38,764 nucleotides of DNA, from contig JAHEBH010000023.1 of assembly GCA_024642335.1 (NCBI GenBank), forward strand, positions 1 to 38,764, in the 5' to 3' direction. The stretch's first letter is position 1; every line of letters begins with the position of its first letter. The notes under the pieces were generated by a model. That model ran no database searches. It was not told the origin of the DNA and saw nothing but the letters and a program-made list of their open reading frames with translations. This DNA comes from Erythrobacter sp. (GTDB lineage Bacteria > Pseudomonadota > Alphaproteobacteria > Sphingomonadales > Sphingomonadaceae). Positions 1-38,764 of the stretch are shown here, piece after piece. A program made the translations under genes and the position numbers.

Positions 1-1034
1 GGCGGCAGGTCGCGATCATTGGCGAGTGTTTCGGCAAACCAGTCGAGCGGCGGTGTCCAGAGCGGGTCTTCGTGGATCGTGACGCCCATCTCGCGGGCCA
101 GGTCATGCACATAGTGCAATTCGTCGGCATCGCTGCCCGCCGGGCCTGCGAGCGTGTAGCCCTGCACTTGCGGGGCGGGCAGGTCGCCTTGCAGGTGAAG
201 CTGATGCGCCAGGCAGAAGATGGAGCTGGAATCGAGCCCGCCGCTTACCTGGCAGGCCAGCGGGCCAATGCTGCGCGAGCTTCGCCTGACGCAATCGGTC
301 AGCAGTGCGCGGTAGTGCTCGAAGTATTCCTCGTCGCGCCTGTAGGTGATGCGGATATCGGTCGGCAGGTGCCAATACTGCGTGGCCACCGTCGCGTCGC
401 GTGAGATGCACAGCGTATGCGCCGCCGGAAGGCGCGTGATGCCCTGCCAGATCGTCTCGTCGGGTGAATGCCAGTCTTGCGTCAGCAGTTCGGCCAGATA
501 GCCGTGATTGAGCGCGGGCCGTGCCGGTATGGCCGAAATGATCGCCGCAACCGAAGAAGCGATCAGCACCAGTCGTTCGTCCTGCCAGACAAACAACGGG
601 CGCAGGCCCTGGTGGTCCTTGGCGCAGAACAGCTGCCTGCGTCGTTCATCCCAGATGACAAAGGCGAACTCGCCGTCGAGGTGGAGGCAGCATTCCTTTC
701 CCCATGCTTCGTAGGCGCGCAGGACAAGTTCCGCATCGCTGCGATTGCGCAGTGCCGTCCCGCGTTCCAGGAGCTCGCGGCGCAGCTCATCCCAATTGGT
801 CAAGTAGCCATCCATGACGAGCGTGAGCTGTCCGTCTTCGCTTTGCCAGGGCTGCACTTCCTCCTGCGCTTCGGGCGTGGTGCGCAGCATTGCAGCACCC
901 AAGGCAACCGTCTCGCCCTGCCATGAGGCGCTGCCATCGGGACCCCAATGGACAAGCGGGGCCATCATTGCGGCGATCGGCTGGCGATCCAGCGGCGCGC
1001 CGTCCTTGCGCAGTATGATGGCAATTCCGCTCAA
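1..1034 (-). CDS. Asparagine synthetase-like protein, lasso-peptide cyclase type (C-terminus beyond window)
   Basis: The frame is open to the left edge and shows the first 344 residues. An N-terminal glutaminase-like fold carries HWGPDG at residues 29-34 and DGEFAFVIWD further on. The synthetase domain carries the PP-loop motif SGGLDSSS at about 264-271, which binds ATP to activate a carboxylate. Residue 2 is Ser where true asparagine synthetase B has the catalytic Cys, so glutamine hydrolysis should be lost, as in lasso peptide macrolactam cyclases. I chose a TTG start because GGCGGAG lies 6 bases upstream and the protein then begins MSGIA, as family members do. An ATG at 1136 in the same frame would add 34 residues but has no ribosome site. 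It is divergent from a lasso-type B2 gene, which supports a peptide-modifying role. The family call is firm; the exact substrate is unknown. Confidence 0.85.
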   Translation of the reverse strand, partial: MSGIAIILRKDGAPLDRQPIAAMMAPLVHWGPDGSASWQGETVALGAAMLRTTPEAQEEVQPWQSEDGQLTLVMDGYLTNWDELRRELLERGTALRNRSDAELVLRAYEAWGKECCLHLDGEFAFVIWDERRRQLFCAKDHQGLRPLFVWQDERLVLIASSVAAIISAIPARPALNHGYLAELLTQDWHSPDETIWQGITRLPAAHTLCISRDATVATQYWHLPTDIRITYRRDEEYFEHYRALLTDCVRRSSRSIGPLACQVSGGLDSSSIFCLAHQLHLQGDLPAPQVQGYTLAGPAGSDADELHYVHDLAREMGVTIHEDPLWTPPLDWFAETLANDRDLP

Positions 1035-1108
1035 TACGAACTCCGCCGGGATTTGGCTCTGGTCGGGCCAGTGATTATGCGCTGTGTGCGGGCGCGTAAA
1101 GCTTGTGC

Positions 1109-1126
1109 GCTTGGCCGCTGCCAAGC
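1109..1126. promoter_or_regulatory. Inverted repeat between divergent cyclase and B2 genes (possible operator)
   Basis: GCTTGGC and GCCAAGC form perfect 7-base arms around CGCT, in the only spacer between the two divergent genes. The position fits an operator acting on one or both promoters. No regulator is encoded nearby, so this is an inference from symmetry and location. Confidence 0.35.
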
Positions 1127-1145
1127 CTTGTGACATGATCGGGCC

Positions 1146-1601
1146 ATGGGGCGAGGCGCGAAATCTGTACTTTGGGATGGTAAGGGCTGGGACCCTGGGC
1201 GTCTGGTCTGGACCGCCGCGGCCTCATTCAAGGCGATTGCCGGCCTGGCGCGTGCCCGCATCCTGCTGCACCGGGTGTCCCCACGCGATATCGAGCGGCT
1301 CAATCAGGCTTCGGCGGAATGCCTCGGCGAGGACCCGGATCTGGTCGCAAGGATCGGCTGGCTGATCCCGCGCATTGCCAGGCGCCTTCCCTGGCGTGCC
1401 GATTGCCTTGTGCAGGCGCTGGCAGCGCAGGATTGGCTACGGGCGAAGGGTATCGCCACTTGTATCGTGATCGGTGTCGACAAGCCGTCGGAAGGTGGCT
1501 TCGGTGCCCACGCCTGGCTCAAGCATGGCGACGACATTGTCATTGGCGGCGAGATCGAGCGCTATGCCGTTCTCTTCGATGGCGCGCAGAAGCGGGAATA
1601 G
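1146..1601 (+). CDS. Lasso peptide biosynthesis B2-type protein (transglutaminase-like cysteine peptidase)
   Basis: This 151-residue protein matches the Transglut_core3 / lasso B2 pattern. It has the cysteine block LPWRADCLVQAL with Cys87, the histidine in GFGAHAWL (His122), and an acidic residue just after (Asp129/130), giving a Cys-His-Asp set. In lasso pathways B2 cuts the leader from the precursor so that the cyclase can close the ring. There is no RRE/PqqD (B1) part in this protein, so a separate B1 would be needed; none is seen in the window, and the cluster may continue to the left. The start codon has only a weak ribosome site. It runs divergently from the cyclase-like gene, unlike the usual collinear A-C-B order. 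No precursor peptide could be identified. Confidence 0.82.
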   Translation: MGRGAKSVLWDGKGWDPGRLVWTAAASFKAIAGLARARILLHRVSPRDIERLNQASAECLGEDPDLVARIGWLIPRIARRLPWRADCLVQALAAQDWLRAKGIATCIVIGVDKPSEGGFGAHAWLKHGDDIVIGGEIERYAVLFDGAQKRE

Positions 1602-1713
1602 CGCCCGCCCGGCGGACGTAAGCAAATCGTCAAACATTGCCTGTTATCGACAAACCCACTAGGTAAAACCACGTAGCGAGACGCGGTGTCTTGCAACGGT
1701 CGATGGAGGCTTT

Positions 1714-1983
1714 GTGAAAGCTTCGAACCTTCTTGCCGGCCTTGCGGCCATGACTATGGTTGCCATGCCGGTTGCCGCGCAAGCGGGAACGCGCGCCGGC
1801 GATGCACAGGTGTCCCTGACCGTCTTGTCTGCCCAGGCTCCGGCCGGTGTTTTCGTGCAGGATGGGAAGGAGGATGACAGCATGCTGCTCCTCCTGCTCC
1901 TGCTTCTGGGCGCTGCAGGTGCAGCTGCATTGGCAGCTGGCGGAGCGGCAGAAAACGATTCCTCCCGCGGCACGGGCGGATAG
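1714..1983 (+). CDS. Small secreted/membrane protein with poly-leucine helix, unknown function
   Basis: The gene starts at GTG with GGAGG about 7 bases upstream. The 89-residue product has a clear signal peptide ending near PVAAQA at residues 18-23, a short middle segment, and a very hydrophobic stretch of eight leucines followed by an Ala/Gly helix at about residues 57-80. The tail is short and polar. It lies between the B2 gene and an O-antigen ligase family gene on the same strand, so it may belong to surface polysaccharide assembly. I do not recognise a named family. It does not look like a lasso precursor: it has a cleavable Sec signal and no obvious ring Gly plus Asp/Glu core. Confidence 0.6.
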   Translation: MKASNLLAGLAAMTMVAMPVAAQAGTRAGDAQVSLTVLSAQAPAGVFVQDGKEDDSMLLLLLLLLGAAGAAALAAGGAAENDSSRGTGG

Positions 1984-2048
1984 ATATTCCCAACATTGCC
2001 GCGGCGCATTTTGTGTCGCGCTCCCGGTTTGGCTAAACCTGACTGGCT

Positions 2049-3422
2049 ATGTCAGCGTTGCAGCATGACCAGCCGGTCAACCGGCCAGACCCCAGGCAGA
2101 TGATGGCCAGGATGGCGGCTGGCCCGCTGGCGCATCTGCAAGTCCTGTTGCTGCTGGCCGTGCTGCTGGGCGGAGGCGGCGTGGCCTATGGTCTCGGCAA
2201 TCTGGCAATCCAGCTTGTGGCGCTGGCGCTATTGGCGCTCCATGCAGGGCGCGTGCGCCGGTTCATGGCCGAAGCACCGCGCGGCCTGCTGGTGCTCATC
2301 ATCCTTACGCTGGCGCTGCCTCTGGCCCAGCTGGTTCCGCTGCCGCCTGCAATCTGGCAGGCGCTGCCGGGACGCGAGCTGGCGGTGGAAGCCTATGCGC
2401 TCGCCGGGATTGCATCGGACAGTTGGGCCCCGCTCAGCCTCGACCGGGCGCGAACGCTGGTGGCTTTTTGCGGCCTGCTGGCTCCTGCGACTGTCATTGT
2501 GATCGGCGCCACTCTCGACGGGAGCGAGAAGAGGGTACTGGCACGGACGCTGGTGATCCTGGCGCTGGCGAGTTTTGCCGTGGGCGCTGCGCAACTGCTT
2601 TCCGGCAATCGCGCGGCGATGTTCTATCCCGGTAATGCGCATGCGGATGTACTCTACGCCACATTCGCCAATCGCAATTCCACCGGCCTGTTCTTTGTGG
2701 GCGCGGCGATCCTGACGCTCGCCTTGCAGCGGCGGTTTGATGCCAAGGCACTCATACTGCCGGCCGCGACCATCGTGCTGCTTCTTGTCGGGACGATCCT
2801 CACCCAATCGCGCTCGAGCATGGCCCTTTGGCTGCCGATCGCGCTGTTTCTTGCTGCCCGGTTCTGGTGGACCAAGCTGCACAGGGACGGGACATCCAAG
2901 GCGCGAAGCGAACTGGCGATCATCGTGGGAGGCATAACTGTCGTGGGTCTGATTGCGGGTTCGGCTCTGCTCGGCGGGCGTGCAGAAACGAGTTTCGCGC
3001 GCTTCGCACAATGGGATCCGGCGCGGGCCGAAGTGTGGGAAGATGCCGCCTTTTCCGCCGGGCAATATTGGCCCGCAGGCAGCGGGATGGGGACATTTGA
3101 CGAGGTCTTCCAGATTCATGAATCGCTCGAATATGTTTCTCCGCGCAAGGCGGGGCGGGCGCATAATGACTATCTCGAGATAGCGATCGAGGCGGGTGCT
3201 GTGGGTCTTGCGCTTGTCGTGCTGTGGGCTGTGTGGCTTCTTTCCGCGATGGCAGGAGCGATGCGCTCCGGCCCTGACTGGCGACGGCTGGGAGCAGCCA
3301 CGGCGCTCGGTGCCATCGCACTCCAATCAATTCTCGATTACCCGCTTCGAACCCAGACCATGCTTTGCGTCGCTGCGCTGATGATCGTGCTGCTTCTCCC
3401 TCGCAGGGAGGCGGGCGCATGA
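2049..3422 (+). CDS. O-antigen ligase / Wzy_C family membrane protein
   Basis: This is a 457-residue polytopic inner-membrane protein with about ten or more hydrophobic helices. A long periplasmic loop before the last helices carries the RAHNDYLEIAIEAG motif typical of WaaL/Wzy_C proteins, whose conserved residues act in glycosyl transfer from undecaprenyl-diphosphate. Such proteins either ligate O-antigen to lipid A-core or polymerise capsule or exopolysaccharide; sequence alone does not separate these. The stop codon overlaps the start of the next gene in ATGA, so the two are translationally coupled. UppP at 24.2 kb recycles the same lipid carrier. Confidence 0.9.
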   Translation: MSALQHDQPVNRPDPRQMMARMAAGPLAHLQVLLLLAVLLGGGGVAYGLGNLAIQLVALALLALHAGRVRRFMAEAPRGLLVLIILTLALPLAQLVPLPPAIWQALPGRELAVEAYALAGIASDSWAPLSLDRARTLVAFCGLLAPATVIVIGATLDGSEKRVLARTLVILALASFAVGAAQLLSGNRAAMFYPGNAHADVLYATFANRNSTGLFFVGAAILTLALQRRFDAKALILPAATIVLLLVGTILTQSRSSMALWLPIALFLAARFWWTKLHRDGTSKARSELAIIVGGITVVGLIAGSALLGGRAETSFARFAQWDPARAEVWEDAAFSAGQYWPAGSGMGTFDEVFQIHESLEYVSPRKAGRAHNDYLEIAIEAGAVGLALVVLWAVWLLSAMAGAMRSGPDWRRLGAATALGAIALQSILDYPLRTQTMLCVAALMIVLLLPRREAGA

Positions 3423-3907
3423 TCGGTCGGGTCGCATGGATTGCCTCGCTTGGCGCCATCGCGCTGGTTGCCACATTCGCGCAGCTTGACCGGTCCGCGC
3501 GCTTTGCTCCTCAACTAGCCGCCAGCGTGCCAGCGCCGTTCAGGGGGTTCGCGGCGGAACAGTTGGCCAGGCAGGCGGTTCTCGCGGGGGATGCGGAAGC
3601 GAGCATGCGTGAGGCTCGCGCCTTGCTGCGCGCCCGGCCCATGCCTGCCGAGCACCTTGCACTGCTGGCACGCGCCAATCTGTTGGCGGGCGACGGGGAT
3701 GTGGCGCTTGCCGCCTTGCAGGCCGCCGCTGCGCGCGGCTGGCGCGAACCCTTTGCCCAGCGCGCCATGGCGGAGGCGGCGCTGGAAAGCGGCGATGTCG
3801 AGATAGCGGGACAACGTATTGCTGCGCTTCGCTCCACACAGGCAATCGATCGTGAGGAACTGGCCGAACTCGAGCGGCGGCTCGATGCGCTGCGCGCGCT
3901 CCGTTAA
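3419..3907 (+). CDS. Membrane-anchored TPR-like protein coupled to the O-antigen ligase
   Basis: The ATG overlaps the stop of the preceding gene (ATGA), which fixes the start over a longer in-frame alternative. The 162-residue product has an N-terminal hydrophobic anchor (residues 5-20, WIASLGAIALVATFAQ) followed by Ala/Leu-rich paired helices in the style of tetratricopeptide repeats, for example LARANLLAGDGDVALAALQ. This suggests a periplasmic scaffold that works with the polysaccharide ligase/polymerase. Its stop codon overlaps the stop of lptA on the other strand, sharing bases 3905-3906. No enzyme motif is visible. Confidence 0.75.
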   Translation: MIGRVAWIASLGAIALVATFAQLDRSARFAPQLAASVPAPFRGFAAEQLARQAVLAGDAEASMREARALLRARPMPAEHLALLARANLLAGDGDVALAALQAAAARGWREPFAQRAMAEAALESGDVEIAGQRIAALRSTQAIDREELAELERRLDALRALR

Positions 3908-4500
3908 TCCTGGTCCGGGACGGAGAATGTGCCCGAGACGCGGCCATTTGTGCCGCGATTGGCGGCGGACTGCCCGTCCACACTCGATAGTCCGGTGTTG
4001 AGATCGATCACCAGCCGCCCGCCATTGAGCGTATCGCCGCCACGATTGAGTGTGACGCCGCCCGACATCACGATGATGCGGCGTTGGAGGTCATAGACTG
4101 CAGCAGCTCCGCTGGCCCGTTCATTGCCGCGCGACACGGTTACGCCGCCGCTAGCATCGACGCGCTCGATCGTGAGGCCGCCATTGTCGTGATAGGCCAC
4201 GGTCGTGCGATCTGCCGTCAGCCGCAAATCGCCCTGCCGGATGATGACATTGCCGGAAAAGACCACGCGGTCCTGCCGGTCCTGCAACTCGATCCTGTCG
4301 GCATCGAAATTGACCGGCTGGCTGGAATTGAACCCGGCAATCGTCTGTGCGCCCGCCAGCGATCCGAAACACACAGCCGCCACAGCGCTCGCTATCGCGC
4401 CCCCCGCAAATCCGCGCAGGGCAAGCTTTCCGAGACTGGGACGCGTGGCACTCATGGCAGTATCCGATAGACGATCATGGCTGTCTGGCAAGCTGCTCAT
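3904..4500 (-). CDS. lptA: LptA/OstA-family LPS transport periplasmic protein
   Basis: LptA forms the periplasmic bridge that carries lipopolysaccharide from the inner membrane to the outer-membrane LptDE translocon. The 198-residue product has the OstA-type repeat pattern: FDADRIELQDRQDRVVFSGN, then RLTADRTTVAY and GDTLNGGRLVIDLNTG. A hydrophobic signal-like stretch (about residues 27-51, ending AGAQT) precedes it. The start overlaps the lptC stop in ATGA and has AAGGGAA 6 bases upstream, which supports it over an internal Met at 4455 that would give a more standard signal peptide. lptB does not follow; the operon ends here against the polysaccharide genes. Confidence 0.92.
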   Translation of the reverse strand: MSSLPDSHDRLSDTAMSATRPSLGKLALRGFAGGAIASAVAAVCFGSLAGAQTIAGFNSSQPVNFDADRIELQDRQDRVVFSGNVIIRQGDLRLTADRTTVAYHDNGGLTIERVDASGGVTVSRGNERASGAAAVYDLQRRIIVMSGGVTLNRGGDTLNGGRLVIDLNTGLSSVDGQSAANRGTNGRVSGTFSVPDQD

Positions 4501-5153
4501 CGTATTTCCCTTGGCATGCGCAATTCGCCCGGCACCATTCTCAACTGGGCATTGCCGACCAGAGAGAGCGAGCGTTCGGAAAGGTCTGCGCGGAAATTGT
4601 CGGCCGCGAATGTACCTGCCGGTATCGCGCCTTCCACGCGTCCGGTTCCTGTCAGTGTGCGCGACGGAAGATCAATCACCACATTGCGGGCGAGCAGGCG
4701 GTATCCGTCAGTGGCGTTGAATTCTACCGTACCCGGGATTGTGACCTGCTCGAGATCGATATTGTAGCTGCCAATGGGCGACGAGAGCACAGCAGGGCCA
4801 TCGGGCAGGATGATGCGCGCGACCAGGTCATGCAGCTCCACCACCGGCACGCTGGCGCTCGATTGCACGGCATCACCGGCGGAGACCGAGAACGGGCGCC
4901 CGCGCGAATCCTCGCCGCGATACATGGCATTGTCCATGCGCAGCCGGTCCTGGGCGATGTCCACCTTGTTGCGATCGAGGAGGAAGCTGATCTCTGCATT
5001 GGGCCCGAGCGGCGTGATCAGCATCATGGCTGCAACAACGCCTACGAGAGCCGGCAGCACCACAGCCAGAACGCGGATCAGCCGGTCGAGCGAAGAGCCC
5101 GGCGCGGCGATGGCCTGCCTTCGGTTGCGGATCTTGTCGGCTTCGATCGTCAT
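4497..5153 (-). CDS. lptC: LPS export protein LptC
   Basis: LptC is the single-span inner-membrane partner of LptB2FG that hands LPS to LptA. The 218-residue product has one transmembrane helix near residues 26-46 (LIRVLAVVLPALVGVVAAMM) and a periplasmic beta-jellyroll region. The tail phrase GTFAADNFRADLSERSLSLV is typical of the family, where LptC resembles LptA. It lies 27 bases after the RNase D gene and overlaps lptA by 4 bases, so the three form one operon. This gene order is common in Sphingomonadales. Confidence 0.9.
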   Translation of the reverse strand: MTIEADKIRNRRQAIAAPGSSLDRLIRVLAVVLPALVGVVAAMMLITPLGPNAEISFLLDRNKVDIAQDRLRMDNAMYRGEDSRGRPFSVSAGDAVQSSASVPVVELHDLVARIILPDGPAVLSSPIGSYNIDLEQVTIPGTVEFNATDGYRLLARNVVIDLPSRTLTGTGRVEGAIPAGTFAADNFRADLSERSLSLVGNAQLRMVPGELRMPREIR

Positions 5154-5180
5154 GGCATGCTGCCTTTGTCGCCTGCGAGC

Positions 5181-5798
5181 TTACTCGTGGCTGAAGATAT
5201 CCTTGTCGATCCAGCCAGCCAGGTCGAGCCTGGCGCGTGTGGGCAGGAAATCGAAACAGGCCTGCGCCAATTCAAGCCGCCCCTCCCGCTCGAGCCGGGG
5301 AATGAGTTCCTCACGCAAGCGATGCAGGAAGCGCACATCCGAGGCGGCATATTCGCGCTGCGCGTCGGACAGCTGCTCTGCCCCCCAGTCGCTTGATTGC
5401 TGGGCCTTGGAGATGTCGTCGCCCAGCAATTCATTGATCAGGTTCTTGAGGCCGTGGCGGTCGGTATAGGTGCGCGTCATCTTGCTGGCGATCTTGGTGC
5501 AGAACACCGGTGCCGCGACCACGCCCATATAGTGATAGATCGCTGCAAGGTCGAAACGCGCATAATGGTAGAGCTTCAGGCGGCCGGGATCGGCCAGAAC
5601 CGCCTTCAAATTCGGCGCGTCATAGGCACTGCCATTGGCAAAGCGCACCAGGTGTTCATCGCCATTGCCGTCGCTGATCTGCAGCACGCACAGGCGGTCG
5701 CGGTGGGTGACAAGGCCCATGGTCTCCGTATCGACGGCAACCGGGCCCGGGGCCAGCACATCGGCCGGCAGGTCTTCTTCGTGGAAATATACAGTCAT
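5181..5798 (-). CDS. rnd: Ribonuclease D-like 3'-5' exonuclease
   Basis: This is a DEDD-family exonuclease: DTETMGL (Exo I) near the N-terminus, YHYARFDLAAIY (Exo II), and the Exo III region YAASDVRFLHRLRE with the Tyr and Asp of the DEDDy type. At about 205 residues it holds only the nuclease domain and lacks the HRDC domains of E. coli RNase D, as is usual for the short alphaproteobacterial form. It probably trims the 3' ends of structured RNAs. I prefer the Met at 5798 because the AAGG site is about 10 bases upstream; it sits only one base from the first ATG at 5807. It is the first gene of the lptC-lptA operon. Confidence 0.9.
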   Translation of the reverse strand: MTVYFHEEDLPADVLAPGPVAVDTETMGLVTHRDRLCVLQISDGNGDEHLVRFANGSAYDAPNLKAVLADPGRLKLYHYARFDLAAIYHYMGVVAAPVFCTKIASKMTRTYTDRHGLKNLINELLGDDISKAQQSSDWGAEQLSDAQREYAASDVRFLHRLREELIPRLEREGRLELAQACFDFLPTRARLDLAGWIDKDIFSHE

Positions 5799-5879
5799 AT
5801 GCGACATGCCTTAGGACGATTGGGGAAAGAGGGAAAGAGTGTGCTGGCTGAGCCGATATGCCGGCATTAGGAAAGCATC

Positions 5880-6560
5880 ATGACTGACACGGTCCCAGAC
5901 AGCTGGCGCAGCGCGCTTGATCCGGCGCTGGCAGCGCCAGAAGCCCGCCGTCTGGGCGGCTGGTTGCGGGCGGAGGAAGAGGCCGGCAAGGCCATCTATC
6001 CCCCGCGCGGGCAAAGGCTGCGTGCGCTCGAACTGACACCGCTGGACCAGGTGAAAGTGGTGATCCTGGGGCAGGACCCCTATCACGGGCCGGGGCAGGC
6101 ACATGGCCTGTCCTTCTCTGTGCCGCAAGGCGTGCGCCAGCCTCCTTCGCTGGTGAATATCCTCAAGGAACTGCATGCCGATCTCGGCATCGTGCGGCCC
6201 GATCATGGCAATCTCGAAAGCTGGGCGAAGCAGGGCGTGCTGCTGCTCAACAATGCGCTGACGGTGGAGGCCGGGCAGGCCGGGTCGCACCAGATGCGCG
6301 GCTGGGAAGCGATCACCGATGCGGCAGTGCAGGCCGTGGCCGGGCGCACCGAGCCGTCGGTCTTCATCCTGTGGGGCAGCCACGCACAGAAGAAGGCGCA
6401 GCGGATCGATGCGCTCAAGAGCGGGCGGCACCTCGTCATAAGTTCCCCGCACCCGAGTCCCTTGTCCGCCCATCGCGGTTTTTTCGGTTCCAGGCCCTTC
6501 AGCCAGTCCAATGCCTTCCTTGAAGCAAACGGCAGGGACGCTGTGGACTGGAGCCTGTGA
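5880..6560 (+). CDS. ung: Uracil-DNA glycosylase (family 1)
   Basis: The enzyme removes uracil from DNA as the first step of base excision repair. The 226-residue protein has the water-activating motif GQDPYHG at 64-70 (Asp66 catalytic), the uracil-contact region LLLNNALTV at 121-129, and the minor-groove loop HPSPLSAHRGF near 191-201. Length is normal for the family. The ATG is preceded by AGGAAAG. It is divergent from the RNase D operon, and a GNAT gene follows 12 bases later, probably co-transcribed. Confidence 0.97.
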   Translation: MTDTVPDSWRSALDPALAAPEARRLGGWLRAEEEAGKAIYPPRGQRLRALELTPLDQVKVVILGQDPYHGPGQAHGLSFSVPQGVRQPPSLVNILKELHADLGIVRPDHGNLESWAKQGVLLLNNALTVEAGQAGSHQMRGWEAITDAAVQAVAGRTEPSVFILWGSHAQKKAQRIDALKSGRHLVISSPHPSPLSAHRGFFGSRPFSQSNAFLEANGRDAVDWSL

Positions 6561-6572
6561 GGTGGGGGGCAC

Positions 6573-7136
6573 ATGCCGATTCAGCTGATCGAACCGACAC
6601 GCGACCACCTGCCGTCCTACGTGGCCGCGCTCGATCGTGGATGGTCGCCCAACAATATTGATCCCGAGCGCCATCGGCTGCGCGAATTGCGCGAGATTGC
6701 CGAGGATCCAGGCCTCTACCTCTCCCGCATGACCGATCGCGATGCCAGTGCGGGCGATGTCGAGTTGCCCGATGGCAGTTTCGTCAAACGCATACCGGGA
6801 ATCCGACGTTGGATCTGGGACGGCGAGTTCTGCGGCAATATCGGTTTCCGCTGGCAGCCGGGAACGGAGGAGCTGCCGCCCCACCTGCTTGGCCATATCG
6901 GCTATGCAGTGGTGCCTTGGAAACAGGGTAGGGGGCTGGCGGCCTGGGCGGTGCGTGAAATCCTGCCCGAGGCGAGGGCGCTCGGCATGCGCTGGATCAC
7001 CATCACCACCGATACGGACAATATTGCTTCCCGGCGCACGATCGAGAATGCGGGCGGATACCATACACACACGGCCCAAAAACCCGCCGCCTATCAGGAT
7101 GGCGATACGATCGAGTGGTTCCGGATCGACCTGTAG
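6573..7136 (+). CDS. GNAT-family N-acetyltransferase
   Basis: This 187-residue acyl-CoA transferase shows the GNAT core: a beta strand HIGYAVVPWKQGRGLAAWAV that carries the Q/RxxGxG/A acetyl-CoA loop (KQGRGLA), then TDTDNIASRRTIENAGG, the typical motif B region before the last strands. The substrate cannot be told; relatives are annotated as predicted acetyltransferases. It starts 12 bases after ung with GGTGGGG upstream, so the two are likely one transcript, though a functional link is not implied. Confidence 0.88.
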   Translation: MPIQLIEPTRDHLPSYVAALDRGWSPNNIDPERHRLRELREIAEDPGLYLSRMTDRDASAGDVELPDGSFVKRIPGIRRWIWDGEFCGNIGFRWQPGTEELPPHLLGHIGYAVVPWKQGRGLAAWAVREILPEARALGMRWITITTDTDNIASRRTIENAGGYHTHTAQKPAAYQDGDTIEWFRIDL

Positions 7137-7267
7137 GCGCCTCGGGACCCCGCCCCGCTTTACACATTTAACACGGTGCAAAGGAACAAAACCCCTGTAA
7201 CCCGAAATCAGGCCGGCATTGCGAAAGAGCGTCCATGTTTTGACAGACGCCAGGTCTGTAGGACAGC

Positions 7268-7369
7268 ATGATCTGCATGGCAGGGAATGAAGTCCGCAAG
7301 GCGCTGCTAGGGCGGCTGAATGAGCTGGACAGGCCCGATGAGATGGGCGCCCAGGGCTGCGCTGGTTAA
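7268..7369 (+). CDS. Possible 33-residue small ORF
   Basis: An ATG with AGGA about 5 bases upstream opens a 33-codon frame rich in charged residues (start MICMAGNEVRKALLGRLNEL) that could form an amphipathic helix. Its TAA overlaps the stop of the diguanylate cyclase on the other strand, sharing 7367-7368. It sits in the 229-base gap after the GNAT gene. No homolog is known to me, and chance is possible at this length. Confidence 0.25.
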   Translation: MICMAGNEVRKALLGRLNELDRPDEMGAQGCAG

Positions 7370-9174
7370 GCCGCAGCCCGCAGGCAATTGCGGCCTGATC
7401 TCTTCGCTTCGTAAAGCGCATTGTCTGCTGCCTGCAGCAGCCAGGTTTCGTCCGCGCCCTCTGTCATCGATGCGACGCCGAAACTGCCCGTCACCGGCAT
7501 GCCGCCCATTTCGCTCCAGTCGGATTGCTCGATCGCAATCCTCAGGCGTTCCAGCTTCTCATGGGCAACATCCGAATTGGTTCCGGGCATGATGATGAGG
7601 AACTCCTCACCCCCCAGACGGCCGATGATATCGGAAACCTGCAGGTTGAGCTTGGCGATCTTGGCGAGCTTGCGCAGGACGATGTCGCCCGCAGCATGGC
7701 CAAATGTATCATTGATCATCTTGAAGTGATCGATATCCAATATGCCCACCGACAGGTCTTCGCTGCTCTCCTCGCAGGTTTGGATTGCAGAAGAGAGGAC
7801 CGAAAGGATCTTGCGGCGGTTCGCCATACCGGTCAATTCGTCGGTCTCGGCAAGCTGCCTGATGTTGGCCGCCTCTATCTCGGCGGCGCGCTTGGCATCC
7901 TTGAGAGCCTTCAACGTGTCGACGCGTTCGGTGACGTCCTGGAAGGTGCCGAAAATGCCGATGACCCTGCCCCTGTGATCGAGTTCGGGCTTGCCGTAGC
8001 TCTCGATGGACCGCACCGTGCCATCGGTCCTGACCGTGCGTCCGACCATGCGATAGGGTGATTTTTCGGCAATGCTGGTGTCCATCACCCGCCGGGCCAT
8101 TTCGCGATCCTCCGGCAAGGTCATGTTCCGCGCCTCGTCCAGTGTGGGCTGGCCGGCATTGGGGTCCATGCCGTGAATGACGAACATTTCCCGTGACCAG
8201 TAGATCGTCTTGTTCCTGAAATCGACATGCCAATGGCCAAGGTTGGCTTCCTTCTCGGCCATTTCCAGAAGCTCGTTGGACTTTTTCAATTGCGTGAGCA
8301 TTTCCTCGCGCCGCAACAGCGACGCTGCCAGGGGAAGCGAGGCCAGGGTCAGGATGAGCAGATAGGCCTGAAAGTAATAGACCACGGCGCTGATGTCGCC
8401 AACCAGGTGGAGCGGCCCGATATTCAGAGCAATCGCGAAAGAACCAATCAGGGCAATGATGGCGATTGCGGCGGCAGCGCCGAGCGGACCGAGCCGGAAT
8501 GCGGCGAGCATGCAGGCGACAGCGGGAAGGTAAGCCACCGGATAGGCCGCCTGGGCAAAGACGGCGACTGTGGCAGCGCTGACCAGCATGAGAATCGCCA
8601 GCGACTCCCCGGTGTGCTGCATTACTCGGCCGAATTGGTCCTGCTCGATTGCGTCGGCAGTCAACAGGACAAGGGGAGTAACGAGCAAGATGCCGAGCAG
8701 CATGGTCGCGAACCAGGAACCGATGAAGCCCAGGTCCAGGTTCCCGCCCCAAAGACTGGCAATTGCCGTGCTGGCGGCAGCGCCGACCGCGCATGACAGT
8801 GCAAAGGGGATGAAATTGCGAATGGAGTCCTTGAGAGGGCCCTTTTGGAGCAGACTCAGGAGGGCAACGATTGCCGCGACGCAAGTCTGTTCGGCAATCA
8901 GACCGCCTATCACAAATTCAATCGGTTCGCCCAAGGGCAAGCTGACTGCGAAGCAGGCGGTTGCCACGCAAGCTGCAGTTGCCAGCCTGGCCTCCCAAGT
9001 CCGGGCCAGCATCATTCCTGCAAGGAAAATGCCGATGCCGGGCCAGAAGATTACCGAACCACCGATATTGCGCGCGAGCAAGAAGGACAGCAATGCAGCC
9101 AGCGCATAGGCTGCGCCGGTCATAATCGGCCAAAACCACTCACGCAGCCCGGTCTTTTCTGGATTACCCACCAT
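7366..9174 (-). CDS. MASE1-PAS-GGDEF diguanylate cyclase
   Basis: The 602-residue protein begins with a MASE1-type sensor of about eight membrane helices (residues 10-290). A PAS domain follows at about 305-425, with MFVIHGMDPNAGQPTLDEAR and the PAC-like GRVIGIFGTFQDVTER. A C-terminal GGDEF domain has the active-site GGEEF at 521-525. It should make cyclic di-GMP from two GTP in response to a membrane or PAS ligand. The primary inhibitory site, normally RxxD five residues before GGEEF, reads QVSD, so product inhibition through that site is probably lost. Its role in motility, biofilm or polysaccharide control is inferred from the family. It is a single gene, convergent with the GNAT side and divergent from the TauD-like gene. 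Confidence 0.93.
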   Translation of the reverse strand: MVGNPEKTGLREWFWPIMTGAAYALAALLSFLLARNIGGSVIFWPGIGIFLAGMMLARTWEARLATAACVATACFAVSLPLGEPIEFVIGGLIAEQTCVAAIVALLSLLQKGPLKDSIRNFIPFALSCAVGAAASTAIASLWGGNLDLGFIGSWFATMLLGILLVTPLVLLTADAIEQDQFGRVMQHTGESLAILMLVSAATVAVFAQAAYPVAYLPAVACMLAAFRLGPLGAAAAIAIIALIGSFAIALNIGPLHLVGDISAVVYYFQAYLLILTLASLPLAASLLRREEMLTQLKKSNELLEMAEKEANLGHWHVDFRNKTIYWSREMFVIHGMDPNAGQPTLDEARNMTLPEDREMARRVMDTSIAEKSPYRMVGRTVRTDGTVRSIESYGKPELDHRGRVIGIFGTFQDVTERVDTLKALKDAKRAAEIEAANIRQLAETDELTGMANRRKILSVLSSAIQTCEESSEDLSVGILDIDHFKMINDTFGHAAGDIVLRKLAKIAKLNLQVSDIIGRLGGEEFLIIMPGTNSDVAHEKLERLRIAIEQSDWSEMGGMPVTGSFGVASMTEGADETWLLQAADNALYEAKRSGRNCLRAAA

Positions 9175-9240
9175 GCTGCGCAGGATAGGCCGTCAAAAGT
9201 TAAAGGTGCGGCAACCCTAACTGGTTAATGTTTTCCTTCA

Positions 9241-9260
9241 GGGTTTTCGGGGGTTTTCGG
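9241..9260. repeat. Tandem 10-bp direct repeat GGGTTTTCGG
   Basis: Two perfect head-to-tail copies of GGGTTTTCGG lie in the 242-base spacer between the divergent diguanylate cyclase and dioxygenase genes. A third imperfect G/T-rich stretch follows. The function is unknown; a regulator site or simple slippage are both possible. Confidence 0.5.
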
Positions 9261-9361
9261 TCCTTTTTGGGCCCAATGCCCTGAAATCAGTAACTTCGTT
9301 CTGCCCGCATGAGGCGCGCGGTCGTGGGGCCGCGAAAAAAGTCTTGTTCCCGGTCAATTTA

Positions 9362-9375
9362 ATTAGGGGCCTAAT
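9362..9375. promoter_or_regulatory. Palindrome ATTAGG-GG-CCTAAT upstream of the dioxygenase (MarR-like operator)
   Basis: Perfect 6-base arms surround two bases, ending 41 bases before the dioxygenase start. The TTAGGnnCCTAA shape resembles operators of MarR-family regulators. It is AT-rich in a GC-rich neighbourhood. No MarR gene is in the window, so the regulator is unknown. Confidence 0.5.
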
Positions 9376-9416
9376 AATGTAGCTGGCGACCCATATGGCG
9401 ATCATGAGAGGTGTGG

Positions 9417-10373
9417 ATGAGCATTGCAGTGAAGCCCCTGAGCGAAAGATTCGGCGCAGAGATTTCCGGCGTCGATATCAGCAAGCCGCTGGATGAGGCG
9501 GCGAAGGCCCGGATACGCGAAGCGCAGGACCAATGGGGCGTCACCGTGTGGCGCGATACCGGCCTCGACGATGCCGGCCATGTCGCTTTCAGTCGCATCT
9601 TCGGCCATGTCGAACTGGCCCCGCGGCATCCCGGCAAGCCCAGCCGTATGCCCGAGCCCGAACTCTTCGATGCCTCCAACCTCGATATAGAGGGCAACAT
9701 CACCAACAATGCCAGCATCCGCCTGGGCGCGGCGGGCAACCGATTGTGGCATTCGGACAGCTCCTTCATGGATGTGCGCGCGGCGCAGGCCTTGCTGCTG
9801 TGCCATGAAGCGCCGCCGCATGGCGGGCCGACCTGGTTTGCCGATACGCGCAGCGCCTATGACGATTTGCCGCAGGAGATGAAGGACAGGCTCGAAGGGC
9901 TGGAGGCGACGCACAGCTATTTCTGGAGCCGCCGCCGTGCAGGATATCCCTATACCGAGGAGGAGGTGGACGCGAAGCCGCATGCCACCCATCCTGTCGT
10001 CCACACGCACAGGGGATCGGGCCGCAAGGCGATCTTCGTCGGGGCGCATACGCGCGACATCGTCGGCATGGACCGGGACGAGGGCCGCGCGCTGATCGAC
10101 GAACTGATCGCCTGGTGCATGCAGGACAAGTACACGCTGGCGGTGCATTACAAGCCGGGCGACATGAGCATCTGGGACAATCTGTGCACGCTCCATCGCG
10201 GCGGCGAATATGACGATACCGAGTACCGCCGCGACATGCGCCGCACCACCGTGCGCGATCCCGACGCGCCCGATGCTGCAATCGACCACTATACGCGCAT
10301 GTTCGCTGCCGCAGGCGATACGCCCTTCAGTCCGGCCGAGGCGATGAAGCGGCGGGTGCTCGAGAAGGCCTGA
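9417..10373 (+). CDS. TauD/TfdA-family 2-oxoglutarate-dependent dioxygenase
   Basis: This Fe(II)/2-oxoglutarate dioxygenase has 318 residues from the ATG, chosen because GAGAGG sits 5 bases upstream; a GTG two codons earlier is less likely. The metal ligands are visible as H112-x-D114 in WHSDSSF and His260 in NLCTLHRGG, followed by an Arg-rich segment (RRDMRRTTVR, about 271-280) that holds the 2-oxoglutarate carboxylate. TauD uses taurine and TfdA uses 2,4-D; the best-known relatives are often called 2,4-dichlorophenoxyacetate dioxygenases, but the true substrate here cannot be read from sequence. It is a stand-alone gene behind a MarR-like palindrome, with a strong hairpin terminator just after. 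Confidence 0.9.
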   Translation: MSIAVKPLSERFGAEISGVDISKPLDEAAKARIREAQDQWGVTVWRDTGLDDAGHVAFSRIFGHVELAPRHPGKPSRMPEPELFDASNLDIEGNITNNASIRLGAAGNRLWHSDSSFMDVRAAQALLLCHEAPPHGGPTWFADTRSAYDDLPQEMKDRLEGLEATHSYFWSRRRAGYPYTEEEVDAKPHATHPVVHTHRGSGRKAIFVGAHTRDIVGMDRDEGRALIDELIAWCMQDKYTLAVHYKPGDMSIWDNLCTLHRGGEYDDTEYRRDMRRTTVRDPDAPDAAIDHYTRMFAAAGDTPFSPAEAMKRRVLEKA

Positions 10374-10379
10374 TGCGAA

Positions 10380-10403
10380 AAAGGGGGCTGCAAGGCCCCC
10401 TTT
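10380..10403. terminator. Bidirectional hairpin terminator between the dioxygenase and gltD
   Basis: AAAGGGGGC and GCCCCCTTT form a perfect 9-base stem around a 6-base loop, with A/T runs on both sides. It lies in the 54-base gap between two converging genes, so it can end both transcripts. Confidence 0.88.
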
Positions 10404-10427
10404 CCCGTTTCCAATTACAGTGCGGGC

Positions 10428-11864
10428 TCAGCGCGGAAGTTCGCTCACGCCCATCAGCGCTTCGTCGACCGCGCGTGCCGCCTGGCGGCCTTCGCGGATG
10501 GCCCAGACGACCAGGCTCTGGCCGCGGCGCATATCGCCGCAGGCCCAGATCTGCGGGTCCGAAGTCTGGTAGTCATTGGTGTTGGCGAGCACGTTTCCGC
10601 GCGCATCCAGTTCGACGCCGGACTGGTCCACCATGCCCGCGCTGTGCGGTCCAAGGAAGCCCATGGCGAGCAGGATCAGGTCGGCCGGGATGACCCATTC
10701 GGTGCCGGGAACTTCCTGCAGTTTTCCTTCCGACCAGTCTGCGCGCACGCATTTAAGGCCGGTAACCTTGCCGTCTTCACCGACCACTTCCTTGGTCAGT
10801 ACCGACCAGTCACGCTCCACGCCTTCTTCATGGCTGGAGGAGGTGCGCAGCTTCATCGGCCAATCGGGCCAGGTCAGAAGCTTGTTCTCGTGCTCGGGCG
10901 GCTTGGGCATGATTTCAATCTGGGTCACGCTCTTGGCACCCTGGCGGTTGGACGTACCCACGCAGTCGCTACCGGTATCGCCGCCGCCGATCACGATGAC
11001 GTGCTTGTCCTTGGCCGACAGCGTGCCGCGCGGTGCGGCGCGCTCTTCGTTGTCACCGGCATTGCGCTTGTTCTGCTGGGTCAGGAATTCCATCGCCTGC
11101 CGCACGCCGGGCAGTTCCGCGCCGGGAATCTGCAGCGGGCGCGGGTTTTCCGCACCGCCGGCCATGACGATGGCGTCGAAGTTTTCCTTCAGCGACTTCA
11201 TGGAAACGTCCACGCCCACCTCGGTGGAAGTCTTCAGGATGATGCCTTCGGCCTCCATCTGCACCGCGCGGCGGTTGATGAGGTGCTTTTCCATCTTGAA
11301 GTCGGGAATGCCGTAACGCAGCAGGCCGCCGACGCGGTCGTTCTTCTCGAACAATGTCACCGAATGGCCCGCACGGGCCAGCTGCTGGGCGCAGGCCATG
11401 CCTGCCGGGCCGGAGCCGACCACGGCCACGCTCTTGCCGGTCTTCCTTTCGGGAACCTGCGGGGTGATCCAGCCTTCCTTCCAGCCGCGATCGACGATGG
11501 CGCATTCGATGCTCTTGATCGTCACCGGCTGTTCGCTGAGGTTCAATGTGCAGCTCGCCTCGCACGGGGCGGGACAGATGCGGCCGGTGAATTCGGGGAA
11601 GTTGTTGGTCGAATGCAGCACTTCCAGCGCATTCTTCCAGTCGCCCTTGTAGACCAGATCGTTCCAGTCCGGGATCATGTTGTTCACCGGACAGCCGTTG
11701 TGGCAATAGGGAATGCCGCAATTCATGCAGCGCGAGGCCTGGCTCTGCAGCGCCTCCTGCGAATGCGGAATCACGAATTCCTTGTAGTGCTTCAGCCGTT
11801 CCTTGGGATCATCATAGATGCGATCCTGCCGGTCGAGTTCGAGAAAGCCGGTTTCCTTGCCCAT
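10428..11864 (-). CDS. gltD: Glutamate synthase [NADPH] small (beta) subunit
   Basis: GltD takes electrons from NADPH and passes them through FAD and two 4Fe-4S clusters to GltB. The 478-residue protein has the N-terminal cysteine cluster [14 protein letters not shown], then the FAD-binding [18 protein letters not shown] with [19 protein letters not shown], and the NADPH-binding [16 protein letters not shown]. Length is normal. The start has AAGGA about 8 bases upstream, and gltD begins 12 bases after the gltB stop, so they form one operon with gltB first. Confidence 0.97.
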
Positions 11865-11876
11865 CTGTTGTAATCC

Positions 11877-16520
<4,644 letters not shown>

Positions 16521-16727
16521 CTCTTCTATCCTGTCTCAGGCCGATGAAATCGGGCGCTTCGACGCCGGCAATTGCGGGCAGCGAAACGCGACTCACCCGG
16601 CATGGGAAATGCACGAAAATGTCGCGAATGGTCCCCATGGCGACAGGATTGGATTTTTGCAAGGTTGCTGGCGCGCCAAATTGATGCGTTTTGCGGTAAC
16701 TGCCTGTGTCCAGCGGGTGTTGTCACT

Positions 16728-16746
16728 GTGATCTGGCGCAGATCAC
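16728..16746. promoter_or_regulatory. Inverted repeat GTGATCTG-GCG-CAGATCAC
   Basis: Perfect 8-base arms surround three bases, in the gap between gltB and the end of the acidic protein gene. It could be an operator for gltB about 210 bases downstream, or a weak hairpin after the upstream gene; neither strand has a T-run after it. The half-sites contain TGTGA/TCAC, but the spacing is not that of a CRP site. Confidence 0.35.
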
Positions 16747-16773
16747 GCCAGCGAGAGCGCCCCGCCCGATGGT

Positions 16774-18396
16774 TCAGCCCGCGCGGTCAAGCCCCTGCAG
16801 GCTGACAAGCGCATCACGCAGCGCCCGTTCGTGCGCCTTCGTTTCCAGGCTTGGCGCAGCGGCAGCGGGCGGATTTGCAGCCGCTTCTTCCTCTTCGTCC
16901 TGCTCCTCGTTGGCGCGGGAACTTTCCGGGTCACCGGCTTCCTCGACCGGTTTCGACGGGAAAGGCCGGCGCAGGCTCAACAGCGATCCGTAGACCTCGT
17001 TGTCGTCTTCACCTTCCTCTTCGTCCTCTACCTCGTCCTCCAGTTCGTCCTCGTGCTCGTGCTCGTCCTCATACTCGTTCTCGTCGTCGACGAAGTCGGA
17101 GGAGGGCGCGTCATTTGCTCCGTCATCTACCGCGAGCTGGTGTGAGGGTGCCGTGTTCCCGACGGGCAAGCGGAAGGAATCGGTGAGGGCGGCCAGTTCC
17201 TCCGCGTCATCTTCCTCTGCAAAGGACGCGAAACCGGCAAAGGGATTGGCCGGTGCGGGTTGCGGCTCGGGATTGGCCCAGGCCACCGGCTCCCCGGCGC
17301 CATCCTCGATCTCGGCCTCAACCGTGTCCACTTCAACTTCGTCAGCCGGGACATCTTCCACTCCGTATTCCGGATCGGCATGGGCCGCGTAGTCCGCCGC
17401 CGCCAGTTCGCCTTCCCGCTCTGCTTCGAACGAAGGCGTTGGCGTCTCTGAACCGAATGCCTCTGGCTCGGCCCCATCGTCGCAGGCTTTCGCCTGTGGC
17501 AGCGCATATTCCGGTGCAGCTTGCGTTGCGGGCGCGCGGACCGGAACAACCGCCGTGCTTGCGCGCAAAACGCGGTGCTTTTGCATCGAAGCGCCCAGCC
17601 GTTCGACCAGCTGGACCAGCCCGAGATCTTCCAAAGGCCTGTCGTCGCACGGGGATACCGCAGGCGTGATCTGTTTGGCCTGGAACTGCTCCGGCTCCGG
17701 CGTTGCTTCAGGGACCACTTCGACTGCTTGCGGTGCGTCTTCAAATTCTGGTTCGGGTTCCTGTTCCCAGGTGTCGAAGTCAGCTTCGACAATATCCATT
17801 TCCGCGAGCGCGGGTTCTTCCTGCGCTGTGATTTCCTCCTCCACCAGCTCCAGTTCTTCGTCATCTGCCGTGACCAGCTCGAAGGTGGCCTCTTCGTATG
17901 CGGCCAATTCCTCTGCCTCGGAATCGAGCGCCGCGACCATGGGAAGCGGTGCAAACTCGATGACCTGTTCGTCCTGCACATCGTCCTCGACAGACAGGCG
18001 GCGGCTGCGCCGCGGCGCTTCCTCCTCCACTTCGGCATCGCCAAGCTCTGCGTAGGCAGAGATGGGCGCGCGGGTCTCGGCTACCGTCTCATCACCGGTA
18101 GATGGGGAATGGGCTGCGCCCAGGCGCCGGGCGATGACCTGCCCGATCGCACCGCCCAGCAGGGCCAGAACGATGGCGACGATGGCGCGTCCGGCAAGGT
18201 CAAGCGGCGGCGCAATCATCGGAAGGTAGCTGGAAGCGCCAGTGCGCAGGACCATGCGTTCGATAAGCTCCACGGGCAGGACCATGCTGCCCAAGCCCAG
18301 CAGGGCTGCAAACCACAGGGCAACAATCGGCGCAAAGGCCTTGTGCGTGCTGATCGGCCGCCTGTTTGCGTGGCCGGGGTCTTCGTGGCTGCTCAC
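16774..18396 (-). CDS. Two-helix membrane protein with long acidic tail, unknown function
   Basis: The 540-residue protein (GTG start, AGGA about 8 bases upstream) has two membrane helices at about residues 21-48 and 65-88. A very acidic, low-complexity region follows, including a stretch of almost only Glu/Asp/His/Tyr at 436-466. Small conserved-looking islands break the tail: PLEDLGLVQLVERLGASMQK (254-273), NPFAGFASFAEEDDAEELAA (384-403), VYGSLLSLRRPF (468-479) and ALRDALVSLQ (525-534). Such islands in a disordered tail often act as docking motifs. The coding strand is purine-rich over about 16995-17095. I do not recognise a named family; a sphingomonad-restricted envelope or cell-cycle scaffold is only a guess. 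It lies between gltB and phaZ on the same strand. Confidence 0.75.
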   Translation of the reverse strand: MSSHEDPGHANRRPISTHKAFAPIVALWFAALLGLGSMVLPVELIERMVLRTGASSYLPMIAPPLDLAGRAIVAIVLALLGGAIGQVIARRLGAAHSPSTGDETVAETRAPISAYAELGDAEVEEEAPRRSRRLSVEDDVQDEQVIEFAPLPMVAALDSEAEELAAYEEATFELVTADDEELELVEEEITAQEEPALAEMDIVEADFDTWEQEPEPEFEDAPQAVEVVPEATPEPEQFQAKQITPAVSPCDDRPLEDLGLVQLVERLGASMQKHRVLRASTAVVPVRAPATQAAPEYALPQAKACDDGAEPEAFGSETPTPSFEAEREGELAAADYAAHADPEYGVEDVPADEVEVDTVEAEIEDGAGEPVAWANPEPQPAPANPFAGFASFAEEDDAEELAALTDSFRLPVGNTAPSHQLAVDDGANDAPSSDFVDDENEYEDEHEHEDELEDEVEDEEEGEDDNEVYGSLLSLRRPFPSKPVEEAGDPESSRANEEQDEEEEAAANPPAAAAPSLETKAHERALRDALVSLQGLDRAG

Positions 18397-18511
18397 TGTC
18401 TCGTCCTGTCCTGTGCCGGGCGCGGTGTTCCGCCGCGTTCCACGCGACGTGACTGGCCCAACTATCGTGCAGAACGCCTATCAGCCTTTGGTTAACACCC
18501 TGATAATGATT

Positions 18512-18527
18512 GCACTGCGGACAGTGC
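18512..18527 (-). terminator. Weak hairpin after phaZ
   Basis: GCACTG and CAGTGC pair around four bases directly after the phaZ stop on that strand, followed by ATCATTATC. The stem is short and the T-run poor, so termination here is uncertain. Confidence 0.35.
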
Positions 18528-18532
18528 CGCAT

Positions 18533-19756
18533 TCAACGTGCGTTGGCGCGGATCCAGTCTTCCACCACGGGCGCGATCATGGCGCGCCATTTGGAGCCGT
18601 TGAAGATGCCGTAATGCCCGACCCTGGGGGCGAGGTGATACTTCTTCTTCGCTTGCGGAAGGTGCGGTACCAGGTCGAGCGCCGCCTTTGTCTGGCCGAT
18701 GCCGGAGATGTCGTCGCGCTCGCCCTCGATCGCCAGCAGTGCCGTATCGCGAATGGCATCGGGATCGATCAGCTTGCCGCGATGGTTGAATTCCCCCTTG
18801 GGAAGCGAGTGTTCCTGGAACACGTGGCGGATCGTCTGCAGGTAGAATTCCGCCGTCATGTCGCAGACCGAGAGATATTCATCGTAGAACTTCTTGGTCG
18901 CATCCGCGCTCTCATGATCGCCCACGGTGAGATGCTTGAACATCTCGTAATGGCTCAGCATGTGGCTTTCGAGGTTCATCGAGATGAAGCCTGCCAGCTG
19001 CAGGAAGCCGGGATAGACTTTGCGCCCCGCGCCCGGATAATTGAACGGCACGGTGGCGATGACATTGTTGCTGAACCAGCTCAGCGGCTTGTCGTTGGCG
19101 ACGTCGTTGACGCTGGTCGGGCTGGCGCGCGTGTCGATCGGGCCGCCCATCATGGTGAGGCTGGAGGGACGGCACGGATCCTTGTCCGCCCCCATCACCG
19201 CAGCCGCCGCAAAGGCCGGGACGGATGGCTGGCACACGGCCAGCATATGCGTGTCCTCGCCAATGAACTGCAGGAACTCAATCAGGTAATCGATGTAATC
19301 GTCGAGGTCGAACGTGCCCATTTCGGTTGGCACCAGCTTGGCGTCGGCCCAGTCGGTGAGCCACACTTCCTGGTTTTCGACCATGCGCGCCACCGTGCCG
19401 CGCAGCAGCGTGGCATAGTGCCCGCTCATCGGCGCGACGATCAGCAGCTTGGGCGCATCTGCGGGCAGTCCCTCGCGCCGGAAGTGGCGCAATGCGCCGA
19501 ATGGCTTGTGCAGCACCACATCTTCGCTGACCGGATAGACCTGCCCCTCGATCTTCACCGAATCGATATTGAATGCGGGCTTGCCGCGCTCCTCATAGAC
19601 ATGGGCGAAGACCTTGAGCGCGCTTGCCATGGCCGGACCCATGCCGAAATAGCCCATGGGGAGGGCAGGATTGCTCAGCACCTGCGCGCTGACCGCCGCC
19701 CAGTTGCTGGCGGCATGCATCATCGACCGGTGCATCTCATAGGCCTGGTAAAGCAT
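18533..19756 (-). CDS. phaZ: Intracellular polyhydroxyalkanoate depolymerase
   Basis: PhaZ breaks down stored PHA granules in the cytoplasm so that the carbon can be reused. The 407-residue protein begins MLYQAYEMHRSMMHAASNWA, a start typical of the family and the reason for choosing 19756 over 19786. It carries the cysteine lipase-like box AVCQPSVPAFAA with Cys175 as the probable nucleophile, plus PMSGHYATLLRGTV near residue 109 and a late His in PRVGHYGIF. Length fits the PhaZ1-type enzymes. It is divergent from an ABC exporter. A TGTTGC-GTT-GCAACA palindrome about 105 bases upstream resembles sites of the PHA-sensing repressor PhaR. No phaC or phaR is in the window. Confidence 0.93.
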   Translation of the reverse strand: MLYQAYEMHRSMMHAASNWAAVSAQVLSNPALPMGYFGMGPAMASALKVFAHVYEERGKPAFNIDSVKIEGQVYPVSEDVVLHKPFGALRHFRREGLPADAPKLLIVAPMSGHYATLLRGTVARMVENQEVWLTDWADAKLVPTEMGTFDLDDYIDYLIEFLQFIGEDTHMLAVCQPSVPAFAAAAVMGADKDPCRPSSLTMMGGPIDTRASPTSVNDVANDKPLSWFSNNVIATVPFNYPGAGRKVYPGFLQLAGFISMNLESHMLSHYEMFKHLTVGDHESADATKKFYDEYLSVCDMTAEFYLQTIRHVFQEHSLPKGEFNHRGKLIDPDAIRDTALLAIEGERDDISGIGQTKAALDLVPHLPQAKKKYHLAPRVGHYGIFNGSKWRAMIAPVVEDWIRANAR

Positions 19757-19860
19757 GCGGTTCCCTTGGCTGCTGCACGGCGGCATTCTGGCGGCCCGCG
19801 CGTGCGCGATTGCGTTTATCCCGATACCAGAACTCTGGCACCGCGACTCAATCTAGGCCA

Positions 19861-19875
19861 TGTTGCGTTGCAACA
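19861..19875. promoter_or_regulatory. PhaR-like palindrome TGTTGC-GTT-GCAACA
   Basis: Perfect 6-base arms surround three bases in the 215-base spacer between phaZ and the ABC exporter. Alphaproteobacterial PhaR, which represses PHA granule genes until polymer is present, binds sites of the form TGC-n3-GCA with flanking A/T. Location upstream of a PHA depolymerase fits. Binding is inferred. Confidence 0.5.
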
Positions 19876-19971
19876 AAAGGGGTCTTGTGCCCCGAAAACT
19901 GCGCGCAAGGCGCAATTCGGACATTATCCTGCTTCAATCCGGCGCGGCAATGGGTTAGGCGCGTCGCCGAT

Positions 19972-21756
19972 ATGGCTTCTCCCGATACGAGCACTGAGCC
20001 GCAGAAGGCGACGAACCTTCGCCCCCTGGTGATGATCTACCGCGAGGCGGGCAAGTATCCGCTGCAGATCGCGCTGGCTGCAATTGCCTTGCTGGTCACC
20101 GCTTCGGTCATGTCGCTGGCCATCCCCTACGGTCTCAAGCTGATCGTCGACCGCGGTTTTGCGGGCGACGGGGATATCGACCGCTGGTTCCGCTACCTGC
20201 TGCTGCTGGTCGGAGTGCTGGGCATCGGCACGGCGGTGCGTTTCTATTTTGTCAGCTGGCTGGGAGAGCGGGTTGTCGCCGATATCCGCGACAAGGTTTA
20301 TGCCAACATGCTCCGGCTCTCGCCGTCGTTCTTCGAGGAAAACAGCCCGAAGGAAATCTCCAGCCGGATGACATCCGACACGGCGATCATCGAAACAGTG
20401 GTGGGAACGACGGTCTCCGTGGCCTTGCGCAATGCGATCATGGCGGTTCTCGCGACGGGTTACCTGTTCTGGCTCGCGCCGCAACTGACCGTCTGGCTGT
20501 TGGCCGGAATTCCGGTGGTCATTGTTCCGATCGTCCTGTTCGGCAGGCGGCTGCGGAATGTCAGCCGTGCCAGCCAGGACAGCGTCGCCAATGTCGGCGG
20601 GATGACCACGGAAATTCTTTCCGCCATGAAGATCGTGCAGGGGTTCAACCAGGAACAACGCGAAGCAGGGCGTTTTTCCGATGCAGTCGAGCGTACCTTT
20701 ACTGTTGCCAAGCGGCGTATCCTGATCCGCGCGGTGATGACCGCCATCGTGATGACGCTTATCTTCGGTGCGATCACCCTGCTGTTGTGGCGCGGTGCGA
20801 TATTGGTGAGCGACGGAACGATAACCGGCGGCACGATTACCTCCTTTGTGGCGGGGGGGATGATCGCGGCGGGAAGTTTCGGTTCCCTGACCGAAGTCTA
20901 TGGCGATCTGTTGCGCGGTGCGGGCGCGGCCAGCCGCCTTGCCGAATTGCTCGATGAAAAGCCGCAGATCGCACCACCTGCCAGGCCTGTAGCCCTGCCA
21001 GAACCGGCACGGGGCAGCCTGTCGTTCGAAAATGTCACCTTCAGCTATCCTACCAGGCCTACTGACAAGGCGCTCGAAGGCTTCACGCTTAAGATCGAGC
21101 CGGGCGAGACGGTGGCGATTGTCGGCCCTTCGGGCGCGGGCAAGAGCACCATCTTCCAGCTGGCCGAGCGTTTCTATGACCCGCAAGGCGGCACGATCAA
21201 GCTCGATGGCGTGCCGCTGACGCAGGCAGATCCCGCCGACGTCCGCCGCCGCATGGGGCTGGTTCCGCAGGACGGTTTGCTGTTTGCCGCCAGCGCGCGC
21301 GACAATTTGCGCTATGGCGCCTGGGACGCGGACGAGGACGCGATCTGGGAGGCGGCGCGCGCGGCCAATGCCGAACGCTTTCTGCAGGACCTGCCTGAGG
21401 GTCTCGACACTTTCCTGGGTGAAGGCGGCGCGCGGCTCTCCGGCGGCCAGCGCCAGCGCGTGGCCATTGCCCGCGCGCTGCTGCGCGATGCGCCGATCCT
21501 GCTGCTCGACGAAGCGACCAGCGCGCTCGATGCCGAAAGCGAGCGGCTGGTACAGGAAGCGCTCGACCACCTGATGGTGGACCGCACCACCATTGTCATC
21601 GCCCATCGCCTTGCCACAGTGCGCGCGGCGGACCGGATCGTGGTGTTGGATGAAGGGCGGATCGTCGAACAGGGGGATCACGCCCGGCTTATCGCCAATG
21701 GCGGGCTCTATGCGCGGCTGGCAGCGCTGCAGTTCAACGATGTGGCCCCGGCCTGA
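19972..21756 (+). CDS. ABC exporter, fused transmembrane and ATPase domains (MsbA-like)
   Basis: This 594-residue half-transporter has six membrane helices in the first 300 residues and a C-terminal ATPase domain: Walker A GPSGAGKST (385-393), signature LSGGQ (489-493), Walker B ILLLDEATSALD (Asp513/Glu514) and the His switch VIAHRLATVRAADR. It should work as a homodimer, exporting a lipid or other hydrophobic compound. MsbA-type lipid A flipping is one option, but many such exporters exist and the substrate is not readable. I chose the ATG at 19972 because the upstream in-frame part lies in the shared promoter region and does not resemble transporter sequence. Confidence 0.93.
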   Translation: MASPDTSTEPQKATNLRPLVMIYREAGKYPLQIALAAIALLVTASVMSLAIPYGLKLIVDRGFAGDGDIDRWFRYLLLLVGVLGIGTAVRFYFVSWLGERVVADIRDKVYANMLRLSPSFFEENSPKEISSRMTSDTAIIETVVGTTVSVALRNAIMAVLATGYLFWLAPQLTVWLLAGIPVVIVPIVLFGRRLRNVSRASQDSVANVGGMTTEILSAMKIVQGFNQEQREAGRFSDAVERTFTVAKRRILIRAVMTAIVMTLIFGAITLLLWRGAILVSDGTITGGTITSFVAGGMIAAGSFGSLTEVYGDLLRGAGAASRLAELLDEKPQIAPPARPVALPEPARGSLSFENVTFSYPTRPTDKALEGFTLKIEPGETVAIVGPSGAGKSTIFQLAERFYDPQGGTIKLDGVPLTQADPADVRRRMGLVPQDGLLFAASARDNLRYGAWDADEDAIWEAARAANAERFLQDLPEGLDTFLGEGGARLSGGQRQRVAIARALLRDAPILLLDEATSALDAESERLVQEALDHLMVDRTTIVIAHRLATVRAADRIVVLDEGRIVEQGDHARLIANGGLYARLAALQFNDVAPA

Positions 21757-21937
21757 ACGGCGAGGGCCTTGCACTTTCCCCGTTGAGGCAGGCCAAATCT
21801 CCCGTTAATCGACCCGGATTATCGACGAAGTATCATATGAAACCGACAAACGGCGTCGCATTTTCGGATGACCGTCTATGACGCTTAGGGATATCGTCGC
21901 GCCTGCTGCGCGCGCGCTCAATAATGGGACTGCCTTG

Positions 21938-24046
21938 ATGAAACGAAACCTGTTTGCTGCCAGCATATCTGCCCTCGCGCTCGCTGCGGCTTCTCCCGTT
22001 CTGGCGCAGGACGCGCCGGGCGAGGCGCCGACAATGTCGTTCGGTGCATGGGGTGTGGACCTCACGGAACTTGACCCTGCGGCCGATCCTGGCGCGGACT
22101 TCTTCGCTTATGCGAACGGCAAATGGGTTGCGCAGAACGAAATTCCCGCGGACCGGAGCCGCTTTGGTGCCTTCGACATGCTGGCGGAAAAATCAGTGGC
22201 GGATGTGGAGCAGCTTGTTGCATCGCTCGCCGCCTCCGATCCGGCCCCCGGCACCACGGCCCGGCGGGTGGTGGATGCCTATAACGCCTTCCTCGATCAG
22301 GAAGCGATCGATGCGGCGGGGCTTGTGCCGCTCTATCCCTATCTTACGCAAATCTACTCTGCCCCTGACCTGCCCTCGCTGATTGCGCTGACACAGCAGC
22401 CGGGGATTCCGGCGCTGGTTTCTCCGGGCGTCAGCATCGACCGGGCCGACCCCTTCAGCCATATCGTTTCGGTCGGTTTTGGCGGCATGGGCCTCGACGA
22501 TCGCGATTATTACCTGGTCGACAGCGAGCGGAACCTGGAAATCCGCGCAGCCTATATGGAGTTCCTGCGCTTCATGTTGGGCAAGGCGGGCTATGCCGAT
22601 CCTGCAGAGGCCGCACGCCATGTCTATGCCTTCGAGCATCAAGTGGCGGAGCTGGAATGGGATTCGCAGACCTTCCGCAATCCGGAACTGACCTACAATG
22701 TGGTCACGCGCGAAGAGCTGGCAGCGCTGGCGCCCGATTTTCCGACCGGGGTGATGCTGGAAGCGGGCGGTTTCGGTGCAGTGGAGCGCTTCATGGCCCC
22801 GCAGATCGTGCCCGATGAGGAGCGCGCCCGCGAACTGGGGCTGGACGATGAATTCATGGCGCTGATGGGCGGCGGGCTTCCGGCCATGATGCAGCTCGTC
22901 ACCGAGACCCAACTGGCCAATCTCAAGGCCTGGATGGCGGTGCGCCTGCTGTCTGCCCAGGCCGCAGTCCTGCCGAGCGACATCGACGCGGCGAATTTCG
23001 CCTTCTTCGGCACGGTGATGACAGGGCGGGAGGAACAGCGCCCGCGCTGGAAACGCGCCATCGGCGAGGTTGAAGGTCTTCTGGGCGAGCAGTTGGGCGC
23101 GCTGTATGTCGAGCGCCATTTCCCGCCCGAAAGCAAGGAGCAGATGGATGCGCTGGTCGCCAATCTGATACGGGCGATGGCTGCCGACCTGGAAGAGAAC
23201 GACTGGATGACCGCTGCCACGCTTGCCGAAGCGCGCAGCAAGCTGGAATCCTTTTCCACCCAGATCGGCTATCCCGACGAGTTCGAGACCTATGAGGGGC
23301 TGGAGGTCGCGGACGATACGCCGCTCGCCAATCGTGTGAGCGCCAGTGCCTGGAACCAGCAGGACGCATTGTCCGAACTGAACGAGCCGGTCGACCGCAT
23401 GGAATGGCAGATGCTGCCGCAGGAAGTGAACGCCTATTACATGCCGCCCTTCAACCAGATCGTCTTCCCGGCGGCGATCCTGCAGCCGCCCTTCTTCAAT
23501 GCGGAGGCCGATCCGGCGGTGAACTACGGTGGTATCGGCGCGGTGATCGGGCATGAGATCGGCCACGGTTTCGACGACAGCGGTTCGCGCTACGATGGTA
23601 CGGGAACGCTGCGCAACTGGTGGCAGCCGGATGATATGGAAGGCTTCCGCGCGCAGGCGGGCAAGCTCCTTTCGCTGCTCGAAGACTATTGCACCGACGA
23701 CGGCGAAATCTGCCTGACGAGCCAGGGAATGGGCGAGACGCTGGGCGATGTTGTGGGCCTGCAAATGGCCTATCGCGCCTATCGCCTGTCGCTGGGCGGC
23801 GAGGAGGCCCCGGTGATCGACGGGCTGACCGGCGACCAGCGCTTCTTCCTCGGCTTTGCGCAGGTCTGGCGAGGTGTATGGCGGCCGGAAGCGCGACGGG
23901 CGCAGATGCAGGCGGGCACCCATCCGCCCGAAGATTTCCGCCTCAACAATGCCGTGCGCCATCTCGATGCCTGGTATGAGGCGTTCGATGTGACGCCGGA
24001 TGATCAGCTCTACCTGCCGCCGGAGCAACGCGTTTCCATCTGGTAA
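21938..24046 (+). CDS. Secreted M13-family zinc metallopeptidase (PepO/neprilysin-like)
   Basis: The 702-residue protein starts with a clear signal peptide (MKRNLF, then a hydrophobic run ending SPVLAQ), which decides the start over an ATG 60 bases upstream. The zinc site HEIGH is at 539-543, the third ligand is Glu600 in GETLGDVVG, and the substrate-contact motif NAYYMPPFNQIVFPAAI lies before it. M13 enzymes cut short peptides of up to about 40 residues, here probably in the periplasm or outside the cell. The eukaryotic C-terminal CxxW is reduced to an ending in SIW. It stands alone after the ABC exporter with about 180 bases between. Confidence 0.95.
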   Translation: MKRNLFAASISALALAAASPVLAQDAPGEAPTMSFGAWGVDLTELDPAADPGADFFAYANGKWVAQNEIPADRSRFGAFDMLAEKSVADVEQLVASLAASDPAPGTTARRVVDAYNAFLDQEAIDAAGLVPLYPYLTQIYSAPDLPSLIALTQQPGIPALVSPGVSIDRADPFSHIVSVGFGGMGLDDRDYYLVDSERNLEIRAAYMEFLRFMLGKAGYADPAEAARHVYAFEHQVAELEWDSQTFRNPELTYNVVTREELAALAPDFPTGVMLEAGGFGAVERFMAPQIVPDEERARELGLDDEFMALMGGGLPAMMQLVTETQLANLKAWMAVRLLSAQAAVLPSDIDAANFAFFGTVMTGREEQRPRWKRAIGEVEGLLGEQLGALYVERHFPPESKEQMDALVANLIRAMAADLEENDWMTAATLAEARSKLESFSTQIGYPDEFETYEGLEVADDTPLANRVSASAWNQQDALSELNEPVDRMEWQMLPQEVNAYYMPPFNQIVFPAAILQPPFFNAEADPAVNYGGIGAVIGHEIGHGFDDSGSRYDGTGTLRNWWQPDDMEGFRAQAGKLLSLLEDYCTDDGEICLTSQGMGETLGDVVGLQMAYRAYRLSLGGEEAPVIDGLTGDQRFFLGFAQVWRGVWRPEARRAQMQAGTHPPEDFRLNNAVRHLDAWYEAFDVTPDDQLYLPPEQRVSIW

Positions 24047-24160
24047 TCGGTTGAGGATGCGCGGGCGCGGCTTGACTTCGCGCCCGTGCTTCGTGACATC
24101 GGCTGCATCGAAACGGGGTAGTCGGCGCTGCCCCGTGCCTGTTCGGGATCACACCATTCC

Positions 24161-24955
24161 ATGACATTCTTCCAGCAATTGCTGATCGCCATCGTGCAGG
24201 GGATTACGGAATTCCTGCCAATCTCCTCCTCCGGCCATCTGATCCTGATCCCCTATTTCACCGATTTCCCCGACCAGGGGCCGATGATCGATGTGGCGGT
24301 GCATGTGGGATCGCTGCTGGCCATCGTGATCTATTTCTGGCGCGACGTCATGGGGTTGGCGCGCGGCGGATTTGCCACTGTCGGTATCGGCAAGGACCCC
24401 TTGCAGCGCCGCCTGTTCCTGTGGGTGGTGGCAGGTACCATTCCGGCGGTGCTGTTCGGCCTGTTCCTCAAGCTGGGGGGATATCTCGAAAGTTTCCGCT
24501 TTACCGATCTCGTGGCGACCAATCTGATCGTTTACGGCCTGCTGCTGGCGGCGGCGGACCGCTGGGGCAAGCACGACAAGAGCTTCGAGGATGTTACCCT
24601 GCGCGATGCGGTACTGGTCGGTCTGGCGCAGGCGCTGGCGCTGATCCCTGGCACCAGCCGCTCGGGCGTGACGATGACAGCGGCACGGGCACTGGGATAC
24701 GGCCGCGTGGAATCGGCGCGCTTTTCCTTCCTGCTGGCCATTCCGGCGGTGGCGGGGGCGGGCCTGCTGGCGGCGCTCGACCTGGCAGAGGCCAGTACGC
24801 AGATGCAATGGGATGCCTTCGTCACGGGCGTGATGACATTCATCGCCGCCTTTGTGACGATGGCCTTCCTGATGAACTTCCTGAAGCGGGCATCGATGAT
24901 GGTCTTTGTGGTCTATCGCATTGCCCTGGGCCTGGGACTGCTGGTGTTCTTCTGA
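24161..24955 (+). CDS. uppP: Undecaprenyl-diphosphatase (BacA type)
   Basis: UppP converts undecaprenyl diphosphate to the monophosphate, recycling the lipid carrier for peptidoglycan and O-antigen. The 264-residue multi-helix protein has the two family motifs: EFLPISSSGHLIL from Glu17, which includes His26, and PGTSRSGVTM in the second half. Length is standard. It is followed by a convergent pair of lipoprotein genes after 23 bases. High-level UppP gives bacitracin tolerance in other species. Confidence 0.97.
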   Translation: MTFFQQLLIAIVQGITEFLPISSSGHLILIPYFTDFPDQGPMIDVAVHVGSLLAIVIYFWRDVMGLARGGFATVGIGKDPLQRRLFLWVVAGTIPAVLFGLFLKLGGYLESFRFTDLVATNLIVYGLLLAAADRWGKHDKSFEDVTLRDAVLVGLAQALALIPGTSRSGVTMTAARALGYGRVESARFSFLLAIPAVAGAGLLAALDLAEASTQMQWDAFVTGVMTFIAAFVTMAFLMNFLKRASMMVFVVYRIALGLGLLVFF

Positions 24956-24978
24956 CGCGATCAGGCGCGCCGCAGCCC

Positions 24979-25194
24979 CTATTCGACAGGTTGCTGCTCC
25001 TGCCCTTCCCCAATGGCCGCTTCGGCCTCTGCGGGCATGCGCTGCTCGTCGAGCATTTCGGCGGCCTGTTCCAGCGCTTTTGCCTCGCCCACGGTAACGG
25101 GTCCCGGGCCCGGATCATCGTCCACCGGGCCGCAGGCAACCGACAGGGCGCAGGTCAATACTGCGGGAAGGAGGCCTTTCGCGCCTCCCCTCAT
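24979..25194 (-). CDS. Small putative lipoprotein (second of a coupled pair)
   Basis: The 71-residue product has a short signal peptide with lipobox LSVAC, so Cys21 would be lipid-modified after cleavage. The mature part is about 50 residues, acidic and Pro-rich, then helical (EAKALEQAAEMLDEQ). Its ATG overlaps the stop of the preceding lipoprotein gene (ATGA), so the two are translationally coupled. No known domain is visible. Confidence 0.6.
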   Translation of the reverse strand: MRGGAKGLLPAVLTCALSVACGPVDDDPGPGPVTVGEAKALEQAAEMLDEQRMPAEAEAAIGEGQEQQPVE

Positions 25195-25457
25195 TCGGTG
25201 ACAGCTTCAGCCGCGTCCTCTTCCACCAAATCGGTAGCCGTCTCGGCCGCTTCCATCACGTCTGTCGGCTCTTCCTCGGGCGCATCCAGCGTGGCGTTTT
25301 CGTCCATCACCGGTTCGGGCGTGTCGGTCATCGCCTGGTCGGCGGGCATTTCGACATCGTCGGCCATCGCGTCTTCGGACGCATCGGTAGTCGAACCGCA
25401 GGCAGCCAGCGCCAGCGATCCGGCGGCGGCAAAAGCGAAAGTGGCAAGTTTCTTCAC
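25191..25457 (-). CDS. Small acidic putative lipoprotein (first of a coupled pair)
   Basis: I place the start at GTG 25457 because GGAGAA lies 7 bases upstream and the product then begins MKKLATFAF, a normal signal start; an ATG at 25472 has no ribosome site. The lipobox is LALAAC, followed by a mature part of about 68 residues that is almost entirely Asp, Glu, Ala, Thr and Pro. This fits a flexible, negatively charged surface or periplasmic lipoprotein. No domain is recognised. It is divergent from recQ across a short spacer and overlaps the next lipoprotein gene by 4 bases. Confidence 0.65.
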   Translation of the reverse strand: MKKLATFAFAAAGSLALAACGSTTDASEDAMADDVEMPADQAMTDTPEPVMDENATLDAPEEEPTDVMEAAETATDLVEEDAAEAVTE

Positions 25458-25558
25458 GGCAAGGTTCTCCATCGTCAGTCTGTCCCGTTCGCGGGGTTAG
25501 CCCAGAGCGCGGTGGATGAAAATCGCAAATAGGCAGCGCGCCTGTTCTCCTCGACGAA

Positions 25559-27373
25559 ATGCTGTGCCAAGCACGGCTCATGCCTGCCGCTTCCGCACAA
25601 TCCCGGCCTGCGCTCGACGATGCGCGCAAGGTCCTGCGCCAGACGTTCGGCTTCGCCAAGTTTCGCGGGGCGCAGGAAGATGTGCTGGCGCGCGTGTTGG
25701 CTGGCCAATCCACGCTGGCGATCATGCCAACTGGCGCCGGAAAATCGCTGACCTATCAATTGCCCGCCTGCATGCTGGAGGGGACATGCGTGGTGATCTC
25801 GCCGCTGATCGCGCTGATGCATGACCAGCTGCGCGCCGCCCGCGCCAACGGCATCCGCGCCGCCACGCTGACCAGCGTGGACGAGGACTGGCGCGAAACG
25901 CAGGACGCCTTCCGCAATGGAGATCTGGACCTGCTCTATGTCGCGCCCGAACGCGCCAGCCAGGCGCATTTCCGCGATCTCCTGTCGCAGGGGCGGATAG
26001 CGCTGTTCGCGGTGGATGAGGCGCATTGCGTGTCCGAATGGGGGCACGATTTCCGGCCCGATTATCGCCAATTGCGCCCGCTCATGGACATTCATCAGCA
26101 GGTACCGCGCCTGGCGCTGACAGCCACCGCCGATGCCCATACGCGGGCCGATATCCTGCATCAGCTGGGCATTCCCGAAGACGGGATGATCGTGGCTGGA
26201 TTCGACCGGCCCAATATCCGCTATGCCATCCGCCACAGGCAGTCCGCGTCGGCACAGCTAGAACAATTGCTGGCTGAGCAGCCGGGGCCGGGCATCATCT
26301 ATGCCCCCACGCGGCGCAAGGTGGAGGAACTGGCCGAACGGCTGGGTGCCAAGGCCAACCGCCCGGTCCTGCCCTATCACGCGGGCCTCGATCCGCAGCA
26401 GCGCGCCGCCAACCAGGCCGCCTTTGTCGCCAGCGAGGACATGGTGATGGTGGCGACGATCGCTTTCGGCATGGGGATCGACAAACCGGATGTGCGCTTT
26501 GTCGCGCATGCGGGCATCCCCAAGTCGATAGAGGCCTATTACCAGGAGACGGGCCGCGCGGGCCGCGATGGCGATCCAGCGCTGGCGATGATGCTGTGGG
26601 GGGCGGGCGATTTCGCGCAGGCACGGATGCGGCTGGGCGAGGTGGATGAGGAGCGCCAGCAGGGCGAGCGCAAGCGGCTCGATGCGCTCGCCGCGCTGGT
26701 CGAAACGCCCGCCTGCCGCCGCGCGGTGCTGCTGCGCCATTTCGGGGAAGACCCGCCCGCGGCCTGCGGCAATTGCGACAATTGCCTCGACCCGCCGCAG
26801 CTGGTGGAAACGAGCGAACTGGCGCGCAAGCTGCTCAGCGCCGTCTATCGCACCGGGCAGACCTATGGCTTCGGCCATATCCAGAAAGTACTGACCGGGG
26901 CCGAGGACGAGCGGATCACCGCGCGCGGGCATGACCGGCTGTCGGTATTCGGCATTGTCGGCGGCGAGGAGGCGCGCCTGCTCCAGCCGCTGGCGCGCGC
27001 GCTGCAGGCCCGCGGTGCGCTGGTGCAGACCGAGCATGGAGGGCTGGCGCTGGGCGGCGATGCGCGGGCAATCCTGAAGGGCGAACGGCCGGTCGCCATC
27101 ACCCGCCCGCCCGAACGCCAGCGCCGCCGCGGTCGCAACCAGGCACCCAATCCGCTGGGCGACCCGCTGTTCGATGCGCTGCGCGCCGTGCGCCGCGATC
27201 TCGCAGAAGAAGGCGGGGTGCCGCCCTATGTCATCTTCCACGATGCCACCCTGCGCGAAATGGCCGCCAAACGCCCTTCGAGCCTGGCCGAAATGGGCGC
27301 GCTTTCGGGCGTGGGCGCGAAGAAGCTGGAAGCCTATGGCGAGCAATTCCTGCAGATCATCCGCCAGAACTGA
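25559..27373 (+). CDS. recQ: ATP-dependent DNA helicase RecQ
   Basis: RecQ unwinds DNA 3' to 5' in recombination and replication-fork repair. The 604-residue protein has Walker A MPTGAGKSLTYQLPA near residue 56, the helicase motif VDEAHCVSEWGHDF (DEAH), motif VI QETGRAGRDG, and the zinc cysteines C..CGNCDNC before the RQC winged helix. It ends in an HRDC domain (LFDALRAVRRDLAEEGGVPP to KKLEAYGEQFLQII). It is complete. The start is uncertain: the ATG at 25580 is an alternative, and neither has a strong ribosome site. Confidence 0.95.
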   Translation: MLCQARLMPAASAQSRPALDDARKVLRQTFGFAKFRGAQEDVLARVLAGQSTLAIMPTGAGKSLTYQLPACMLEGTCVVISPLIALMHDQLRAARANGIRAATLTSVDEDWRETQDAFRNGDLDLLYVAPERASQAHFRDLLSQGRIALFAVDEAHCVSEWGHDFRPDYRQLRPLMDIHQQVPRLALTATADAHTRADILHQLGIPEDGMIVAGFDRPNIRYAIRHRQSASAQLEQLLAEQPGPGIIYAPTRRKVEELAERLGAKANRPVLPYHAGLDPQQRAANQAAFVASEDMVMVATIAFGMGIDKPDVRFVAHAGIPKSIEAYYQETGRAGRDGDPALAMMLWGAGDFAQARMRLGEVDEERQQGERKRLDALAALVETPACRRAVLLRHFGEDPPAACGNCDNCLDPPQLVETSELARKLLSAVYRTGQTYGFGHIQKVLTGAEDERITARGHDRLSVFGIVGGEEARLLQPLARALQARGALVQTEHGGLALGGDARAILKGERPVAITRPPERQRRRGRNQAPNPLGDPLFDALRAVRRDLAEEGGVPPYVIFHDATLREMAAKRPSSLAEMGALSGVGAKKLEAYGEQFLQIIRQN

Positions 27374-27417
27374 CCATGCACGGTTTCGAATCTGCTTGAA
27401 ATACCCGCATCGCCCCT

Positions 27418-27443
27418 TAAATATGATATCATATTTATATCAT
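27418..27443. promoter_or_regulatory. AT-rich palindromic operator before the SPFH operon
   Basis: Bases 27418-27437 form a perfect 20-base palindrome (TAAATATGATATCATATTTA). The half-site ATATCAT occurs at 27426 and again at 27437, 11 bases or one helical turn apart. This suits cooperative binding by ribbon-helix-helix dimers such as the one encoded in this operon. It ends just before the GGAGGGG ribosome site at 27444-27450, so a bound protein would block transcription or its start. It contrasts sharply with the GC-rich surroundings. Confidence 0.75.
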
Positions 27444-27454
27444 GGAGGGGTTAG

Positions 27455-28354
27455 ATGACTGAAGAAGTTGCAGCTATGACCAGGAGCCGGGAAACGGCGG
27501 CTCAGACGAAGAGCGGCTACAAGATGCTGTTGTTCTTGGCCGGGCTTATCGTCCTTGCAATCGCGTCCGCAGTAACGGGAGCACAAACACAGCGTCCGAT
27601 ATTCGCGCTGATCGTGCTGCTAACGATTCCGACCTTCGTCTTCACGCTGATCGGCTTCTACATGATCCAGCCCAACCAGCGCGTGGTGATCACATTGTTC
27701 GGCGAATATCGCGGGACGGACCGCAACGAAGGCCTGCGCTGGCGCTGGCCGTGGATGGGACGCAAGAAAGTCTCCGTCCGCGCGCACAACATCCATTCGG
27801 AGCGCGTGAAGATCAACGATTTGCGTGGCAATCCGGTAGACATCGCCTGCAACGTGGTGTGGCGCGTGCGGGATACGGCTCAGGCCGTGTTCGACGTTGA
27901 TGACTATCGTGAGTTCGTGAATATCCAGATCGAGGCGGGCCTGCGCACCGTCGGCGCGCGCCATCCCTATGACGACATGAGCGAGGATGACCAGACGACA
28001 TTGCGCGGCAGTGCCGATGTCATAAATTCCGAACTCCGGGCCGAGTTGAACGAGCGGCTGAATGTCGCCGGTATCGTGGTGGACGAGGCTGGGCTGACCC
28101 ACCTTGCCTATGCACAGGAGATCGCCGGCGCCATGCTCCGCCGCCAGCAGGCCGATGCGGTGATCGCCGCGCGCAAGAAGGTGGTGATCGGCGCTGTCGG
28201 CATGGTCGAGGATGCGCTCAACAAGCTGGCCGAGGACGGGATCGTCGACCTGGATGACGAGCGCAAGGCGGCGATGGTCTCCAATCTGCTGGTGGTGCTG
28301 TGCGGCGATCGTGATACCCAGCCCGTGGTCAATGCGGGGACGCTTTACCAGTAA
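27455..28354 (+). CDS. SPFH/Band 7 domain membrane protein
   Basis: The 299-residue protein has two N-terminal membrane helices (about 24-43 and 49-71) followed directly by a Band 7 domain starting [17 protein letters not shown], with an [18 protein letters not shown] region near 235-250. SPFH proteins form oligomeric rings or cages that organise membrane microdomains or control membrane proteases. The C-terminal coiled coil is short. GGAGGGG lies 4 bases before the ATG. It is first in a probable operon with a ribbon-helix-helix gene (4 bases apart) and a tiny membrane peptide. Its exact role is unknown; a stress-linked membrane function is inferred. Confidence 0.9.
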
Positions 28355-28358
28355 GACT

Positions 28359-28565
28359 ATGCCACAGGCGAAAAAGAAAGCCTTTGCCCTGCGGCTCGAC
28401 CCGGCGCTCCACGATGCGGTGGAGCGCCTTGCCGCGCAGGAGCTGCGTTCGGTGAATGCCGAGATCGAAATGCTGCTGCGCGAGGCGCTGAAGCGGCGCG
28501 GCCTTGATGTGCCCGTGGGCGCGAAGCCGCGCAGGGGCAGGCCGCCCGTCAACAGAGGAGAATGA
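28359..28565 (+). CDS. Ribbon-helix-helix (Arc-like) DNA-binding protein with AT-hook-like tail
   Basis: The 68-residue protein has the RHH pattern: a short strand KAFALRLDPALHD, helix AVERLAAQE, then SVNAEIEMLLREALKRR, as in Arc/HicB-type regulators. The tail KPRRGRPPVNRGE contains an RGRP core like an AT-hook, which binds the minor groove of AT-rich DNA. It starts 4 bases after the SPFH stop and is followed within 1 base of its stop by the ribosome-spaced start of a tiny peptide gene. It probably autoregulates through the AT-rich palindrome before the SPFH gene. An antitoxin role is possible from the fold, but there is no toxin-like neighbour. Confidence 0.85.
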   Translation: MPQAKKKAFALRLDPALHDAVERLAAQELRSVNAEIEMLLREALKRRGLDVPVGAKPRRGRPPVNRGE

Positions 28566-28566
28566 A

Positions 28567-28674
28567 ATGGAAAACACCTGCACATCATGCACGAAGCGAA
28601 AGCTCTTTTTCGCCGCCTGTTTCGGATTGGCGTTCTTGATGATGTTCGCATCGATTGCTTACGTCGCCAATTGA
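28567..28674 (+). CDS. 35-residue single-helix membrane peptide with CxxC
   Basis: An ATG with AGGAG 6 bases upstream opens a 35-codon frame starting one base after the RHH stop. The peptide has a short N-terminus with Cys5-x-x-Cys8, two basic residues (KRK), and one hydrophobic helix (about 13-33, rich in Phe, Ala and Met). The CxxC could bind metal or form a disulfide. Position, ribosome site and composition support a real gene, but no homolog is known to me. Because it shares an operon with an SPFH protein, it may be a membrane partner. Confidence 0.6.
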   Translation: MENTCTSCTKRKLFFAACFGLAFLMMFASIAYVAN

Positions 28675-28731
28675 GGCATTGCTGTTCTGCTTCCTCCCAT
28701 TAGTCTGTCGGATGAAAGGGAGGAGCGCGTC

Positions 28732-29742
28732 GTGAAGTTCGGTATATTCGACCACGTTGACGATAGCGGCTTGCCACTGCGCGAGCATTTCGCAGCGCGG
28801 CTGCAGATGGTCGAGGCCTATGAGGCGGCGGGATTTGACGGTTACCATGTCGCCGAACATCACGGCACGCCGCTCGGCCATGCACCATCGCCCGGCGTCT
28901 ATCTCGCCGCCGTCAGCCAGCGCACCAGCCGTATCCGTTTCGGCCCGCTGGTCTTTCTCCTGCCGCTTTATCACCCGCTGCGTCTGATCGAGGAAATCGG
29001 CATGCTCGATGCCCTTTCGGGTGGGCGGCTGGAATTCGGCTATGGCCGGGGCATCTCGCCGATCGAGATGGGCTTCTACGGCGTCGACATGGCAGAACAG
29101 CAGGCGCGCGCGGACGAGGCTTTCGACGTGGTGATGAAGGGGCTGACATCCGAGCGCCTGTCGCATGATGGGCGCTTCTTCCGCTTCGACGACGTGCCGA
29201 TGATGCAGCCCGTGACGCAGAAGCCGCACCCGCCGCTTTGGTACGGTACCAATTCCCCGGCCTCGGTGCAGCGTTGTGCCGAGGCGCGGCTCAATATGGT
29301 CACCTTGCTGGCGGGCGAAACCATGCGCGCCATGATCGAGGGTTATCGCGCGGCCTATGTCGCATCGGGCGGCGCGCCCGAGGAGATGCCGCTATTGGGG
29401 GTCGGCCGCCATATCGTGGTGGCGGACAGCGACGATGAAGCGCTCGCGATTGCACGTCCCGCCTTCGCCCGCTGGCGCGCCAGCTTCGTCCATCTGTGGG
29501 AACGGCACGGGGCGGACAATCCCTTTGTAAGGAACTTTCCAAAGGATTGGGACGCGGTCGAAGCAGCGGGCACCGCCTGCGCCGGATCACCCGACAGGGT
29601 TCGGGCCTTCCTGCAGCGCGACGCGGAACTGGGCGGTTACACCTATCTGCTCGCCCAGCTTGCCTTCGGGAACATGACGGTGGAGCAGGTCACCCGCTCT
29701 TCCCGACTCTTCGGGCAGGAGGTCTTGCCCGCCTTCGCGTGA
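28732..29742 (+). CDS. Luciferase-like (LLM class) flavin-dependent oxidoreductase
   Basis: The 336-residue TIM-barrel enzyme begins at GTG with GGGAGGAG upstream. Family marks include MKFGIFDHVDDSG, GFDGYHVAEHHG, the flavin-region phrase IRFGPLVFLLPLYHPLRLIEEIGMLD (cut short: LYHPLRLIEEIGMLD near 82-96), and GGRLEFGYGRG. Such enzymes use FMNH2 or F420H2, usually supplied by a separate reductase, to oxygenate or oxidise small organics. No reductase is adjacent and the substrate is unknown. It is convergent with ribA, only 6 bases apart. Confidence 0.92.
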   Translation: MKFGIFDHVDDSGLPLREHFAARLQMVEAYEAAGFDGYHVAEHHGTPLGHAPSPGVYLAAVSQRTSRIRFGPLVFLLPLYHPLRLIEEIGMLDALSGGRLEFGYGRGISPIEMGFYGVDMAEQQARADEAFDVVMKGLTSERLSHDGRFFRFDDVPMMQPVTQKPHPPLWYGTNSPASVQRCAEARLNMVTLLAGETMRAMIEGYRAAYVASGGAPEEMPLLGVGRHIVVADSDDEALAIARPAFARWRASFVHLWERHGADNPFVRNFPKDWDAVEAAGTACAGSPDRVRAFLQRDAELGGYTYLLAQLAFGNMTVEQVTRSSRLFGQEVLPAFA

Positions 29743-29748
29743 GCGCCG

Positions 29749-30819
29749 TCAGGTGAGCAAATGCCCCGCACGGTCGCGCTTGGTGGCGAGATAGCGGAGA
29801 TTGTGCGGATTGGCGGGAAGCTGGTGCGCCACGCGTTCGGTGACGGTCACGCCCGCAGCTGCGAGCGCCTCCACCTTGGCGGGATTGTTGGTCATCAGCC
29901 GCACCTGGCCAACGCCAAGCAAGTCCAGCATACGCGCAGCCACGGGGAAATCGCGCGCTTCCACCGGCAGACCGAGCCGCGCATTGGCATCGAGTGTGTC
30001 CAGCCCTGCGTCCTGCAGGCGGTAGGCGCGCATCTTGTTGATCAGCCCGATCCCGCGCCCTTCCTGTCGCAGATAGAGCAATATGCCCCAACCGCCATGC
30101 GCGGATTCGCCTCCCATTGCGGCGAGCGCGGCGTCGAGCTGCGGGCCGCAATCGCATTTGAGGCTGCCGAAGATGTCGCCGGTCAGGCATTCGGAATGGA
30201 GGCGCACCAGCGGCGCGCGGTCGAAATCGGGATTGCCGATCACCAGGGCGACATGCTCGCGCATGTCGTCAACCTTGCGGAAGGCGACCAGTTCGGCCTC
30301 CTCGTTCGCTGAAATGGGCAGGCGCGCGCGCGTGGCGATCTTAAGTCTGGCGGGGTCGGACCAGTCCGCCAGATCCCCGACTTCCAGCGCTACAACCTCG
30401 CCCGCGTTCTCGGGGGCATGGAGGTAGGCAGGCAGTATGCCCGCAATCCGCGCCAGCTCCATTGCCGCCTCGGCCTCGGCAATGTGCTCGATCCTCTCTG
30501 CCATAAAGGGCCCCTTCAGCGGCGCGACAAGGTCGAGCGATGGATCGGCGATGGGGCGCGCTTCCTCCAGACCCATGGGTTCGGCGGCGCGGATCAGCAC
30601 GGGCAGATGGCCATCCGCCGCCTCGCGCTGGTTGGTGAGCTTGAGCGTTGCCGCACGCGCTGCGGAAATCAGCGCATGGGAACTGCGCGCCTCATGCGCC
30701 AGCGCGGTCTCCACCGGTAGCAATACCGGCGCCGCGCCGACCTTGATCGGCCAACCGTGGCGCAATGCGTCCACCGCCTGCGCCACCCGCCGGGCGGGGG
30801 AAGGAGAGGCGGCGGACAA
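29749..30819 (-). CDS. ribA: GTP cyclohydrolase II with degenerate RibB-like N-terminal domain
   Basis: RibA opens GTP as the first step of riboflavin synthesis. The C-terminal half has the zinc cysteines C211, C222 and C224 (SECLTGDIFGSLKCDCG), the GTP region EGRGIGL, and DTLDANARLGLPVEARDF. The first 180 residues resemble a worn 3,4-dihydroxybutanone-phosphate synthase (RibB): AEAAMELARIAGILPA matches the RibB helix motif, but the acidic metal-binding block near the RibB N-terminus and the GHTEA histidine are absent, so RibB activity is probably lost. Start is uncertain: TTG 30819 gives a family-like N-terminus; GTG 30786 is an alternative. It directly follows xth on the same strand. Confidence 0.9.
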   Translation of the reverse strand: MSAASPSPARRVAQAVDALRHGWPIKVGAAPVLLPVETALAHEARSSHALISAARAATLKLTNQREAADGHLPVLIRAAEPMGLEEARPIADPSLDLVAPLKGPFMAERIEHIAEAEAAMELARIAGILPAYLHAPENAGEVVALEVGDLADWSDPARLKIATRARLPISANEEAELVAFRKVDDMREHVALVIGNPDFDRAPLVRLHSECLTGDIFGSLKCDCGPQLDAALAAMGGESAHGGWGILLYLRQEGRGIGLINKMRAYRLQDAGLDTLDANARLGLPVEARDFPVAARMLDLLGVGQVRLMTNNPAKVEALAAAGVTVTERVAHQLPANPHNLRYLATKRDRAGHLLT

Positions 30820-30821
30820 TG

Positions 30822-31616
<795 letters not shown>

Positions 31617-31678
31617 GTCGGCGTGTCTAGGACGCAAGGCCGGATGCAGCAAGCGGCTCCCTGCGTGGCGACAAGGCA

Positions 31679-31811
31679 AAAGAAAACCCTCGTCCCGGGG
31701 GGCAAAGAGGGACGAGGGTTCCTTTTCAAGCGTTCGTCACGCCTTGCAAGCGAGCCTTGTGGGTGGACCGGGCAACAGGGGGGAAACCCGAATGCCACCA
31801 GCTTACCTGCA
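31679..31811 (-). ncRNA. Candidate small RNA between lolA and xth
   Basis: The 283-base gap codes for no protein but is highly structured on this strand. A -10-like TATATA (31817-31822) follows a TTCAAG box by 17 bases. The transcript would hold a stem GGTGG/CCACC (31795-31799 with 31762-31766) stacked on CGGG/CCCG (31787-31790 with 31769-31772) with a C-rich loop, a second 6-base stem near 31728-31744, and a strong terminator. The predicted length is about 130 bases. It might instead be an attenuated leader of xth. I do not recognise a known RNA family. Confidence 0.5.
31685..31720 (-). terminator. Strong rho-independent terminator
   Basis: AACCCTCGTCCC and GGGACGAGGGTT form a perfect 12-base stem with a 12-base loop. 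On this strand the stem is followed by TTTTCTTTT. It would end the candidate small RNA, or lolA read-through, before xth. Confidence 0.9.
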
Positions 31812-31813
31812 CA

Positions 31814-31825
31814 ACCTATATAGGT
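31814..31825. promoter_or_regulatory. Palindrome ACCTATATAGGT over the candidate small RNA promoter
   Basis: A perfect 12-base palindrome overlaps the TATATA -10-like box. It may be a regulator site or simply part of the promoter; no regulator is known. Confidence 0.35.
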
Positions 31826-31899
31826 GTTCCGGCCTGTCGCTTGAATGAATGGCGTGTCGCAATTTGTCGCATGGTTAAAACGGTTCGGCCCGTAGCCGT

Positions 31900-32562
31900 T
31901 CAGCGCGGGCGACGTGAAGACGGGCGCGGGTCGCGATAGCTGAATGCACTGTCAGGAATGGATACGCCATAGCGGTGGTTGCGCAGGCGGATGGTGGTGC
32001 GGTTATTCTGCGCATCCAGCGACACCCAGCTGGCCAGTTCCAGCCCGCCGGGAGCCGATGGCTTGTCCACGAAGATCAGCGTGATCTGGGGGAATTCGGG
32101 GCGTTCGGAATCCTGCACCGCGATGCTCACCACATTGGGTGAATTGGTGGGAACCACGCGGCCATATTGCGCCAGGTCGCGATTGGGATCGAGCAGCGCC
32201 CCAAGCGGCGAATTTCGAATCGGCCAGCGTTCCTCTCGCTGCACGTCGTAATCGACGAAGGAGAGCGTGCGGCCGTTGGAGACGACCAGCATGTTCGCAT
32301 CGTTATATTCGAAACGGATGGCGCCGGGATTGCGCCATGTCAGCGCGCCTTCCAGCGACTGGCCGTTGCGATCGGTCTGGGTGAAGTCGGCCTTCATCGT
32401 GGTGATGGCGCGTATTGCGCGAATGGCGCGGTCGAGCTGGTTGCCATTCTGCGCCGCCGCGGGCGTGGCAGTAACCGTGAGGGCGATGGGCGCAGATACG
32501 ACAAGAGCGCCGACACATGCGGCGCCCAAGGCTTTGTGCGAAATATGCTTCAACAGCTTCAT
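31900..32562 (-). CDS. lolA: LolA-like outer-membrane lipoprotein carrier
   Basis: LolA carries lipoproteins across the periplasm from LolCDE to the outer membrane. The 220-residue protein has a signal peptide (MKLLKHISHKAL, then a hydrophobic run ending ATPAAAQ), which fixes the start at 32562 rather than at an upstream Met. Mature features are ITTMKADFTQTDRNGQSLEG, WRNPGAIRFEY and VVSNGRTLSFVDYDVQ, typical of the LolA barrel. The C-terminal region is basic. It may serve the two small lipoproteins at 25 kb among many others. It is followed by the candidate small RNA. Confidence 0.9.
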   Translation of the reverse strand: MKLLKHISHKALGAACVGALVVSAPIALTVTATPAAAQNGNQLDRAIRAIRAITTMKADFTQTDRNGQSLEGALTWRNPGAIRFEYNDANMLVVSNGRTLSFVDYDVQREERWPIRNSPLGALLDPNRDLAQYGRVVPTNSPNVVSIAVQDSERPEFPQITLIFVDKPSAPGGLELASWVSLDAQNNRTTIRLRNHRYGVSIPDSAFSYRDPRPSSRRPR

Positions 32563-32656
32563 GCTCGCAATCCTAGCGGCGAAGCATTGAACTGTCACTG
32601 AACCGGGAAAGCTTTGACCGTTCAGCATGTCTGGCCCCTTCGCGGGAACAGCCTGC

Positions 32657-32821
32657 TTACTTGATCTTGCCTTCCTTGTATTCGACGTGCTTCTTCACCA
32701 CCGGGTCGTACTTGCGGAACGACAGCTTCTCGGTGATGTTGCGCGGGTTCTTCTTGGTCACGTAGAAATGACCGGACTCGGTCGAGTTCAGGCGGACTTT
32801 GATTGTTGCTGGCTTCGCCAT
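32657..32821 (-). CDS. rpmG: 50S ribosomal protein L33
   Basis: The 54-residue product starts [20 protein letters not shown] and has the L33 core [20 protein letters not shown]. The cysteines of zinc-binding L33 are absent, so this is the zinc-free form usual in alphaproteobacteria. The upstream in-frame extension to 33010 is not ribosomal protein sequence and is excluded. Confidence 0.97.
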
Positions 32822-32969
32822 GACATTATTCCCAAAGGTCTTGTGAGGGCACCCGATTGCGCGGGGCGACCCGAAAAACAACAGGCGACGCGCCGGCGCC
32901 GCCCTTCGACGCGGGCCATTGCGGAAGAATCGGGCAAAAGTCAAGCGAAGCGGCGGCGTGTGGCGCTTT

Positions 32970-33374
32970 CTACCAGTCCACCCTGCCGCGACTGGCCTTC
33001 TTCTGGCCATGTTCCTTCTTGGCCTTCAAGCGCTTGACCTTGCCGAGGCGATTAACCCTTGTTTTTGCGCGTTTCTTCGGCTCCTTCAGGCTCGCCTCGA
33101 TCATCTCGGCGAGACGTTCGCGAGCGTCGGCGCGGTTGGCTTCCTGCGTACGAAACCGGCGCGCGTCGATCACGATTTCGCCTTTGGAATTGAGCCGGCT
33201 GCCCGCCAGTTCCTTCAGCCGGGCGAAGATTCGCGGCTCCAGCTCCAGCCGGTAGATGTTGACGCGCAGCTTTACCGCGGTCGCCACCTTGTTGACATTC
33301 TGCCCGCCGGGACCCGACGCAGCGATGAAGCTTTCCTCTGCCAGTGCCAGTGCGCGGTCGAGGATCGCGCCCAT
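32970..33374 (-). CDS. arfB: Alternative ribosome-rescue peptidyl-tRNA hydrolase ArfB
   Basis: ArfB releases nascent chains from ribosomes stalled without a stop codon, as a backup for tmRNA. The 134-residue protein has the catalytic GGQ in GPGGQNVNK (residues 21-29) and a basic C-terminal tail ([20 protein letters not shown]) that enters the empty mRNA channel. Length is typical. It starts 3 bases after the pseudouridine synthase stop, so they are co-transcribed; rpmG downstream keeps a translation theme. Confidence 0.95.
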
Positions 33375-33377
33375 CGC

Positions 33378-34037
33378 TCAGCTCTCTGCCGCAAAGCCCA
33401 GCGCGATGAAGTCCGCCGGCATAGGCGCGCTGGCGGAAATGGGCGGCTTGCCTTCGCGCGGTACCACCAATGCTTTGGCATGGAGCATGGTGCGGGCAAA
33501 CCCCGCTTTTGCGCCATAGACCGGATCGCCAAGCAGCGGAATGCCGATGCCGCTCGCCGCATGGACGCGAATCTGGTGCGTGCGCCCCGTCTCGGGGCGG
33601 AACTCCACCAGCGCGCGGCCATTGGCTTCTGCCACAACGCGCCAGTGCGTGGTCGATGGCTTGCCCTTCTTCGCCGGGATCATGCGCCAGCCCTTTTCGG
33701 CGCTGCTGATCTTGGAGAGGGACAGATCGATCGTGCCTTCTTTCTCTTCCGGAATGCCTGCCAGAATGCCGAGATAGGTCTTGCTGACCGTCTTCTCCTC
33801 GAAGGCGCGGTTGAACCGCTTCAGCGCCTTGGGATTGCGCGCCAGCAGCAGGCAGCCGGAGGTGTCGGTATCGAGCCGGTGCACCGCCTGCGGCTGGCGC
33901 TGGAAGCCGAGGCGCAGTTCGTCAAGTCGCGCTTCCAGCGATGGCCCGCCCTTGCGCGGCGTATCGACCGGCAGGCCCGCAGGCTTGTCGATCACCAGCG
34001 CTTCGCCGTCTTCAAACAGGATTTCGAGGTTGGCCAA
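33378..34037 (-). CDS. RluA-family RNA pseudouridine synthase
   Basis: The 219-residue enzyme isomerises uridine in rRNA or tRNA. It has the catalytic motif HRLDTDTSG (Asp56), the RluA strand EDGEALVIDKPAGLPV at the start, and GRTHQIRVH further on. There is no S4 domain; the short form resembles RluA/TruC-type enzymes, so the target base cannot be assigned. It is followed at 3 bases by arfB and preceded by an inverted repeat element. Confidence 0.93.
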   Translation of the reverse strand: MANLEILFEDGEALVIDKPAGLPVDTPRKGGPSLEARLDELRLGFQRQPQAVHRLDTDTSGCLLLARNPKALKRFNRAFEEKTVSKTYLGILAGIPEEKEGTIDLSLSKISSAEKGWRMIPAKKGKPSTTHWRVVAEANGRALVEFRPETGRTHQIRVHAASGIGIPLLGDPVYGAKAGFARTMLHAKALVVPREGKPPISASAPMPADFIALGFAAES

Positions 34038-34049
34038 TTCTGCAAAACT

Positions 34050-34142
34050 CCGCTCGCCCTGAGCTTGTCGAAGGGCCGTTTTCCTTGTTGCACCTGCGCC
34101 CTAGAAGGAAAAGCAATCCTTCGACAAGCTCAGGATGAGCGG
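34050..34142. repeat. Inverted REP-like pair (CCTGAGCTTGTCGAAGG)
   Basis: CCTGAGCTTGTCGAAGG at 34058-34074 is repeated as its exact reverse complement at 34118-34134, and outer arms CCGCTC/GAGCGG (34050-34055 with 34137-34142) extend the pairing. The motif is a familiar dispersed repeat in Sphingomonadales genomes, from memory. The pair can form a long hairpin between the aminotransferase and the pseudouridine synthase, which could end or stabilise a transcript. Confidence 0.9.
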
Positions 34143-34146
34143 TTCT

Positions 34147-35322
34147 CTAAGAAAGCGCGGCACCGATCCGGCGGATCGCCTCTTCCAGCACCGCATCGTC
34201 GGTGGCGAAGGAAATGCGGAAGCCGTTCTTGCCGCCGAAGGCGCTCGCCGCGACCACGGCAACGCCGTGATCGAGCAGGTGCAGCGCCAGCTTGCGGTCA
34301 TCCCCGCCGAAACGGTCCATCAGCGGCGTCGCGTCGATGAAGCAGTAGAAGGCGCCATCGGGAACGGGGGTGGAGAGGCCGGGAATGGCATTGATGCCTG
34401 CCACCACCATGTCCCGGCGCTTGCGGAAGCTTTCGCGCCAGTCGGCGAGAAAATCCTGCGGTCCCTCGAATGCTGCGACCGCTGCGGCCTGGCTGATACT
34501 CGCAGGATTGCCGCTGGAGTTGCTCTGCAATTTGCCCATGGCGTCGATCAGCCATTTCGGGCCGGTGGCGACGCCGATGCGGAAACCGGTCATGGCATGG
34601 CTCTTGGACACGCCCGAGACGGTGCAGATGCGCTCGGCAAGGTCAGGACAGAGGTTGGCCAGCGTGGCATGCGGCCCGTCGGTGTAGTTGAGCGGGGCGT
34701 AGATATCGTCGGACAATACCATGACCTGCGGGTGGCGGCGCAATACCTCGCCAATGCCCCTGAGCATTTCGGCCGGATAGACCGCGCCGGTGGGGTTGCC
34801 CGGCGAATTGAGCATCAGCCAGTTGGTGGACGGCGTGATGAGCGATTCCACCTCGCCCGGATCGAAACGGAAATTGCGGTGCGCATGGGTACGCAGCGGC
34901 ACCACCGTGCCCCCGGCAAAGCGGAGCATTTGCGGGTAGGAGACCCACCAGGGGGCGGGCACGATCACCTCGTCGCCGTGGCTGACGCTGGCGACGATGG
35001 CTTCGAACAGCGCCTGCTTGCCACCTGCGGTCACGATCACGCGGGAAGGATCGGTGGCGATGCCGAGATCGCGTTCGAAATGCAGGCAGGCGGCCTTCTT
35101 CAATGCCATGGTGCCGGTCACCGGCGTATATTTTGTGTCGCCCGCATCGAGCGCGGCCTTCGCTGCCTCGATCACATGCGGCGGCGTGGCGAAATCGGGT
35201 TCGCCCACAGACAACGAGATGATGTCCCTGCCCTGTTCGCGCAGTTCGGTGGCGCGGTCGGTCATCGCCGTGGTGGGCGAGGCTTCGATCCGCTGGAGCA
35301 TTTCACTGAGGGAACCTGTCAT
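34147..35322 (-). CDS. Class I/II pyridoxal-phosphate aminotransferase (aspartate type)
   Basis: The 391-residue fold-type I aminotransferase begins with the Ib-subgroup phrase ISLSVGEPDFATPPHV, and has SPGNPTG with Asn176, SDDIYAPLNY with the Asp/Tyr of the cofactor pocket, and the PLP lysine K240 in SGVSKSHAMTGFRIG. This points to an aspartate or aspartate/prephenate aminotransferase; exact substrate is open. Its ATG overlaps the pabBC stop (ATGA), giving translational coupling to folate synthesis. Confidence 0.92.
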   Translation of the reverse strand: MTGSLSEMLQRIEASPTTAMTDRATELREQGRDIISLSVGEPDFATPPHVIEAAKAALDAGDTKYTPVTGTMALKKAACLHFERDLGIATDPSRVIVTAGGKQALFEAIVASVSHGDEVIVPAPWWVSYPQMLRFAGGTVVPLRTHAHRNFRFDPGEVESLITPSTNWLMLNSPGNPTGAVYPAEMLRGIGEVLRRHPQVMVLSDDIYAPLNYTDGPHATLANLCPDLAERICTVSGVSKSHAMTGFRIGVATGPKWLIDAMGKLQSNSSGNPASISQAAAVAAFEGPQDFLADWRESFRKRRDMVVAGINAIPGLSTPVPDGAFYCFIDATPLMDRFGGDDRKLALHLLDHGVAVVAASAFGGKNGFRISFATDDAVLEEAIRRIGAALS

Positions 35323-37118
35323 GCGAGTACCGCCTTCATCAACCCGCGTACCGAATTGCCGAGGAAAAATCCCTGCTCGAGATCCTTAACGCGCAATTCA
35401 GCCTCTTGCGCGCGGCCTTCCTCGATCAGGTGGCGGCGCTGTATGCCGGGCAGCAGGCCAAGTGCAAGCGGCGGGGTCAGCAACGTGCCGTCCCGCTCGA
35501 CAAATATGTTGGAAAAACTCGCTTCGGTCAGCAACCCGTCCTCGCGCACGAAGATCGCCTCGTCCGCCCCGGTCGCCTGCGCGGCGAGGCGGCCCTCGTC
35601 ATAGAAGGCGCGGTCGGAGCTCTTGTGCCGCAGGCGCCAGTCGCTGGATACTACGGGCAGTGGCATGATGGCGCAGCGCACCACTTCGGGCAGCGCGCCT
35701 GCGCCCAGCGGAAGCGCCTGCAGGCTCACCTCGCCACTGCGGGAAAGCAGCAGGCGCAGCTTGGCGGGTTCCTCCAGTTCGAAGCACAATGCGTGGATAC
35801 GGTTGCGGGCATCGTGACGGTCGAATGCAAAGCCCAGCTCCAGCGCGCTCGCCTTCAAGCGTTCCAGGTGAAGTTCGAGCAGCGGAATGCCCTCTTGCGG
35901 GCCGAACAGCATGCTCTCGATCAGGTCCGCGCCGGAGGCCTCGCAGCGCAGGAAGTCGCTCTTGACCAGGCATTCGCGCCATTCGCTCATGCCCTTGCTG
36001 TCGGCCACAATCGCCCCGCCGACACCGGCGACAACCTTGTGGCGGTTGTTCTCGCCCGGCGTCAGGTGGACAGTGCGGATGGCGACATTGAAGGCGGCAT
36101 CGCCCTTGGGGCCTATGCGGCCGATCGCCCCGCAATAGGGGCCGCGCGCATCGCGTTCGGTCTCGTGGATCAGTTCCATTGCGCGGATCTTGGGCGCGCC
36201 GGTGATCGAGCCGCAGGGGAAGATAGCGCGCAACATGTCCATCGCGCCCTTGCCCTTCTGCATCCGCGCACGGACGGTGGAGACCATCTGGTGCACGGTG
36301 GGATAGCTTTCGATGGCAAAGGGGTTGTCCACGCGCACGCTGCCCGCTTCGGCCACACGCGAGAGATCGTTGCGCATCAGGTCCACGATCATCAGGTTTT
36401 CGGCCTTGTCCTTGACCGACGCGGCGAGTTCTGCGGCCAGCGCCTTGTCCTCTGTCTCGCTCGCACCGCGCGGGCGGGTGCCCTTCATCGGCTTCACCTT
36501 GGCCTCGCCATCATGGAGCGTGAAGAAAAGCTCGGGACTGAACGAGAGCAGCCAGTGCGATCCGTCAAAGATTACCCCGCCATATCCGGCAGCGGCGGCG
36601 GGACGGATCCTGGCATAGAGCGCAAGCGGATCACCCCTGGCTGCGCCTGCCAGCGGCATGGTGAAATTGGCCTGGTAGATATCGCCCGCGCGGATCGCTT
36701 CCTGCAGGCGGTCGAACTGCTCGAGATATTCTCCCGTGGAGATTTGCGGGTCGAGCGGGCCGATCGAGGCAGTGCCCGTTCCGCCGCGTTGTTCCAGCCA
36801 TGTTGGAACTTGTGCCGCAGGAATGGTCTGCACCTGGTCGAACAGGCCGAACCACACCATCGGACCGGATGCGCCGCTGCGTTCCTCTGCCAGCGGAAGC
36901 AGGCGCGGCTCCAGCGCCAGCCCGGCCTCATAGGCGAGATAGCCCGCCAGCGTGCCACCGGTCTCGCGCCGCGCGGTATCGGCCTCTTCCAGCACGCGCG
37001 AGACATCGCCGGGGCGATGCGCAACAAAGATGGCGCGCGGCTTTTCAAACAGCTGCGCGTCCATCGCGCCCGATTCGCGCGCGTCATCCAGCAGTACGAA
37101 TGGTTCGGTGCCCGCCAT
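35319..37118 (-). CDS. pabB: Aminodeoxychorismate synthase component I fused to aminodeoxychorismate lyase (PabB-PabC)
   Basis: The 599-residue fusion makes p-aminobenzoate for folate. The PabB half has KPMKGTRPRG with the catalytic Lys, IVDLMRNDLSR and CGSITGAPKIRAMELI. The PabC half starts at about residue 375 and has the PLP lysine in RLRHKSSDRAFYD and the phrase DGLLTEASFSNIFVERDG. The fused order B then C is known in Proteobacteria. Start 37118 has GGAGAGG before it; a Met at 37148 has none. The glutaminase partner PabA is not in the window. It overlaps the aminotransferase by 4 bases. Confidence 0.94.
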   Translation of the reverse strand: MAGTEPFVLLDDARESGAMDAQLFEKPRAIFVAHRPGDVSRVLEEADTARRETGGTLAGYLAYEAGLALEPRLLPLAEERSGASGPMVWFGLFDQVQTIPAAQVPTWLEQRGGTGTASIGPLDPQISTGEYLEQFDRLQEAIRAGDIYQANFTMPLAGAARGDPLALYARIRPAAAAGYGGVIFDGSHWLLSFSPELFFTLHDGEAKVKPMKGTRPRGASETEDKALAAELAASVKDKAENLMIVDLMRNDLSRVAEAGSVRVDNPFAIESYPTVHQMVSTVRARMQKGKGAMDMLRAIFPCGSITGAPKIRAMELIHETERDARGPYCGAIGRIGPKGDAAFNVAIRTVHLTPGENNRHKVVAGVGGAIVADSKGMSEWRECLVKSDFLRCEASGADLIESMLFGPQEGIPLLELHLERLKASALELGFAFDRHDARNRIHALCFELEEPAKLRLLLSRSGEVSLQALPLGAGALPEVVRCAIMPLPVVSSDWRLRHKSSDRAFYDEGRLAAQATGADEAIFVREDGLLTEASFSNIFVERDGTLLTPPLALGLLPGIQRRHLIEEGRAQEAELRVKDLEQGFFLGNSVRGLMKAVLA

Positions 37119-37222
37119 CCTCTCCGCTCTAGCCGGAAATCCGTGCATGTCTATTGCTTGACCGCCGATAGCAGCCTGCGCCAAGCTGGTCCGACGGAAA
37201 ATTCAGCGGAAACGGATGGCTT

Positions 37223-38761
37223 ATGGGCGAGATTTTCATCGGCAATGACCTGGATGGCGAACGTCAGGTGCTCAACCTGGGCCGCGCCAACCGCCACGGC
37301 CTGATCGCCGGGGCCACCGGGACGGGTAAGACGGTCACCTTGCAAGGGCTGGCCGAGAGCTTTTCAGCCGCGGGCGTGCCGGTCTTCGTGGCCGATGTGA
37401 AGGGGGACCTGTCAGGCATTTCCATGCCCGGATCGCCGACCTTCAAACATGCCGACAAGCTGGAAGGCCGGGCGAAGGAACTGGGCATGGATGACTATGC
37501 CTATTCCGATAACCCGGTGATCTTCTGGGACCTTTACGGCGAGCAGGGCCATCCGGTGCGTACCACCGTTTCCGAAATGGGGCCGCTGCTGCTGTCCCGC
37601 CTCCTCGATTTGAACGATACGCAGGAAGGCGTGTTGCAGATCATCTTCCGCCATGCCGATGACGAAGGCCTGCTGCTGCTCGATTTCGAGGATTTGCAGG
37701 CGATGCTGAGCTGGGCGGCGGATAATGCGGACGAGCTTTCGGGCAAATACGGCAATGTCACCAGGCCCAGCGTGGGCGCGATCCAGCGGCAGTTGCTGAG
37801 CTTCGAGGCGCAGGGCGCGGACAATTTCTTCGGCGAGCCTGCGCTGGAGATCGACGATTTCCTGAACGTGGACGATCAGGGGCGCGGCTATATCAACGTG
37901 CTTGCCGCCGACAGGCTGATGCGCAGCCCCAAGCTTTATGCCACTTTCCTGCTGTGGCTGCTGGCGGAACTGTTCGAAAGCCTGCCCGAAGTGGGCGACC
38001 CGGAAAAGCCCAAGCTCGTGTTCTTCTTCGACGAGGCGCACCTGCTGTTCGACGATGCGCCCAAGGCGCTGGAGGACAAGATCGAGCAGGTCGTGCGACT
38101 GATCCGCTCGAAAGGAGTGGGCGTCTTTTTCGTGACGCAGAACCCGATCGATATCCCTGAGGAAGTGGCCGGCCAGCTGGGCAACCGCGTGCAGCATGCA
38201 CTGCGCGCCTTCACGCCCAAGGACCAGCGTGCGATCAAGGCGGCGGCGGAAACCTTCCGCATCAATCCCGATCTCGATGTCGAGGAGGCGATCACCCAAT
38301 TGCGCGTGGGCGAGGCGCTGGTCTCAACGCTGATGGAGGACGGTGCGCCCAGCATTGTTGAGCGCACGCTCGTCAAGCCGCCTCGCTCGCGCCTTGGCCC
38401 CGTCACCGCAAAGGAACGCGCGATCATCAATTCGGTCAGCCCCGTTGATGGCAAGTATGATGTCGAGATAGACCGCGAGAGCGCGGAGGAAGTGCTCGCG
38501 CAAAAGGCGCTCGACGCCGCCGAAACCGCCAGGGAAGTGGAGGAGACGGGCGAAGAGGAAGTGCGCAAGCGCGAGCGCAAATCGACCAGCCTGTGGGGGA
38601 TCGATATCGGCAAGGCCGGCAAGGCAGCCGCCCGGGCGGCGGTCGGTTCCGTGGCGACGATTGCCGTGGCCAAGGCAATGGGCCGCAAATCACGCGCGGA
38701 CCCCGTGCAAACGGGCCTCAATTCCTTCGTTCGCAACATCATCGGCGGGCTGATGCGTTAG
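37223..38761 (+). CDS. HerA-like / DUF853 P-loop ATPase
   Basis: The 512-residue protein has Walker A GATGTGKT at 30-37, Walker [16 protein letters not shown], and [19 protein letters not shown], typical of the HerA/VirD4-like ATPases of the DUF853 (YjgR) group. The tail has a charged helix ([18 protein letters not shown]) and an Ala/Gly-rich end. Members form hexameric DNA pumps in some lineages, but the bacterial DUF853 group has no settled function. It is divergent from pabBC across about 100 bases. The gene is complete, ending 3 bases before the window end. Confidence 0.92.
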
Positions 38762-38764
38762 GGG

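Follow-up and report, generated by a model that had tools for sequence, protein, structure and literature searches.

The closest described systems are operons in which an SPFH membrane protein is conserved together with a partner. Hinderhofer 2009 (PMC2636767) sorts the prokaryotic SPFH proteins into 12 subfamilies and ties SPFH1, SPFH2 and SPFH5 to NfeD. SPFH1 corresponds there to stomatin and SPFH2 to flotillin, and SPFH6-12 are given without documented member proteins. In the YdjI-PspA system of Bacillus subtilis, as outlined in the abstract (PMC8581546), an SPFH protein is coupled to a membrane-stress response through PspA and YdjG/H.

Here we analyse a locus of a different composition in the window, the whole 38,764-nt stretch of DNA under study. 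The gene order is recQ (25559-27373), a palindrome (27418-27437), an SPFH gene, a gene for a ribbon-helix-helix (RHH) protein, a 35-codon frame, and a luciferase-like monooxygenase gene (28732-29742). The SPFH and RHH genes are separated by 4 bases, and the RHH gene and the 35-codon frame by 1 base. A preliminary description of this DNA had placed the SPFH gene, the RHH gene, the 35-codon frame, and the palindrome with a third half-site; all of these positions are borne out by the sequence and its reading frames. The features are as follows:

27396-27423, forward strand: possible promoter, picked out by eye (TTGAAA at 27396-27401, 16 nt, TAAATA at 27418-27423)
27418-27437, no strand: perfect 20-bp palindrome TAAATATGATATCATATTTA, part of the operator, with the core box TGATATCA at 27424-27431
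27435-27442, no strand: second operator box TTATATCA, centred 11 bp from the core box
27455-28354, forward strand: SPFH/Band 7 protein of 299 aa (Pfam Band_7, E 4e-24)
27518-27577 and 27593-27661, forward strand: two N-terminal hydrophobic helices of the SPFH protein (residues 22-41 and 47-69, low-confidence model)
27662-28180, forward strand: Band_7 stretch of the SPFH protein (Pfam)
28319-28351, forward strand: C-terminal tail of the SPFH protein, 11 residues, proposed RHH docking motif N-x-G-[STN]-[LIV]
28359-28565, forward strand: Arc-like RHH protein of 68 aa, proposed autorepressor (Pfam Arc above cut-off)
28533-28544, forward strand: RGRP codons, AT-hook-like tail of the RHH protein
28567-28674, forward strand: 35-codon frame with CxxC and one hydrophobic segment, outside the conserved module, perhaps translated

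The SPFH-RHH pair and its genomic setting

The SPFH protein scores 86.1 bits against Band_7 (curated cut-off 23.6). Its profile has HflK as the best sequence match in the PDB (1.3e-5), and it does not qualify as an equivalog of NCBIfam hflK (29.3 against a cut-off of 159.4 bits) or hflC (17.7 against 134.4 bits). Eight window frames within and near the operon were scanned, and none matched NfeD at E up to 1. Two hydrophobic segments occur in all 127 RHH-containing loci whose SPFH aligns from residue 20 or earlier. Such an N-terminal helix pair would put both ends of the SPFH protein on one side of the membrane, presumably the cytoplasm, together with the SPFH domain and the tail; the structure model itself is poor (mean pLDDT 54).

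A link of the module to viruses was considered and set aside. A profile search of viral_contigs gave no relative, and the phage collection gave seven records with a match, the four fetched being marked unverified. Distant relatives do exist in phages, as a match of the SPFH protein to PHROG 200, 'lipoprotein' (E 2.7e-9), shows. One of the unverified phage records, from an Enterococcus phage (L179), and a 33-kb Pseudomonas aeruginosa plasmid (L183) carry closely similar SPFH genes with an identical best upstream 19-mer, and may represent foreign or mixed-in sequence. In a further locus (L219, genome G697) the matched SPFH stretch contains 11 stops under table 11, as in a decayed gene or one read with another code.

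The RHH protein passes two Pfam cut-offs, both narrowly (Arc, 21.9 bits against 20.4; HicB, 21.4 against 21), and matches a PHROG Arc-like repressor at 1.9e-6. By sequence, its closest solved relatives are the phage P22 Arc repressor and Arc-like RHH repressors. Residues R12, R30, S31 and N33 are identical in 139/139 loci, and R12 aligns with the DNA-contacting strand of Arc. The monomer model has a single long helix (15-46) and no strand, and Foldseek returned no credible PDB match for it. Annotated names for these RHH genes vary, from HicB family antitoxin (L146) and Arc family DNA-binding protein to hypothetical protein and 'PTS ascorbate transporter subunit IIC'; the last (L155, 2795-2992) is very likely wrong.

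A strong SPFH match is present in 29 of 40 genomes of the same genus, and the RHH gene follows SPFH in all 109 loci (93 unique) from the window's genus and order, two of these records being named only to class. Because the best 80 of 447 relatives were kept, the gathered loci lean to Sphingomonadales. An even draw of 299 genomes from the window's phylum, searched with both profiles, gave SPFH in 40, RHH in 40 and both in 37, on the same strand and within about 300 nt. RHH had no match at E 1e-5 in the SPFH-only genomes (G333, G102, G056), and the stretches taken around the lone RHH genes (G195, G209, G198) held neither SPFH nor TGATATCA. Two further draws, in which some genomes recur, yielded SPFH in 13/323 and 13/386 genomes, with RHH present in 9/13 each, rarer than in the first draw.

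Over all sets, RHH lies within 1 kb of SPFH in 158/170 loci (139/151 unique) from five phyla, counted without a distant SPFH paralogue (L030) and 30 loci fetched for other reasons. The phyla beyond the window's own rest on seven records, pairs from the plasmid collection in Nonomuraea (Actinomycetota), two Deinococcus, Prevotella, Parabacteroides and Phocaeicola (Bacteroidota), and Acetoanaerobium (Bacillota). That collection had 28 records with a match, of which 18 were fetched; two are chromosome-sized, and one (H15) is not in the analysis. Two other Deinococcus records have SPFH without RHH. The preliminary description had allowed for an SPFH gene that usually occurs without its companions; for RHH the reverse is seen, with the pair in 37/40 and 139/151. 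These comparisons indicate a pair that is real and wide, but patchy.

Eight SPFH-free genomes of the genus, at least 99% complete, were used as an empty-site test (G014, G015 and G029, 86% complete or less, were excluded). In 8/8, recQ directly adjoins a beta-helix gene of the kind found elsewhere after RHH, and TGATATCA was not found in the 4.8-kb locus. Judging from these empty sites, the SPFH-RHH-operator unit is gained or lost as a cassette.

The slot after RHH is variable. Sorted by short motifs, so that counts are approximate, it holds among the 93 unique loci a two-helix WFxPK family (34), a two-helix DKPFVC family (9), a beta-helix gene (12), a luciferase-like gene (8), a zinc ribbon (4), a hydrolase (3) or something else (23). 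Inspection by eye shows a good ribosome-binding site for the 35-codon frame of the window (AGGAG, 6 nt ahead of its ATG). Its product had been counted as a member of the module, a role rejected in view of this variable slot content and of its distribution; a lack of conservation, named in the preliminary description as a ground for refutation, is what is seen. It occurs in 1 of 40 genus genomes, its own, and tblastn over the 109 loci found its own locus only (other hits E 2.4 or more). Two weak genus matches (E 0.25 and 0.45) lie inside long frames. Pfam gave nothing above cut-off for the 35-mer, and NCBIfam, PADLOC and PHROGs gave no match. The frame may encode a genuine small membrane protein, though one restricted to this lineage. 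Directly after RHH in four other loci (L104, L081, L110, L048) are three single-helix peptides of 30-31 residues and one of 47, which shows that very small membrane peptides turn up here repeatedly; the 30-31-residue ones begin MIG, unlike the window's 35-mer.

The RGRP tail of the RHH protein, proposed as a general part of the module, likewise proved narrower in scope, being present in 104/104 Sphingomonadales RHHs and in 1/35 others. It is a lineage trait nearly confined to Sphingomonadales and dispensable for the family as a whole. In AT-hook proteins an RGRP core contacts the minor groove of AT-rich DNA, and the tail may do likewise.

A tandem operator in front of the operon

The third half-site, ATATCA at 27437-27442, lies 11 bp past the half-site at 27426-27431, and the second hexamer of the candidate promoter falls inside the palindrome. 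Neither a consensus promoter nor an intrinsic terminator at the locus was found at the thresholds of the scans; some relatives show TTGACA- or TTGCGC-like boxes at a similar distance (by eye). An operator was scored where two TGATATCA octamers had a centre-to-centre distance of 11 bp and at most 3 mismatches in 16. By this measure it is present upstream in 135/139 loci with RHH and in 0/12 without; controls gave 0/139 shuffles (one per upstream stretch) and 0/139 in-gene windows. An exact TGATATCA lies upstream in 111/139 loci with RHH, and a copy with at most 1 mismatch in 138/139. The four RHH-containing loci without the tandem site are L150, L154, L181 and L182; the sequence of L181 is truncated immediately upstream of the gene.

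The spacing is conserved as well. With the best octamer as centre and a second octamer of at most 2 mismatches sought at spacings 8 to 16, the Sphingomonadales (n=104) have the partner at -11 in 92 and at +11 in 31, and the other loci (n=34) at -11 in 18 and at +11 in 12. Spacings other than 11 gave 3 matches, all at 16. Many Sphingomonadales have three boxes by eye; the window keeps two of these, middle and right, and its left box is degenerate (6 mismatches). The operator is a conserved tandem and more than the palindrome alone.

At most 1 mismatch allowed, TGATATCA-NNN-TGATATCA occurs once in the 2.66-Mb genome, at this operon (0 in the backward-read control). Whole-genome scans of 15 RHH-containing genomes located this site at the operon in 14, and 12 of those have no second one. 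Of 5 scanned genomes without RHH, one (G333) has it elsewhere and none at SPFH. Since the operon site is the sole tandem site in most of the genomes scanned, RHH probably acts chiefly on the operon that encodes it.

A wider regulon in the window's own genome was considered and rejected, with only three other tandem places, each with 3 mismatches. The 15 stretches around single-box sites among the matches listed contain 11 exact boxes, and for none of them was there a partner with at most 2 mismatches at 11 bp. Extra tandem sites occur in G784 (3), G453 (1) and G333 (1), and neither SPFH nor RHH was found among the six longest frames of the stretches around them. The three of G784 lie near unrelated frames on one 155-kb contig (contig 5, L229-L231).

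Taken together, the absence of the operator where RHH is absent and the place of the palindrome within a conserved tandem operator fit the earlier idea of a self-regulated membrane module as far as the SPFH-RHH pair and its tandem operator are concerned; the CxxC peptide and, as a general part, RGRP fall away from it. An SPFH gene with a dedicated small DNA-binding protein and a matching DNA switch, found in several phyla, suggests an undescribed module of this kind.

The SPFH tail and possible modes of action

The SPFH protein ends in ...QPVVNxG[ST]LY, and residues 284-299 are predicted to be disordered (pLDDT under 50, low-confidence model). The tail N-x-G-[STN]-[LIV] is present in 139/139 loci with RHH and 0/12 without. 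As this expression was composed after the RHH-containing tails had been seen, it was then tested unchanged on 13 loci fetched afterwards. In this small set, 7/7 with RHH have both tail and operator (at most 1 mismatch) and 6/6 without RHH have neither, counting one locus with 156 nt downstream (L213) and the broken frame of L219. Tail and RHH are therefore present or absent together in 164/164 loci (151 + 13). Direct sequence comparison establishes the gene pair, the operator, and the joint presence or absence of operator, RHH and tail.

Trees were built from 75 rows (about 1/7 of the Sphingomonadales loci, the remaining unique loci and 12 later loci; L219 is in neither tree). The quick tree of all 75 rows has 5 changes of RHH state, of which starred branches force only 1. 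In the careful tree (67 rows after 8 long or partial rows were dropped, with the last 20 residues removed beforehand) there are 4 changes, 2 of them forced by starred branches, and a single clade without RHH is rejected (p 2e-5). By these trees, the split between loci with and without RHH reflects more than one event. One locus (L196) falls beside RHH-containing rows (support 82); it lacks RHH, the operator and the last tail residues, and keeps the sequence through INTGS.

Arc binds DNA as side-by-side dimers set one turn from each other. The boxes here, one turn apart over the presumed promoter, suggest the same arrangement and autorepression. In the reading that we prefer, and consider somewhat favoured, the locus is a two-gene SPFH operon under autorepression, in which the membrane protein uses its tail to control the repressor. 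Two or three dimers of the Arc-like RHH would bind side by side to TGATATCA boxes spaced by one helical turn (11 bp), covering the start of the operon that encodes them and so repressing it. The SPFH protein would be anchored in the membrane by its N-terminal helix pair, with SPFH domain and tail probably cytoplasmic, and its conserved flexible C-terminal tail would dock to RHH. The level of free repressor would then depend on how much membrane scaffold there is or on its state of assembly, the signal being perhaps a membrane disturbance. DNA binding, repression, tail docking, topology and signal are inferred. Autorepression by RHH is very probable; for docking of the tail to RHH the balance tips slightly the other way.

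The same pair and operator data require no contact between the proteins, and RHH might do no more than keep the operon low, the loss of the tail being drift of a repurposed SPFH. Most SPFH proteins without RHH are divergent and lie on long branches, and some are near-copies of one another, so that tail loss may partly be drift. Weighed against this is the co-occurrence or co-absence of tail and RHH in every one of the 164 loci, including L196 with its RHH-containing neighbours, and we regard repression free of SPFH contact as rather unlikely. If SPFH instead held the RHH-operator complex, the DNA site would be anchored to the membrane, an arrangement compatible with the two membrane helices, the conserved tail, and a tandem RHH site with no further copy in 12 of the 14 genomes having one. 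One short array over a promoter is, however, what is typically seen in repression; there is no long centromere-like array, and the 8/8 genus genomes tested manage without the locus, which makes such a tether very improbable.

Fainter still is the case for a toxin-antitoxin-like pair with RHH as antitoxin and SPFH as its target. Antitoxins often autorepress, the HicB score is barely above its cut-off, and the L146 relative carries the HicB family antitoxin name. Yet SPFH, a scaffold-type protein of 299 aa, persists without RHH in 12/151 loci, the neighbours of RHH are SPFH, the 35-codon frame and then the luciferase-like monooxygenase, with no HicA-like gene, and the window genes have no match among the defence systems of PADLOC.

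Returning to the tail-controlled operon, a broader version can be put forward tentatively, with less assurance than docking itself: a membrane-to-DNA switch in at least five phyla, in which the SPFH scaffold would be the sensor and its tail would capture or release an Arc-like repressor acting chiefly on its own operon, with no need of a kinase, a sigma factor or a protease. Many bacterial SPFH proteins have no settled role, and a dedicated repressor, an operator and a candidate docking tail offer a direct handle on it; finding what derepresses the operon would reveal what this SPFH responds to. RHH genes with inconsistent annotated names also gain a likely function.

Relation to described systems

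SPFH operons with a partner and autoregulating RHH proteins are each known; as far as our searches of the open literature go, their combination is undescribed. In the open literature searched, SPFH domain and Arc family do not occur together, and SPFH and ribbon-helix-helix do so only in an Agrobacterium study (PMC8656257), where the latter appears once, in a reference title. In the portions consulted, neither that study nor a 2026 P. aeruginosa survey (PMC13086221) describes such a pair. The main text of Hinderhofer 2009 (PMC2636767) does not contain the terms repressor, DNA-binding, HicB or transcriptional regulator, and the phylum spread in its Table 1 is only suggestive of membership in SPFH6.

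Like the SPFH-NfeD operons, this locus joins an SPFH membrane protein and a partner in one conserved operon; the partner there is NfeD, here a DNA-binding RHH. The link to membrane stress in YdjI-PspA has no RHH repressor named in its abstract (PMC8581546). Of HflK/HflC, HflK is the best PDB sequence match of the SPFH profile; the SPFH protein differs from them in that it falls far under the NCBIfam hflK cut-off and is partnered by RHH. The RHH protein, in turn, has its closest solved relatives by sequence in phage P22 Arc and Arc-like repressors, whereas it is cellular, tied to SPFH, associated with the box TGATATCA, and in Sphingomonadales extended by the RGRP tail.
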